DNA from: Kovacikia minuta CCNUW1 | GTDB taxonomy: Bacteria; Cyanobacteriota; Cyanobacteriia; Leptolyngbyales; Leptolyngbyaceae | Direction of reading: 5' to 3' | DNA: 64,000 bases | NCBI RefSeq assembly: GCF_020091585.1 | Contig: NZ_CP083582.1 | Span: forward strand, 4,784,536-4,848,535 | Shown: one piece after another, positions 1 through 64,000 of the stretch | Layout: each line of letters starts with the position of its first letter | How positions within the stretch are numbered: the stretch's first letter is position 1 | The notes under the pieces: model-generated | Told to the model about the DNA's origin: nothing | Seen by the model: only the letters and a program-made list of their open reading frames with translations | The model's database searches: none | Program-made: the position numbers and the translations under genes

Positions 1-1
1 G

Positions 2-289
2 ATTGTGCTGGGAATTTTTCTGTTCTGGGGATTGTTGAAGGCGATCGCTAGCCTGTCCGAAAAAATCTGGCTGGCGCTGCTTGCCGCACCGTTGAAACTG
101 GGACGCTGGTTATTTCAACTCGGTTTCAGCTTGTTTAGGATTAGCAGTTCGACCCCAACCGCAGATCCCCCTCCCCAAACCGACAACCAGACCCAATTGA
201 TCGCCCTTCTAAACAAACTGGAAGCGCTCAAGCAAGAGCAGGATGAGATCGTCAAGGAAATAAAAGCGATTCTCGCGATCGAAAACTAA
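2..289 (+). CDS. small membrane-associated hypothetical protein, 5' end outside window
   Basis: The reading frame is open from the left edge, so the true start is probably upstream; a GTG at position 5 is a possible internal start. The visible part has two hydrophobic stretches (about residues 1-15 and 22-45), then a Pro/Thr-rich linker and a charged helical tail of about 30 residues rich in Lys, Glu and Gln that could form a coiled coil. I recognise no family. It ends about 50 bases before the convergent kinase gene, separated by CCCCACA-type heptamer repeats. A short membrane-anchored coiled-coil protein is the most that can be said. Confidence 0.5.
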   Translation: MVLGIFLFWGLLKAIASLSEKIWLALLAAPLKLGRWLFQLGFSLFRISSSTPTADPPPQTDNQTQLIALLNKLEALKQEQDEIVKEIKAILAIEN

Positions 290-339
290 AAACCTTCTTC
301 CCCTACACCCTATACCCCACACCCCACACCCTTTTTCTT

Positions 340-1965
340 CTACCACATTCCTCGTTTGCCACTGGGACGGATCGTCATCCAATTCGTCCGGGCCATAGCT
401 AACTGGTCTTCCGTCAGCTTGGCATTGGTTAAATTTGCGCCACAAAGGTTAGCTCCCCGCAGGTTTGCATTCAGCAAATAGGCAGAAGTAAGATCCGCCC
501 CTCGCAAATCGGCACCTTCCAAATCCGCATTGCTCATATAGGCTTTGATCAGATTTGCATCCCGCAGGTTTGCCCGACTCAAATTTGCCCGACCAAAATC
601 TGTACTGAATAAATTTGCCCCCTGGAGGTTAATTTTGCTTAAATTTGCCTGATGGAAACTGGCACTGGAGAGATTGACTTTGGGGAGACTCAAAGAGTTT
701 AAATCATGGGAAGCAAAATCTCGCTTTCCTTTTAAATAGTAATTCTGCAATCCCTCTGCATCCAGACGCACAGGAACTTTGCTCTTTTCACCCGTAAACT
801 CCCTACCCCGTCCGCCGGAGATATCCCTGCTCCTGACGGATGTATTGCTACTCGCTCTAGAGTCAAACAAGTTATTCCGATTCGCCCCAGACGGAAGACT
901 AATGGACTCAGGTCGAATCTGCCGCGCCCGGATCGCCATCGCAGCACGGGCAGCCGGAGAAGACGGAACGCCCCCCCCCGTGGAGTCGGGATCGGAACGC
1001 TGACCATTAGGCTTGCGACTGGCGTTACCCGTTTGGTTGGTCATGCCACTTTCCAGGCTCTTAAGGTAGGGTTCCAGATCTAGCGCCCGAAAGATATCAT
1101 TGGCAGACTGGTAGCGATGCCGAACTGAAACCTCCAGCATTTTCTTCAAAACGCTGACAAAGTGATCGCTGATATGGACATGCCGCTGCCAGAGCAGTTC
1201 CCCGGTGGTTGGGTCATAATCCAGATCCTTCGGAGATTTACCCGTCAGCAAGTAAATACAGGTCACACCCAAAGCATAGATATCGCTGGCAGGAACCGGA
1301 CGCATTGCCATCTGCTCTGGAGGGGCAAACCCAGGGGTACCAATGGCGTAGGACGTGAAAGCCGTTTGTTCTGAAGCATTCGCTGCCTGTTGCTGGTTTT
1401 GGTACTTAACTGCTCCAAAGTCAATGAGAACTAGCTTGAGATCCTGGGCCCGACGAATTATATTGGCTGGTTTAATATCCCGGTGAATCACACGATTGCT
1501 GTGGATATATTCCAGAACGGGCAGAATCTCGCTGAGAAATTGCTTGACTCCGTGTTCAATCAAAGGTCCGTCCCGCTTCACAATTTGCTGGAGGGTGGAG
1601 CCACTGACGTACTCTTGTACCAGAAAGAATTCCTGATTCGCCTCAAAATAGTCGAGGAGGCGGGGCACCTGGGGATGATTACCGATTTTGCCGAGGGTTT
1701 CAGCTTCTCGCCTGAATAATTCTCGCGCCATTTCCAATACGTGGGGAGCCGTTGCCGTCGGACGAAGCTGCTTGATCACACTGTTAGGTTGACCCGGAAG
1801 CGCTTCATCTATGGCAAGAAAGGTGGCACCAAAGCCACCTTGCCCCAGAGTCTGGATGACCCGGTAGCGATCGCGCAAGAGCAACTTTGTCCCACACGCC
1901 TGGCACACGCTGGTCTGGGTAGAGTTTTGAGGATTGGGACAGCTTGGGTTTAAGCAGTAGCTCAT
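340..1965 (-). CDS. SpkB-like serine/threonine protein kinase with C-terminal pentapeptide repeats
   Basis: A 541-residue eukaryotic-type Ser/Thr kinase. The N-terminus has paired cysteines (C4, C9, C21, C24), resembling the Cys motif of cyanobacterial SpkB. The kinase domain follows (about 32-300), with glycine loop GQGGFG, catalytic lysine in VIKQL (K65), HRDIKPAN catalytic loop and DFG in LIDFGAVKY. A low-complexity basic/Ser linker (about 310-420) leads to about twenty A(N/D)L-type pentapeptide repeats (about 430-520). Motifs indicate an active kinase; the pentapeptide helix is probably a protein-binding module. The start gives the intact Cys motif. It is monocistronic and convergent with the gene at the left edge. 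In Synechocystis SpkB is linked to oxidative stress; transferring that role here is inference. Confidence 0.9.
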   Translation of the reverse strand: MSYCLNPSCPNPQNSTQTSVCQACGTKLLLRDRYRVIQTLGQGGFGATFLAIDEALPGQPNSVIKQLRPTATAPHVLEMARELFRREAETLGKIGNHPQVPRLLDYFEANQEFFLVQEYVSGSTLQQIVKRDGPLIEHGVKQFLSEILPVLEYIHSNRVIHRDIKPANIIRRAQDLKLVLIDFGAVKYQNQQQAANASEQTAFTSYAIGTPGFAPPEQMAMRPVPASDIYALGVTCIYLLTGKSPKDLDYDPTTGELLWQRHVHISDHFVSVLKKMLEVSVRHRYQSANDIFRALDLEPYLKSLESGMTNQTGNASRKPNGQRSDPDSTGGGVPSSPAARAAMAIRARQIRPESISLPSGANRNNLFDSRASSNTSVRSRDISGGRGREFTGEKSKVPVRLDAEGLQNYYLKGKRDFASHDLNSLSLPKVNLSSASFHQANLSKINLQGANLFSTDFGRANLSRANLRDANLIKAYMSNADLEGADLRGADLTSAYLLNANLRGANLCGANLTNAKLTEDQLAMARTNWMTIRPSGKRGMW

Positions 1966-2565
1966 TTAGCACCACTCGCTTGATTGTTCGACTACTGGGA
2001 TATTTCTACCCTAGTTTTATTATCTGGGTAGGAACAGCAATTAGGAGTGTTGTTCATGCGGGAAATCCCTTGAAGAGTTGCTAAAGTTACTCTTCGGTCA
2101 CTTAAAGCATCCATGAATGTCCCAACAATTACGGATTTTACCGTTCTCTTAAAGATACACCCTAGCTACTAAGATGCCCAGAACTTGAGATCCTGAAACA
2201 GGTTGACTGTCACTTTCTCCCCTATTCCTTAAGCATTTAGAAATATCTGAACTGCTATAAACGACTTTGCCTCCTTTATTCCACCTCTGCCAAGATAGCT
2301 CACTCCCCTCACCCCTAAGTAGGTGTCAGGTGTCAGGTGTCAGCTGGTAGAGGAGATGGAGAGGTGAGGGAGAGAAGGGGGTGATGGGATAATGGGGTGA
2401 TGGGGAAGTCAATCAACTACCCAGGACCAATGACTAATGACCAGTGACCTAATTCAAAACTTAAGACTTAAAACTCAAAACTCTTCCCTACCACCTACCA
2501 CCTGTCACCTCTCCACAACAACGGTAGAATAGTCAGACTGGCATAGATAGGGTTAGTGAGCAGGT
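1966..2565. other. 600-bp intergenic region with heptamer STRRs
   Basis: This lies between the divergently transcribed kinase gene and pheT, so both promoters should be here. I see no coding signature. From about 2320 to 2346 the heptamer GTGTCAG is repeated three to four times, followed by a purine-rich stretch with GGTGATG-type repeats (about 2355-2405) and a degenerate AAAACTC/AAGACTT run (about 2453-2485). No confident promoter boxes or T-box/leader structure were found by eye. Confidence 0.5.
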
Positions 2566-5050
2566 ATGCGTATTTCTCTGAACTGGTTGCGAGAACTGGT
2601 TGATATTCCGATGACTCCGGAGGAGTTGGCAGAAATGCTGACAATGGCGGGGTTTGAGGTCGAAGATATTGAAGATCGGCGAACCTGGGCAGAGGGGGTC
2701 GTCGTCGGTCATGTATTGGAGTGCGAGCCACACCCAAATGCGGATAAGCTGCGAGTCTGTCAGGTGGAGATTGGAGCAGATCAGCCGTCAACGATCGTTT
2801 GTGGGGCACCCAACGTTAAAGCAGGATTACATGTGCCCGTAGCGACTCTGGGAACATTTTTGCCTAAGGTTCAGCCAGATGGGTTAAAGATCAAACCTGC
2901 GAAGTTGCGTGGTGTGGCGTCAGAAGGGATGATTTGTTCACTCGCAGAACTCGGTTTGACTAAGGAATCTGAGGGAATCCATCAGTTTGTGGGAGATAAC
3001 CTGCAACCCGGAAACGATGCCCGTCCGTTGTTGGGTCTGGATGATGTGATTCTAGATTTAACTTCCACCGCAAATCGGGCAGATGCGCTCAGTATTGTTG
3101 GGATTGCGCGGGAAATTGCAGCGCTAACGGGAACATCTTTAAAGTTACCCCAACCGAAAGAAATTTCCGTTTCCAGTGATTCTGATATTCTTTCGCTAAG
3201 AATCATAGAACCGCAAGCCTGTCCAACCTATATTGGGACTGTTATTGAACAGGTCAAGATCGGTGCTTCACCCCTCTGGTTGCAGCATCGATTGCAAGCA
3301 TCGGGGATTCGTCCAATCAACAACGTGGTGGATGTGACGAACTACATTTTGCTGGAGTGGGGGCAGCCGTTGCATGCATTTGATCGCGATCGCCTGCAAG
3401 CAATCACAAAGGCAGAGGGCAGAGGACAGAAGGCTGAAAGCAAAACCCACTCCCCACTTCAGATTGGGGTTCGTTTTGCCGAAGTGGGGGAAAAGTTGAA
3501 GACCCTGGATGGGCAGGATCGCCCCCTAACTGACCAGACGTTGTTGATTACGGCGAACAACCAGCCCGTTGCCTTGGCGGGGGTCATGGGGGGTGAAGCG
3601 ACGGAAGTTTTTGCAGAAACCCAAAGCCTAATGTTGGAGGCGGCATTGTTTGACTCTGCGGTCATCCGCCGTTCTGGTCGTTCGGTGGGGCTTCGCACAG
3701 AAGCTTCTGCCCGCTTTGAACGGGGAATTAACCAGGCGGAATTGGGAATTGCCTGTCGCCGTGCGGTAGAAATGCTGGCTGAACTGGCAGGCGGAGTAGT
3801 GGTAGCGCAGGAAATTGCCGATGCGGGGGGAAGCCAGTCTGCTTTAACCCGCTCGATCGAGTTGCGATTGGATCGGGTGAACCAGATTCTTGGTCCTGTG
3901 AATTTGGGGGAAGAGTTGGGTGAGCTTCAGGCGCAAGAGGTGGAGCGTATTCTTAAGGTCTTGGGTTGTGAGGTGGCAACGACCCAGGATGAGCGGGTCT
4001 GGACGGTGACGGTTCCCCCCTATCGTTACCGCGACCTGGAGCGAGAAATCGATTTGATTGAAGAAATTGCCCGTGTCTATGGCTACAACAATTTCTGCGA
4101 TACGTTGCCAGATAAGACAGAACCCGGTTACCTATCAGTGGAACAGGCGTTGACCCGGAAGGTACGAGAAGCCCTGCGCTCCATCGGACTCACGGAAGTG
4201 ACCCATTATTCCCTGGTAAAACCGGAGAGCGATCGCCAGATCGTCCTTAGCAATCCGCTGTTTGCGGAGTATTCTGCTCTCCGCACTGATTTAATTACGG
4301 GGCTAATTGATGCCTTTCAATACAATCTGGAACAGGGAAATGGTCCCCTGAATGCCTTTGAGATCGGTCGGGTGTTCTGGTCGGAAGAGGATGGATTGAA
4401 TGAGGCAGAATCAGTTGGGGGCATTTTGGGTGGCGACCCGACGCGGGGTAAGTGGCAGCAGGCCGGTCGAGAACGCCCGATGAATTGGTTTGAAGCGAAG
4501 GGGTTGCTGGAAAGCGTGTTTGTTCGCCTGGGGTTGGTGGTAGAGTATCAGCCCGATCGCCGCGATCACCGTCTGCATCCTGGTCGCACGGCTTCTCTCT
4601 GGATTGGGGGGACGCGGTTGGGCACCTTTGGTCAACTTCATCCCCAGTTGCGGCAGGAACGGGGGTTGTTGGATGAGGTTTATGTTTTTGAACTGGACAT
4701 GAATGTGCTGCTCGACCAAATGGATCGGGATGAAACATTGGTGCCCGTTTTCAAACCCTACTCAACTTATCCACCCTCCGATCGGGACATTGCCTTCTTT
4801 GTTTCGACCCAAACCTCTGTTGCGGAACTGGAGCGGGCAATCCGCAAGGCAGGCGGCAAATTGTTGGAGTCGATCGAACTCTTTGATGAATATCGCGGTG
4901 AAAATGTGCCGCAAGGACCAGCGCAGCTTAGCTTTTCGATTAGTTTATCGAGCAAGCGATCGTACCCTGACGGACGAAGACATTGAACCCGTACACCAAA
5001 AAGTTCGTGAAGCCCTGGGCGAGAAATTTAGAGTCGAACTGAGAAGCTAA
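2566..5050 (+). CDS. pheT: phenylalanine-tRNA ligase beta subunit (frameshifted near the 3' end)
   Basis: Beta chain of the (alpha-beta)2 enzyme that charges tRNA-Phe; the alpha chain (pheS) is not in the window. Domains in order: N-terminal tRNA-binding OB fold (about 40-155; PHPNADKL), B3/B4 editing region, B5 (about 410-500), catalytic-like core with [21 protein letters not shown], and C-terminal FDX-ACB anticodon domain (about 730-827). The frame is broken around 4924-4932. Downstream, the next frame carries the expected ending ([15 protein letters not shown] to VELRS, stop 5048-5050). Removing one base restores 827 codons plus stop. As read, translation ends at 4986 without most of the FDX-ACB domain. 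Residues about 283-295 are an in-frame heptamer-repeat insertion. Since PheT is essential, the break is probably a sequence error. Confidence 0.95.
3412..3445 (+). repeat. heptamer STRR inserted in-frame in pheT
   Basis: Tandem degenerate heptamers (GGCAGAG, GGCAGAG, GACAGAA, GGCTGAA) lie inside pheT and encode a charged stretch ([10 protein letters not shown]) in the loop between LHAFD and the [14 protein letters not shown] segment. The same heptamer type is found in non-coding DNA elsewhere in this window, for example near 33060. The insertion preserves the frame. Confidence 0.7.
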
Positions 5051-5137
5051 TTTTCTAGAAAGTTTTGAGTTTTGAGTTCCCTGTTTTAGGTGAATTCAAA
5101 ACTCAAAACTTAAAACTTAAAACTTAAAACTAAAACT

Positions 5138-5407
5138 ATGTCGAAATACATCATGTGGGGAACCTATTGTGCGGATGTGCTAGAGAAGCGTGCCCCCCAT
5201 CGGGAGGCTCATTTAGAGGGTTTAGCCAAGCAGAAGGAAGCGGGAATTTTAATTACAATTGGTCCCACAAAAGACCTGACAAAGTGCTTTGGGATTTACG
5301 AAGCTGAGGCTGAATCTACAGTCCGTCAACTGATTGAGTCCGATCCTTACTGGCAGAACGGTGTTTGGACCGAGTATGAAGTCAAAGAATGGATTCAGGC
5401 TGTTTAA
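5138..5407 (+). CDS. YciI-like family protein
   Basis: An 89-residue protein of the YciI-like (dimeric alpha-beta barrel) superfamily. It begins SKYIMWGTYC and carries the conserved RxPHREAHL segment, where the histidine corresponds to the family's active-site-like His, followed by a GILITIGP strand and a C-terminal DPYWQNGVWTEYEV segment. The length is normal for the family. The substrate is unknown; related proteins include small dehydrochlorinases and many of unassigned role. It lies 87 bases after pheT, downstream of AAAACTT repeats, and on the same strand as hisIE. No Shine-Dalgarno is obvious. Confidence 0.85.
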   Translation: MSKYIMWGTYCADVLEKRAPHREAHLEGLAKQKEAGILITIGPTKDLTKCFGIYEAEAESTVRQLIESDPYWQNGVWTEYEVKEWIQAV

Positions 5408-5499
5408 TTAATTGAAAATTAATTAACTAAAGAGATGCGTTTCTCGTGCGCCATGAATCCCAGGCCGCCTATTTTTTACCTTTTCAAACATTTGGGGCA

Positions 5500-6132
5500 A
5501 TGACGTTGGATCAATCAATTCCAGTCGATGCGATTCAGTATGACGATCGCGGTTTGGTTCCGGCGATCGTCCAGGATTATCTGGATGGCACAGTGCTGAT
5601 GATGGCGTGGATGAACCGGGAATCCTTGCAAAAAACTCTGGAGACAGGGGATACCTGGTTTTGGAGCCGATCGCGCCAGGAGTTATGGCATAAGGGTGCC
5701 ACCTCCGGGCATCTTCAGAAAGTGAAATCCCTCCGGTATGACTGCGATAGTGATTGTCTTTTAATCGGTGTGGAGCAAATTGGGGATATTGCCTGCCATA
5801 CCGGAGAGCGCAGTTGCTTCCATCGCGTTAACGGATCGGTCGAACCACCCTTAGCCGATACCCTTTCCCAGGTTTTTGAGGTAATCTGCGATCGCCGCGA
5901 CCATCCGGCGGCAACCTCCTACACCTGTCAGTTGTTTAAGGGGGGTGACAACAAGATTCTGAAGAAGATTGGCGAAGAAACTGCCGAAGTGGTGATGGCA
6001 TTCAAAGATGATGAGCCAGAGGCGATCGCGGGTGAAGTTGCCGACCTGTTCTATCACACCCTGGTTGCCCTGGCGCATCATAACGTTGATCTGAAGGCGG
6101 TTTACCGCAAACTGCAAGAACGTCGCCGCTGA
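5500..6132 (+). CDS. hisIE: bifunctional phosphoribosyl-AMP cyclohydrolase / phosphoribosyl-ATP pyrophosphatase
   Basis: Catalyses steps 2 and 3 of histidine biosynthesis: hydrolysis of PR-ATP to PR-AMP, then opening of the adenine ring. The N-terminal HisI domain (about residues 10-115) has MMAWMNRES, the metal-binding region DCDSDCLL and [11 protein letters not shown]. The C-terminal HisE domain (about 120-210) has [13 protein letters not shown] and [15 protein letters not shown] choose ATG 5500 because homology begins there ([14 protein letters not shown]); a GTG at 5446 would add an unlikely 18-residue extension. It is a stand-alone gene, as is usual for cyanobacterial his genes. Confidence 0.93.
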
Positions 6133-6211
6133 GGCACTGTGGTTAGGAATGGGAGATGGGGGGCAGGGGATGAACCACTTTCTCCGCTGTCCTTGGTTCC
6201 AACGGCATCAG

Positions 6212-7475
6212 TTAAGTAATCGCCCTCAATTTCTGCCGCATCATTCGATCGAGTTGGCGCAGAATCATCAGTCCGGGACCAACGCTGAGTGCCAGTCCCA
6301 ACCAAAAGGTGTGAGCCACAAATTTTGACTGGTCGAGTGCCCAACCCCCAATTGGAGGACCGATTAGATAACCGATCGCCCAGCACTGGGAATTGATTGC
6401 GAGATAAACTCCGCGTAGAGAATCGGGAGCCAGTTCAACGGTGGTGGAGGCTGCCGCAGGCATATAGGCTGCGGTTGCCAGCGCCAACACTCCCAGGGCC
6501 AGAATTGCCAGACCAATGTGCCCCAGGGGAGCCACTCCGGTTGCCCAAACCAGAACAAAGCCGATCGCCCACAGCACTGCCGATAACATCAATCCCTGGG
6601 GGCGGCTAAAACGATTCAGGATACGAGCGATCGGCAGTTGACAGAGAACCGACGCAACCAGATGCCAGGTAAACAGGGCACTGATGGTCAAAGGAGAAAA
6701 GCCCTTGCCTGTAGCTCCCAGTGGGCACAAAGTTGGTGAAATAAAGGGGCAGAATACTGTTGATTTGCACCAGGTAAATGGTGAACAGGATGTTTGCCAC
6801 CACGTACACCAGCAAACAGCGATCGCGCAGGGCAACCTGCCAACCCTGAATCGCTTCGTGGCGACCGCTGTACTGATTGCTTTCCACAATTGCCCAGTAA
6901 AGAACCGCAAACAGCACCAGAAACGAAAGGGCATCAATGATAAAGAGTGCCCGGTATGCTCCCGTTGCCCCAATTAATAATCCGCCTAAAACAACCCCCA
7001 ACCCCAACCCCAGGCTGTCACAGAGACGGGTCAGAGCAAACGCCTCATTGCGCTGTTCGGGAGCGGTCAGGTCAGCCACCATCGCCTCATTAGGAGGCCA
7101 GTAAAGCCCAAGTCCCAAACCCATCAACAAATTTCCCAGAACAAATTCGAAGAAATTGTGGGAAACCGCCAGCACAATAGAGGCGATCGCCGACACGATC
7201 GCCGACAGCATCAACGTCCGTCTCCGCCCCCAAAACTGCGAATCTGCAAACGACCCGCCCAGTACCCGTCCCACGATGCCCAAAATTGAAGAACTGCCGA
7301 TCCCAATTCCCACCTGAGTTGCCGACAGCCCAACCTGGTTGACAAAGAAAATTGGGGCATAGAACATCGTAAACCCTGAGCCTGTCTGAGACAGGAGCCG
7401 TCCTACTGCCAAAATCCAAACCTGGTAGTTCAGGTTGGGCACCCAGGAGAAAAGTTTAGACTGACGCAACGGCAT
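6212..7475 (-). CDS. MFS transporter (frameshifted)
   Basis: Major facilitator superfamily exporter of about 420 residues when one base is removed around 6701-6725. The N-terminal half (to about 6740) carries PIFFVNQVGLSATQVGIG and the loop 2-3 motif GGSFADSQFWGRRRTL. The C-terminal half continues in the next frame (KGFSPLTISALFTW to LRAIT). Twelve hydrophobic segments are expected. It aligns end to end with the intact MFS gene at 42266-43597, sharing for example LPLYFTNFVP and IGPPIGGWALDQS, which fixes the frameshift position. The substrate is unknown; the family includes drug-efflux-type transporters. Either a sequence error or a recent pseudogene; I favour error because eight other genes here show the same type of break. 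Confidence 0.85.
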
Positions 7476-7714
7476 GGGCGAGAAACCGCAAAAAGGAATC
7501 CCTCAAGTTTAAGTCGATTAGATTACAAATCTTCATTAATTGGGAAATAGAATTCAGGAGCCAGAATCCAGAATCCAACATCATTGGTTTCTTCTGACTC
7601 CTGACTCCTGATGCTCAACTCCAATTTGTGGGCAAACTCTCAATATAAGAACGCCATCCCATTTTGTGGGCAGCGGCTATAGTGAAGCGGTAAATCTCTA
7701 CATCTCCCCGACCT

Positions 7715-10370
7715 ATGAATGCCGAAGATTTCTTCAACCAGGGTTTAATGAAGGCTCAGAAGGGTAATCACCAGGGAGCTGTGGAGGATTTGACGGAAGC
7801 GATCCGGATCTTCCCTAAGTACGCCGGAGCCTATCTCAATCGGGCAAATTCTCGGATTGTGCTGCATGACCACCAGGGCGCGATCGCAGACTTTGACCAG
7901 GTATTGCAAATTAATCCTAAAATTGCTGAAGCCTATATGGGGCGTGGAACTGCCCGTGCCTACGCAGGAGACAAACAGGGGGCACTGGAAGATTTCAACC
8001 AGGCATTGCAACTGAAGCCAAAATCCCCGGCGGTTTACGTCCAGCGGGGCACGATCCGGGCAGAGTTGCGCGATTGCAGAGGGAGCATTGGAAGACTTTA
8101 ATCAGGCAATCCAGGTTGCCCCCAATGCCATTCCTGCTTATATTCAGCGGGGGATTTTGCGGATGAACCTGAACGATCACCCCGGTGCGATCGCAGACTT
8201 CGACCAGGCGATTCAACTGGCTCCCAATGCCAGCCCAGCCTACGTCCAGCGAGGCATTGCCTATTCCGAAATAGGAGAACGGGAACGGGCACTCGCAGAC
8301 TTTGAACAGGCGCTTCACTTTAGCCCTAAGGCTGCCCATATTTATGTCCAGCGGGGGGTTGTACAGGCAAACCTGAACGATTTTCAAAAGGCGCTCACCG
8401 ATTTTAACTATGCTCTAGGGCTGAATCCCAATCTTGTCTTTGCCTATGTCCAACGGGGTGCTGTGCGAGCCAGTCTGGGGGATACCCAAGGCGCATTAGA
8501 AGACCTGAACCAGGGCTTGAAACGAAACCCCAACGCCATTCCTGCCTATATTCAGCGGGGCATTATTTGTGCCGAATTGGGTAACAAACAGCAAGCACTC
8601 CAGGATTTTAACCAGGCGTTAAAGCGCGATCCGAATGCTGCGGAAGCCTTGCTGCAACGGGGAAAGATTCGGGCAGAGGTGGGCGATCGGGAAGGGGCGA
8701 TCGCAGACTTCACGCAGGTGACGCAGCTAGACCCCAACTTCCCCAGTGCCTATCTGTACCGGAGTGCCCTACAACTGGAGTTAGATGAACGGCAAAAAGC
8801 TTCTGAAGACTTTAATTTAGCCGTGCAACTGCTTCCCAACTCCGCCGTAGCCTACATTGAACGGGGGCAGTTTCGGGCACGCTTGGGCGGGTTGCAGGAA
8901 GCCCTGGAGGATTTCAACCGTTGTCTGAGGATGCACGCCGATTTTGTCGACGGTTATTTGCAGCGGGGGATGATTCGGGCCACGCTGGGTGATGGGGAAG
9001 GCGCGATCGCAGATTTTGACCAGGCACTCAGCCTGGATGCTAGAGCCGATGCTGCTTATCTGCACCGGGGAATTGTCAAAGCTCAAAAGGGAGACTATTC
9101 CGCTGCCCTGGAGGATTTGAATCAGGTGGTTCAAATGAATCCCAATCTAGTCCCTGCCTATCTCAATCGCAGCGCTGTCCATTTAAGGCTCGGCAACCCA
9201 GCCGAAGCAACTGCGGATTTGCAAACTGCCCTCAAAATCAGCCCCAACCCAACCGCAGCAGCATTGAATCGGGGCATGATTCTTGCCAAGTGGGGGGATG
9301 AACAAAATGCGATCGCCGACTTTAACCAGGCAATCCAGTCCAACGCCACCACGGTTGCTGCCTATTACAACCGGGGGCTACTGCTGGCATCTCTGGGCGA
9401 TCAGCAGGGAGCACTGGCAGACTTCAATCAGGAACTAAAACTGAATCCCAATTCACCGCCCGCCTATCTGAATCGAGGAGTGCTACGAGCGGAGATGGGC
9501 GAAGCCGATGCTGCCCTGGAGGATCTCGATCGGGCGCTTCAGCTTGCTCCCCGGTTGCTCCCCGCCCGTTTCCAGAGAGGCATCATTCGCATGCAGTTGG
9601 GTGATCCGCAGGGAGCCGTTGACGACTTGAATCAGATTTTGACCACCAAATCTCCTCCGATCGCTGCTTATGTTCGGCGTGGCCTGGCATTTCTGGATTT
9701 AGGCAAGCGCAAGCAGGCGGTCGATGATTTTAGTGAAGCGGCTCGGCTTAAACCCTCAAGCGCTGAAGATTATCTGCATCTGGGAGTTGCCCACGTCCAT
9801 TTGGGTGAGGAAGAATCCACGGAAAGCGACTTTAACCAGGCGATCGATGTTAGCCAGTATCCTGTCCAAACCTGTCTTCAACGGGGCATTCTGCAAGCGA
9901 GATTGGGTAACCAGGCAGGCGCGATCGCAGATTTAGATTACGTCATTCAGGTCAATCCGACCGTGGTAACGGCTTACCTGCACAGGGGGATTGTCCGTGC
10001 CAAACAAGCCGATGTGCAGGGTGCGATCGCAGACTTCAGCCAGGTCTTACAATTTCATTCGGCATCCACCGCTGCTTACCTGAACCGGAGTGCCATTCAA
10101 GCGATGATGGGTGATCAGGCAGCGGCAGACGCAGATTTTAGCCAGGCTGTGCAACTGGGAGCCAGTGCCGCCAGTGCCCATTTCCAACGCGGATTGGTGC
10201 GGGCTGACCTGGGCGATAAGAAAGGTGCAGTTGCCGATCTGGAGCGGGCGATCGCTGAAAACCCCGATTTTGCGCCCGCCTACCTGAAACGAGGCAAACT
10301 AAAAGCTGAACTGGGTGAACCCGGTGCAGATGAGGATTTGCAAAAAGCAGCAGAACTCTCCAGGAAGTAA
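7715..10370 (+). CDS. tetratricopeptide repeat protein, about 25 tandem TPRs (frameshifted)
   Basis: An 884-residue protein built almost entirely of 34-residue TPR units with consensus AYxxRGxxRAxLGDxxGAIxDFxQALxLNPN. No signal peptide or other domain is visible, so a cytosolic protein-interaction solenoid is likely. The first frame (7715-8101) runs out at about 8071-8076, where GCGCGATTGCAGAGG has one base too many; deleting it joins LRD to AEGALEDFNQ and the rest of the gene (stop 8368-8370 of the first three repeats is avoided, gene stop 10368-10370). Many repeats encode AIADF with GCGATCGCAGACTTT, so the HIP1 octamer sits in register with the protein repeat. The partner is unknown. The frameshift is probably a sequence error. 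Confidence 0.88.
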
Positions 10371-10409
10371 TCATGATTTCAATGAACCTTTGGGCTAATG
10401 CGAACAATT

Positions 10410-10470
10410 GGGGCGGGTTTTGCTGAGATTTTTGGTTCAAATGGATAGTTTACCGGCTAAACCCGCCCCT
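10410..10470. repeat. dispersed inverted repeat, GGGGCGGGTTT family, copy 1
   Basis: Imperfect palindrome with arms GGGGCGGGTTTTG and CTAAACCCGCCCC. Related copies are at 18388-18450 and 30481-30545 in this window. It is too short to code, sits between genes, and may form a hairpin or act as a non-autonomous element. Confidence 0.75.
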
Positions 10471-10508
10471 ACAGGCATCTGCCCTATTTCCAATTTAATT
10501 TGGATAGG

Positions 10509-10618
10509 GTCTCTAGCTGAATGGCACTGACTCAAGGAATTTCAGATCCCCTGATTCTCCAAGAACCGGGGATCTGAGCGCTTGATTTTTCCTTATTTCA
10601 GTGCCATTCGTCTCTAGC
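10509..10618. mobile_element. MITE-like element flanked by a 9-bp target duplication
   Basis: A 92-bp non-coding palindromic element (10518-10609). Its ends are GAATGGCACTGA at 10519-10530 and the exact complement TCAGTGCCATTC at 10598-10609, with inner complementary arms CAGATCCCC and GGGGATCTG. The 9-mer GTCTCTAGC flanks it directly at 10509-10517 and 10610-10618. Inverted termini plus a target-site duplication and no ORF define a miniature inverted-repeat element. It must be mobilised in trans by a transposase that makes 9-bp duplications; an IS4-type element is a guess. Confidence 0.85.
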
Positions 10619-10646
10619 CTCCTTCAAAAATTTGCCTGAAGTACCC

Positions 10647-10835
10647 TTATTCCTCGTACTCAGTGTTGATCACAACCTCCAATGTGTCTTCATCAATGTG
10701 GACATGCAAAATATTGGGGCGGCAGCAAACCTGGCAGTCTTCGACGTAGGACTGTTGGCTACCTGCACTGAGATCGATAAAAGTGGTATTTTCTTCACCA
10801 CAGAAGGCGCAGAAATATTCGGCGGTGGTTGGCAT
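10647..10835 (-). CDS. CPXCG-motif cysteine-rich protein
   Basis: A protein of about 62 residues with two cysteine knuckles, CAFCGEE near the N-terminus and CQVCC about 28 residues later, followed by an acidic C-terminal beta segment (HVHIDEDTLEVVINTEYEE). This matches the small CPXCG-motif cysteine-rich family, presumed zinc-ribbon proteins of unknown function. I prefer the internal ATG at 10835 because homology starts there; the frame extends to 10868. It is a single gene next to the divergent MITE-rich intergenic DNA. Confidence 0.8.
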   Translation of the reverse strand: MPTTAEYFCAFCGEENTTFIDLSAGSQQSYVEDCQVCCRPNILHVHIDEDTLEVVINTEYEE

Positions 10836-11008
10836 GGAGGTGGGGGGAGTGGGGCAATCCGAAGGCAAAATGATGGGGTAGTGCCCTCTGGTGAGCGCGT
10901 GGGAGAGTGCAAATGCTTACACTCACGCCCTCTATTATCGCTTTCAATGTTTGCGGTCAGACTGGAGATTGCCTGAGTATTAAGTTTTTGCTGGGTAGCT
11001 AGAGAACT

Positions 11009-11485
11009 TTACTCCCCAATCTTCCGCTCGGTGATCATCATCATGCTTTTCAGGCTGCCATCTGGATTGAAACCCTGGGAAGTGCGAACGCAGTAGTCTG
11101 GCTGCACTAGATTAATCAGTTCCGTGCCGATTAATCCCCCCGTTGCCTGATCCCAGACATTGAAGATGATCAGGTTTTCTCCGTGTTCCTGGGCGATCGC
11201 CCGGTACTGGTCAAATGGGGGTTCTGCCCCTTTAATTTCCACGGTTCCAGGCGCAGTGATGATTCCCACAAAGTTTTGGGTTGTGCTGCTGCCATCGGCA
11301 AACTGGTAGGTGTTGGTTTGAACCCACTGATTATCCACCAATCGCTTCGTTAGAACGGCAGTAAACCGGGCAATTTCCTTGCCTTCGGCATCCAATCTAA
11401 TCCAGCGTCCTTCCCAAACACCTTCATGCTTTGGAAAAACCTTTAATGTTGTGAACTGCTCTGAAATGGGGAGATTCGAAGTCAT
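11009..11485 (-). CDS. DUF3598 family lipocalin-like protein
   Basis: A 158-residue protein with features of the cyanobacterial DUF3598 (lipocalin/CpcS-like barrel) group: an N-terminal HEGVWEGRWIRLDAEG segment, alternating beta strands (KRLVDNQWVQTNTYQFADG) and a C-terminal VQPDYCVRTSQGFNPDG. No signal peptide is visible, so it is cytosolic. The function is unknown; related folds bind tetrapyrroles or lipids, but no ligand residue can be assigned from the sequence. It is monocistronic, with an ATG start. Confidence 0.75.
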   Translation of the reverse strand: MTSNLPISEQFTTLKVFPKHEGVWEGRWIRLDAEGKEIARFTAVLTKRLVDNQWVQTNTYQFADGSSTTQNFVGIITAPGTVEIKGAEPPFDQYRAIAQEHGENLIIFNVWDQATGGLIGTELINLVQPDYCVRTSQGFNPDGSLKSMMMITERKIGE

Positions 11486-11708
11486 TGATGATCCGGTGCT
11501 TATTGTTAACAGGTAACGGGCGTGAAGTGTTGGGGTGCTTCACCAGCTGAATTTGCTGTACGCATCAGTCTTATTGGGATTAAATCTTAAGCCATCTTGG
11601 TTGCCACACATTACCCAGTAAGCTGTTTATTGGTCATTAGTCATCGGTCATTAGTCATTGGTCATAGCGAACAGCGCATGGTAGATAGTCAAATAACAAA
11701 TGACAAAC

Positions 11709-11818
11709 GACTAGAACGCCGGTACAGAAACCGGGTTTCTTCTCTGAGATGCTCAAGTTTTGTTGAATATCCTCACCAGAAACCCGGTTTCTCGAAATAC
11801 TGTACCGATGCTCTAGTG
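11709..11818. repeat. palindromic dispersed element with AGAAACCGGGTTTCT arms
   Basis: An intergenic inverted repeat whose left end reads ACTAGAACGCCGGTACAG. The reverse complement of its right end reads ACTAGAGCATCGGTACAG (15 of 18 identical). Inside, AGAAACCGGGTTTCT is mirrored by AGAAACCCGGTTTCT. It shares that core with the larger elements at 20272-20371 and 32719-32822 but has different termini. No target duplication was identified. Confidence 0.7.
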
Positions 11819-11912
11819 CCACTCCTTTGACAAATAACCGTTATCAAAATGGTTGGTGTAACACAGAGATTTGTCAGTCAATGAGCAATCTTCTTTTCCT
11901 TAGGAGAAAATC

Positions 11913-12542
11913 ATGATTTCGAATCGGTGGTTTAAGGCATTTGCTCCCCTCTTCCTCAGCCTGCTGTTACTGATTACGGCTTGCACACCCAAAGCGCCCT
12001 CCCAATTTTCCCAGGCTCAAAAAGACAGTACCCGCAGGGGGGCACCTGCTGCTGTTGCAAAGGCTGCGGAGCAGGGAGCCACGTTTAACCAGTTCTTCCC
12101 TGGCTCAACCAAGAATTATGATGTTGTCCCAGCCCAGGAGAAGAAGGGCTTTGCTGAATACAAGCTGAACAAAGATGGTAAGACCCTTGCCATGTTGTCG
12201 ATTAGTGATACGACCAGTGTGCCAACGGCTGCTCTGAAATATCAGAATAGCCCCACTAAAATTGCAGGTTATCCTGCAATCGACCAGGGGACAACAACAA
12301 CCGGGCTTCTGGTCAACGATCGCTATCAGGTCAAGGTACTGTCTCGCGATCCATCGTTTACAAAAGAAGACCGGGTGGCATGGCTGCAAAAGTTTGACTT
12401 AAAGGGATTAGCCAGGTTAAAGCCTGCGATCGCTCCTGCTACAACGACCAAAGCTCCCGCTGCGCCTAAAGCACCTGTGACCAGTAAAGCCCCCCTCTTC
12501 CCGCAGAAATCTCCGACATTGGCTCCCCAACCGGCTGGTTAG
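11913..12542 (+). CDS. hypothetical lipoprotein
   Basis: A 209-residue protein with a lipoprotein signal: positively charged start, hydrophobic core APLFLSLLLLI and lipobox LITAC with the modified Cys at about residue 24. The central domain (about 60-160) is globular with beta-rich character (GFAEYKLNKDGKTLAMLSISD) and is not recognised. The C-terminus (about 165-209) is a low-complexity Ala/Pro/Lys/Thr tail that could span or bind the cell wall. The start is supported by TTAGGAG seven bases upstream of ATG 11913. A possible terminator follows. Function unknown; anchored in the cell envelope. Confidence 0.8.
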   Translation: MISNRWFKAFAPLFLSLLLLITACTPKAPSQFSQAQKDSTRRGAPAAVAKAAEQGATFNQFFPGSTKNYDVVPAQEKKGFAEYKLNKDGKTLAMLSISDTTSVPTAALKYQNSPTKIAGYPAIDQGTTTTGLLVNDRYQVKVLSRDPSFTKEDRVAWLQKFDLKGLARLKPAIAPATTTKAPAAPKAPVTSKAPLFPQKSPTLAPQPAG

Positions 12543-12560
12543 AAAGAGTTCACAACGAGC

Positions 12561-12594
12561 AACCTCAGGGACTATTTAAACCTTGGGGGTTTTA
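12561..12594 (+). terminator. possible rho-independent terminator after the lipoprotein gene
   Basis: An imperfect stem formed by AACCTCAGGG and CCTTGGGGGTT is followed directly by a short T run (TTTT). It lies 19 bases after the stop codon. The stem has mismatches, so confidence is limited. Confidence 0.4.
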
Positions 12595-12852
12595 AGGAGC
12601 GTCAATGAAACAACATCGGTAACTCCAAGCGTAAGGGCTTAGCCTGCGGGCAAAACCTTTGCGATGACTGAAAACATCCCTGCCGCATGCAAAGCCCCTA
12701 CAAATTACCGGTTTTATTTTGTTCCCGTTCCTCAGCCAGGGATCAAGCATCTGGCGGTTTAACGAAGCCGCTTTAACCGCCAAGCTTTTGGTCAAAATGC
12801 ACAAGCCCTGAATCTAAAATCTGCAATCTAAAACGCTACAAGGAGTCTTCCT

Positions 12853-13737
12853 GTGAGTAAACCAATTTTTGAAATTGTTGATGAGTTGCCGACAGGCGGT
12901 GTCACAGTCAGCGCCCTGAGAGCGCTCGATTTTCTGATTCCCGGACAATGGCAAAACTTGACCGGGTTTACCAATACCATTCGGGCTGTAACCGGAGAAA
13001 CCGATGAGAGCTTGATCCAACAAATTGGCGATCGGGCAGTTTACCTGTTTAACGACAAATCTCAAGGCTATCAACGTGCCCTCTGGTTGTATGAAACGGT
13101 TAGTTCTGCGTCGGGTTTGCTGGGTACTGCTGCACTGGCAAATCGGATTGGGCAAGATACCTTTCTGGGGTTTCTGAAAAACTTTACGCCCAAGCCTGAA
13201 AAAGCCCAAAGCATTGATTTATGCGTCAAGTTGGTGACAGAACTGGTGGCGTTTTGCCAGATCAATGGGATTCCGGGGGATAGCATTGGCGATTTTCTCG
13301 CTGCCCTGGGCGATTACAGCAGCGAATCGTTGATGCGGATGGCAGCTCTGGTCAGTTTTGATGGACTGATTCCATTGGGACCAACGTTTGCCGATAAAGC
13401 CCTGTCTGCACTCCAGGGAACCAGCCCGTCGGAGTTAGAAAGCAATCAAACATTTAGTGGCGTCAAGGATTTGATTCCCGGCAATGACTCGGCTGGCAAA
13501 TTGGGCTTTATTGCCCAGAGTTTTGAGTCCACAAAAGGCTGGATGAACAACTTCGTCGCTTCCACAGGTGCCACCCAGGAAGGTCTGATCAGCAAGGTAA
13601 AAGGGTTTGTTGACTTCACAGACGACAAAGTAGACTACCTGGGCGCGTTGCTGGATATGAACGTGAAGTATTACCGTCATACGGGTGTCCAAACCCTGGC
13701 ACGCCGTTTGATCGAACGGGCAGTTGCCGAAATTTAG
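12853..13737 (+). CDS. conserved cyanobacterial hypothetical protein
   Basis: A 294-residue soluble, mostly helical protein with no signal peptide. GTG 12853 is supported by AAGGAG eight bases upstream. It starts SKPIFEIVDELPTGGVTVSALRALDFLIPGQW, has a mid-region rich in Ala/Leu/Ser (about 85-190), and ends in a helical HTGVQTLARRLIERAVAEI. I do not recognise a domain. The 310 bases upstream contain a hairpin with perfect arms TGGCGGTT and AACCGCCA (about 12751-12781). Gene position gives no clear clue; both neighbours are envelope proteins. Confidence 0.75.
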   Translation: MSKPIFEIVDELPTGGVTVSALRALDFLIPGQWQNLTGFTNTIRAVTGETDESLIQQIGDRAVYLFNDKSQGYQRALWLYETVSSASGLLGTAALANRIGQDTFLGFLKNFTPKPEKAQSIDLCVKLVTELVAFCQINGIPGDSIGDFLAALGDYSSESLMRMAALVSFDGLIPLGPTFADKALSALQGTSPSELESNQTFSGVKDLIPGNDSAGKLGFIAQSFESTKGWMNNFVASTGATQEGLISKVKGFVDFTDDKVDYLGALLDMNVKYYRHTGVQTLARRLIERAVAEI

Positions 13738-13930
13738 CGGCGATCGCTGCCCTTCCCAAATAGCAGGAAGCCAGGAGTCAGAAACCAGGAGGAAATCGGC
13801 CCTTCTGGATGCTGGATTCTGGCTTCCAATTTTTGCTGGGAATTTATAGAGGGTTTCCTAATCTGTTAAGGTACACCCCACACCCTGTCCTAATGCGATA
13901 TATCTCCCTTGAACGAGAATTGCTATCATT

Positions 13931-14780
13931 TCACTGGAAATTGGTGGGATCGAAATTGAGCGAGATCCCATCGTGACGATCCGCGCCAGGAGAGACCGGA
14001 GTGGGCGGGGGCATCTGGGACTGAGGGGTAGATGCAGCCATTGCCGGAGGGGCGATCGGCGGGTTGCCCTGTTCACTGGCTCGGTAGGAAGGTTTGTCGA
14101 GACCGGGGGCTTGCCAGGTCGGATTACTGTTTTGCGGCGATTCCGTGGGTTTGGCTGCAACCTCAGGTTCGGTCGGTTTGACCGGAGCGATCGGGGATTC
14201 CGTTGGCTTCACTGCAACATACGGCTCTACCGCCTTGACCTGAGCCATTGGGTCAACCTTCTTAAACTCGTTCCCTTCTTTACGCAGCAACTCCAGGTGT
14301 AAATGGGGTCCGGTCACACCGCCCGTACTGCGCCACTCTACCAATTACCTGCCGGGGGCGAACCGCCTCTCCCTTCCTTACCAGGATTTTAGACAGGTGT
14401 GCATAGAGGGTCTGGTACTGACCATCGGCATATTCCACAATGATCATGTTGCCATAGCCACTGCCCCAGTCGGCATAAGTCACATACCCAGAGTGGGCAG
14501 ATAGCACAGGCATTCCTTCGGGCGCACCCAGATCCACCCCGGAATGGAGGCGACGATCGCCATAAATAGGGTGGGTTCGCCAGCCATAAGGACTGGTAAA
14601 TTCCACCACTTGGGGGAGTGGGTAGTAAAACGCCGTATCTTTGGGATCGGGCTTATATCCAGGTCGTTTGGGCGCTAACTCCCACGCCCACTTTTCTGAG
14701 TTAGAGCCGACCCCCCAGGCAGCCCCAACTCCCAGCATCAAGGTGAGTCCAATTCCGACTAATAGTGGTTTCAGCTTCAT
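13931..14780 (-). CDS. M23 family metallopeptidase (frameshifted)
   Basis: A LytM/M23-type zinc peptidase expected to cleave peptidoglycan peptides in the periplasm. The N-terminal hydrophobic segment (about residues 3-24) is a signal anchor. The catalytic domain has RLHSGVDLGAPEGMPVLSA (first His and Asp ligands) and GPHLHLEL (HxH ligand). The domain is split by a one-base insertion at about 14329-14336: removing it changes GRVAQYG to GRVGSTGGVTGPHLHLE and restores a 282-residue protein. The C-terminal 100 residues are Pro/Thr/Glu-rich with repeated KPTE-type units. It is transcribed divergently from the beta-helix gene; both are envelope proteins. The frameshift separates the two halves of the zinc site, so the gene as read is dead. 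Confidence 0.87.
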
Positions 14781-14922
14781 TCGTTCGCACGACTAATTGC
14801 GAAGAGGCTTTAGTAGTATAGTACAAACTTACTATAAATTAATTGCGCCAACCTGGAAAAGATCGAGTAGAGTTTACTCCAACAATATGCCCTTATCAGA
14901 TTCCGTGTAAGGAGATAGGTTT

Positions 14923-17590
14923 GTGAGTTTCGCGCCTCCGCCCCGCGATCGCTTCCCTCAGCTTTGGATGCCATCACCGTTATTGAAAAGCCCGTGTTTA
15001 TTGTCCTGGGTGCCTGCCTTTGCCTGGGTCGGGCTTGCCTCCCTGACTCCGCTTGTGTTGCAGCAGCCTCCGACCCTGGCTCAGAATGTTCCTACAGCAC
15101 CCCATTTCGAACCAAGAGCAGGTAACGCCACAGTACTATTGGTCAATCCCACCAAAGGGAATGATGCAACCGCAGATGGCAGCGATCGGGCTCCATTCAA
15201 AACAATTACGCAGGCATTGCAGAAAGCACCGTCTAATGGAGTCATCCAGCTGACGCCAGGAACCTACAGTGAGGCAACGGGAGAGAAATTTCCCCTGTCC
15301 TTAAAACCGGGGATTACGCTTCAGGGAAATACTCAAAACCGGGGTTCCGATACCCTGATCCAGGGCAGCGGTTTTATTTTGAGTCCAACCTTTGCCCGCC
15401 AAAACGTCACGATCGTGGGGGCAAATCAGGCAACTTTGATTGGGGTAACTGTCACAAACCCCTATCCCCAGGGCTATGGGCTATGGGTTGAATCAACCCG
15501 TCTGACAGTAACAGACAACACCTTTGCCACCAATGGGCATGATGGCATTTCCGTTATCGGCAACAGTTCCCCCTTGATCCGCAATAACTACTTCTACCAG
15601 AATGGCGGCAGTGGAATTACCGTCTACGGCACCTCCCAACCGGAGATCCGTGAGAACGTGTTTGAACAAAATGGCTTTGCCATCAATCTCAACCAAAACG
15701 CTGCTCCCCTGATTATTGGTAACCGGATTACCCAAAACAAAGACGGAATCATCACCCAGGCCAGTGCCCATCCGACTCTACGCAACAACTCGATCGAAGG
15801 GAATGAGCGCGATGGGGTAGTGGCGATCGCCCAATCCCGTCCTGACCTGCGGAACCGCCAATGAACCGGGTGGCAACTTTATTCGCAACAATGGACAGTT
15901 TGATATCAACACCCAGGCAGCCAGTCAATTCATTCCCGCCTTTGGGAATGAACTGGATCAAACCTCAGGGCAGCTTGACCTGGCGGGTACAGGAAAGCGC
16001 CCAGATGACCGTATCGCCGTTGCCCCAGCCGACCCAGAGCCAGCCAACTCAGAGCCAGCCAACTCAGAGCCAGCCAACTCAGGGGCAACAAGCCCACCCG
16101 CAGCCAGTCTAGAAGTCGCCAATCCAGAAGCCCCCCCCCCATTACCGACGGTTGCTGTTGCGGTCCGATCACCGCAGCCATCGCCTCAGACGGTCTCTGC
16201 GACTCCTGTAAAAACAACCCAATCGGCGGCAACGATCGCGATCGCGGTTCCCAAGCCAAAACCCATTGCCACCTCAAAGCCTTCCTCCACGTCGATTTCA
16301 TTTGGGGAGCGCTTGTCTCCCCCCAGCCCTGCTGATAAATCAGTTGCCTTACCCACACCTGCTCCGATCCCTACTGCCAAGGCAGAGGATTTGCCCACAT
16401 CACCTTTTCCGGTTCCCACAACACTTTCTGGAAAACCAGAAACCTCCCAACCCCGTCCGATTCAAGTAGTCAGGCTGGTTAATTCTGAACCAGCCGTAGA
16501 GGACACGGGGGCACGGGGACGCGCGGACACGGGGACAATAAAGAACATCTCCGCGTCTCCCCGTCTCCCCGTCTCCCCGTCCCCATCGAATCCCGTCTCC
16601 GCGTCTCCACCTGCTTCGTTCCCGATTCCTTCCGTGCTGGCGAAACCCACCCCCGATCGCCTCGCCATCGTTCCCAACAGCCCACCTGTTTCCCTGGCAA
16701 GCCCTGTCTCTGAAGCTGCCCAAAGCCTGCCCTTAAACCCTGAGAATAATCAGGCAGCAGCCTTGGGCAAAACTCCGGTGCAGGTTCCACTGCCCAATTT
16801 TGCCAGGAGTACCCCAGCGGCGATCGCTCCTGTTGGGCGTGAAAAACCACCCCAGGTTATTCCTGTGCCTCCCCCTGTAGTGGTTGCCAATCCTCCCAAG
16901 GTAGCTCCCCCGATCGCTCCTGTTGGGCGTGAAAAACCACCCCAGGTTATTCCTGTGCCTCCCCCTGTAGTGGTTGCCAATCCTCCCAGGGTGGCTCCCC
17001 CGATCGCTCCTGTTGTTGCCAGACAAAAGCTCCCAGACTCAGCTCCTAACACCGATCCCAAATCTTCCAACCTGTCTGCTTCGATCGAAATTCCGGTTCC
17101 CTTACCAGAACGTCCTTCCGTTCCAGTCGCGCCCCCCCCGATGGCGGTTCCTGTTGTTGCGAAACCTCCTACCCCTCCTGCTCCGGAAACTCCTGCCATA
17201 CCTCCCCCTGCCCCATCGACCAACCCCGATCGCCCTGACACGGTGAGTTTATTACCCGTACCCGGACCCAATGTACCGATCGGAAATACCGGGGGGCAGT
17301 CAAGAGCAAGAGCCAACAGCAGTAGAGAACAGTGGGACTCTTCGGGGCCACCCGCTCCGCCTGATCAGGTCAACCTTGCCAGTGTTCGTTTCCGGGTGCT
17401 GGTGGAAGCAGAAGACGATAGCCAGCAGGCGCAAGTCCGAACGCTGGTTCCCGATGCTTTCCCCACTTCCTCCCAGGGTCGCAATCTGATGCAAGTGGGA
17501 GCCTTTGGCGATCGGGAGAAAGCTAATCAACTCGTCCAATCTCTGGTCACTCAGGGGTTGAAGGCAATGGTTGAGCCAATGCAGCGGTGA
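14923..17590 (+). CDS. exported DUF1565 beta-helix protein with Pro-rich linker and SPOR-like end (frameshifted)
   Basis: GTG 14923 follows AAGGAGAT. A long N-terminal region with a hydrophobic segment and LAQ-type cleavage site (about residue 60) indicates export. Then come a DUF1565/PbH1 right-handed beta-helix (about 65-310; VNPTKGNDATADGS, repeated NN-type turns), a Pro/Ala/Val-rich linker of about 450 residues, and a C-terminal SPOR-like module (QVGAFGDREKANQLVQSLVTQGLKAMVEP). One extra base at about 15847-15852 shifts the frame; deleting it gives an 888-residue protein. The linker contains three 15-bp repeats (about 16035-16081), a heptamer-derived part (16498-16590) and a 90-bp direct duplication (16821-17000). 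A peptidoglycan-binding surface or septal role is inferred from SPOR. Confidence 0.82.
16821..17000 (+). repeat. 90-bp direct tandem duplication in the Pro-rich linker
   Basis: Two nearly identical 90-bp units beginning with CGATCGCTCCTGTTGGGCGT at 16821 and 16911, each encoding a 30-residue Pro/Val block (PPQVIPVPPPVVVANPP). They differ at a few positions, for example AAGGTA against AGGGTG near the end. The frame is kept. This is a recent internal duplication in the linker. Confidence 0.85.
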
Positions 17591-17724
17591 GAGAAGGGAG
17601 GGGGGAGGGGGGATGAGGGATGAAGGATGAAGGATGAAGGATACACTGTGTTCATCCCTCTATTTTCCCCCTCTCCCTTATCTTCCCTATCTCGCCCACC
17701 CCATTTCCCAGAAGCAACCCAGTC

Positions 17725-18300
17725 ATGGTTCAGACACCGGAAAAAACAGTCACCCTGGATGAGTTTTTGAACCTGCCGGAAACCAAGCCAGCCAGTGAAT
17801 ATATCAATGGACACATTATTCAAAAGCCAATGCCGCAGGGAAAGCACAGTAAACTTCAAGGTGAAATCGTTACAACGATTAACGCAGTTGTTGAAGATCA
17901 TAGAATTGCCCTGGCTTTTCCAGAACTGCGCTGTACGTTTGGGGGACGATCGATTGTGCCAGATGTGGCGGTGTTTGCCTGGGGTAGAATTCCTGTGGAT
18001 GAGAATGGGGATGTGGCAAACGTTTTCTTGACCTATCCCGATTGGACGATCGAAATCCTTTCCCCAGAACAACGCCCCACGAAAGTGACCAGCAATATTT
18101 TGCATTGCCTCAATCACGGCAGCCAGATGGGTTGGTTACTTGATCCGGATGAGAAATCGGTGTTGGTTTACCCAGAGGGGCAGCAGCCACAATTCTTTGA
18201 AGCACCGGAGAGTGAGTTGCCCGCTCCAGATTTTGCGGCAGACTTGCGGCTAACCGTGGCAGAGGTGTTTGGCTGGTTGCAAGTAGGGGGCGATCGCTAA
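17725..18300 (+). CDS. Uma2 family (DUF820) putative restriction-type endonuclease
   Basis: A 191-residue protein with the PD-(D/E)XK-like fold of the Uma2/DUF820 family, which is greatly expanded in cyanobacteria. Visible motifs are LDEFLNLPETKPASEYING (the E in the family's YE..G position), VPDVAVF with the catalytic Asp, and the strand TIEILSPEQ with the following acidic/basic residues. Length and layout are normal. Biological substrates are unknown. The ATG start follows heptamer-rich DNA. It is single, just upstream of the IS110 island. Confidence 0.88.
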   Translation: MVQTPEKTVTLDEFLNLPETKPASEYINGHIIQKPMPQGKHSKLQGEIVTTINAVVEDHRIALAFPELRCTFGGRSIVPDVAVFAWGRIPVDENGDVANVFLTYPDWTIEILSPEQRPTKVTSNILHCLNHGSQMGWLLDPDEKSVLVYPEGQQPQFFEAPESELPAPDFAADLRLTVAEVFGWLQVGGDR

Positions 18301-18387
18301 ATTCAGTGACGCCGTTCATTGATTTAAAGGAGTTGGGAGCCAGGGGCTAGCGGTTAGGAACGGGAATTCAATCAGTTCGAGATTTGG

Positions 18388-18450
18388 TAGGGGCGGGTTT
18401 TGCGGTCAAATCCATGACGGCGTGCAGTCTGGTCTGCTAAACCCGCCCCT
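18388..18450. repeat. dispersed inverted repeat, GGGGCGGGTTT family, copy 2
   Basis: Arms AGGGGCGGGTTTTG and CTAAACCCGCCCCT flank a variable loop. It matches the copies at 10410 and 30481 in the arms but differs in the loop. It lies directly upstream of the presumed left end of the IS110 element. Confidence 0.75.
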
Positions 18451-18469
18451 TGTATGTTGAGGGAAGGTA

Positions 18470-19634
<1,165 letters not shown>

Positions 19635-19818
19635 TTTGTCCACCTTCATTCCACTCCCTGACACGCAAACCCTCCTCCGGTTTGTCGCTTTCTCTTGGGC
19701 GTTTTTAGGTGAACTGTTGTTCCTCAACCCCTTGACACCCAAGACAATCGCTACAGTTTTCGGTTTTATTTAATCCACGATCCTTAGGGACTTGTTCTCA
19801 AATCATTTAGAACTGCTG

Positions 19819-20180
19819 TAAGCGAAAATAGAATCTGGATACGCAGAAATAGAATTCGAATATTCGGAAATAGAATCACAACGTTGAGAGATAATTTCTG
19901 TTTACACTTTTATTAATTCAGCATAAGCCGAAATAGAATCTGGATAAGCCGACATTGATTCAGTTCAAGCGGAAATAGAATCCGGATAAGCCGAAATAGA
20001 ATCACAACATTGAGAGATAATTTCTGTTTATACTTTTATTAATTCAGCATAAGCCGAAATAGAATCTGGATAAGCCGAAATAGAATCTGGATAAGCCGAA
20101 ATAGAATCGCAACATTAAGAGATAACTTCTCTTCATGCATTTATTGATTCAGTATAAGCATTTACTTGATCTGGACGTTT
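19819..20180. repeat. array of diverged 21-bp-phased repeats
   Basis: The box GAAATAGAATC recurs with its central T at 19829, 19850, 19871, 19934, 19955, 19976, 19997, 20060, 20081 and 20102, and in a decayed form at 20165. Every spacing is an exact multiple of 21 bases, so sixteen periods are covered. Skipped positions are filled by two co-repeated blocks (ACAACGTTGAGAGATAATTTC and TTTATTAATTCAGCATAAGC), giving a 126-base higher-order duplication. Read on the minus strand each unit encodes a heptapeptide like DSISAYP, but stop codons interrupt it. It lies between the IS110 element and the TIR-STAND gene. The function is unknown. Confidence 0.85.
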
Positions 20181-20271
20181 TGATACGATTTCCGTCCAAG
20201 TTGAAAGTTTACCTGTATCGGCTCTGGATTGATGGAGAGTCTATAACTGGGTTGGTGGCGATGAAACGATG

Positions 20272-20371
20272 GGACTTACGCACAGTTTGAAAGAAACCGG
20301 GTTTCTAGACAGAATCTAAACGGTTAAATGACAGATTTTCGGTCAGAAACCCGGTTTCTGCGTAAGACCTA
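20272..20371. mobile_element. MITE-like palindromic element, ACTTACGCA family, copy 1
   Basis: About 100 bp with ends GGACTTACGCA and TGCGTAAGACC and inner complementary segments GAAACCGGGTTTCT and AGAAACCCGGTTTC. It is the reverse complement, with a few differences, of the element at 32719-32822. It has no coding capacity. It sits 45 bases upstream of the TIR-STAND gene, so it may be in that gene's leader. Confidence 0.85.
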
Positions 20372-20416
20372 AACAGTTCAAGTATTGCTAGGATTGGAGA
20401 AAATTTTGAATGGATA

Positions 20417-23239
20417 ATGTCCAGCCTAACCACTCCAACCTCACCGCCCCCCATTAGTGTCTTTATCTCCTACTCTCATAAAGATGAAGACCTGCGAGAA
20501 GAACTGGATGTCCATCTGGCGAACTTGAAGCGTCAGGGGAAGATTCAGGCGTGGCACGATCGCGCCATTGAAGCCGGAGCCGAATGGGATGCGGCAATTA
20601 AGCACCAGCTTGAAACCGCCCAGGTGATTTTGCTGCTAATCAGCCCCCGGTTTATCGCTTCCAATTATTGCTATGACCTGGAAATGCAGCGGGCAGTCGA
20701 ACGCCACGATGAGGGCACGGCACGAGTGATTCCGATCATCCTGAAACCCTGTGACTGGCAGGACAGCCCCTTCAGCAAATTACAAGTACTCCCCAAAGAT
20801 GCCAAACCCATTACGAAATGGGATGATCAGGACGAAGCCTTTCTCAACGTCGTTCAAGGCATCCGCCGCGCCGTCGCGTCGCTGGAAACCGAAACAAAAA
20901 AAGCATTGGGGGCGACGCTTAATTCGCCAGAAGCGATCGTCCCCTTTACTTCCTCCACACCCACACCCCACACCCCACACCCCACACCCTGCCTTTCCAC
21001 ACCCTTACTCTCCACCTACGATGCCGCAACCTGGGTCGGGCGGGAACAATTGATTACAGACCTCACCCAGAAGTTACGAGATGGCTACCGCATGCTTGCT
21101 ATTACTGGAATTACAGGCATTGGTAAAACTGCTTTGGCAGAACGATTAGTGGTGGAGGTGAGTGAAAATGGCATACCGTTTCATCGGCTCAATTTCGACG
21201 ATCGGGGACAAGGACGGGATTTTCTCAGTGGGGCACTAACCCTGTTACCGAAATTAGGAGAAACCGTTACGACGGAGGATCAGAAAGCCCCGCAGAATGC
21301 CCTCAAGCATCTACTCCATACATTGAGAAACCATCGGTTTCTGGTACAAATTGATTCTTTAGAGATGCTATTGCAAGGCGACGAGCAGACGGGATGGAAT
21401 GCCTTTACTGATTCCCTCTGGGTCGATTTCTTTCAACAACTGCTGGCAGGAGATACCTGTCAAAGTCAACTATTACTCACCTCGCAAGCCTTACCGGAAG
21501 AGTTGGAGATGGTGGGGTCACGTTATCCCCGCAGTTGGCATCGTCAGGATTTGGGCGGGTTAACAGAAGTTGAGCAGTTGCAGTTATTTGAGAAGTATGG
21601 TTTAAAGCCAGATGGATTGGACTCAGAAGTTTTGCAGCGGTTTGTTGAACTGTATCAGGGTCATCCGCTGGTGTTGCAGGTAATCGCCAGGGACATTCTG
21701 GAGAAACCGTTTAATGGCAATGTGCAGCAATACTGGCAGCGTTACCAGGCAGAATTTGATCAGATGGTGCGACACCAGAAAGGAAATTCCCCTCGCGCCC
21801 TACAACTGCGGGTGAAACAACGAGTAGAACAGGCATTACAGCGCTTACCCGTCGATGCTCGGCATATGCTTTGCCGCAGTTCGGTTTATCGTCGCCCCGT
21901 ACCCGAAGAGTTTTGGTTGGCAATGATGGAGGAGTTACCCGAAGATCAACAGTGGAGTGCACTGGAGTTACTGAAATCTCATAACCTGGCGGAGCAAGAG
22001 TTAAGAGGGGATGGAGTGCTCTTACTGCGACAACACAATCTGGTTAGAAGTGTGTCTCGTAAATTGCTAAAGGACGATAGGGCAGCATGGCAAAGGGCAG
22101 AACGAAAAGCGGCTCAAGTATGGCTAGATAACTATGAGCCAGAACCCGATGCTCCTAAATTAGAGCAGGTGCGAGGGAAGCTAGAAGCATTCCATCATTA
22201 TTGTGAAGTAGAAGAGTGGGAAGCAGCAAAGGAAATATGTATTGACCAGAAAGTGGATGTTCAGCTTCTCAGGTGGGGTTACTCCCAAGAACTCCTTTCA
22301 CTTTGTGAACCCCTTCTGGGTAAATTGGATGCTTCTGTTGATGAACAGTGTGAAACGGGTATCGGTAACGCTTACTGGTCTATAGGGAAGCGGTCTCAAG
22401 CGATCGATCACTTTCAGCGGAGTTTAGCGATCGCTCGTAAATTGGGCGATCGAGGAAGTGAAGGGAATGCTTTGGGCAATCTGGGTAGTACCTATTGGTA
22501 TCGGGGCGACTATCCTCAAGCAATTGAGTACTATCAACAAGCTTTGACGATTGCCCGTGAAACGGACGATCGCAGAGTAGAAGTCCGTATGTTGAGCAAT
22601 CTGGGCGGCACTTATCGAGAATTGGGCAACTATCCTGAAGCGATTCAATATTGTCAGCAAGCGTTGATCATTGCCCGTGAATTTAATGTGCCATCTGGAG
22701 AACTGTGGGCATTGCGCAGGCTAGGGGATATCTATAAGGATTTAAGTGACTATCCTCAAGCAATTGAGTACTATCAACAAGCTTTGACGATTGCCCGTGA
22801 AACGGACAGTCGTGGTGGAGAGGCATGGACATTGGAGGATTTAGGTGAAGTCTACAAGGACTTAGGCGATTATTCTCAGGCAATTGAGTACTATCAACAA
22901 AGTTTGACGATTGCCCGTGAGATTGGTAATAGTCTACGAGAAGGGACTGCCTTATTTAATTGGGGTGCAATCCTGCTTAAACTTGAACAGTATTCAGAAG
23001 CGCAACAACCCCTACAGCTATCCTTGAACATCTTCAAATCACTGGACGATCTCGAAGGGGAAGCAGACGCCCTTTTGAGACTGGGAGAACTGCATTACAA
23101 AACAGGGCAACTTGATCAGGCAAGGGAGTTTTGCGATCGAGCGTTGGCGCTGGCAACGGAGTTGGGCGTTCCCCTGGTCAAAGAATGCGAGGAACTGCAA
23201 TTAAAAATCGAAAATAAAAAATTAAAAGAGGAGACGTGA
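20417..23239 (+). CDS. TIR-NB-ARC-TPR protein (STAND NTPase)
   Basis: A 940-residue NLR-like protein. The N-terminal TIR domain (about 12-150) starts SVFISYSHKDEDL; the Glu in SNYCYDLE (E89) is at the position of the catalytic glutamate of NAD-cleaving TIRs. A linker (about 178-200) is built from CCCCACA heptamers. The NB-ARC NTPase (about 205-520) has P-loop GITGIGKTA (231-239), sensor-region LLTSQALPEE and GLPL-like GHPLVLQ. The C-terminal sensor (about 640-925) has at least six TPRs (GDYPQAIEYYQQALTIARE). TIR-STAND proteins can be antiphage or stress sensors that form an NADase on activation; that role here is inferred from architecture and island context. The C-terminal TPRs are nearly identical in DNA, suggesting recent expansion. 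Confidence 0.92.
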   Translation: MSSLTTPTSPPPISVFISYSHKDEDLREELDVHLANLKRQGKIQAWHDRAIEAGAEWDAAIKHQLETAQVILLLISPRFIASNYCYDLEMQRAVERHDEGTARVIPIILKPCDWQDSPFSKLQVLPKDAKPITKWDDQDEAFLNVVQGIRRAVASLETETKKALGATLNSPEAIVPFTSSTPTPHTPHPTPCLSTPLLSTYDAATWVGREQLITDLTQKLRDGYRMLAITGITGIGKTALAERLVVEVSENGIPFHRLNFDDRGQGRDFLSGALTLLPKLGETVTTEDQKAPQNALKHLLHTLRNHRFLVQIDSLEMLLQGDEQTGWNAFTDSLWVDFFQQLLAGDTCQSQLLLTSQALPEELEMVGSRYPRSWHRQDLGGLTEVEQLQLFEKYGLKPDGLDSEVLQRFVELYQGHPLVLQVIARDILEKPFNGNVQQYWQRYQAEFDQMVRHQKGNSPRALQLRVKQRVEQALQRLPVDARHMLCRSSVYRRPVPEEFWLAMMEELPEDQQWSALELLKSHNLAEQELRGDGVLLLRQHNLVRSVSRKLLKDDRAAWQRAERKAAQVWLDNYEPEPDAPKLEQVRGKLEAFHHYCEVEEWEAAKEICIDQKVDVQLLRWGYSQELLSLCEPLLGKLDASVDEQCETGIGNAYWSIGKRSQAIDHFQRSLAIARKLGDRGSEGNALGNLGSTYWYRGDYPQAIEYYQQALTIARETDDRRVEVRMLSNLGGTYRELGNYPEAIQYCQQALIIAREFNVPSGELWALRRLGDIYKDLSDYPQAIEYYQQALTIARETDSRGGEAWTLEDLGEVYKDLGDYSQAIEYYQQSLTIAREIGNSLREGTALFNWGAILLKLEQYSEAQQPLQLSLNIFKSLDDLEGEADALLRLGELHYKTGQLDQAREFCDRALALATELGVPLVKECEELQLKIENKKLKEET

Positions 23240-23586
23240 GCTAGGTTTCTACCTGGTCAAATAATTAACCATTCAATACATGAAATTACTTAATGGAAAC
23301 AAAGCACAGCTTGGAGATAAGCTTGATCGATACTCACTCAATCTGGAGCATCCCAAAGGAAAAGATAAAGCTATCTTGTTTAGAAATCGGTTAGGAATCA
23401 CGCTGGAAAATAAAGACCTTTTAGAAACGGCATTATTAGAATCTGTGGTCAATCAGGAGGCAGAAATTTACAAAACTGACGATTATGGAACTCATTACGA
23501 TATCAGATTTTTCATGACTACAGAAACCGGAAGTTCCTGGGTGCTGGGATGTTGGATTATTCGCACCAACGAAGACTTTCCCAGAT

Positions 23587-24765
23587 GGGAGCGTGTCACC
23601 TTCTTGAGAGAAAAAGGTGTTGAGGATCGAGAGAACCATTCAAATAAGCGCAGCGGTGGGCTAGAACTTGGGGTGCATGCTCTGGATTCCAACTGGCTCC
23701 CGATAACTGAATCCGACGGTCAATCTGTTTCACCCAAGATTCCACATCTCCAGAACCAATCGCACACAATCCTTCCGCTTGAAAATACTCATAATTGACA
23801 ATGCGATGACGATGCTCCCGGAGATAGTTTTGAAAACACTTTGCCTGCTCGAGAGCACAATCCTCAAATACCGCAATGGCTGCATCTACTTGCCCACGCC
23901 AAAGCAGTTGACGGGCTTGAGCATGACGTTGCAACGACCCACCCACTTTGTGCAGATTTTCCATCAGATGATACCAATCGAGAATCTCAATGCGCTGGTC
24001 ATCTTCGACGAGTTGGCTCAGCAGATTCCAAATGCCCGGATGTCCATCCCCGATGCAGTACAAGGGGGATTGTAACGGTTGGTCTTGCACCCAATTGACC
24101 AATGCCGCATTGTCCTGAAACCACGCCATGCCGATGCCATCGGTGTCCAACCGGACCGCTTTGTATTGCTTCCACTCGGATGGTTCGCCCTTGGGCGTGA
24201 CAAAGCGCATTTGTCCACCGTCCAAACTGACTTGATTGACCGCATCCGTCAGTTGCACTGTGGGGTGGGCAAACGACTGACGTTGCACCAGGCGTTGCTG
24301 AGTTTTCGGACTCACCCGCACTCCGGTTAAAAGGGCCACATCTTCTGTGGCATGAGCATAGGACACATTCGCACTGATTCTCAAACAACACATCTCCAGA
24401 TAGGGACTCAATTGACTCCCTTTGCTCACTCCCAATTGATTGGCTTGTTCGCTGGTCAGTGGCAGCGTTCCTAAAATGCTTTTTAGCTGTCGCGGGTACC
24501 CTTCGGTTGTGCCCGTAACTGTTTCGATAAAAAAACGCCCATCTCGGGTGTTACGTGCTTCTGAATCTGCTCGCGCACCGCTGCTTCGATTTCTCCCAAG
24601 TTGGTCATGGGCGTTTGACTAGCGTCAGCATCTTTGTACAGCAGTTTGGCAAGTTCGCGAACATGATACGCAACGGCTTGTTCTTCTTCCGGTGTCATGA
24701 CCCATTATCCAGCAATTGAGGACTCCTCCATTCTGATTTTTCTACTCAGAAGGTGACATGCTCCC
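23587..24765 (-). mobile_element. ISKra4-type insertion sequence with 9-bp target duplication
   Basis: 1179 bp. Terminal inverted repeats are GGGAGCGTGTCACCTTCT at 23587-23604 and, on the other strand, GGGAGCATGTCACCTTCT from 24765 to 24748 (17 of 18 identical). The target duplication is TTCCCAGAT (23578-23586 and 24766-24774). It contains one transposase in two phases on the minus strand. The stop of the transposase lies inside the left inverted repeat. Limits are fixed by repeats and by restoration of the split host frame. Confidence 0.93.
23596..24698 (-). CDS. ISKra4 family transposase, two overlapping phases
   Basis: The first ORF (24698 down to 24483, 71 residues; MTPEEEQAVAYHVREL) is followed in a different frame by the main part ending at 23596. 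Joining near 24480-24490 gives RDS/LKSILGTLPLTSEQANQLGVSKGSQLSPYLE, matching the continuous family sequence. The main domain has VSLDGGQMR with a catalytic Asp, YCIGDGHPGIWN and ILDWYHLMENL, plus a C-terminal IGSGDVESWVKQIDRR with the Glu. Joining needs a -1 shift, which could be programmed, as several IS families use, or a decay mutation. Note it is the opposite direction to the nine single-base insertions in host genes. Confidence 0.85.
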
Positions 24766-24813
24766 TTCCCAGATTAACCAATACCTATCCTGTAAGTAAG
24801 AGAGGGTACTGTG

Positions 24814-25053
24814 ATGACGTTACACGAATATGATGTCGTTGCTTTGATAGAAGAAATTCAAGCGATTCATAAAGAAACACACCAACCCCTCCTACTCAGA
24901 CAGGGACAGGTTGGCACGATTTTGATGAGCTTTGAAGATCGGGCTTATCTAATCGATTTTGCTGATGCTCAGGGCAACACCTATGCGATGGAAACGGTTC
25001 CCTCAGAAAAACTCATGCAACTCGTCTATGAACCACTCCCTGCCTATGCTTGA
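24814..25053 (+). CDS. DUF4926 family protein
   Basis: A 79-residue protein (ATG 24814; a GTG lies just before). The fold signature of the family is visible: HEYDVVALIEEI, then RQGQVGTILMSFED, a strand AYLIDFADAQGNTYAM and a C-terminal PSEKLMQLVYE. The function is unknown. It overlapped the end of the ancestral DUF6883 frame by about 20 bases, so the two were translationally coupled before the transposon split the upstream gene. If the pair is toxin-antitoxin-like, as its size and coupling suggest, this may be the antitoxin, now without a partner. Confidence 0.8.
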   Translation: MTLHEYDVVALIEEIQAIHKETHQPLLLRQGQVGTILMSFEDRAYLIDFADAQGNTYAMETVPSEKLMQLVYEPLPAYA

Positions 25054-25160
25054 CCTGCAACGGATTAAAGCGGATGAAACGGATAAATAAATGCTTTCAC
25101 CGATCGCCCATCCGTTTCATCCGCTACTTATCCGTCGCCAATTGTACTTTTCAAACAGCC

Positions 25161-25742
25161 CTAAGCCTTTAACCTGACAATGATGGTCGCCAGTTTGTCG
25201 CCTAGTTTTTCGATCGCTTCCTGTTGCTGGGTATCCTTTAAGCCCCCATCCGAGGTGAATACTTCGTGGGCTTTGGGCACAGCCACCTGATCGGGCAACA
25301 CCAGGACTTTGATATTTCCCAAAATCGATCGCAGATGAACCAGTCCGCGCAGCCCCCCCAACGCTCCAGGGGAGGTGCTCATAATGGCTGCCACCTTATC
25401 CGCAAAACAAGCCAGCGGGGGTTCTCCTTCGACAGGGCGCGATGCCCAGTCGATCGCGTTCTTTAATGTGCCTGAAACTGAGCTGTTGTATTCGGGTGAG
25501 GCAATCAGAAAGCCATCGGTTGCCCGCATCAGGTCTTTTAGCTGCCGCACCCCCGGTGGAAGACCTTCCTTTGCTTCCAAATCTCCGTCATATAGAGGGA
25601 TGGATAAATCCCGCAGGTCTAAATCAATCACTTCAGCACCCGCCGATCGGGCACCAGCGGCCGCAATTTTAACCAGCTTTTTGTTGAATGAGTCGGTGCG
25701 CGTGCTACCAGCGAAGGCGAGGATTTTGGGAGTATAGATCAT
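25161..25742 (-). CDS. NADPH-dependent FMN reductase family protein
   Basis: A 193-residue flavodoxin-fold oxidoreductase. The N-terminal phosphate loop AGSTRTDSFNKKL binds FMN phosphate. SPEYNSSVSGTLKNAIDWASRP is the family signature near the isoalloxazine. MSTSPGALGG forms the third loop. No signal peptide, so cytosolic. Members reduce FMN, quinones, azo dyes or chromate with NADPH; the physiological electron acceptor cannot be read from sequence. Length is normal. It is monocistronic and divergent from the GAF histidine kinase gene (165 bases apart). Confidence 0.9.
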   Translation of the reverse strand: MIYTPKILAFAGSTRTDSFNKKLVKIAAAGARSAGAEVIDLDLRDLSIPLYDGDLEAKEGLPPGVRQLKDLMRATDGFLIASPEYNSSVSGTLKNAIDWASRPVEGEPPLACFADKVAAIMSTSPGALGGLRGLVHLRSILGNIKVLVLPDQVAVPKAHEVFTSDGGLKDTQQQEAIEKLGDKLATIIVRLKA

Positions 25743-25906
25743 AGGGCAGGCGAAAGGGGGGAAAGGAAGGACAGAGGAAGAAACTTGGGGAGAAAGCGTG
25801 TTAGCTCGTATACAACCAAACCCAGTCTGGTTGCGTACAATCTTGTTTTAAGATTACAGGGCGTCTACACTCGATTTTGTCGGTTTTACCATGAAACTTT
25901 AAAGAT

Positions 25907-28151
25907 TTGCGTCTGCACAAGGGGCGATTTTTAAAGTACTGGTACTGGTTCACCTTTTCAAGTGTCTGCTTTTACCCTGTGCCTCGCGTGTTCCCTAAGC
26001 ATTCTGGAATCAAAAATTTTTCCCTGCGCTGGTTGCGTCATCCTGAAAAGCAAACTGTGTTGTTACGCAGAATTGTCGATCGGGTTCGCAGTTCTTTGGA
26101 ACTTAAAGTTGTCCTGCAAACTGCGGTGGATGAGGTTGCAACCCTGTTAAAGCTCGATCGCTGTAGTTTTTTCTGGTACTTTCAGGAAACCCAGCGGATT
26201 CAGGTAGTGTGCGAGCATACCCGACCTGCTCCAGGGCTGCAATTTTCGCCAGAAACGTCTGAGCACAAGCATTCCTGTTTGGGCTATTACCCGGTGGCAA
26301 CCCTGGGTACGGTGGCAACCGCGATCGCCCGGGGAGAGTTGGTGGTCAATAGTGGCAAAGCGCCCACCTCACCCCTGCTGCGATGGCTTAGCCGTTGGGT
26401 TGCACCACTGCGGAGAAATTCGGAAACCACCACCGCTGTCCTGGGAGCCACGGCAAACCTGCTAGTTCCAGTCAAATCTCAGGAAACGTCGATCGGGTTT
26501 ATTGCCTGTCTTGCCGATCAACCGCGCCATTGGTCAACCGCAGAGGTAGAGTTTATCCAGTCTGTGGCACAGCAGCTTGAGATTGCGATTCATCAGGCCC
26601 AGTTGTATGAGCAAACCCAACAGCAGGCGCAACGAGAACGGTTGGTGAATCAAATTACAACTCAAACCCGGCAAAGTTTTGATCTGGAAACAATTTTGCA
26701 TGGGGCGATCGCCCAACTGCTGGAAGCCCTCCAGGTCGATCGTTGCCTGGTTCACCTGGCGGAAGATGGGGGCGAATCGCGCCAATTCCAACCCTGGGAG
26801 TTTTTTGAGAAAGATCCCAACCCACGCTCAACTCTGCGCTGCAAGCATCTTTATGAAGTTTGCCGCCCTCCCTTTCCCGCTACGGTAGATAAGTTCGACA
26901 CGAACGGTCCCATTACCCGCTGGGTGATTCAAAACCGCAGCCGTGTGGTGATTAGTGATGTAACCCAAGATGAGCGGATTGGTCCCAACAACCCGGAGTA
27001 CCAGCAAGCCCAGATCAAATCTTCGCTGGTGGTTCCGGTGCAAACCAAAAATACCCTGTATGCCATTCTCTATCTGAATCAGTGTTCGCGGTTGCGTTAC
27101 TGGACCCGGAATGACCAAAAGCTGGCTCAGGCAGTTGCCGATCAGTTAGCCATTTCGATTCAACAGGCTCATTTCTATGCCCAAACCCAACAGCAAGCAG
27201 CAGAAAGCGCTGCCCAGGCAAAACACCTGGCGGCAACCCTCGATGAACTCCGCCTGACCCAGGTACAGCTGATTCAAAATGAGAAAATGTCTAGCCTGGG
27301 GCGAATGGTGGCGGGGGTTGCCCATGAAATTAATAACCCGATTAACTTTATCTATGGCAACATCCCCTATGTGGAGTCTTACGTCAAAGACCTGATTCAA
27401 CTAGTGAAGGCGTATCAGGCTCATAATCCCCATCCGGATGCCGACTTGCAAAAGATGGTGGACAAGCTGGAACTGGATTTCCTGATGGGAGATTTGCCAC
27501 AAATTTTGGACTCCATGCGGTCTGGAGCCGATCGCATTCGGCAAATTGTCCTGTCCCTGCGCAACTTTTCTCGTCTGGATGAAGCAGAACGAAAAGTGGT
27601 CAATATCCATGAAGGCATTGAAAGTACGCTGCTCGTATTGCAAACTACCCTTGGTCAGGACATTCAGATTATTCGCCGATATGATGATCTCCCACCCGTG
27701 CAGTGCTATCCGGGAGAGTTAAACCAGGTTTTCATGAATCTTCTGCTGAATGCAGCGGATGCCCTGCGAGCTTGGCCGGGAAAGAACAAGACGATCGCCA
27801 TTTGTACCGATGCGGTGCCTGCCAGCGAAACCCAGCCAGAAATGGTGCGGATTGTCATTACCGACAACGGTCCTGGCATTCCCCATGAGGGTTCAGTCCA
27901 AAATCTTTGATCCCTTCTTCACCACGAAGGAAGTTGGGCAGGGGACTGGTTTGGGCTTAACGGTCAGCTACCAAACGATTGTTAATCAACATCATGGAAA
28001 ACTGAATTTTTACTCTGAACCAGGACTGGGAACTGAATTTATCATCGAAATCCCTGTTAAATCCACGGAAGCTCGAAGAACCGATCAAACCCTTCACCTG
28101 GAGGGACGGATACGATCGCTGCTGACCCATTCCTCGCAACTTTCGGGATAG
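25907..28151 (+). CDS. GAF-GAF sensor histidine kinase (frameshifted)
   Basis: After removing one base at about 27887-27892 the gene encodes 747 residues: GAF 1 (about 55-235), GAF 2 (about 260-425), coiled coil, dimerisation/phosphoacceptor helix with VAGVAHEINNPINFIYGN, and HATPase with ITDNGPGIPHE (G1 box) and GTGLGLTVSY (G2 box). The shift falls between these two ATP-binding boxes. The start at TTG 25907 is the longest option and uncertain; homology begins at about residue 45. The GAF domains lack an obvious chromophore cysteine in the canonical place, so it may be a non-photoreceptor. Soluble. The response regulator at 28366-29055 is convergent with it. Confidence 0.85.
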
Positions 28152-28365
28152 GCGTACAGGTTGGCTGATTTGTCGGGGGGAAGGGACGAAGGCGAAGGGC
28201 GAAGGGCGAAGGGGAAAGGGCGTATTTATTCCTCTTTTTCCCTTTCGCCTTTTTCCCATTGCACATCTGTCGCATATTCCAAACAAATTGGTATGGCTCC
28301 TGAGTTCTGGCTCCTGACTCCTATCTTCTGGCCTCATGCCTTTTGCCTTTTGCCATATAGGGTTA

Positions 28366-29055
28366 TTAGCTAATCAAATGTTTTTGGAGGGCAACGATCG
28401 CTGCCTGGGTGCGATCGCGCACTTCCAGTTTTTGCAAAATGGCATGAACATGCACCCGTACCGTTCCTGCTGTGATGTAAAGCTCCTCAGCAATTTCCTG
28501 ATTCGATTTGCCTGCGGCAATCAGGGCTAGAATCTCTTGTTCACGCGGGGTGAGGGGATTATCTGGAAGTGGTGGGATGGGGGTGGGAGAAGGTGAGCCT
28601 GGGGCAGAAGTGTTCCCAGAAGGAGTGAATTGGAAGGCTGACTGAATCTCCGCGGTTGCGGTGGAATCCCACCAGGAAGCACCCGCAGCAACCGATCGGA
28701 TTGCCAGAATCAATGCTTCTGCGGCAATTCCCTTTAAGCAATACCCCTGTGCGCCCGCAGAGATTAAGCGGGAAATCAGATTTTTTTCAGAACGAGAGGT
28801 GAGGACCAAAACCGGCAAAGTTGGCTGTTGCTGCTTAATCTGGCGACAGGCTTCGACTCCCCCAATTCCCGGTAGCCCAATATCTAGCAGCACCAGATCA
28901 ATCAACTGTTGTCTTGCTAATTCAACGGCGGTTTCCCCATCCTCTGCTTCGGCAACAATGTCAAATTCTGGTTCCTGTTGTAACCGCATTCGCAACCCCA
29001 ACCGGAACAATTCATCGTCCTCAGCCAGCAAGATTTTGATTGGAGAAGACTTCAT
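28366..29055 (-). CDS. NarL/FixJ family response regulator
   Basis: A receiver domain (about residues 1-125; KILLAEDDELFRLG, phospho-acceptor in VLLDIGLPGIGG, conserved Thr/Ser in VLVLTSRSEK, Lys in YCLKG) is joined by a Pro/Ser linker to a LuxR-type HTH (LTPREQEILALIAAGKSNQEIAEEL). It is a DNA-binding transcription factor activated by phosphorylation. I start at 29055; the frame reaches 29127, but those 24 residues (KTQNLKLKTQN) are only translated GAGTTTT heptamers. Transcribed after the histidine kinase at 29317-30408 (262 bases between), its likely partner. Confidence 0.9.
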   Translation of the reverse strand: MKSSPIKILLAEDDELFRLGLRMRLQQEPEFDIVAEAEDGETAVELARQQLIDLVLLDIGLPGIGGVEACRQIKQQQPTLPVLVLTSRSEKNLISRLISAGAQGYCLKGIAAEALILAIRSVAAGASWWDSTATAEIQSAFQFTPSGNTSAPGSPSPTPIPPLPDNPLTPREQEILALIAAGKSNQEIAEELYITAGTVRVHVHAILQKLEVRDRTQAAIVALQKHLIS

Positions 29056-29158
29056 AGGAAGTTTTAAGTTTTGAGTTTTGAGTTTTAAGTTTTGAGTTTT
29101 GAGTTTTGAGTTTTGAGTTTTCCTCATCCCTCATCCTTCATTCTTACTGCTATACCAA

Positions 29159-29242
29159 CGTAGGATGGGTAAAATTATTCCGTGCCCATCTGCCACCGCT
29201 CTTCAGGATTGGGAACAGGCGGAGCCTTTTGCCCATCCTACG
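29159..29242. repeat. dispersed inverted repeat, CGTAGGATGGG family
   Basis: Arms CGTAGGATGGGTAAAA (29159-29174) and TTTTGCCCATCCTACG (29227-29242), complementary with one mismatch, around a GC-rich core. Located between the histidine kinase and its presumed response regulator. Only one copy was seen in the window. Confidence 0.7.
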
Positions 29243-29316
29243 ATGATGGATAGATTTTTTGTTAAAAATCTCATGACTTAAGACTTAGAACTTACAACTC
29301 AAAACTCAAAACTCCC

Positions 29317-30408
29317 CTACCCCGGTTTGACTGCAACCGGAAGCCGAAACCCGAACAGAGCGCCCTGGGGAACGTGGTTTTCTGCCCACAATGAGCCTTT
29401 GTGCGCTTCGATGATCTGGCGGGTCAGGTAGAGTCCCAAACCAGACCCTTTTGCCTGGCGATCGCTGGCTCCCTGATAAAACCGCTCAAACAGATGGGGC
29501 AGTTCATCGCTTGTGATACCCGGTCCTTCATCCAGGACTTTAACCACCTGATGGTTCGGTTGGGACTCCAAAATGATGGCAACTTTGCCGCCCCTGGGGG
29601 AGTGATTGATGCTATTGGTAATCAGGTTGGCAAACACTCGTTGTAACTGGAGTGGATCGCCCTCGACCCAGAGGGCGTGGCGAAAATCCGAGTCGGCAAA
29701 GCTGACACTGAGATGCACCCGACGATTGGCAGCCAGTTCTTGCAGGGTTGCGATGGCATCTTCGGCAAGCACTGCCAGATCCACCAGTTGCAGATTGAGG
29801 CGCAGCCCTTCAGAGTCGTTGCGATAGACATCTAGCAGCGTTTCTACCATTTGCAGGCTGGTTCGATGGCTGCGGGTCATCATTTCCAAAACCTTTTGCT
29901 GGGCAGCCGTAACAGCCCCAAACTCTCCTCTCTGAAATGCTTTGATGGTTTCAATGGCTCCCAAAAGGGGAGTTTTTAGGTCATGGGTGAGGGTCGAGAC
30001 AAAATCTTCCCGCATCCGGTTGAGTTGCTCCTGCGCGCGAATTTGGGCTTTTTGCTGGGCGATCGCTTCCTCACTGCGGCGAATCCGATCGCTCAATAGC
30101 CCAGTTACCGCTAGTGCCATGACTGCAATCAACCGACTTGCCAGGGTTGACACCCCAATCGATTTGTTTGGCGGCAACCATACATTTGTCAGGGTTAAAA
30201 GAGATGCTACCAATGTGATTTGAAATGTAGCCACCCGACTCAGGCGCGAGTTTGCCAGCAAAATTGGACCGATATAAAGATAGCCAAACACATAATCAGG
30301 CGGGGTGGAATACTCCAGCATGAAGACGATCGCAAATGTGCCCGCAATGAGCCAGCGCAGACGCCAATGATGATTTTTGCTTGAAAATGCCTTCTGAAGG
30401 ACGTTCAA
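29317..30408 (-). CDS. membrane-bound sensor histidine kinase
   Basis: A 363-residue kinase. The N-terminal region (about 15-105) has four hydrophobic segments (LIAGTFAIVFMLEY, FGYLYIGPILLA, TLVASLLTL, LIAVMALAVTGLL), forming a small membrane sensor. A coiled coil (about 110-135) and HisKA follow with FVSTLTHDLKTPLLGAIE (phospho-His), then HATPase with NLITNSINHSPRGG (N box), VLDEGPGITSDEL (G1) and GSGLGLYLTRQIIEAH (G2). All catalytic boxes are intact. It precedes the NarL-type regulator in the same direction and lies upstream of, and divergent from, kdpA. A role in K+ sensing is possible but only suggested by position. Confidence 0.88.
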   Translation of the reverse strand: MNVLQKAFSSKNHHWRLRWLIAGTFAIVFMLEYSTPPDYVFGYLYIGPILLANSRLSRVATFQITLVASLLTLTNVWLPPNKSIGVSTLASRLIAVMALAVTGLLSDRIRRSEEAIAQQKAQIRAQEQLNRMREDFVSTLTHDLKTPLLGAIETIKAFQRGEFGAVTAAQQKVLEMMTRSHRTSLQMVETLLDVYRNDSEGLRLNLQLVDLAVLAEDAIATLQELAANRRVHLSVSFADSDFRHALWVEGDPLQLQRVFANLITNSINHSPRGGKVAIILESQPNHQVVKVLDEGPGITSDELPHLFERFYQGASDRQAKGSGLGLYLTRQIIEAHKGSLWAENHVPQGALFGFRLPVAVKPG

Positions 30409-30480
30409 CTGAGTTATTCTTTATCCGCAGTAATTACTTTGGGACGTGGATTAGGGGATTTCTAGAAAATAAATTACCTG

Positions 30481-30545
30481 TAGGGGCAGGTTTTGTAGAC
30501 AGATTGCAAGGTTGACAATTCGATTCTGGCTAAACCTGCCCCTAC
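30481..30545. repeat. dispersed inverted repeat, GGGGCGGGTTT family, copy 3
   Basis: Arms TAGGGGCAGGTTTTG and CTAAACCTGCCCCTA. This copy has compensatory changes relative to copies 1 and 2 (GGGGCAGG paired with CCTGCCCC), so the stem is preserved although the sequence differs. That argues for conservation of the hairpin or co-conversion of the arms. Confidence 0.75.
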
Positions 30546-30558
30546 CGTCGGGGATCTT

Positions 30559-30675
30559 CTTTTGTAGGGTTAAATCATCTGCGTAGATTGGGTTGAAGAA
30601 TGAAACCCAACACTTGTGAGGGCGTTGGGTTGCGCAAACTCAACCCAACCTACAAAAGTAGATGTTATTTAATTC
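30559..30675. repeat. dispersed palindromic repeat, GTAGGTTGGGTTGA family, copy 1
   Basis: Contains CTTTTGTAGG (30559-30568) and its complement CCTACAAAAG (30649-30658), inner AACCCAACA and GTTGGGTT blocks, and the end GTTATTTAATTC (30664-30675). It is the inverted, diverged counterpart of the copy at 50493-50601. Non-coding. Confidence 0.75.
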
Positions 30676-30900
30676 TCATTCCTAATTAGAAAAATTTCTT
30701 TGATTCTATCGAATTGCGATCGCAAAATAGGCAATCTATATTTCCAGATATAAAAACTCACAATTCAAGTAGGAGCGCCATTGCTAAATCCTAAACAGAA
30801 TTTATATCTCTTGTTTAATTCTTTTTAGGAGAGCAACGTTTCACAATCTTGAGTAGCGAACGTAATGTCACGCATCACTCATTCAGGAGTTTGCTCGTTC

Positions 30901-32646
30901 ATGCTACAAGGATGGATTCAAATTGCATTAACGCTGCTGATTATAGTAGCGATTACACCCTTTTTTGGGCGATACATCGCCCGGATATTCCTGGAGCAGA
31001 AGACCTTCCTCGACCCGATTTTGAATCCGGTTGAACGGTTTCTGTACACCCTGATGGGAGTCCAGGCGAGGGAAAACATGACGGGTTGGCAGTACACACG
31101 CGCAATCCTGTACAGCAACCTGGTCATGGGTTTGCTGATCTTTTTCATGATTGCGAATCAGGGCTGGTTGCCCCTCAATCCAACTGGTGTGGCTGCCCCA
31201 ACCTGGGATACCGTTCTGCACACCACCATCTCATTCATCACGAATACCAACCAGCAGCATTATTCGGGTGAAACCTATATGAGTTATGCCAGCCAAATGT
31301 TGGGGTTGGGCTATCACATGTTCACCTCGGCGGGCACGGGGATTGCGGTGGGAATTGCGTTTATTCGTGGCTTAACGGGTAGACCCCTGGGTAATTTCTA
31401 TGTGGATTTAATCAAATCCATTATCCGGATCTTGCTGCCCATTAGCATTGTGGGGGCGATCGTGTTGATGGCGGCGGGCATCCCTGAGACCCTATCGGGG
31501 CCGGTTGTGATCCCTACCCTGGAAGATCCGGCAATCAGTCAGGCGATCGCTCGTGGTCCGGTTGCCCACTATGAAATCATCAAGGAATTAGGAGAAAACG
31601 GCGGTGGCTTTTTTGCGATCAATTCAGCGCACCCATTTGAGAACCCCAGTGGATTAACAAATTTGATTCAACTGGTGGCAATTCTGTCGATTCCGACCTC
31701 TCTAATTTACGCCTATGGCATTTTTGCTAATAACCTGAAGCAAGCCTGGTTGGTGTATTCGATTCCGCTGATCATTTTGATTGGCTTTGTCATCGCTACC
31801 GCGATCGCAGAGTATCAGGGAAATCCGGCGGTGAATGCACTGTTGGGCAGCGCTCAGCCAAACCTGGAGGGTAAGGAAGTCCGATTTGGCTGGGCGCAAT
31901 CTGCCCTGTATGCCGTAATTACCACTGCCAGTATGTGTGGCGCAGTCAATAGCCTGCACGATTCCTTCATGCCCAATGGCGGATTTTCGACCCTATCGAA
32001 TATGTTTCTCCAAATTGTTTTTGGCGGACAGGGCACCGGAACGGCGTATTTGTTTGCCTATCTGATTCTGGCAGTATTTGTCACCGGGTTGATGGTCGGA
32101 CGCACCCCCGAATTTTTGGGACGCAAGATCGAAAAGCGGGAGGTGGTGCTTGCCAGTTTCCTGATTTTGCTGGTTCACCCGATCGCCATTCTCATTCCCG
32201 GTGCAATTGCCCTGGCATTCCCCGACCAACTGGCAGGAATCAGCAATCCTGGCTTCCACGGGCTATCCCAGGTGATTTACGAATACGCTTCAGCAGCGGC
32301 AAACAACGGTTCCGGGTTTGAAGGCTTGGGAGATTCCCAACCTTCCCCGATCGCCATTGCTGGGGGCGCTGCACCAACGGTGACTGCCCTCTGGTGGAAT
32401 CTCAGCGCTTGCTTCAGTTTGCTGGCAGGGCGATATATCCCGATTGGGGCGCTGTTGTTGCTGGCAGATAGTATGTCCCGCAAACAACCCGTACCAATGA
32501 CAACCGGAACACTGCGCACCAACACCGCCCTGTTTACCGGAGTCACCGCTGGCGTGATTTTGATCCTCGGCGCACTGGAATTCTTCCCCGTCCTGGCATT
32601 GGGGCCGATCGCAGAAGCCTTTCAGATTGCGAAAAACATTGGGTAG
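30901..32646 (+). CDS. kdpA: potassium-transporting ATPase subunit A
   Basis: The K+-translocating channel-like subunit of the KdpFABC pump in the inner membrane. About ten transmembrane helices. The four selectivity-filter loops are recognisable: [24 protein letters not shown] and [11 protein letters not shown] 30901 ([15 protein letters not shown]) is preferred because it begins directly at the first helix and follows AGGAG; the frame extends to 30865. The length of about 581 residues fits the family. First gene of kdpA-B-F/G-C-D. The following 478 bases are non-coding and contain a MITE. In cyanobacteria the operon is induced by K+ limitation or desiccation. Confidence 0.96.
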
Positions 32647-33124
32647 GGGGTGAGGAGTGGGGAGTGGGGAGTAGGGGAGTAGGGAAAGGATAAAGGATAA
32701 AGGATAAAGGATAAAAGATTAGGACTTACGCAGAAACCGGGTTTCTGAACGAAAATCCGTCATCTAACCGTTTAGATTCTGTCTAGGAACCCGGTTTCTT
32801 TCAAACTGTGCGTAAGTCCTAAAGATAAAAACTATCTTCCTCACCCCTCACCTTCCCCATCTCATCAGCCTTACTCAAAAGATAAAAGAAAAAACAAAAA
32901 GCCTCTTTTATAGCTGGTGATAAAAGTTAGGACATCTGAGTATCCCTGAACCCTTTTGTCATTGGCGATCTCTTTCCTGACACCTAACACCTAACACCTG
33001 ACACCTGCTACATCTTTGATCTTTTCTCTTCCTCCCATCCCTCATCCCTCATCCCTCCCTTCTGCCCTCTGCCCTCTGCCTTCCCCCCCACACCCCACAC
33101 CCCATCACCCCACACCCCACATCT
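32647..33124. other. kdpA-kdpB intergenic region filled with repeats
   Basis: 478 bases within the operon. It holds GGATAAA-type heptamers (about 32680-32715), the palindromic element at 32719-32822, more heptamers (ACACCTA, about 32980-33005) and CCCCACA repeats up to the kdpB start (about 33085-33120). No gene was seen. In most bacteria this gap is a few tens of bases. Confidence 0.7.
32719..32822. mobile_element. MITE-like palindromic element, ACTTACGCA family, copy 2
   Basis: 104 bp with perfect 14-bp terminal inverted repeats TTAGGACTTACGCA (32719-32732) and TGCGTAAGTCCTAA (32809-32822), and inner arms GAAACCGGGTTTCT and GGAACCCGGTTTC. In opposite orientation to copy 1 at 20272-20371 and highly similar along the whole length. 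It lies inside the kdp operon and would fold into a long hairpin in the mRNA. Confidence 0.88.
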
Positions 33125-35234
33125 ATGCAAACCCAAAAGGATTCTTCTACATCTTCCCCCCGCCCGCCCCGAACTCCGGGGGGCACCCGCGACGCTCGTA
33201 AACACACCCTCAAGGTGGATAGGAGCGGGTTATATCAAAGAGCGATTCGAGAGTCATTCAGCAAGCTTGATCCACGCATCCAGGTGAGAAACCCGGTAAT
33301 GTTTGTGGTCTGGGTGGGAACGATCGTCACCTTGCTGGTCACGATCGACCCGACGTTATTTGGGTCAGTTCCAGCCGATCTGGGTCAACAACGCCTGCTG
33401 AATGGGCTGATTACGCTGATCCTATTTTTCACCATTGTGTTTGCCAATTTTGCCGAAGCGGTTGCTGAGGGGCGTGGCAAAGCCCAGGCAGACGCTTTAC
33501 GATCGACGAGATCGGACACGATCGCCCGCAAACTTTTACCGAACGGCTCGGTTCAAGAAGTCAGTTCAACGGAGTTGCGGCGGGGCGATCAGGTCAAGGT
33601 GGTTGCCGGGGACATGATTCCGGCAGATGGAGAGGTGATTGCGGGGGTTGCATCCGTCGATGAATCGGCAATCACGGGTGAATCGGCTCCGGTTTTGAAA
33701 CAACCCGGTACCGACATTGCCAGTTCGGTAACAGGCGGTACTCGCATTCTCTCCGATGAGCTAGTTCTCAAAGTCACCTCCGATCCAGGTCAGGGCTTTA
33801 TTGACCGGATGATTGCCCTGGTGGAAGGGGCAGAACGCACCAAAACCCCGAATGAAATTGCGTTGACGGTGCTGCTGGCCGTGCTGACGCTGGTCTTTTT
33901 GATTGTGGTCGCAACCATGCCACCGCTGGCGAACTATGTGCAGGCTCCAACGACGATCGCCATTTTGATCTCGCTGCTGGTGGCATTGATTCCCACCACG
34001 ATCGGAGGGTTGCTGAGTGCAATTGGGATTGCGGGGATGGATCGGGTGGCGCAGTTTAATGTGATTGCCACCTCTGGTCGGGCAGTAGAAGCCTGCGGCG
34101 ACATCAACACCCTGGTGCTCGACAAAACCGGCACGATTACCCTGGGCACACCGTCTGGCAGACGAGTTTATTCCTGTTAACGGTCACAGTATGGAAGTGG
34201 TTGCCGAGGTTGCTCTGGCTGCCAGCGTGTTTGACGAGACCCCAGAGGGCAAGTCGATCGCCCGCCTGGCGGAAAAATATCGAGCCAGCATGAACTTTGA
34301 TCTTAAAAACGCTGAAGGAGTCGAATTTTCTGCGCGAACCCGCATGAGTGGGACGAACCTACCCGATGGGCGAGAAGTGCGTAAGGGCGCAGTGGATGCG
34401 ATCAAAGGGTTTGTCCGATCGCGGGGAGGAACCGTTCCCCCTCAACTGGACGAAGCCTATGAGCGCGTATCCCGTTTGGGCGGAACCCCCCTGGCGGTTT
34501 GTCAGGATCAGGATATCTACGGGGTGATTTACCTTAAGGATATGGTCAAACCCGGTCTGAGAGAGCGCTTCGACCAACTGCGACGGATGGGAGTGAAAAC
34601 CATCATGCTCACAGGCGACAACCGGATCACCGCTTCCGTCATCGCCCAGGAAGCAGGCGTGGATGACTTTATTGCCGAAGCAACCCCCGAAGACAAAATC
34701 GATGTGATTCGCAAAGAGCAGTCGGAAGGGAAACTGGTTGCCATGACCGGGGACGGCACCAACGACGCCCCCGCACTGGCACAGGCAAACGTGGGGCTGG
34801 CAATGAATTCGGGTACCCAGGCAGCCAAAGAAGCCGCCAACATGGTGGATCTGGATTCTGACCCGACCAAGTTAATTGACCTGGTGACGATCGGCAAACA
34901 ACTTCTGATTACCCGTGGCGCACTGACCACCTTTTCGATCGCCAACGACATCGCCAAATACTTTGCCATTATTCCCACCATTTTTGCCGCCGCAGGCATT
35001 GGCGCACTCAACATCATGGGACTCAAAAGCCCGCAATCTGCGGTCATTTCAGCCCTAATCTACAACGCTTTGATTATTCCCGCCCTGATTCCACTGGCAT
35101 TAAAAGGCGTCCAATTCCGCCCCCTGACCGCCGATCAACTCCTGCGCCGCAACATTCTGATCTACGGCGCTGGCGGAGTGATTGCCCCCTTCATTGCCAT
35201 CAAGCTGATTGATGTCCTGATTCCCCTCTCCTGA
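33125..35234 (+). CDS. kdpB: potassium-transporting ATPase subunit B (frameshifted)
   Basis: The P-type ATPase subunit that powers Kdp by ATP hydrolysis. It has the TGES-containing actuator loop ([10 protein letters not shown]), the phosphorylation site VLDKTGTIT (Asp at about residue 333), nucleotide-binding KGAVDAI and hinge [12 protein letters not shown]. The frame breaks right after the phosphorylation motif: at about 34146-34150 GGCACACCGTCTGG carries one extra C relative to the expected GGCAACCGTCTGG ([15 protein letters not shown]). Without it the protein is 702 residues and complete. The N-terminal 30 residues are a low-complexity Ser/Pro stretch near heptamer DNA. The break would abolish the pump; sequence error is likely. 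Confidence 0.94.
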
Positions 35235-35284
35235 TCGAGCCATCATCCCCACACCCCACACCCCACACCCCACACCCACGCCCT

Positions 35285-35566
35285 ATGAAACTAACGCCTC
35301 TCCAAAGCAAGGTGCCGTCGGCTCAACTGCCGCTCCAAATCATCGAAACTCTGATCGACATGCTCTCTGAATGGCGCAGACAAAAGCTTCCCCTCTATCT
35401 GTTTTTGGGACTGTGCTTCAACCTGGTGCTGGCACCCGCCGTCTTTGCCGCCACCGGAGGCGATTTGACTCGTACCCAGGCGTACTGGTTAGCCGCCCTT
35501 GGTCTAGTCACCGTTGCCCTGGCGATCTACCTCTTCTTCGTCATGTTTGTACCAGAGAGGTTTTAG
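35285..35566 (+). CDS. cyanobacterial KdpF/KdpG-type small subunit
   Basis: A 93-residue membrane protein between kdpB and kdpC. It has two hydrophobic helices, LPLYLFLGLCFNLVLAP and YWLAALGLVTVALAIYLFF, the second followed by VMFVPERF, which resembles the short KdpF peptide of other bacteria (about 29 residues, one helix) at the end of a longer protein. Its position between kdpB and kdpC matches the gene called kdpG in Anabaena kdpABGCD operons. A likely role is stabilising the KdpABC complex. The first 30 residues are soluble. It begins 50 bases after kdpB, preceded by CCCCACA heptamers. Confidence 0.8.
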   Translation: MKLTPLQSKVPSAQLPLQIIETLIDMLSEWRRQKLPLYLFLGLCFNLVLAPAVFAATGGDLTRTQAYWLAALGLVTVALAIYLFFVMFVPERF

Positions 35567-35752
35567 GTGGTGGGTGGTAGGTGGTAGGTGGTAAGGAAAG
35601 GATAAAGGATGAAGGATGAAGGATGAAGGATAAAAGCTATCTACTTCCCCATCACCCCATCACCCCATCATTTCCCCCACCCTCCCCACCTCCCCCATCT
35701 CCCCTGCCCTCTCCCTTTCTATCCCCCACACCCCACACTCCACACCCTAACA

Positions 35753-36415
35753 ATGACTTTCTCCCGCGAAATTTCCAGAGCCGTTCGATCGACCCTTGTT
35801 CTTTGGGTAATTACGGCGATCGTTTATCCCTTTGTGATGATTGCGATTGGGCAAATTGCGTTTCCGGTGCAGGCAAATGGTAGCCTGATTAGCCGCACGG
35901 GCGCTTACACAACCAATCCCCGTGAAGCCGTTGGCAGTGCCTTAATCGGGCAGCCGTTTACCAGCGATCGCTACTTTAACAGCCGCCCCAGCACCACCAG
36001 CTACAGCACCGCCGACCCCAAGAAAGATGATGCCGGGGTTCTTAAAACGGGCGTATCCGGTGCCAGCAACCTGGCTCCCAGCAACCCGGCATTGTTAGAT
36101 CGGATCAAGGGCAAGTCCGATCCTGACCCCAGTAAGGCGATCGCAGGTGACCTGCCCCGACTGCAAAAAGCAGGCGTTAAACCAACGGCTGATTTGGTTT
36201 ACACCTCTGGTTCCAGCCTCGACCCCCACATCACCCCTGAAGCCGCTAAAGCACAAATTGCCCGCGTCGCCAAAACTCGTAATCTTGATGCGAACCAGCT
36301 TGAGATTTTGATTACGCAAAACACCGACGATCGGTTTCTGGGAATCTTTGGCGAACCCGGCGTCAACGTGCTCAAACTCAACCTGGCTCTCGATGCTTTG
36401 AAACCAAACAGTTAA
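35753..36415 (+). CDS. kdpC: potassium-transporting ATPase subunit C
   Basis: A 220-residue KdpC, a single-pass membrane protein whose soluble domain is thought to raise ATP affinity and assemble the pump. Visible features are the N-terminal helix (STLVLWVITAIVYPFVMIAIG), the conserved GQPFTSDRYFNSRPS segment, SGASNLAPSNPAL and the C-terminal ITPEAAKAQIARVAKTR region. Length is normal for cyanobacteria. It is 186 bases after kdpF/G across heptamer-repeat DNA, and 79 bases before the likely kdpD start. Confidence 0.95.
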   Translation: MTFSREISRAVRSTLVLWVITAIVYPFVMIAIGQIAFPVQANGSLISRTGAYTTNPREAVGSALIGQPFTSDRYFNSRPSTTSYSTADPKKDDAGVLKTGVSGASNLAPSNPALLDRIKGKSDPDPSKAIAGDLPRLQKAGVKPTADLVYTSGSSLDPHITPEAAKAQIARVAKTRNLDANQLEILITQNTDDRFLGIFGEPGVNVLKLNLALDALKPNS

Positions 36416-36494
36416 CCCATTGGTCATTCATCATCTGTTGTTGGAGCCTGCCCCCCTCCCCCTCCTCCCTCCTCCCTCATCCCCCAGCCCCTCC

Positions 36495-37628
36495 ATGGAT
36501 ACCCCCACCCCCGCTCCCCTCGAAAGCCTCTACATCCGTCCTGCCCGTCGGGGTAAGCACAAAATTTTTATTGGCATGGCTCCCGGTGTCGGCAAAACCT
36601 ACAAAATGCTGGAAGAAGGGCACCGACTCCGCCAGGAAGGAACGGATGTGGTGATTGGTCTGCTGGAAACCCATAGTCGGCAAGGAACTGCCCAAAAGGC
36701 GATCGGGCTGGAACTGGTACCCCGCAAGGAAGTGACCTGCGCTGGAATTACCCTGACGGAAATGGACACGGATGCCCTCATCGCCCGCCAACCCCAACTG
36801 GCGTTGATTGATGAACTGGCGCACACGAATGTCCCCGGTTCGGAGCGGGAAAAGCGTTATCAAGATGTGGAATTGGTTCTGGCAGCGGGGATTGATGTGT
36901 TTTCAACGGTGAATATTCAGCATCTCGAAAGCCTGAACGATCTGGTTGCCAGAATTACCGGGGTGGTGGTGCGGGAACGCATTCCCGATCGCCTGTTGGA
37001 TGAAGCCGATGAGGTGGTTGTAATTGATGTGACGCCGGAAACTCTGGAGGAGCGGCTGATCGATGGCAAAATCTACGCGCCTGAAAAAATCGACCAGTCC
37101 CTGCAAAATTTCTTTCAACGGCGTAACTTAATTGCCCTGCGAGAACTGGCACTGCGGGAAATTGCTGACAACGTGGAAGAAGATGCTTTGGAAGATGCCA
37201 CATCCAGTACCCAGGCATCCTATTGCAACATTCACGAACGGGTACTGGTCTGCGTTTCGACCTATCCCAATGCGCTGCAACTCGTCCGACGCGGTGCCCG
37301 GATTGCGGGCTACATGCATGCCCCCTTCTACTGCCTGTTTGTGGATGACCCGGATCGGTTTTTGACTAAACAGGAAAGTTTGCACATTGAAACCTGTGAA
37401 CGACTCTGTAAGGAGTTTGGCGGTAATTTTATCCGAATCACGGGCACGGACAAAGCCAGTGTGATCGCCCAGATTGCCCAAACCTACCACATCACCCAAA
37501 TTGTTATTGGCGAAAGCCAAACCTCCCGCTGGCAAATGCTTTTGCGCGGCTCCCTGACCCAGAAGTTGCTGCGATCGCTGAAACATATCGATGTCCACAT
37601 CATCGCAACGGATAAGGAATCCAATTAA
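36495..37628 (+). CDS. kdpD: truncated KdpD (N-terminal KdpD and USP domains only)
   Basis: About 377 residues covering only the N-terminal KdpD domain with Walker A GMAPGVGKTYKML and LALIDELAHTNVPGS, and a universal-stress-protein-like domain (about 255-375; RVLVCVSTYPNA, QIVIGESQTSRW). The four-helix membrane region and kinase domain of enterobacterial KdpD are absent. The stop is followed at once by the convergent antiporter gene, so this is the natural cyanobacterial short form, as in Anabaena. ATG 36495 is preferred; the frame from 36420 starts with Pro-rich translated repeat DNA. It probably modulates a separate kinase; none is encoded adjacent in the same direction. Confidence 0.9.
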   Translation: MDTPTPAPLESLYIRPARRGKHKIFIGMAPGVGKTYKMLEEGHRLRQEGTDVVIGLLETHSRQGTAQKAIGLELVPRKEVTCAGITLTEMDTDALIARQPQLALIDELAHTNVPGSEREKRYQDVELVLAAGIDVFSTVNIQHLESLNDLVARITGVVVRERIPDRLLDEADEVVVIDVTPETLEERLIDGKIYAPEKIDQSLQNFFQRRNLIALRELALREIADNVEEDALEDATSSTQASYCNIHERVLVCVSTYPNALQLVRRGARIAGYMHAPFYCLFVDDPDRFLTKQESLHIETCERLCKEFGGNFIRITGTDKASVIAQIAQTYHITQIVIGESQTSRWQMLLRGSLTQKLLRSLKHIDVHIIATDKESN

Positions 37629-37637
37629 ACGCGATCC

Positions 37638-39275
37638 CTAATCATCTTCCAACTTTAGAAGTTGTTGGTCCAAATCTTTAATGTATGGTTGAACCAGATC
37701 TTCTGGAATAATTCGTTTACGAAGTGCATCGCCGAGCGCCCCTTTTTCTGCTAAGAGCAATCGTCGTCGAATAGAGTCCAGTTCACTGCGCTCATTTTCC
37801 AATTGCTCTGCCTGACGGCGATTGTAGAGATCGCGCAAAATTTGTTCAGACTTTGCCACTCGCGTCTGATAGGATGCCCACAACTCCTCATAAACTGCCT
37901 TTGGCAGCAAACCTGATTTCAGCAGGCTATCCAGTTCATCTTGAGCTGCTTTGGAAGCGATCAGCCGAATCTGTAACGTCCCCGCCTGCTGCATGCGTTC
38001 AGAAACATGACTGAGTTTCAACTGCTTGACAAGCCAGGGTAAACTTAACCCCTGCCCAACCAGAGAGAACAGAACTGCCCCAAAGACTAGCGCAATAATG
38101 TTGTCTCGTCCTGGCAGCGTGAGTGGAATACTCAACGCCAATGCCATTGAGAGCGAACCTTTGATGTTTCCCAAAAACAGAACGTGCTGCCAACGGAGAG
38201 GAATTGGACGATCGAACCACCTGATCCCAGCTAACAACAAATAGACCGAAAGAATGCGACCCAGTTGATAAGCCAAAACCACAAACAGAATACTTGGCAA
38301 AATTCTCCAAAGCGTCGCAGGATTAATCTCAATACCAATCAGCAGAAAAATAAATGTATTAACGCTGAAACCCGCATATTCCCAGAAGCTGAGAAGCGTG
38401 ATGCGATCGGACGCAGAAGTGCTGCGAGAAAGCCCTAAATTTCCAAAGATTAATCCGGCAACAACAACTGCGACTGCGCCAGATACACCCAAAAACTGCC
38501 CTATCTGAAATGTTCCCAAAGCAAGTGCAACGGTCAGTAAGAGACTGCTCAATGAATCATTCAGTCGGGTAAATACGGGAAGGCTCAAATAACCTAGAAT
38601 GCCTCCCACAACACTGCCACCCAAAGCGACCACAACGAGTTCTTTTATTCCCTCTACAACTGTAAGAGAACCCGTAGCGTAAACAATCAAAATCAAATTG
38701 AACGAAACCAGAGCTGCCGCATCGTTAAATAGGGTTTCCCCTTCAACAATTGTAGAAAGTCGAGATGGTACACGGATTTCCTTAAAAACCGCAATCATGG
38801 AAACGGTATCTGTATTTGCCAGAATGACTCCAACTAATAATGCTGGAACCCAATCTAAACCAAGCCCATATTTAACCATTGCTGCGATGATGGCAGCAGA
38901 AAATATAGAACCGGGTCCAGCCAGCAGTGAGATGGGCTTAAAGGTGCTGCGTAATCGGCTAATGTCGGTATTAATCGCTGCCTCAAAGATCAGAATGGGT
39001 AGAAAAAGATTCAACACCAGGGCTGGATCTAAACCAACTCGACGGGATAATAGCTCAGTAATCGGCAACCCCGCCAAAACTAATCCTGTAACGTAGGGAA
39101 TTCTTAACCGCTGGGTTATCAGAGCAACAACGGTTGCGATCAACAGCAGAATGATCAAAATGATGACCAGTTCAGGAATCGTCCCTGAGGCAGAACTGGC
39201 TACAGGAGGACTGCTCAAGGGAGGCTGTTGCGCGATACTCCACTGCATTATTGATAGTTCTCCCATAAACTCCAT
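37638..39275 (-). CDS. CPA1-type Na+(K+)/H+ antiporter
   Basis: 545 residues. The N-terminal about 400 residues form roughly 12 transmembrane helices of the CPA1/NhaP type, with LANTDTVSMIAVFKE (the Asp-containing helix) and IVEGETLFNDAAALVSF (ND motif) forming the ion site. The C-terminal 130 residues are a soluble, charged, helical regulatory tail (AQDELDSLLKSGLLPKAV to QQLLKLEDD). It exchanges Na+ or K+ for H+ across the plasma or thylakoid membrane. Ends ten bases from kdpD in convergent orientation, grouping two K+/Na+ homeostasis systems. The start codon is uncertain among several Met in the first 12 residues. Confidence 0.9.
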   Translation of the reverse strand: MEFMGELSIMQWSIAQQPPLSSPPVASSASGTIPELVIILIILLLIATVVALITQRLRIPYVTGLVLAGLPITELLSRRVGLDPALVLNLFLPILIFEAAINTDISRLRSTFKPISLLAGPGSIFSAAIIAAMVKYGLGLDWVPALLVGVILANTDTVSMIAVFKEIRVPSRLSTIVEGETLFNDAAALVSFNLILIVYATGSLTVVEGIKELVVVALGGSVVGGILGYLSLPVFTRLNDSLSSLLLTVALALGTFQIGQFLGVSGAVAVVVAGLIFGNLGLSRSTSASDRITLLSFWEYAGFSVNTFIFLLIGIEINPATLWRILPSILFVVLAYQLGRILSVYLLLAGIRWFDRPIPLRWQHVLFLGNIKGSLSMALALSIPLTLPGRDNIIALVFGAVLFSLVGQGLSLPWLVKQLKLSHVSERMQQAGTLQIRLIASKAAQDELDSLLKSGLLPKAVYEELWASYQTRVAKSEQILRDLYNRRQAEQLENERSELDSIRRRLLLAEKGALGDALRKRIIPEDLVQPYIKDLDQQLLKLEDD

Positions 39276-39453
39276 CCCATTTTGATTGAGATCTTAGAGC
39301 GCAAATTATGGTAACCCTCAAGCGTGAGCTTTCCTCGTTACCTCAGCCCAACCTAAAAAAATCGTTTCTCAGGATCTACATAGTATGGTTCAGGAGACAG
39401 CTTTCTAGCTTCTGCCTCCTGGCTTCTATTCCTACACTCAGCTAATTTCCGTC

Positions 39454-40665
39454 CTAATTGGAAACTGCCGCGATCGCCTTCAGTTCAAATATTTTCTCCA
39501 CTACATCCTCCACAATCTTGTCGGGAGTGGATGCGCCAGAGGTAATGCCAATTACAACGGAACCTTTGGGTAACCAGTTTTCGGTGACTTCCAGATCGCG
39601 GTTCAGGGGTTTGTGCTGGATCTGGTCACCGGAGCGGATGCGATCGGCGCTATCGATGTGATAGGAGGGAATGTTGTGTTCGATCGCAATTTCCTGCAAG
39701 TGGGTGGTATTGGAAGAGTTGTAGCCGCCAATCACTATCATCAAGTCCAGGGGTTCTTCCACCAGGCTAAACATCGCATCCTGCCGTTCCTGGGTGGCAT
39801 CGCAGATGGTATTAAAACTGAGGAAGTGCTGATTCAACTGGTCAGGACCATACTTCCGCATCATCGTATGTTCAAACAGTTTGCCAATCTCCTCAGTTTC
39901 ACCCTTCAGCATGGTGGTCTGGTTGGCAATTCCAATTCGTTCCAGATCGCGATCGGGGTCAAACCCAGTGGAGCAGGCACGGCTAAATTTACGCATGAAT
40001 TCTGCCTTGTCTCCTCCATTGAGGATGTAGTTGGCAACGTATTCCGCTTCTTGCAGATTCAGCACAATCAGGTAGCTACCTGCAAAGGAACTGGTAGCAA
40101 CCGTCTCTTCGTGGTTGTACTTGCCGTGGATAATTGAGGTATAGTCAACCTTTTTATGTTTTTCCACGGTGTTCCAAACCTTAGACACCCAGGGACAGGT
40201 GGTATCGACGATCGTACAACCGCGATCATTGAGCAGTTGCATTTCCTGCACACTGGCTCCAAATGCAGGCAGAATTACCACATCCCCTGCCTCCACCCCA
40301 GAGAAGTCTTTTTGTCCATCAACTAACGAAATAAAATTGACTTCCATTTCCCGCAATCGCTGGTTAACGGAAGGATTATGGATAATTTCATTCGTAATCC
40401 AGAGGCGCTGTGTTGGAAAGTGCTGCCGGGTTTCATAGGCCATTGCCACGGCACGCTCTACCCCCCAGCAAAACCCAAAGGCTTCGGCTAAGCGAATCGT
40501 TACCTCTCCCCGTTGCAAGGTAAAGTTGTTATTGCGAATTTGCTGAATCAGCGGGCTTTGATATTCCGACTGCAACTGGGTGGCAACCTCGGCTTCATGC
40601 CCAAACCCTTTGCGGTGGTAATTTTCCGAGCTATTCAGCGATCGCTTAAAAGCTTTCGTATCCAT
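39454..40665 (-). CDS. ispH: 4-hydroxy-3-methylbut-2-enyl diphosphate reductase
   Basis: The last enzyme of the MEP isoprenoid pathway; it reduces HMBPP to IPP and DMAPP with a [4Fe-4S] cluster. 403 residues, the long cyanobacterial/plant type with an N-terminal extension of about 60 residues. Cluster cysteines are in [21 protein letters not shown] and [11 protein letters not shown]; substrate-binding residues are in [20 protein letters not shown] and TSGASTPD. No frameshift. Monocistronic; the 418 bases upstream are mainly repeat DNA. Confidence 0.96.
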
Positions 40666-41083
40666 GCAACGTCTCCCCCTCCAGTACTAAAACCACACCC
40701 GATTCAGTTCCTCTTCATCATAAAACGTCGGGTGAATTAAACGGGGCATCGCGATTAAGTTTCGACAGCGGTAGCCCTATTTAGGAAAGGAAAGAGATTA
40801 AGAGAGGGAGGGTGCGAGGGTGGGAGGTGAGAGCAGGGCATTTCGCCCTCTCCTATCCTCTCCCCCTCCTTCCCTTCAGGGCACTACCCCAATTTCATTT
40901 GGATTAACCACACCCCACACCCCACGCCCCACACCCCACACCCCACACCCCACGCCCCACAACACCCCACGCCCCACCCCACCCCACACCCCACACCCCA
41001 CACCCCACACCCACTTCACAAAACTGTGGCTTCCTAATCTAGGAAAACCGCCGTAATTCCCCATTCCTAATTCTCAACGCTTC
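40666..41083. other. 418-bp intergenic region with CCCCACA/CACGCCC heptamer tract
   Basis: From about 40908 to 41012 the sequence is almost only CACCCCA, CGCCCCA and CACACCC units (about fifteen heptamers, some decayed). The remainder contains GGTGGGA-type purine tracts (about 40795-40830). The ispH promoter should be in 40666-40790. No gene seen. Confidence 0.7.
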
Positions 41084-41986
41084 TTACAGCAGCCCCTTCG
41101 ATTGCATAAACTCGCGAACCACATCCTTAACATCGCGCAATTCGCCTTCGACCAAATAATTCATGTGTTGCATTTCGGAAGCAGAGATTTTGCCTGCCAG
41201 TTGGGCGATCGCGTCGCGCAGTTTGGGGTATTTTTCCAAGGTTGCTTCCCGAACAATGGGAGCAGCTTCGTAGGGTGGGAAGTAATGTTTATCGTCCTTC
41301 AGCACAACCAGACCAAGGCGGGCAATTTGCCCATCGGTGGAGTTACCTGCGATCAAATCCACCTGTTTTTGGATCAAGGCTCGGTAGATCAGTCCCAGAT
41401 CCATAATTTGAGGGGGTCTGGAAAACTGGAGATTGTACGTTTTGGCAAGGCCAGGAAAGCCATCCTCCCGTTCTAAAAACTCGTAACCAAACCCCCCGCG
41501 CCATTGGGGAGTGTATTGGGCAGCCTGGGAAAGGGTCTGGAGATTGTAGCGTTGGGCGTCTTCACCCCGAATAATCATGGCAAATGTGTTTTCAAACCCA
41601 AGGGAAGGCATGACAGCCAGCTTGAATTGTTCGGCATAGGCTTGTTGTAATTTGCGTAAAACTTCCTGGGCATCGGCGATCGGCTTTTGCTTCAAGATAC
41701 CCGTGAAGGCAGTGCCCGTGTATTCAATGTAAGCATCAATTTTGCCGCTAGTAATCGCCTGGTGGCAGACAAAGGAACCTCCCAGGCGGGGGCGGCGATC
41801 GACCTTCAGTTCAGTCTTTGCTTCCACCTGTTGCGCCAGTAACTCCCCCAAAATATCTTGCTCAGTAAAATCCTTCGAGGCAATAATAATATCGCCACCA
41901 CCGCTGGCATAGTTGCCAGGAGTACAACTGACGCTGGCAAATATCAGTGCAAATGTTAAGCAGCAAAGGGCAATAAAACGGGGCAT
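41084..41986 (-). CDS. osmoprotectant (glycine betaine-type) ABC transporter substrate-binding lipoprotein
   Basis: About 300 residues from ATG 41986 (PRFIALCCLTFALIFASVSC, lipobox Cys at about 23); the frame extends to 42145, but the extra N-terminus is not conserved-looking. The mature domain fits the OpuAC/ProX-type solute receptor: IIIASKDFTEQDILGELLAQ, YIEYTGTAF, QPADAQ-like linker and DLIAGNSTDGQIARLGLVVLKDDKHYFPPY. It binds quaternary amines in the periplasm and delivers them to the membrane permease. Permease (43487-44125) and ATPase (50647-51429) genes are nearby but not contiguous. No second permease gene was found. Confidence 0.87.
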   Translation of the reverse strand: MPRFIALCCLTFALIFASVSCTPGNYASGGGDIIIASKDFTEQDILGELLAQQVEAKTELKVDRRPRLGGSFVCHQAITSGKIDAYIEYTGTAFTGILKQKPIADAQEVLRKLQQAYAEQFKLAVMPSLGFENTFAMIIRGEDAQRYNLQTLSQAAQYTPQWRGGFGYEFLEREDGFPGLAKTYNLQFSRPPQIMDLGLIYRALIQKQVDLIAGNSTDGQIARLGLVVLKDDKHYFPPYEAAPIVREATLEKYPKLRDAIAQLAGKISASEMQHMNYLVEGELRDVKDVVREFMQSKGLL

Positions 41987-42210
41987 AGGGAGGGGGGGGA
42001 GGGAAATGGGTGGCTGTAATTTGATGGAAAAAGACTTTCTACATCGATAGTGGCAGATTTCTTCGTGCTGTGGATTACAGCGGAGGAACTCGATTAGTGG
42101 GAGGCTTAGCTGGCGGTAGAAGAGGACACGGGGACACGGAGACACGGAGAGAAAGGCAGAGGGCAGAAGGGAAAGAGGACAGGGAGACGCGGAAACGCGG
42201 AGAATTTCTC

Positions 42211-42262
42211 AACTCAAAACTCAAAACTCAAAACTCAAAACTCAAAACTCAAAACTCAAAAC
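42211..42262. repeat. CTCAAAA heptamer array
   Basis: Seven near-perfect tandem copies of CTCAAAA end four bases before the MFS start codon. Between them and the substrate-binding protein gene lie decayed GACACGG/AGGCAGA-type heptamers (about 42120-42200). They occupy the place expected for the ribosome-binding site of the MFS gene. Confidence 0.85.
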
Positions 42263-42265
42263 CCC

Positions 42266-43597
42266 ATGATCGAAGAAGAAGCACAGACCGTTAAGCCGAC
42301 TGGATGGTTTTCTGCCTATCGCTTGTCAAATTCGCAGGTGTGGACGCTGGCAGCGGGGCGATCGCTGTGTCAGGTTGGGGCTGGTTTGATGAGCTTCTAT
42401 ATTCCCATCGTATTTGTCAATGAGGTGGGGTTGTCGGCAACCTCCGTCGGGCTAAGTGTGGGTTTAATTTCGCTCACGGAGGTGGCAGGACACTTATTTG
42501 CAGGTCCAATGGCAGACTCTCCCAGATTTGGGCGAAAAAAGACCCTATTGATTGCAGTGGGACTCAGTATTCTGGTGTCTTTTATCCTGGCAAATACCCA
42601 CAGTTTACCCCTACTCATTGCTGCCTGTTTACTGTTTGGGTTTAGCCTGGGCGGTTATTGGACAACGGTCAATGCCATCGTGATTGATATGACAACGCTG
42701 GAGGAACGGGGGCAGGCGTATGCGATCGTCAGTGTGGCAGACAACCTGGGGATTGGGATTGGGGTTCTGGCGGGCGGTGCCTTTCTGACGCTAACCAACC
42801 AACCCGGACAAATGGTTTTCATTGGATGCGGACTGATCTTCCTGGCGTTTCTGCTGGTGGTTCAAATTATTTTTGCGGAAACTCGGCAACCCCAACCCAA
42901 TGGTGCATCTGGCTCCCAGGGAATACTCACAGCCTTAAAAGATCGGCGGTTGCTTGTTTACTTTGTCGCAAATAGCCTGTTTACGACCTATATTGCGCTG
43001 GTTTCCAGCACCATTCCGCTCTATTTCACTAACTTTGTTCCGGCTGTGGGAGGTGGGACGGATTCTGCCCTGGCAAACACTGCTAATTTGTTTACCTGGT
43101 GTTACATCGGGTTTGGCACCCTGTTGCAATTACCCCTGGCACAGGTATTCAACTCCTTCAAGCACATCCGGGTATTGATGATAGCGATGGGGCTATGGGC
43201 AATGGGGTTCTTTCTCGTCTGGATTACCGGAATTGCTCCCTCCGCCCAATATGCCTGGGGTGTGACGGCACTCTGTACCCTTTCGATCGCCTCAGTGCTG
43301 CATAAACCCTACGCCGCAGCACTGCTGGCAGAACTTGCCCCCACTTCACTCAGGGCAACCTACGTGTCATTGGGTTCCCAATCCTGGGCATTGGGATTTT
43401 TTATTGGCCCCAGCATCGGTGGTTGGGCAATGGATCAATCCCTCACCATCGCCGATACAATCTGGCTTGTCACGGCAACCACAACCCTACTTGGGTTGGC
43501 TGTGTTGTGGTTGTTTGAATCGTTGTTCCAACCAACCAATACCATAATCAGCGATGAGGGCGATCGCGGCTGCGGGGACGGCTCCTGCCAAAATTAA
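42266..43597 (+). CDS. MFS transporter
   Basis: An intact 443-residue 12-helix major facilitator protein. It has PIVFVNEVGLSATSVGLSVG in helices 1-2, the loop motif AGPMADSPRFGRKKTL, and the C-terminal half with TTYIALVSSTIPLYFTNFVP and IGPSIGGWAMDQS. It is the full-length paralogue of the frameshifted gene at 6212-7475. Exported substrate unknown. Its last 111 bases overlap the 3' end of the permease gene on the other strand; the corresponding C-terminal residues (DEGDRGCGDGSCQN) are not hydrophobic and look like read-through into the neighbour. Confidence 0.92.
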   Translation: MIEEEAQTVKPTGWFSAYRLSNSQVWTLAAGRSLCQVGAGLMSFYIPIVFVNEVGLSATSVGLSVGLISLTEVAGHLFAGPMADSPRFGRKKTLLIAVGLSILVSFILANTHSLPLLIAACLLFGFSLGGYWTTVNAIVIDMTTLEERGQAYAIVSVADNLGIGIGVLAGGAFLTLTNQPGQMVFIGCGLIFLAFLLVVQIIFAETRQPQPNGASGSQGILTALKDRRLLVYFVANSLFTTYIALVSSTIPLYFTNFVPAVGGGTDSALANTANLFTWCYIGFGTLLQLPLAQVFNSFKHIRVLMIAMGLWAMGFFLVWITGIAPSAQYAWGVTALCTLSIASVLHKPYAAALLAELAPTSLRATYVSLGSQSWALGFFIGPSIGGWAMDQSLTIADTIWLVTATTTLLGLAVLWLFESLFQPTNTIISDEGDRGCGDGSCQN

Positions 43598-44125
43598 CTG
43601 GTTGTTTACGACTGAAATTCCCCGAAAGATAAATACTCCTAAGCCACCTGCTCCGATCGCCGCGGCAATAGTGGCAATGCCGATCGCGATGACCGCAGCC
43701 ACCCGTACCCCCGCCAGAATCACCCCCAGTGCCAGGGGAACTTCAACCTGGGTGAGCAGTTGCCAGTCGGTCATCCCCATTCCCCGTCCTGCCTCCCGGA
43801 TAGCTGGATCAATCCCAATAATGCCGGTGTAGGTATTGCGGATGATGGGCAGAAAGGAGTAGAAGGTGAGGGCAACGATTGCCGGAGTTGCTCCAATGCC
43901 CACCAACGGAATGAGTAAGCCAAACAGCGCCAGACTGGGAATGGTTTGCAGAATATTCGCTACCGCCAGAATGGGCTGACGCAATCCCTTTTGGCGCGTG
44001 ATCAAAATTCCCAGCGGAATCCCCACCAGAATGGCGATCGCAATCGCGACTACCACAAGCAGCAGGTGTTCTCCCGTCCGCTGCAAAATTTCTGGACCAT
44101 ATCGGATCAGGAAGAAGTTGTTCAT
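43487..44125 (-). CDS. osmoprotectant ABC transporter permease
   Basis: A 212-residue permease of the OpuCB/ProW-like group: five or six hydrophobic helices, the EAA-type loop REAGRGMGMTDWQLLTQVEVPLALGVILAGVR, and conserved LANILQTIPSLALFG-type helix. It forms the membrane channel for betaine-like solutes with the ATPase at 50647-51429 and the receptor at 41084-41986. The C-terminal end overlaps the MFS gene tail-to-tail by 111 bases. It follows the REC-kinase gene in the same direction across 194 bases of heptamer repeats, so co-transcription is uncertain. Confidence 0.88.
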   Translation of the reverse strand: MNNFFLIRYGPEILQRTGEHLLLVVVAIAIAILVGIPLGILITRQKGLRQPILAVANILQTIPSLALFGLLIPLVGIGATPAIVALTFYSFLPIIRNTYTGIIGIDPAIREAGRGMGMTDWQLLTQVEVPLALGVILAGVRVAAVIAIGIATIAAAIGAGGLGVFIFRGISVVNNQLILAGAVPAAAIALIADYGIGWLEQRFKQPQHSQPK

Positions 44126-44326
44126 AGGGGGAAAGGGGAAAGGGGAAGGGGGAAAGGGAAAAGGGAAAAGGGAAAAGGGGGAAAGGGAAAAGGGGAAGGG
44201 AGAAAGGGAAAAGGGGAAGGGGGGAAGGGAAAGGGGAAGGAATTAATTCCTAACTCCTAACTCCTAACTCCTAACTCCTAACTCCTAACTCCTAACTCCT
44301 AACTCCTAATTCCTAATTCTTAACTC
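44126..44326. repeat. two adjacent heptamer tracts (GGGAAAA and AACTCCT)
   Basis: 44130-44240 consists of GGGAAAA/GGGGAAG-type purine heptamers; 44245-44326 consists of about eleven AACTCCT units ending in TAATTCC variants. Both separate the permease from the REC-histidine kinase gene. Confidence 0.85.
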
Positions 44327-45441
44327 CCCCTCCTGGGCAAGGTCACGGTGAAGTTGGTTCCCTGGTTGAGCGTGCTTTCGACGTGAATTTGACCGTGGTG
44401 CAGGTCCACACATTGCTTTGCGATCGCTAAACCTAAGCCAGTTCCCGGAATATGGTTGACATTGGCTGCCCGGTGAAATGGTTCAAACAGACGGAGGAGG
44501 GCATCCGGAGGAATTCCAACTCCCTGATCTTTAACCTCCAGGCGAATGGTTTCTCCAGTGCAGGTAAGAGTGAGGGAAACGGTACTGCCAGGTGGAGAAT
44601 ATTTAATCGAGTTGGATAATAAGTTATTCAGTAAATGCCACAGCAGTTTTTCGTCTAAATAGGCATTGCAGGGAGTTTGAGGGGCAGAAAATGTCAGGGT
44701 ATAGTGCTCGCCACAACTCAGTTGAAAAGCTTCAACCTGTTCCTGGCAAAACTGGGTAACATCGATTAGTTGAGGGTCAAATTGTAGTTTTCCGGCGTCC
44801 ACCCGTGCCAGCGTTAACACATTTTCTAATAGGTAATTCAAACTGTTGGTTGCAGTTTTAATTCGTTCCAGATATTTCTGTTTCTTGGCATCGGGTAGCT
44901 GATCACCGTAACGGTGCAAAAAATCAGTGGCAAATTGAATGGCTGTCAGGGGATTACGCAGTTCGTGGGATGCCATTGAGAAGTATTCCGATCGGCGTTG
45001 CACCTGGGATTCTGCCACCTTTCTGCTGTTTTCAGCGATCCGCAAAGCATTTTGCACCTGAATTTCTGCCTGATGCCGGGTCCATGCAATCTCAATGGTG
45101 GTAGACAGAATCGTTTCGTTAAAAGGTTTCAGAATATAGCCAAAGGGGTGAGTTGCTTTGACCCGTTCCAAAGTGATGCGATCGGCGTTTGCCGTTAGAT
45201 AAATCACGGGAACCTGGAAGCGAGCCTGAATCTGCCTGGCAGCTTCAATGCCATCAATGACTCCAGACAGCCGAATATCCATCAACACCAGGTCGGGCTG
45301 AAGCAGTTCGACCTGACGAATTGCATCCTCTCCCGATGCAACCAGGGCAGAAACGTCGTATCCCAATAACTCCAGCGTTTCTCTAAGATCATCGGCAACC
45401 AGTTGTTCGTCTTCAACAACCAGTAGTTTTATCGGTGGCAT
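44320..45441 (-). CDS. receiver-histidine kinase hybrid
   Basis: 373 residues. The N-terminal receiver domain (about 1-125) has KLLVVEDEQLVADDL, phospho-acceptor LVLMDIRLSG and FGYILKPF lysine. A helical linker leads to HisKA with FSMASHELRNPLTAIQ (phospho-His at about 160) and HATPase with NNLLSNSIKYSPPGS (N), VKDQGVGIPPDAL (G1) and GTGLGLAIAKQCVDLHHG (G2). No membrane segment. This receiver-first order is frequent in cyanobacteria and suggests it is switched by an upstream kinase; the multi-PAS kinase 246 bases upstream in the same direction is a good candidate. Confidence 0.9.
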   Translation of the reverse strand: MPPIKLLVVEDEQLVADDLRETLELLGYDVSALVASGEDAIRQVELLQPDLVLMDIRLSGVIDGIEAARQIQARFQVPVIYLTANADRITLERVKATHPFGYILKPFNETILSTTIEIAWTRHQAEIQVQNALRIAENSRKVAESQVQRRSEYFSMASHELRNPLTAIQFATDFLHRYGDQLPDAKKQKYLERIKTATNSLNYLLENVLTLARVDAGKLQFDPQLIDVTQFCQEQVEAFQLSCGEHYTLTFSAPQTPCNAYLDEKLLWHLLNNLLSNSIKYSPPGSTVSLTLTCTGETIRLEVKDQGVGIPPDALLRLFEPFHRAANVNHIPGTGLGLAIAKQCVDLHHGQIHVESTLNQGTNFTVTLPRRGS

Positions 45442-45687
45442 GGTAAAGCCAATTTGAAATCACTTGAGTGCAGTTGCAAAGTAACTAAGCGCAGTTATAG
45501 CGCAGTTATGCAGTAAGCCTAAGACAATGGTTAAATACCCCCATACTTCGCGAGAGGTATATTAAAAAATATATACAGCGAAATATAGGCATGAGACGAA
45601 AGGATTCAAACCCCTCCTAAAGGTAACATGTGGATCAACGCAACTGGCAGTAATATCTTCGCAAAATCAAATTAGGACGACTACCCC

Positions 45688-48600
45688 CTAATCGGGTGGT
45701 TTTAAGGGTAATGGGTTGGGAAAAGTAATGTGGAAGCAGGTGCCCTCACGCCGATCGAGGGTAAGTGTGCCCCCCAGTTGGGTAATCAAATTACGCACAA
45801 TGCGTAAGCCAAGGGACTCGGTGGTTTCCCAGTTGACCCGATCGGGAATTCCAACCCCATTATCTTCGATCGTCAGCACCACCCAGTTTTCTGTCGCCGA
45901 GGCTTCCTGACATAGATACACCTGCACCACTCCCAACTGTTCACCCGGAAAGGCATATTTCAGAGCATTAGAAACCAACTCGTTGATAATCAACCCACAG
46001 GGGATGGCGGTATTAAGGGTTAACTGAAGATCCTCAACGTCAAGCTTGATCGTAATTTGTTGCTCCCTCACCCCATAGGAGCGAAACAGATTGTTGACCA
46101 GAGTCCGGAGATACTGCCCAAAGCTAATGTAGGAGAGATTCGGAGACTGGTAGAGGTGCTCATGAATCAGCGCCATTGACTGTACCCGGTTTTGAGCTTC
46201 CTGGAAGAGCGCAACCATCTGCTGATCCGCTATCTGCCGGGACTGCATCCGCAACAGACTGGAAATAATTTGGAGGTTGTTTTTGACGCGATGGTGAATT
46301 TCCTTTAACAGAACTTCTTTTTCTTGAAGCGAAGTTTGGAGGGCTTCTGCCGCCTGCCTGCGTTCTGCCTCCCGATGCTTGACTTCGTTAATGTCCGTGA
46401 TCCGAACTAAAATCATGGACTCGTTTCCCACCTGAATAGTGTTTGCGGCTAAGTTTCCCCAAAAAGAATTTCCTTTGAGGGTGTGGTATTCAATTTCCTG
46501 CTGCAAGTATCCTCCCCTTGCGAACCTTTCCCGAAAAGCATTTAAACCGGAGGCTGTTACAGGAGTTTTATGGAGTGTTGAACCCAAAATACCCAGGAGG
46601 TCTTCTTTGCAGGTGGCTTCAAACATTTCCACCGCTCGCTGATTGCAGTTTCTAATCAATCGCTGGGGTTCATCGACAAGGAAGATGGCATCCGCAGAGC
46701 GGTTAAAAACGGCTTCAAACAGGTCACGGGTGCGCAAAATTTCTGCTTCTACCTGCTTCCGTTCTGTAACGTCCAGGGCGAGTCCGTCCCAAACGATTTC
46801 TCCGTTGCTTTGTCGTTCTGGTTGCGAAATTGCCTGGAGCCATTTAGTTCGACCGGTAGGTGTTGTAATTTGAAATTCCAGTACGCACGGCTGAAAAGTC
46901 TGAGCGGATTGAATTCTGGACTGATGGAATGCCTCTACATCATTCGCAGGCATCATTGCCAGGAGCATTCCCATATCCTGTTGAAGCTGTTCTGGTGACA
47001 GCTCAAAAATTTGCTGGCAGGAGGAACTCACATAGGTGAACTTCAGCGATCCATCCGAATGGAGAACATACTGGTAAATAATTCCCGGAATATTAGCAGC
47101 CAGGCGTTGAAACCGAGCTTCACTCTGGCGCAGGGCTGCTTCTGTTCGTCGTTGTTCCGTAATATCTTCTGCAATTCCGGCAAAACGATAAATTTCGCCC
47201 TGTTCGTTGCGAATTGGAAAGGCACGATCGTGAATCCAGCGGATTTCTCCATCTGGTCGAATGATGCGGTAATGAACATCATATTCATGACTTTCATAGT
47301 GCTTTTGGTCAGCCTCCAGAACAAAGGATACGTCTTCAGGGTGAACTGAATCTAACCAGGAGTGGGGTTGGTCATACAGGCTTTGGACAGATCTGCCCCA
47401 AATCATCTCGTAACGGGGGCTAATGTAAATGAGGTGTTGTTGGATATCTCTCATCCAGAAAGCAGAATCAATGGTTTCTGCAAGCTGGCGAAACTTTTCC
47501 TCGCTTTCCCGAAGTGCCTGTTCTGACTGTTTGCGATCGCTGATATCCATATCAACCCCACTCATCTGGATGGGATTGCCTGCTTCATCAAAGAAGACTT
47601 TGCCCCTAGATGCAATCCAGTGAACTTTTTGATCATCGAGAACAACGCGGTATTCAATCTCCCGATTACCCGTCCGCAAGGCTTGTCGAGCATTCTGCTC
47701 AACCCGGTTCCGGTCATCCGGGTGAATCCGGCTCAAGAAGGTTTCGGTGGTGCCATCAAACGTTCCGAGAACGATTCCAAATATTTCCTGGGAGCGATCG
47801 CTCCAGATTTCTTCCCCGGTTAACAGGTTGACATGCCAGGCTCCCATCTGGGCAGAATCTAGTGCAATCCGCAGGAGTTCTTCACTCCGGCGGAGGGCTT
47901 CTTCTGTCTGCTTTAAGCTGGTAATATCGCGAATCACCACCAGGATTGATTCCAGGTTGCCGTCCTGATCCAGTTCAGGCACATTCCATGCCTGAAAGTG
48001 CTGAATTCCTTCAGAAAGTTCCATCGAAAATTCAATGGTTTCCTTTTGTCGGGTATCTAGAACTCGCTGCATGGTTCCCTGCCAAAGCGTAACCAGGGTT
48101 TCGGGGTATCCCATTTCAGCAATGGTCTTGTCGATGAAACCAGAAACGGGAGCTCCAGTAATAGTGGCTAAACTGGGGCTGCCGTAACGGTAACGGAACT
48201 CTCGGTCAAACCGGATGATCATGTCGGGAATATTTTCTACCAGAGTACGAAATTGATGTTCTCGTTGTCGCAGAATTTCCTGGGAGGCTTCTAACGCCTG
48301 GGTCCGATCGTGAACAATTCGATCCAGATCCAGGTTCATTTGTTGCAGTGCGCTTTCTGCTCGCTGCCGTTCTGCCACCTCAATTTGAGCTTGCTGGTAA
48401 AGGTCAGCCTGGTAGATCGCGATCGCAAGCTGTTCCGCAATTCGACAGACAAGTTCAACCTCGTCATCTTGCCAGCGTAAACCCGGTTGACTTCGATGAA
48501 GGGAAAGGTTGCCCCAAATAGACTGGTTGACGACGATCGGCACCAGCAACCACGGAAGCGGTATCGTTTTAGCAATCTCCCGGTTGATTGGATCAGCCAC

Positions 48601-50191
48601 ATCCTTGGGTTGCTCAACTCGAACCACCTGGAATTGTTTCAACCGTTCGGCAAAGGGATTTCCCTGATCGGGAATTTCAAAACCCAGATCAATGTTATTT
48701 TGGGTTTCCATTCCCTGCACATAGGCTGCTAAACGCACCCAACAGCAGCGATCGGGCAGATATTGCATAATTTTTGTCTGCTCGACCCCCAACAGTTGGG
48801 AAATTTCAGCCGTAGCAGTGGAGAAAATGGTTCGTAAATTGAGGGAATGGTGGATGGCTTGAATAACCCGATTGAATGACTGTTCTTGTTGTGCTTTCTG
48901 GTGCAAAGCAGCCTCAGTCCGTTTAAGGGCAGTGATGTTCGTGCTGATACCAATAATCCGGTCAATCTGGGAGTGTTTATCCCGAATGGGTGTCAGGTGG
49001 GTGAGCCACCAATAGTCAATACCAAGAAATGGCATTCGTTCTTCATAGATGATGCTGGTACCTGCTTCGACACAGTTGCGGTAATTTTGTCGGGCAGCGG
49101 CAGCATCCTCTGGCGAAAGAACTTGCTCTGGGGTCTTGCCGCACAACTCTGCGGTCGAGATTCCGGTTAACCGCTCATGAGCTGGATTAAGCCCAACAAA
49201 GCGAAAATCCCCATCCTCCAGCACTTCAACGACAAAAATGCCCTCCTGAGAGCCATCATAAACACTGCGAAGAAACTGTTCTTTTTCACGCAGATCGGCT
49301 TCTACCCGTTTGCGATCGGTAATGATCTTTTGAGATTGATAAAGCACAAAGCTGTCCATCAATCTCGATTGTGTCTACAGAAGAGAGGGCTGTTCTGATT
49401 TCTCCAGCTTTAGTCCGGTAATCAATCTCCTGAAGCTGCAAGGGTTGTCTCTGCTGTAACTGGTGAATCCGTTGACTTGCCTGTTCTACATCCACTAACA
49501 AGCCCAAATCAAAAACCGTATGACCGATGACTTCTTGGCGGGAATAGCCTGTTAGCTCCAAAAAACACTCGTTAACCTCTAAAAACCGCCCCTCGCTGAA
49601 GGTTACCACTGCAATGGGGGCAGGGCTGTTGTGGAAAATTTTGGATAGCTTTTCCTCCGAGCGCCGCAACGTCTCTTCTGCCTGTTTGCGATCGCTAATA
49701 TCCATATCAACCGTGGTTACTCGCCAACAGTCTTCTGCCTCATCCCGCTGGGATGTTACAGTGCTGGAAATCCACCGCAGGCTGCCGTTTTTATGAAAAA
49801 ATCGGTATTCCCGATGGGAAACTTTTTCGGCAAAGATATTTGCCCAGGATGGAATGATGACTGATTGCTGATCCTGTGGCAGAACCCGTGACCACCATAG
49901 ATATTGATTGGTTGTTAATTCCTGAGCAGTGTAGCCAAAAATTGCCTCACATCCAGCAGAGTAATAGTCGTATTCCCAGTGGCAGTCGGCATACATCCGA
50001 AAACTGGTAATGGAAGCGATCGCCCGATTCAGAATTGCATTCAGCCTTGTTTCAGAATCCTGGCGGGCTGCCTTTTCCTGCTGAAGTTCCAGTTTGCACT
50101 GCTGCAACTCGCTTTCTAAAGCTGCCATTCTGGTTTGCAAATCAACAGACTCAGCATTTAATCGATCGCGGGAAGCAGAAGAGGAGTCCAT
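45688..50191 (-). CDS. multi-PAS/GAF sensor histidine kinase, HisKA_2 type (frameshifted)
   Basis: Restored length about 1500 residues. Order: short coiled coil, three PAS/PAC units (about 50-420), one GAF (about 440-610), coiled coil, about five more PAS/PAC units (about 650-1280), and a HisKA_2 phosphoacceptor (LLKEIHHRVKNNLQIISSLLRMQS) with HATPase ending in ITQLGGTLTLDRREG. The frame is broken at about 49321-49328, where GATCATTACC has one base more than the expected GATATTACC (KDITDRKRVEADL); the second ORF starts inside the third PAS. Each PAC ends in the DISDRKQ/DITxRK signature. Soluble. Ligands unknown. HisKA_2 kinases commonly control response regulators or hybrid proteins such as the one downstream. 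Confidence 0.88.
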
Positions 50192-50646
50192 TTTGGATTT
50201 TGGATTCTAAGACTACACTGGAATCTCTCACTGCCAGTGGGAAAATGAGAGCGGTGGGAGTCGGAAATCTATTTGGGCTAGGGATGACCCGATCGTTGGT
50301 TTTAGGCAAATTATTTCGAGTATAAGAAATCAAATGCTAATGCGGCTTCTTTTTTCATCCTCTTATAATTTCTCGTGAGGAACGTAGATATTAACTTGCC
50401 CCATTCCTCTGGTCAGCGAAGCACCCGGATGAGGAATTTTGTAATTGCCCGCATTCCATTTAACCGAATGCTTCGCCCATAGTAAGGAACAAGAATTAAA
50501 TAACATCGACTTTTGTAGGTTGGGTTGAGTCTGCGAAACCCAACATCTGCGGGGGTGTTGGGTTTCATACTTCAACCCAACCTACGCAGGTTATTTAATT
50601 CGCGATCCTAACCGTCTACACTTTAAATTGATTACCGGAGCCACGC
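50192..50646. other. 455-bp intergenic region with a palindromic repeat
   Basis: Divergent region between the multi-PAS kinase and the ABC ATPase gene. It holds the GTAGGTTGGGTTGA-family element (50493-50601). The rest shows no coding or RNA signature by eye. Promoters for both genes are expected here; the one for the ATPase lies beyond or within the repeat. Confidence 0.5.
50493..50601. repeat. dispersed palindromic repeat, GTAGGTTGGGTTGA family, copy 2
   Basis: 109 bp with perfect terminal arms GAATTAAATAAC (50493-50504) and GTTATTTAATTC (50590-50601), inner GTAGGTTGGGTTGA mirrored by TCAACCCAACCTAC and AACCCAACA mirrored by TGTTGGGTT. Inverted relative to the copy at 30559-30675. Located 46 bases upstream of the ABC ATPase gene. 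Confidence 0.85.
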
Positions 50647-51429
50647 ATGCCGCAGGATGACAGAAAGCAATTGGGAAATGGGACGACGATCGCGGTGGAA
50701 TTTGACCATGCGGGGTTTGCGGTCAAAGAAAGAACCTTGCTTTCCGGGCTGAATTTCACAATTCCAATGGGAGAATTTTTGGTCTTGCTGGGTCGCAGTG
50801 GTTCCGGTAAAACCACCACGATGAAATTGATCAATCACCTGATTGCCCCCACAACCGGAGAGGTGCGGGTTCAGGGTAAAGCAACAACCGCATGGGACCC
50901 GATTCAACTCCGGCGAAAGATTGGATATGTGATTCAAGAAACGGGTCTATTTCCCCATTTTACGATCGCTCGTAACGTTGGCTTGGTGCCAACGCTGCAA
51001 GGTTGGCAGCCACGCCAAATTAAGTTACGAGTGCATGAATTACTCAACCTGGTGGGGCTTGAGCCAGCACAGTTTGCCGATCGCTACCCCAATCAACTTT
51101 CCGGCGGCCAACGGCAACGGGTTGGTGTGGCGCGGGCGCTGGCAGCCGACCCCCCAATCCTGCTAATGGACGAACCCTTTGGTGCCCTCGACCCCATCAC
51201 CCGTCTGGACTTGCAGCAAGAATTCAAACATCTCCAGCAGGAACTTGGTAAAACGGTCGTTTTTGTCACCCACGACATTCAAGAAGCCTTCGTCCTATCC
51301 TCGCGCATCGGCTTAATGGAAAATGGCGAAATGGTTTTTCTGGGGGACAAAGAAGCGTTTGTCCGATCGACTCACCCAGAGGCGCAAACTTTTCTCAAAA
51401 CATTAAAGTCGATCAGGAGTGAGGGGTGA
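50647..51429 (+). CDS. osmoprotectant ABC transporter ATP-binding protein
   Basis: 260 residues with a complete ABC cassette: Walker A LGRSGSGKTTT, Q-loop YVIQETGLFPH, signature NQLSGGQRQRVGVARAL, Walker B PILLMDEPFGALD and switch VFVTHDIQEAF. VIQETGLFPHFTIARNV is characteristic of the ProV/OpuCA type. It lacks the C-terminal CBS domains of full OpuCA. It likely powers the permease at 43487-44125. In many cyanobacteria these genes adjoin; here the ATPase lies 6.5 kb away, separated by two kinases. ATG 50647 is preceded by GGAGCC. Confidence 0.9.
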   Translation: MPQDDRKQLGNGTTIAVEFDHAGFAVKERTLLSGLNFTIPMGEFLVLLGRSGSGKTTTMKLINHLIAPTTGEVRVQGKATTAWDPIQLRRKIGYVIQETGLFPHFTIARNVGLVPTLQGWQPRQIKLRVHELLNLVGLEPAQFADRYPNQLSGGQRQRVGVARALAADPPILLMDEPFGALDPITRLDLQQEFKHLQQELGKTVVFVTHDIQEAFVLSSRIGLMENGEMVFLGDKEAFVRSTHPEAQTFLKTLKSIRSEG

Positions 51430-51447
51430 GGGGTAAGGGGTGAAAAG

Positions 51448-51807
51448 TTAGCGATCGCGAATAATGGTTTGGGTTTGGTATTCCCGGATGATGCGATCGC
51501 GTTCCGACAGTTTGGGAGTTTGTTCTTGCGTAATGGCATTTTGCTCACCCATCTGTCCATCTCTAATCGCTACCTTCCCCTGATCGGCCAAATTCACCGG
51601 GCTTTTTGCAATTGATGGATTTGCCTGTTGGGCAGGGTGCGTTAACTGAAGCTGCCGTTCGATCTTGGTTTCTGCCATCGCACCGGGAACAGTCAGAGTA
51701 GAAAGAACCAAAAGTGATAATCCAGAACCAATGATGCGTTTCATCGTGAAGGGTACTCCATTATTCAGGTTGACTTTTAACTCCGTCCGATTAATTTGGC
51801 TTGCCAT
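51448..51807 (-). CDS. small exported hypothetical protein
   Basis: The frame encodes a signal peptide (MKRIIGSGLSLLVLSTLTVPGAMA, read in two parts: basic start, hydrophobic core, AMA cleavage) and a mature region of about 75 polar residues rich in Gln, Arg and Ile ending TQTIIRDR. Two starts are plausible: ATG 51807, which has AAGGAG nine bases upstream, or ATG 51744 directly at the signal peptide. The longest frame begins at 51834. No family recognised. It is divergent from a MarR regulator across 130 bases containing two palindromes, so it is a likely regulatory target. Confidence 0.65.
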   Translation of the reverse strand: MASQINRTELKVNLNNGVPFTMKRIIGSGLSLLVLSTLTVPGAMAETKIERQLQLTHPAQQANPSIAKSPVNLADQGKVAIRDGQMGEQNAITQEQTPKLSERDRIIREYQTQTIIRDR

Positions 51808-51856
51808 CGGGATAGACTCCTTAAATGATTCCACTTAATATGGTTGCATTCGATAT

Positions 51857-51908
51857 AGTTGCGAACTCAACTAATATTGTTATATCACATCTAGTTGCAG
51901 ATGCAACT
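51857..51908. promoter_or_regulatory. paired palindromes, probable MarR operator
   Basis: AGTTGCAGATGCAACT (51893-51908) is a perfect inverted repeat with 6-bp arms; AGTTGCGAACTCAACT (51857-51872) is a related palindrome with 5-bp arms. Centres are 36 bases apart. A further half site GGTTGC occurs at 51842-51847. They lie in the divergent region between the exported protein and the MarR gene, and their size fits MarR dimer sites. Autoregulation and control of both genes is inferred. Confidence 0.65.
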
Positions 51909-51966
51909 ATTGAATCTGGAACTTTATATTTGTAATCGGCGTATCAACGTTTGCGGGGGAAGACCG

Positions 51967-52425
51967 ATGAAAACAGCACCGCTGGATGAAGCACGAAACA
52001 AAGCCTGGAAGCTCTTTTTGACGACCAATGTGCTGGTACTTGAGTTGATCGAACAGGAGTTGGCTGACGCTAAACTGCCACCTCTAAGCTGGTATGGGGT
52101 TCTCTGGGTGCTGGAGCAATCACCCGGACATAAAAAACGCCTGCACGAACTGGCTCAGGAAGTTCTGTTGAGCCGCAGCAACGTGACTCGCCTGCTTGAC
52201 CGTCTGGAAGCAGAAGGCTTGTTAAGTCGGGAGCGATGTCCCAGAGATCGTCGGGGTGCCTTTGCCTGTATCACCCCAGCAGGATTGGAACTGCGCCAAC
52301 GGATGTGGGCTGTTTATTCCCAGGCGATCGCCAAATACTTTACCCATTACCTGAGCGATGAAGAGGTTGCTGTTTTCACCAAGGCATTTGAGCGGGTGCT
52401 GGCAGGGGTAAGAGGGGAGGAGTGA
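51967..52425 (+). CDS. MarR family transcriptional regulator
   Basis: 152 residues with a winged helix in the MarR arrangement: an N-terminal dimerisation helix (NKAWKLFLTTNVLVLELIEQEL), HTH (LHELAQEVLLSRSNVTRLLDRLEAEGLLSRER), the wing CPRDRRGAFACITPAG with the conserved DRRG turn, and a C-terminal helix pair. Dimeric DNA-binding repressor of small-molecule-responsive genes; its ligand is unknown. ATG 51967 chosen because homology begins there; the frame extends to 51895, across the operator, which is unlikely to be coding. Confidence 0.92.
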   Translation: MKTAPLDEARNKAWKLFLTTNVLVLELIEQELADAKLPPLSWYGVLWVLEQSPGHKKRLHELAQEVLLSRSNVTRLLDRLEAEGLLSRERCPRDRRGAFACITPAGLELRQRMWAVYSQAIAKYFTHYLSDEEVAVFTKAFERVLAGVRGEE

Positions 52426-52436
52426 AGGCAGGAGTG

Positions 52437-52520
52437 GTGGTAGGTGGTAGGTGGTAGGTGGTAGGTGGTAGGTGGTAGGTGGTAGGTGGTAGGTGGTAGG
52501 TGGTAGGTGGCAGGTGGTAG
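52437..52520. repeat. GGTAGGT heptamer array
   Basis: About eleven nearly perfect tandem GGTAGGT heptamers directly after the MarR gene, the most homogeneous heptamer array in the window. It is followed by CCCCTTG/TTTCCCC pyrimidine tracts (about 52580-52640). The 300 bases to the next gene contain nothing else recognisable. Confidence 0.9.
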
Positions 52521-52725
52521 GAAAAGACAGATCGACTGCCCATTCCCAACCCGAAATTCCCCATTCTCAATTTTTATTCGCCCCTTGCCCCTTGCCCCCT
52601 TCTCCTTGCCCCCCTTTCCCCTTTCCCCTTCCCCTTTCCCCGTGTCCAACTCATCACTCAAAACTTAAAACTCTATTTCTTAGATAGAGTTATTCTGGCA
52701 ATAGATATAACCATCTGGGTAAGGT

Positions 52726-54078
52726 ATGGGTATTGATCTGCGCCAATTCTTTCAGGCAACGAATCCAAGCAAAACCTTGGTTGCGACCAATGAGGAAGAT
52801 CAGAAGTACTATATTGATTTTTCCTCGGTGCGGGGTAGCAAGATCATTGAAGAATTGAAGGACAACATTACCTTCTTCTCGCCAGATGCGCCTACCTGTG
52901 TGTTGTTTACAGGTCATATTGGCTGTGGCAAATCCACGGAACTACTGCGCCTGAAAGCCGAATTAGAGCAAGAAGGCTTTCATGTCGTTTACTTCGAGTC
53001 CAGTGAAGATCTGGAAATGGCAGATGTGGACATTAGCGATGTGCTGCTGGCGATCGCCAAACGGGTCAGTGAAAGCCTGGAAAAAGCACAACTGAACACC
53101 CAGGCAAAGGGTTTTCGAGCATTGTTGGAAAACACCATGAAAGTTCTGCTGACGGAAGTGGATGTGAAGGCAAAAGCTAAACTTCCAGGGTTAGAAGCGG
53201 GATTGTCCAGTCAGGGAGAGTTTTCGCTCTCCGCAGGAATTGCCGAGCTGACCGTCATTGCCAAGAATGATCAAGGGTTACGGGAGCGCCTGAACCAATA
53301 CCTGGGACCGCAGAAGAATAAGCTCCTGGAGGCAATCAACAAAGAGTTATTAGAGCCTGCGATCGTCCAACTCAAACAACGGGGCAGAAAGGGATTGGTT
53401 GTCATTGTCGATAACCTGGATCGGATCGACAACCGGACAAAATCCTTTGGGCGACCCCAGCAGGAGTACCTGTTCATTGACCAGAGCGAATGTCTGACCC
53501 GCCTCAATTGTCATCTCGTTTACACCATGCCCCTGGCGCTAAAATTTTCCAACGAATATGGCATGCTGACCCAACGCTATGAGGAACCGAAGGTTTTGCC
53601 GATGGTGCCGATTCAATTTCGGGATGGTAATCCCTGTGAAGAAGGCTTGAAACTTTTGCGGCAAATGGTATTGTCACGGGCATTTCCCGATCTGGATACA
53701 ACACAACAAATCGAACAAGTAACCGAAATATTTGATACGCCTGCCACCCTCGATCGCCTCTGTTGTGTCAGCGGTGGGCATGTCCGCGATCTGCTGCGCT
53801 TACTGAATGATTGGATTAAAAAAGGCAGACAACTCCCCCTCTCAAGCACAACACTAGAGGAAGTCATTCGTGCCCGTCGCAATGAAATGATGATGCCCAT
53901 TTCCGATGAAGAATGGGAACTTTTGCGCCAGGTTCGCCAACGCAAAAAAGTCAGCGGCGACCAGGGCTATCAAACCTTAATCCGCAGCCGTCTCGTATTT
54001 GAATACCGCGATCGGGGCGAATCCTGGTTTGATGTCAACCCCATTTTGACCGGAGCAAGGGAATTAGATGGGAGTTAG
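52726..54078 (+). CDS. P-loop ATPase, copy A of a paralogous pair
   Basis: 450 residues. Walker A TGHIGCGKST (62-71), a Walker B-like strand GLVVIVDNLDRI (about 223-234), sensor-region LVYTMPLAL and a C-terminal winged-helix-like part (ISDEEWELLRQVRQRKKV to SWFDVNPIL). The region before Walker A, YYIDFSSVRGSKIIEEL, is strongly shared with the second copy at 62251-63552. The fold resembles AAA/STAND-type or KAP-like NTPases; the family name is not certain. No membrane segment. It lies 169 bases upstream of, and parallel to, the giant STAND-WD40 gene. An accessory NTPase for that protein is a reasonable inference. No frameshift. Confidence 0.8.
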   Translation: MGIDLRQFFQATNPSKTLVATNEEDQKYYIDFSSVRGSKIIEELKDNITFFSPDAPTCVLFTGHIGCGKSTELLRLKAELEQEGFHVVYFESSEDLEMADVDISDVLLAIAKRVSESLEKAQLNTQAKGFRALLENTMKVLLTEVDVKAKAKLPGLEAGLSSQGEFSLSAGIAELTVIAKNDQGLRERLNQYLGPQKNKLLEAINKELLEPAIVQLKQRGRKGLVVIVDNLDRIDNRTKSFGRPQQEYLFIDQSECLTRLNCHLVYTMPLALKFSNEYGMLTQRYEEPKVLPMVPIQFRDGNPCEEGLKLLRQMVLSRAFPDLDTTQQIEQVTEIFDTPATLDRLCCVSGGHVRDLLRLLNDWIKKGRQLPLSSTTLEEVIRARRNEMMMPISDEEWELLRQVRQRKKVSGDQGYQTLIRSRLVFEYRDRGESWFDVNPILTGARELDGS

Positions 54079-54247
54079 GAGTTAGGAGTTAGGAGTTTTA
54101 AGTTTTGAGTTTTGAGTTTTAAGTTTTGAGTTTTAAGTTTTGAATTAGGTAATGGCTAATCATTTCTCGCGCCTGAGGACTCGCTGAGAAATAACATCCC
54201 GCTTTCATCCCCCCATCCCCCCCTCCCCCCCCTGCCCCATCCCCCTT

Positions 54248-57200
54248 ATGACTGACTCAACCTCGCCCGACGAAATTTCCATCCATAGCGAGCAATCGCT
54301 GGAGGAATTGGCGTGGGCGATCGAGGCTTCACAGGGACAATTTTTGTTAATGTTGGCACGGTGCAACTATGCTCGCTTGCGATCGCAGTTGATCAACCGT
54401 TTGCAGGAAATCTGTGCGGTGGAAATTCGGGTTTTGACGCTTCAGAAATCGACGCACACCCTTTACACCCGCATCCGGGAAGAAGTGGCAGATGCCCCAC
54501 CCCAGGCATTGATGATTGTGGGGTTGGAGACGGTTGATGAGGTGAATCAGATGTTACCTGCGGTTAACTCGGTACGAGAAGAGTTCCGCAAAAATTTCTG
54601 CTTTCCGATCGTCCTCTGGATTACGGACGAGATTCAGAAAAAGCTGGTGCGACTGGCTCCCGATCTGGAAAGTTGGGCATCTTCTGTAGAATTTACCCTT
54701 GCCCCTGACACCCTCATTCAGAACCTACAGCAGGTGGGTGAGCGCCTGTTTTCTACCCTCCTGAGTCCATCACCGCTGTCTTTCAACCAACTGCTGACGA
54801 AGCTAGATCTGGGATTCTTGCAGCGATCGGAAGTCGAAATTGCCCTGCAAGATTTGCAACGCCAGGGGGTCAGTCTAAATGCAGAATTACAAGCCACCCT
54901 TAACTTTGCCCGTGGACTCAACACAACCGATCTCACCAGCGCACTAGAACATTTCCAGCAAAGCCTCAATTACTGGCAACAACAAACTGATCTCGAATCA
55001 CCACCCAATGAACCCTTCACACCTCACATCCCTCACCCCACCCCCCTACACCCCACACCCCACACCCCACACCCCTCACCCTCCCTCAAAACTGCCTTAA
55101 CCCTCTTCTACATCGGGCGCACCCTTTACTACATCTGCAATCGCGACAAGGATCGTCAGCCAGACTGGGACGCCGCCAGAAAACCATTGCAACAATGCCT
55201 GGAGAAATTTGAACAGGCAAACCGCCCCGATCTGGTTGCCAAAAGTATCACCCAGTTGGAGCGGGTGCTGGATCGCATGCAGTCATGGGATGACCTGGAA
55301 ACTCTGGCACAGAAGTCTTTGCCGTTGCAGCAGACCTACGGCAATCTCAGCAAACTGGCGCAGGATTACCGCTACCTGGCAATGGTTGCCTTGAAACAGC
55401 AGAAATTGACCGAGGCAAACCGTCTGGCTCACCAGGCATTAGATACCCTGGCGCAGGTTCCAGAAGACCAGGGATGGCAAGGACTCTACCTCCTGACCCT
55501 GGCACAAACCGAGCGGGCAGTGGGCAAGCAAGCCGAGGCGATCGCCCACCTGACTCAAGCCCATGCCCTGGGCGATCGGGGGCAACCAAGGCTTTACATC
55601 AGCATCCTCAAGAGTTTGCAAGACTTCTACCTGGAGCAAAAGAACTACCTGGAAGCATTCAAGCTCAAGCAAGAGCAGCGTTCCATTGAGCAGCAGTATC
55701 AGTTGCGGGCATTTGTTGGGGCTGGCAGGTTGCGACCCCAACGGCAGGAACTTACTGTTCCCAACAGCACCACCCTCCCATCAGAAACCGTTTCCCCAGA
55801 AATTGCCGCCGCTGGACGACAGCAAGACTTAAACCGTCTGGTTGAGCGGATTGGACGCAATGACTACCGGTTGATTGTGCTCCACGGCAACTCTGGCGTG
55901 GGCAAAAGCTCCCTGGTCAATGCCGGACTGGTGCCTGCCCTGAGGCAAAAGGCGATCGGCTTCCAAACCAATCTGCCCGTGGTAATGCGCGTTTACACCA
56001 ACTGGGCGGAAGAATTGGAACACTTGCTAACTCAGGCATTAGAAGCACGAAGAACCAGGAGCCAGGAGCCAGGAGCCAGGAGCCAGGAGCCAGAATTCGG
56101 GGTCAGGGGTCAGGGGTCAGAATTTGGAACTTTGACTTCAAAGCCCGAAATTTTGACTTCCGAACTCGAAACTCCGACCTCCAAACTCGAAACTTCGACT
56201 TCCAAACACGGAACTCTGACCTCCAAACTCGACGCTTCAACCTCCGAACCCGAAACTTCGACTTCCGAACTCGAAACTTTGACTTCTGAACCCGAAACTC
56301 CGACCTCCAAACTCGATGCGTCAACCTCAGAACCCGAAACTCCGACCTCCAAACTCGATGCGTCAACCTCAGAACCCGGAACTTCGACCTCAGGACTTAA
56401 AACTCAAAACTCAAAACTCAAAACTCAAATCTCCACACCCCATACCCCAAGCCCCACACCCCACACCCCACCTTCAACTCAAAACTTAAAACTTAAAACT
56501 CAAAACTTACTGACCAGCCTTCGTCAAAACGAACAAACCAACCTCCGCACGGTTCTGATCTTCGATCAGTTTGAAGAATTCTTCTTCGTTTACCCCAAGC
56601 CAGAAGACCGCAAACCGTTCTTTGAATTCCTGACAGATTGTCTGCAAGTATTGTCTGTCAAAGTATTGCTGGTGTTGCGGGAAGATTATCTTCATTTCCT
56701 GCTGGAGTGCAGCCGCCTACCTGCAATGGCAACCACCGGCATTGATATTCTGAGCAACAATGTCCGCTATGGCTTGGGCAACTTTACCGTCAACGACACC
56801 AGGGCGATTATTCGCAGCCTCACCGATCGCGCCCGCTTCCATCTGGAACCTGCCCTGGTCGATCAACTGGTGCAAGATCTGGCAAGTGATCTGGGAGAAG
56901 TACGCCCGATCGAACTTCAGGTGGTCGGGGCACAACTGCAAGCGGACAACATCACGACCCTGACTCAGTATCAGGCGTTGGGAGGCAACCCAAAGGAAGC
57001 GTTAGTCGAACGCTATCTGGCAGAAGTCGTTGCCGATTGCGGCGCAGAGAATCACAAGATTGCAGAACTGCTGCTGTTTCTGCTGACTGACGAAAAGGGA
57101 ACCCGTCCGCTGAAGACCCGTGCCGAGCTGGAAAAGGAACTACATGCACTGGCGGCGCTGGATGAAAAAACCAATGCGTTGGATCTGGTGCTGACGATTT

Positions 57201-59809
57201 TTGTCAAATCTGGTTTGGTGTTGTTACTGCCAGAAGTTCCAGCCGATCGCTATCAACTCGTGCATGACTATCTCGCTGCCTTTATTCGCCACCAGCAGGA
57301 ACCAAAACTAAATCAACTGATTGCAGACCTGGAAGCAGAACGACAGCAACGGAAACGGAGCGAAGAAAGGCTTGGTCAAGTTCAGAAAAGGCAAATTCCA
57401 CTGGCAGTCACAGCAGTCTCATTTATCGTATTGGCGACTTTAGCAGCCGTCTTTGCATTCCAGGCAGAGTCCCAGAGGAAACGGGCGGAAGTGAGTCAAA
57501 TCGATGCTTTAAATGCGTATTCAGAAGCCCTGCTTGCTTCAAATAAACCATTTGATGCCCTTATGGAAAGCCTGCGGGCAGGCAAGCGGTTGCAGAGTGT
57601 CACCTGGGCAGGCGAAGAGTTGCGATCGCGGATCACGACTGCATTGCAAAAAGCAGTTTACGGCGTGAGAGAACAGATTCGTTTAGAGGGACACACCGAT
57701 CGCGTCAATGATGTTGACTTTAGTCCTGATGGCAGAACGATCGCCTCAGTCAGCAATGATCAGACGCTCAAACTTTGGAGTCTAGATGGCAAATTGCTCA
57801 AAACAATTGATGTTCAGAGTGAGTGGATTAACGGCGTTAGTTTCAGCCCCAATGGTCAAATCATTGCCACCGTCGATCAAGCAGGAGCTGTCAAACTCTG
57901 GAGCTTGGACGGTAAACTGATCAAAACCTTTCAAGGGCGTAATAATTGGCTGGTTGGTATCAGTTTTAGTCCCAATGGCAAGATGCTTGTCTCAAGCGGC
58001 AATGGTAATCGACCTGTGGAGCTTTGGAGTTTGAATGGCAAGTTACTCAAAACGTTGACAATAGATACAGATACGCAAGTCAATGATGTCCGCTTCAGCC
58101 CCGATAACATGATTATTGCTGCGGCAACTGACAACGGCATGGTGCAACTCTGGAATCTCAACGGTCAACTCCTCAGTACTTTTCAAGCAGATCGCTTGTG
58201 GCTTGCCAGTGTCAGTTTCAGCCCCGATGGTCAAACAATCGCATCGGGTGGAGGCGATGAAAAAACGATCAAACTCTGGAGCAGAAACGGCACGTTGCTG
58301 AAAACGCTTGAGGGACATAGCGGTAGTGTGATGGACATCCGCTTTAGCCCCGATGGTCAGACGATCGCCTCAGCCAGTAATGACAAAACCATCAAACTGT
58401 GGAGCAGAGATGATACCTTGCTCAATACCCTTGAAGGGCATAAGGAGGGAGTTAGGGGTGTTGCCTTCAGCCCCGATGGTAGAACCATTGCTTCCTCCAG
58501 TACTGATAAAACAGTTAGACTTTGGAACCTGACAGGGCAAGCAGACGTTAAGGTGCTGCGTGAGCATACCAACACAGTCAATGGTGTTGCCTTTAGCGCC
58601 GACAGCAAGATGATGGCGACTGCAAGCAATGACGGAACCGCCAGATTCTGGAACCTGAATGGCAAGTTGCTCAAAACTCTCAAACGTAGTAGTTCAGTGA
58701 ATCAGATAGAATTTAGCCCGGATGGGAAACAGGTGGCAACTGCAAATGCAGGTGGCAATCTAGGACTGTGGGATGTGTCATCAGGTCGGCAACTCGCGAA
58801 ATGGAGAGGCACAACGCGGACTGGATGGAAATATATTGGGCTTGGAGTCGCTTCTCAACCCGATCAAGCAACAGGCTTCCGAGTTCAGCAGGTTTATGAA
58901 AACTCACCAGCCCAGAAAGCAGGTTTAAGGGCTGGAGATCGCATCCTGATGGTAGATGGTCAGTCCCTGGTGGGTAAGAGTGATACAGAATTTTCCAGTT
59001 TGGTTCGCGGCGTAACAGCAGGTACACGGGTGAATCTGCGAATTTCCCGTCAGGGCAGGAGCGACTTTGACCTCCCTATAGTTTGCGGCGAGGTAAATCC
59101 CCCTGCGGATATGTATGATGTTAGCTTCAGTCCAGATGGAAAGATGTTTGCCAGTGCCAGTGAAGACAAAACGGCTAAACTCTGGAGCCTGAAGGGTAAA
59201 CTACTCAAGTCCCTTGAGGGGCACAGTAAAGCAGTCAATGAAGTTGCTTTCAGTCCCGATGGCAAGACGATCGCAACCGCCAGTAAAGATAAGACAGTCA
59301 AACTCTGGAGTCTGAACGGTACACTCCTTCAAACGCTGCGTGGACACAGCGATGAGGTGAAACGGGTAACTTTTAGTCCTGACGGCAAGACGATCGCAAC
59401 CACCAGTAATGATAAAACCATTAAACTCTGGAGCTTAGATGGAAAGCTGCTGAAAACCTTTGAGGGGCATACCGATGGCGTTCTTTCCGTCGCTTTCAGC
59501 TCAGATGGAAAAACAATTGCATCAGGCAGTGATGATAAAACGGTTAAACTTTGGAATCTGGATGGCAAACTGCTCAACACCCTTTATGGACAGTCTGATT
59601 CAGTTGTGAGCGTGCATTTCAGCCCAGACAGTAAAATTATCACCTCTGTTAGCTCGCAAAGAGCATTAGTCCATTGGAATTTAGGTCAACTGAGCCTCAA
59701 TGAGTTAATGCCACGCGGCTGCAACTGGGTGCGAGACTACCTGAAAAATGCTCCTAACCTCAACGAAAGCGATCGCCACCTCTGCGACAACATCAACAGT
59801 CAGAAATGA
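54248..59809 (+). CDS. giant STAND NTPase with WD40 propellers and embedded PDZ domain
   Basis: 1853 residues. Parts: an N-terminal domain of unknown type (about 1-170; FCFPIVLWITDEIQKKLVRL); helical TPR-like repeats (about 210-490) containing a heptamer-derived linker (about 257-278); an nSTAND1-type NTPase (about 515-1010) with Walker A GNSGVGKSS and Walker B FDQFEEFFF, separated by about 155 low-complexity residues; coiled coil; one transmembrane helix (about 1052-1070, VTAVSFIVLATLAAVFAF); fourteen WD40 repeats, enough for two seven-bladed propellers; and a PDZ domain (about 1527-1615; YENSPAQKAGLRAGDRIL) between repeats 9 and 10. A membrane-tethered sensor/signal integrator is likely; the ligand is unknown. 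The reading frame is intact over 5.5 kb. Confidence 0.9.
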   Translation: MTDSTSPDEISIHSEQSLEELAWAIEASQGQFLLMLARCNYARLRSQLINRLQEICAVEIRVLTLQKSTHTLYTRIREEVADAPPQALMIVGLETVDEVNQMLPAVNSVREEFRKNFCFPIVLWITDEIQKKLVRLAPDLESWASSVEFTLAPDTLIQNLQQVGERLFSTLLSPSPLSFNQLLTKLDLGFLQRSEVEIALQDLQRQGVSLNAELQATLNFARGLNTTDLTSALEHFQQSLNYWQQQTDLESPPNEPFTPHIPHPTPLHPTPHTPHPSPSLKTALTLFYIGRTLYYICNRDKDRQPDWDAARKPLQQCLEKFEQANRPDLVAKSITQLERVLDRMQSWDDLETLAQKSLPLQQTYGNLSKLAQDYRYLAMVALKQQKLTEANRLAHQALDTLAQVPEDQGWQGLYLLTLAQTERAVGKQAEAIAHLTQAHALGDRGQPRLYISILKSLQDFYLEQKNYLEAFKLKQEQRSIEQQYQLRAFVGAGRLRPQRQELTVPNSTTLPSETVSPEIAAAGRQQDLNRLVERIGRNDYRLIVLHGNSGVGKSSLVNAGLVPALRQKAIGFQTNLPVVMRVYTNWAEELEHLLTQALEARRTRSQEPGARSQEPEFGVRGQGSEFGTLTSKPEILTSELETPTSKLETSTSKHGTLTSKLDASTSEPETSTSELETLTSEPETPTSKLDASTSEPETPTSKLDASTSEPGTSTSGLKTQNSKLKTQISTPHTPSPTPHTPPSTQNLKLKTQNLLTSLRQNEQTNLRTVLIFDQFEEFFFVYPKPEDRKPFFEFLTDCLQVLSVKVLLVLREDYLHFLLECSRLPAMATTGIDILSNNVRYGLGNFTVNDTRAIIRSLTDRARFHLEPALVDQLVQDLASDLGEVRPIELQVVGAQLQADNITTLTQYQALGGNPKEALVERYLAEVVADCGAENHKIAELLLFLLTDEKGTRPLKTRAELEKELHALAALDEKTNALDLVLTIFVKSGLVLLLPEVPADRYQLVHDYLAAFIRHQQEPKLNQLIADLEAERQQRKRSEERLGQVQKRQIPLAVTAVSFIVLATLAAVFAFQAESQRKRAEVSQIDALNAYSEALLASNKPFDALMESLRAGKRLQSVTWAGEELRSRITTALQKAVYGVREQIRLEGHTDRVNDVDFSPDGRTIASVSNDQTLKLWSLDGKLLKTIDVQSEWINGVSFSPNGQIIATVDQAGAVKLWSLDGKLIKTFQGRNNWLVGISFSPNGKMLVSSGNGNRPVELWSLNGKLLKTLTIDTDTQVNDVRFSPDNMIIAAATDNGMVQLWNLNGQLLSTFQADRLWLASVSFSPDGQTIASGGGDEKTIKLWSRNGTLLKTLEGHSGSVMDIRFSPDGQTIASASNDKTIKLWSRDDTLLNTLEGHKEGVRGVAFSPDGRTIASSSTDKTVRLWNLTGQADVKVLREHTNTVNGVAFSADSKMMATASNDGTARFWNLNGKLLKTLKRSSSVNQIEFSPDGKQVATANAGGNLGLWDVSSGRQLAKWRGTTRTGWKYIGLGVASQPDQATGFRVQQVYENSPAQKAGLRAGDRILMVDGQSLVGKSDTEFSSLVRGVTAGTRVNLRISRQGRSDFDLPIVCGEVNPPADMYDVSFSPDGKMFASASEDKTAKLWSLKGKLLKSLEGHSKAVNEVAFSPDGKTIATASKDKTVKLWSLNGTLLQTLRGHSDEVKRVTFSPDGKTIATTSNDKTIKLWSLDGKLLKTFEGHTDGVLSVAFSSDGKTIASGSDDKTVKLWNLDGKLLNTLYGQSDSVVSVHFSPDSKIITSVSSQRALVHWNLGQLSLNELMPRGCNWVRDYLKNAPNLNESDRHLCDNINSQK
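56065..56430 (+). repeat. degenerate heptamer array forming coding sequence inside the STAND gene
   Basis: From 56065 AGCCAGG units, then from about 56121 to 56430 roughly 44 heptamers of ACTCGAA/ACTTCGA/CCTCCAA type, ending in perfect ACTCAAA units. Three heptamers make 21 bases, so the protein shows seven-residue repeats (SKLDAST, SEPETPT, SELETLT and similar). The array sits between the Walker A and Walker B motifs. The frame remains open, and codons are biased only by the repeat. Confidence 0.85.
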
Positions 59810-59831
59810 GGGATGGGTGAGGGGCGATCGC
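59768..59831 (+). repeat. 64-bp direct repeat, copy 1 (3' end of the STAND gene)
   Basis: Begins AGCGATCGCCACCTCTGCGA and ends GGGGCGATCGC. It covers the last 14 codons and stop of the STAND-WD40 gene and the 22 bases after it. Identical to 60637-60700 and partly to 62085-62134. Confidence 0.9.
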
Positions 59832-59894
59832 GTTTTGTGAACTGTTACAATCAGTGCAATCCTCACAAGACTCTCAGCCATCCTGCAAACGCCA

Positions 59895-60224
59895 ATGAGC
59901 ATTATCCTCAAGCCTGAACACGAGCAATTGATCCAGGCTCAAATTTCAAAAGGTAAATATTCCAACGCGGATGAGGTGGTTAGTGAAGCCTTAAAGCTGC
60001 TAGAAGAGCGTGAGCAACGGCTAGAAGACCTGCGGCAAAAGATTGCTGTGGGAACCAAACAAATCCAGAAGGGACAGGTTACAGAGGGTGAAACTTTTTT
60101 TGCCAAGTCTCAGACCTACCATGATCTTGATGCGCTAGCTGGAACCTGGAGCGATGCAGCAGCAGCAGAGTTCTTGAGTGCGATCGCAGATTTCAGCCAT
60201 GTAGACAAAGAACTATGGCAGTAA
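59895..60224 (+). CDS. chimeric type II antitoxin (ParD-like N-terminus, VapB-like C-terminus)
   Basis: 109 residues. The first about 70 residues look like a ParD ribbon-helix-helix antitoxin (SIILKPEHEQLIQAQISKGKYSNADEVVSEAL split here for readability of motif: KGKYSNADEV, EALKLLEERE, QKIAVGTKQI). The last about 38 residues (HDLDALAGTWS to VDKELWQ) are the toxin-neutralising tail usually found before PIN-domain toxins. The stop overlaps the following toxin ATG (60215), so the genes are coupled. A fusion that joins a DNA-binding half of one system to the tail of another is unusual. The toxin gene that follows is broken. Confidence 0.75.
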   Translation: MSIILKPEHEQLIQAQISKGKYSNADEVVSEALKLLEEREQRLEDLRQKIAVGTKQIQKGQVTEGETFFAKSQTYHDLDALAGTWSDAAAAEFLSAIADFSHVDKELWQ

Positions 60225-60631
60225 GGCATATCCTCTCGACACCAATGCCTATGCTGCTTTCAAACGAAACCTACCCGATGTGCTTGAAGTTATTCAACGT
60301 GTGCCGCTGATCGGTATCAACAGTATTGTTCTTGGTGAACTATTGAGCGGATTTGCTCTGGGTACACGCGAAGCAGGCAACCGCTTAGAACTCAACCAGT
60401 TTCTTGCATCTGAGCGGGGTAACTCTTTTTCCCATTGATGACAGAACTGCCGAATATTATGCAACTATTTATCGCTCTCTAAGAAGCAAAGGACAGCCGA
60501 TTCCAACCAATGATATGTGGATTGCGGCAACTGCATTTCAGCATAATTTGGCACTGTTTAGCTACGATAATCATTTCCAAGCTATCGACGATATTTTGGT
60601 CGGCAATCGTTTGGCTGATTTTGTTTTTTGA
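60215..60631 (+). pseudogene. VapC-like PIN-domain toxin, two frame disruptions
   Basis: ATG 60215 (MAVR) is out of frame with the PIN domain that starts at 60238 (DTNAYAAFKRN). The body then reads to about 60414-60420, where one extra G in GAGCGGGGT shifts the frame; the end (VTLFPIDDRTAEYY to LADFVF, stop 60629-60631) is in the next frame. PIN residues are visible: the first Asp in DTNAY, GELLSG with the Glu, and PTNDMWIAATA with C-terminal acidic residues. VapC toxins are Mg2+-dependent ribonucleases. Two breaks suggest true inactivation, but one resembles the recurrent single-base insertion in this sequence, so an intact gene with errors is possible. Confidence 0.8.
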
Positions 60632-60636
60632 AGGGT

Positions 60637-60700
60637 AGCGATCGCCACCTCTGCGACAACATCAACAGTCAGAAATGAGGGATGGGTGAGGGGCGATCGC
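60637..60700 (+). repeat. 64-bp direct repeat, copy 2, framed by an inverted repeat
   Basis: Identical to 59768-59831. Its outer parts form a perfect 16-bp inverted repeat, GAAGGGTAGCGATCGC (60630-60645) with GCGATCGCTACCCTTC (60693-60708). It lies between the converging PIN gene and the DUF6887 gene, where a hairpin could act as a two-way terminator. Confidence 0.88.
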
Positions 60701-60834
60701 TACCCTTCGGGGGGCTCAAGTCCCTGTTTAATTCTGCTGACTTTCTCCAGGAGTGCCGCAAACCGTTCAGGATCGCGCAGATCCTCGTCATTTCCGCGCA
60801 CTAAAACAGGTTCAGTTGCTAACCGATCCATATA

Positions 60835-61768
60835 GAACCCATTTGGGATCTATATAATGGTGAATGAAGGCATCTATAATCCTCTAATTTAACGGCTATG
60901 GCATATTCGAGCAGTCTCACTGATGCAGAATGGGAAATTCTTGAACCGCTGTTGCCTCAGATATTACCCAAGAAGAAACGGACCCGACCCTGCGATTGGA
61001 CGAAGCGGGAGATCATTGATGGCATCCTTTATCAACTCAAGAACGGTTGCAATTGGGAAGACTTACCCAAAGACTTACCTCCCTACTCGACGGTGTATTG
61101 GCACTACAAGCAGTGGCGGGAAGCTGGGGTGATCGAGAAACTGATGGGAGTATTGCATGGACAGGTGCGGGAACAGGTTAAAAAAAAGCCCAAATGGACG
61201 AGGTTAATCATCATTGACTCGCAAGCGGTGAAGAATACTTGCAATGCCAGTGTAGACTCAAAGGGCTTCTGTTTTTACAAAGCGACCAATGGGATTAAAA
61301 GGCACCTGGCTGTTGATACGCTTGGGTTTCCCTTTTTCACTCATTGCACAAAAGCTGATGTTTCCGATGATCTGGGATTGCTTGAGATGTTGACGCTCAA
61401 CATTGACTATTTCAAGTCAAAACCTGTTAACATTCCCAAGATTACCATCTTGCTCGACCACGGCTATCACATTGATGCTTTGATTGAAGCATTGGAGCAG
61501 GTTTATCCTCAAATTATGACGAAAATCAGGTTTGAGCGTTCAACCAAACCCTCGAAACAAGAGAAAGCAGCGCAAGGAAAATCTGGATTTGTCCCAGCAG
61601 TCGCAAGATGGGTCATCGAACGATCCAATGCTTGGATGGAGCGGTGTAAAAGTTTGGTTAAAAACTTTGAGCGCACCCTATCTCATGCGGAAACTAAGAT
61701 TAACCTCTGCTTTGTCAGGCTAATGCTGAAGCGGCTTGCAGCTACTTCCTGAGATCTCAAATGGGTTC
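60835..61768 (+). mobile_element. IS5-type insertion sequence
   Basis: 934 bp. Ends GAACCCATTTGGGATCT (60835-60851) and the inverted AGATCTCAAATGGGTTC (61752-61768), one mismatch in 17. TATA is duplicated at 60831-60834 and 61769-61772. A 4-bp duplication is supported by the split host gene, which is in frame only if TATA is counted once. Contains one complete transposase. The transposase stop overlaps the right inverted repeat. Confidence 0.9.
60898..61752 (+). CDS. IS5 family transposase
   Basis: 284 residues, intact. The N-terminal DUF4096-like region has LTDAEWEILEPLLP, DGILYQLKNGCNWEDLPKD and YWHYKQWREAGV. The catalytic DDE residues are likely the Asp in IIDSQAVK, the Asp in ILLDHGYH and the Glu in WVIERSNAWMERCKSL. 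A DNA transposase that moves the element and duplicates the target. ATG 60898 lies 47 bases inside the left inverted repeat. No frameshift, so possibly active. Confidence 0.93.
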   Translation: MAYSSSLTDAEWEILEPLLPQILPKKKRTRPCDWTKREIIDGILYQLKNGCNWEDLPKDLPPYSTVYWHYKQWREAGVIEKLMGVLHGQVREQVKKKPKWTRLIIIDSQAVKNTCNASVDSKGFCFYKATNGIKRHLAVDTLGFPFFTHCTKADVSDDLGLLEMLTLNIDYFKSKPVNIPKITILLDHGYHIDALIEALEQVYPQIMTKIRFERSTKPSKQEKAAQGKSGFVPAVARWVIERSNAWMERCKSLVKNFERTLSHAETKINLCFVRLMLKRLAATS

Positions 61769-61858
61769 TATAAGCATGAAAGACTTCTTCATCATCTCGA
61801 TGCTCCAACAGGTAAGCTAACAAATCCTTCCGGGTCATCTCCTTGAAATCTGGATGGG

Positions 61859-62035
61859 TCATAAATAATCCACCTTGCCATCGCGATCAATTAAAACCTG
61901 AAAGTCTTCTCCAGACAGTATAAATATCTGCTCGATCCGCCTATCCAGACGAACAATAAAAATTGGCAAGAAAAGATTGGTTAAACGCTGACAGACATCG
62001 AAACAAGCTAAAGCCTGGGCTGTAGTTGGCAGGAC
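61859..62035 (-). CDS. DUF6888-type small protein with unclear start codon
   Basis: About 58 residues: LPTTAQALACFDVCQRLTN, then LFLPIFIVRLDRR, QIFILSGEDFQVLID and a C-terminal RDGKVDYL, matching the DUF6888 family in length and motif order. Too short for most gene callers. The stop (61859-61861) overlaps the DUF6887 start. The expected start falls at GTC or CTG (62030-62035) after CAGGAG; no ATG, GTG or TTG is in frame nearby. Either a rare start, a substitution in the start codon or a sequence error. Function unknown. Confidence 0.7.
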   Translation of the reverse strand, partial: VLPTTAQALACFDVCQRLTNLFLPIFIVRLDRRIEQIFILSGEDFQVLIDRDGKVDYL

Positions 62036-62084
62036 CGTAACTCCTGAATAAGCTGCACCACGCTTTCAATTTTAGCGGATAGAA

Positions 62085-62134
62085 CGATCGCCACCTCTGC
62101 GACAACATCAACAGTCAGAAATGAGGGATGGGTG
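62085..62134 (+). repeat. 64-bp direct repeat, copy 3 (first 50 bases)
   Basis: Matches the 50 bases from CGATCGCCACCTCTGCGACA to GGATGGGTG of copies 1 and 2, then diverges. A weaker partial copy follows (GATCGCCACCTTTGTGACA, from about 62139). Located about 115 bases upstream of ATPase copy B, as copy 1 is the end of the STAND gene that follows ATPase copy A. Confidence 0.85.
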
Positions 62135-62250
62135 GAGAGATCGCCACCTTTGTGACACCATCAATTAATAGTCCCTGGCGGTTTCTGCCCTGACACCGTT
62201 CGGCTGAGTGCTCCCATCGAAGCCTGACCCCTGACACCTAACACCTCGAT

Positions 62251-63552
62251 ATGCCCCTCGATATTCCTCGCTTTTTTAGAGCTTCTAACCCCAGTAAGAC
62301 GCTATTTGTCGGTGATCCAACGGAGCGGAAGTACTACATCGACTTCTCTTCAGTACGAGGCAGCAACATAATCCGGGAATTGGGACGAACGATCGCCTTC
62401 CAGTCCGACGAGCGCACCTGTCAGTTGTTTACTGGGCATATTGGCTGTGGCAAATCAACCGAACTGTTGCGGTTGAAATATGAACTGGATCAACAGGGGT
62501 TCCATGTCGTGTATTTTGAGTCCGACAAAGATTTGGATATTGGCGATGTAGATGTAAGTGATGTGTTGCTCGCGATCGCCCGTCAGGTGAGCCAAAGTTT
62601 GGAAGCAATTCAGATCAATTTGAAACCCGGCTATTTCGTCAACCTATTTTCGGATCTGGGCAATGTCCTCAAAACGCCGATGGAAATTAGCGGTGTAGAA
62701 TTTTCGGTCGGCATCGCCAAATTTACAGCACGAGCCAAAGATAGCCCCACGATGCGGGGACAAATGCGGCAATACCTGGAACCCCGCATGAACGGAATCC
62801 TGGAAGCACTCAATCAAGAATTGCTCGAACCCGCCCGTATACGATTGCAGCAGAAAGGCAAGAAAGGACTCGTGGTGCTAATCGACAATCTCGATCGCGT
62901 CGATCCTTCCCGCAAACCGTCCGGACGGACCCAGCCAGAGTATCTGTTTATTGATCGGGGCGAACAGTTAAAAAAGCTAGCGTGTCATCTTGTCTACACC
63001 ATTCCCCTGGTACTCCTTTTCTCCAATGAATTGGGACCGCTAATCAACCGCTTTGGTGGTAGGCCCAAGGTTCTACCAATGGTTCCAGTGCAATATAGCG
63101 ATGGCAGTGATCACCTAGAAGGCATTGCTTTGCTGAAACAGATGGTGTTAGCAAGGGCATTCCCCGACCTCAACCCGTTTCAACGGTTAGAGCAAATCAC
63201 AGAAGTATTCGATCAGGCTGACACCCTCGATCGCCTGTGCAAAGTCAGTGGTGGTCATGCCCGTAACCTGCTTGTCTTGCTTTACAGTTGCTTGCAGCAG
63301 AATGATCCACCCATTTCTCGCGCCACCCTCGAAAATGTGATCAAAGGCTACCGAGATGATCTGGTCTTAGCTGTTACCGATGAGCAATGGAAGCTCCTGC
63401 GTCAGGTGAACCAGCAGAAAATGGTTTCTGAAGAACCCGAATATCAAGCCTTGTTGCGCAGCCTCTTTGTTTATGAATATCGAGACAACCAGGGACGCTG
63501 GTTTGATGTAAACCCTGCTCTGGCAGAAGCAAAGGAGTTTGGTAAAGGATAA
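62251..63552 (+). CDS. P-loop ATPase, copy B of a paralogous pair
   Basis: 433 residues, co-linear with the protein at 52726-54078: RFFRASNPSKTL, KYYIDFSSVRGSNIIREL, Walker A TGHIGCGKST (61-70), HVVYFESDKDLDIGDVDVSDVLLAIARQVSQSL, Walker B-like GLVVLIDNLDRV (about 207-218) and the C-terminal WFDVNPALAEAKE. The most divergent part is residues 110-170. It is intact. No STAND partner follows within the window (next is a small gene on the other strand), so either it works with the STAND protein upstream or it has lost its own. The start follows CTAACACC-type heptamers. Confidence 0.8.
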   Translation: MPLDIPRFFRASNPSKTLFVGDPTERKYYIDFSSVRGSNIIRELGRTIAFQSDERTCQLFTGHIGCGKSTELLRLKYELDQQGFHVVYFESDKDLDIGDVDVSDVLLAIARQVSQSLEAIQINLKPGYFVNLFSDLGNVLKTPMEISGVEFSVGIAKFTARAKDSPTMRGQMRQYLEPRMNGILEALNQELLEPARIRLQQKGKKGLVVLIDNLDRVDPSRKPSGRTQPEYLFIDRGEQLKKLACHLVYTIPLVLLFSNELGPLINRFGGRPKVLPMVPVQYSDGSDHLEGIALLKQMVLARAFPDLNPFQRLEQITEVFDQADTLDRLCKVSGGHARNLLVLLYSCLQQNDPPISRATLENVIKGYRDDLVLAVTDEQWKLLRQVNQQKMVSEEPEYQALLRSLFVYEYRDNQGRWFDVNPALAEAKEFGKG

Positions 63553-63666
63553 AGGCTGAAGGATAAAGGCTGAAGGATAAAGGCTGAAGGTCTCGACCGT
63601 GAGACTCGACCGAACGGATAAAGGTGGTAGGGTGCAGGACCCAGAATTCAAAATTCTCCCTACTCC

Positions 63667-63912
63667 CTACTCCCTACTCCCTACCTCCCCCAACCCCTCT
63701 CCGTCAGTCGTCGCCGTAATCGTCCACTTCTTATATCGCTCCGGGTTATAACACCCCCGACTATAGGTCACTTCCTGCCCACCATTGGCAGTAAACTGAA
63801 CACACCATTGCTGCTGGAGGTAGTACCAGTAGGCAAACATAGCCCCCGCCGCCAGTACGCCCACACCTACGGCGATCGCCATCAACCTTTTTCTCATCTT
63901 CAAACGCATCAT
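63667..63912 (-). CDS. small membrane or exported hypothetical protein
   Basis: 81 residues at most. A basic start (RLKMRKRLMAI) precedes one hydrophobic segment (AVGVGVLAAGAMFAYWYYL), then a small extracytoplasmic domain with two cysteines (WCVQFTANGG and SRGCYNPERYKKWTITAT). Start could be 63912 or 63897. Family not recognised. It is preceded on its 3' side by GGCTGAAGGATAAA-type heptamers separating it from the ATPase. Confidence 0.55.
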   Translation of the reverse strand: MMRLKMRKRLMAIAVGVGVLAAGAMFAYWYYLQQQWCVQFTANGGQEVTYSRGCYNPERYKKWTITATTDGEGLGEVGSRE

Positions 63913-64000
63913 TGATTCAGAATGCCCAGAACCGCTTCACCGTTTCACCCCTTGAGCCGCCATCTTTGTATCTCTTCATTTTGATGCACAATAGAACAAT
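63913..64000. other. right edge, no gene recognised
   Basis: 88 bases upstream of the small minus-strand gene. No ORF or RNA signature can be supported. It may contain that gene's promoter. Confidence 0.4.

Follow-up and report, generated by a model that had tools for sequence, protein, structure and literature searches.

Heptamer repeats as probable captured coding DNA in an nSTAND1 ATPase loop and in other genes of a cyanobacterium

Introduction

How does a class of repeats regarded as intergenic come to lie inside the open reading frame of an ATPase, between its Walker A and Walker B motifs? Cyanobacterial STRR heptamer repeats, reportedly described by Mazel et al. in 1990, have been known for decades with no agreed role and have mostly been treated as intergenic. 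The window analyzed here, a stretch of 64,000 nucleotides from Kovacikia minuta CCNUW1 to which all window positions refer, contains such heptamers within the NTPase core of an nSTAND1 gene. A first-pass annotation had described them as about 44 units at 56065-56430 and had proposed that an intergenic repeat class became protein sequence in a place where inserts should disturb the ATPase fold. We followed this array into its homologues, into a predicted structure and across the genome, and found that the nSTAND1 array does not stand alone but is one of many such cases that the genome contains.

Results

Pfam profile searches of the carrier open reading frame (Table 1) returned matches to nSTAND1 (PF20703, E 7.7e-32) and WD40 (PF00400, E 3e-134), with an nSTAND1 score of 111.8 bits against a curated cut-off of 27.1 and both Walker motifs present. 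The 1853-residue protein comprises an N-terminal region followed by the nSTAND1 ATPase and then the WD40 repeats. Walker A and Walker B are separated by 666 nt, the nSTAND1 profile matches on both sides of the repeat region, and the frame is open across all 1853 codons. A ParD-like antitoxin gene (PF03693) lies directly downstream at 59895-60224, and a further ORF of 284 aa at 60898-61752 is transposase-like by appearance. PADLOC identified no clear defense system.

Table 1. Window coordinates of the nSTAND1 gene, its motifs and its heptamer arrays
Feature	Position	Strand	Basis
nSTAND1 ATPase with C-terminal WD40 repeats, carrier of the captured arrays	54248..59809	+	1853 aa ORF
Second in-frame heptamer array, CCACACC class, in the N-terminal linker, PTPLHPTPHTPHP	55019..55081	+	TRF and homologue comparison
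Walker A, GNSGVGKSS	55886..55912	+	sequence and homologue comparison; motif invariant in alignments A1 and A2
CCAGGAG x5.6 (peptide RSQEPGA)	56055..56093	+	TRF, period 7
Loop linking two confident helices, predicted as disordered (pLDDT about 35; model residues 91-227)	56066..56476	+	AlphaFold
GGGTCAG heptamers, about 3	56100..56122	+	direct reading of the sequence
Diverged heptamers with 21/42/84-bp higher-order units (TSELETS / TSKLDAS)	56146..56391	+	TRF
ACTCAAA x5.6 (peptide KTQNSKL)	56395..56433	+	TRF, period 7
CCACACC x5.6 (peptide PTPHTPS)	56433..56471	+	TRF, period 7
ACTCAAA/ACTTAAA heptamers (peptide NLKLKTQ)	56476..56507	+	TRF, period 7 (AACTCAA)
Walker B, VLIFDQFEEFFF	56552..56587	+	sequence and homologue comparison

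The array proved real and longer than first described. In-frame heptamer repeats occupy 56052-56510, a span of 459 nt or about 65 heptamers, and the span originally given would itself hold 52 heptamers rather than 44; the original estimate of about 155 residues agrees with the 153 codons counted here. Identity of the region to itself at a lag of seven bases was 0.615, compared with 0.272 ± 0.020 (maximum 0.35) in 2000 codon shuffles. The array had been read as a gradient from ACTCGAA to ACTCAAA forms, a description contradicted by its composition: five or more heptamer classes lie side by side as a mosaic, in the order CCAGGAG, GGGTCAG, an ACTTCGA-like block that has diverged and shows a 21/42-bp higher-order unit, ACTCAAA, CCACACC and ACTTAAA/ACTCAAA. 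Perfect runs within it extend to only about 4-6 units. Eight similar copies of the 21-bp class at 56146-56391 occur at distant sites in the genome with 73-81% identity, and heptamers of the same kinds as those in the nSTAND1 array recur elsewhere in the window, for example at 40908-41012 and 42211-42262. A separate tandem repeat at 19819-20159, built of 21/63/126-bp units (AAGCCGAAATAGAATC), is unlike the heptamers.

Homologues lacking an array identify the corresponding empty site. Among array-free homologues with both motifs, the Walker A to Walker B distance is mostly 240-290 nt; L012, which stands closest on the tree, has no array and a distance of 249 nt, and a second close homologue (L013) is likewise without one. 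Together with the intergenic occurrence of the same heptamers in the window and genome-wide, these empty sites bear out the original proposal that an intergenic-type repeat class became protein sequence. Most homologues lack an array, nearly all arrays that are present are in frame, and arrays of different classes occupy the same site in L001, L020, L022, L023, L028, L030, L045, L049, L106, L110 and L124. The N-terminal linker array has counterparts as well, with arrays at nearly the same distance from Walker A in L001, L024, L026, L035, L062 and L122. A tree of the flanks with 139 rows, which includes Nostoc rows left out of a 78-row tree, gives at least 12 changes of array state, and well-supported branches of the 78-row tree force 5, both counts being drawn from related sequences. 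Comparison of these homologues thus shows a naturally variable linker at which arrays have been gained or lost many times. One exception to the open frame is a paralogue in the same genome, about 60 kb from the window gene (L001; G000:C1:4901126-4903872, minus strand), which carries the same heptamer kinds at the same site yet is out of frame, with a Walker A to Walker B distance of 404 nt and seven consecutive C next to its array. Slippage by a single base or an error in sequencing would explain this frame break as well as a gain or loss of heptamers would.

Structure prediction was consistent with a tolerated insert. In an AlphaFold model built with 40 sequences, the core has pLDDT values mostly above 90, whereas the 137-residue insert is at about 35, as had been anticipated for a disordered loop excluded from the core. 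Foldseek matches to ORC/Cdc6, Apaf-1 and CED-4 (E 8e-6 to 2e-3), with low TM-scores for a model that includes the disordered loop, are as expected for a STAND ATPase with a STAND/AAA-type fold. The model suggests that the core is intact and that the insert occupies a variable loop between two helices without disturbing the fold; the disorder of the loop is likewise a predicted property. The placement between Walker A and Walker B thus holds in sequence, but structurally the site is a predicted variable loop between two helices, and the expected disturbance of the fold finds no counterpart at a linker that repeatedly takes in repeats.

Orthologues from Nostoc provided the closest view of how such a loop changes. 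We searched 53 genomes of the genus to which G065 (Nostoc sp. S4) belongs with a 125-aa N-terminal query and read further regions in addition, affording a counted set of 47 loci with both Walker motifs. Because the query is N-terminal, the search does not favor loci with in-frame downstream halves; nevertheless, all 47 are in frame. Heptapeptide arrays, usually long, were present in 38 of the 47 (among them TSELGTS, SEGQLSP, LEPEHSR, SEAQRSS and TFDTRSS), as counted by eye from translations; the threshold applied automatically in building the tree is stricter. A conserved non-repetitive domain did not appear at this site in the orthologues. Walker A to Walker B lengths range from 255 to 657 nt, and 33 of the 47 equal 6 modulo 21, so that the predicted steps of three heptamers (21 bp) are mainly what is seen. 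Where flanks share 90-93% nucleotide identity, identity within the loop is often 0.46-0.65 and can fall below 50%. In counts drawn from related sequences, neighboring 21-bp units differ about equally often at the first, second and third codon positions (163/184/182, with about 1915 sites compared per position; p 0.47), whereas the flanks of nine close orthologues give 957/446/2870, a contrast with p 3e-67. Strong purifying selection therefore acts on the flanks, and the array is without residue-level constraint. What the cell preserves is the frame and not the sequence of the array. Loops of L159, L172, L183 and L189 contain other repeated peptides beside the heptapeptide array, CRDAIHRVFPDW, RPSADAMNRVSTK and VQTRLIAS, which look like translated palindromic repeats of Nostoc.

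The abundance of the same heptamers elsewhere in the K. minuta genome was surveyed in the window together with 73 further 20-kb samples, 1.524 Mb in total. Arrays were scored as genic when they lay within an open frame of at least 200 aa with at least 150 nt on each side, the ORFs being taken without a gene caller. By this definition, 70 of 311 heptamer arrays are inside about 37 long ORFs and 241 are elsewhere. Since the coding fraction, measured on 724 kb of the sample, is about 79%, genes are strongly depleted of arrays, though by no means free of them; scaled to 8.56 Mb, the survey gives a rough figure of about 200 genes with heptamer inserts. Conserved Pfam domains around or flanking these inserts include GyrA-type topoisomerase, MnmE, cytochrome c assembly protein, ABC ATPase, E1-E2 ATPase, UvrD-type helicase, hydantoinase A/B, tocopherol cyclase, UbiA and GT9. 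The MnmE GTPase (L222:17907-19430, minus strand) carries a heptamer-derived insert of roughly 50 aa just after NKTD; the insert, which lies between NKxD and the next conserved segment, is absent in the eight relatives compared, and in MnmE of G011 this loop holds a heptamer-like insert of another kind. As in the window array, several heptamer classes stand side by side in the MnmE insert. The GyrA insert is located in a linker that varies among relatives. A fused hydantoinase A/B ORF of 1469 aa contains several separate in-frame arrays (L201:1219-5625; G000:C1 about 5.239-5.244 Mb, minus strand).

Two heptamer classes, CCCCACA and GGGCAGA, are free of stops whichever strand is read and thus permit a comparison of strand use. 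Combined, they are found 28 times in sense and once in antisense orientation inside genes, versus 8:9 between co-directional genes (Fisher p 1.8e-4). The strands used encode PTPHTPHP and GRGQKAE, and those unused GVGCGVW and SALCPLP. Among inserts with a fully open other strand, the bias was 12 to 2 (p 0.013). This strand lock is partly forced, because neighboring classes in composite arrays contain stops; a count of 33 of 36 arrays as more hydrophilic on the coding strand was naive in this respect, and 12 of 14 remained after composites were merged and stop-blocked arrays dropped. The data give moderate support to selection for hydrophilic, disordered loops as the probable cause of the strand lock. 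The 21/42-bp periodicity was also considered as a signature of coding or frame selection and dropped, since similar repeats with the same periodicity occur outside long ORFs and ordinary arrays have the same lag pattern inside and outside ORFs. The 21-bp steps therefore partly reflect the repeat unit and not only frame selection.

Discussion

We consider it highly likely that dispersed STRR heptamers have been captured as coding DNA in an nSTAND1 loop where length matters little, and that the same process operates in many genes. In our view, STRR arrays turn into disordered loops across the whole genome, and frame, stops and hydrophilicity act as the filter. In such a scheme, arrays would first arrive by insertion, recombination or slippage from a seed. 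Whichever of the three frames of a strand is read, a perfect heptamer array yields one and the same cyclic seven-residue peptide, and in many heptamer classes this peptide is free of stops. An insertion would survive if its total length kept the downstream frame, its strand were stop-free and its peptide were hydrophilic enough for disorder outside the core. After capture, array length would shift mostly by multiples of 21 bp while the amino-acid sequence drifted, and whole arrays would be lost or replaced over time. Translation of the insert itself is suggested by the open frame and the conserved flanks.

The origin step admits another account, in which short seeds were expanded into arrays on the spot by slippage and nothing came from elsewhere. 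Homologues that lack an array already have a variable linker as their loop, which would suit such growth, but the juxtaposition of several classes within one insert, in the window gene and in MnmE, and the eight distant copies of the 21-bp class speak against it, and we regard it as a tentative minority account of that step. A different question is whether arrays are kept because the nSTAND1 loop works as a disordered arm, for instance as a spacer, as a sticky segment rich in S/T/E or as the rapidly changing recognition surface of a STAND conflict protein. The best argument for such an arm is its high frequency in Nostoc, where 38 of 47 orthologues retain a usually long array; arrays also enter the N-terminal linker in this family, the peptides differ strongly between orthologues whose flanks remain 90-93% identical, and multicellular bacteria are described as having NTP-dependent conflict systems whose effectors are hypervariable (PMC7159879), although the nSTAND1 family is not named there. 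Many homologues do without an array, however, housekeeping genes have taken in the same peptides, and the equal change at all three codon positions is the best argument against any sequence-dependent role. On balance, a functional arm seems unlikely. Still less likely is the combined proposal that arrays are a standing source of frame-indifferent hydrophilic loops in filamentous cyanobacteria, with about 200 proteins changed in a single genome, and that the nSTAND1 loop in particular was co-opted to form a hypervariable surface for tuning or targeting a conflict ATPase.

Gain or loss of one or two heptamers could in principle throw the downstream ATPase out of frame and so act as a phase-variation switch, as the out-of-frame paralogue with the same heptamers at the same site might suggest. 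The run of seven C in that paralogue provides an equally good explanation, perfect runs in the window are short, lengths move by 21 bp and every counted Nostoc orthologue is in frame, making a switch very improbable. The same frameshifted paralogue is what could be cited for a decaying gene in which a repeat grew after gene death. This reading is already contradicted by the open 1853-codon frame, the intact Walker motifs, the strong purifying selection in the Nostoc flanks and the high-confidence predicted core, and we give it almost no weight. Capture of dispersed heptamers thus remains our preferred explanation.

Under that explanation, cyanobacterial heptamer repeats are a measurable source of new protein sequence. 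Because 7 and 3 are coprime, the same peptide is obtained in every frame, which removes one obstacle on the path from non-coding DNA to protein. The inserts in conserved genes such as MnmE and GyrA make insert tolerance, selection for disorder and the path from repeat to loop testable with strains and ordinary biochemistry.

Domain order and motifs of the window protein are the same as in known nSTAND1 (PF20703)-WD40 ATPases; unlike those ATPases at large, the array-bearing loop is restricted to some lineages. With STRR heptamers the present arrays share tandem seven-base units, dispersal, a mainly intergenic location and a sizeable minority in ORFs. According to Rehm et al. 2015 (PMC4692102), 68% of GGGGA(C/T)T repeats in Nostoc PCC 7120 are intergenic, so that roughly one in three touches a gene; their text contains none of the terms 'amino acid', 'in-frame' and 'translated', and the protein side is untreated there. 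What distinguishes the present work from STRR studies is that the arrays are followed into protein, as in-frame disordered loops with a strand lock, empty sites and repeated gain at one site; in place of the named STRR classes, ours are described by sequence alone. A literature search with most subscription journals outside its reach found no paper on heptamer-derived protein loops, nor did any of four array peptides occur in the papers searched.

Phase-variable heptanucleotide tracts, such as that of Haemophilus HMW1A (PMC8262952), likewise consist of short tandem units with changeable number. In contrast to such tracts, the loops described here give no sign of ON/OFF length classes, and the 47 Nostoc orthologues, at one assembly per species, are all in frame. 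A further parallel is offered by the Rickettsia palindromic elements reported by Ogata and Claverie, which are in-frame inserts in many unrelated ORFs at tolerated sites. There too, a dispersed repeat of non-coding type enters many unrelated ORFs in frame. The Rickettsia elements are palindromic and of defined length, which the window array is not; the present arrays are tandem heptamers of open length that encode the same peptide in all three frames.
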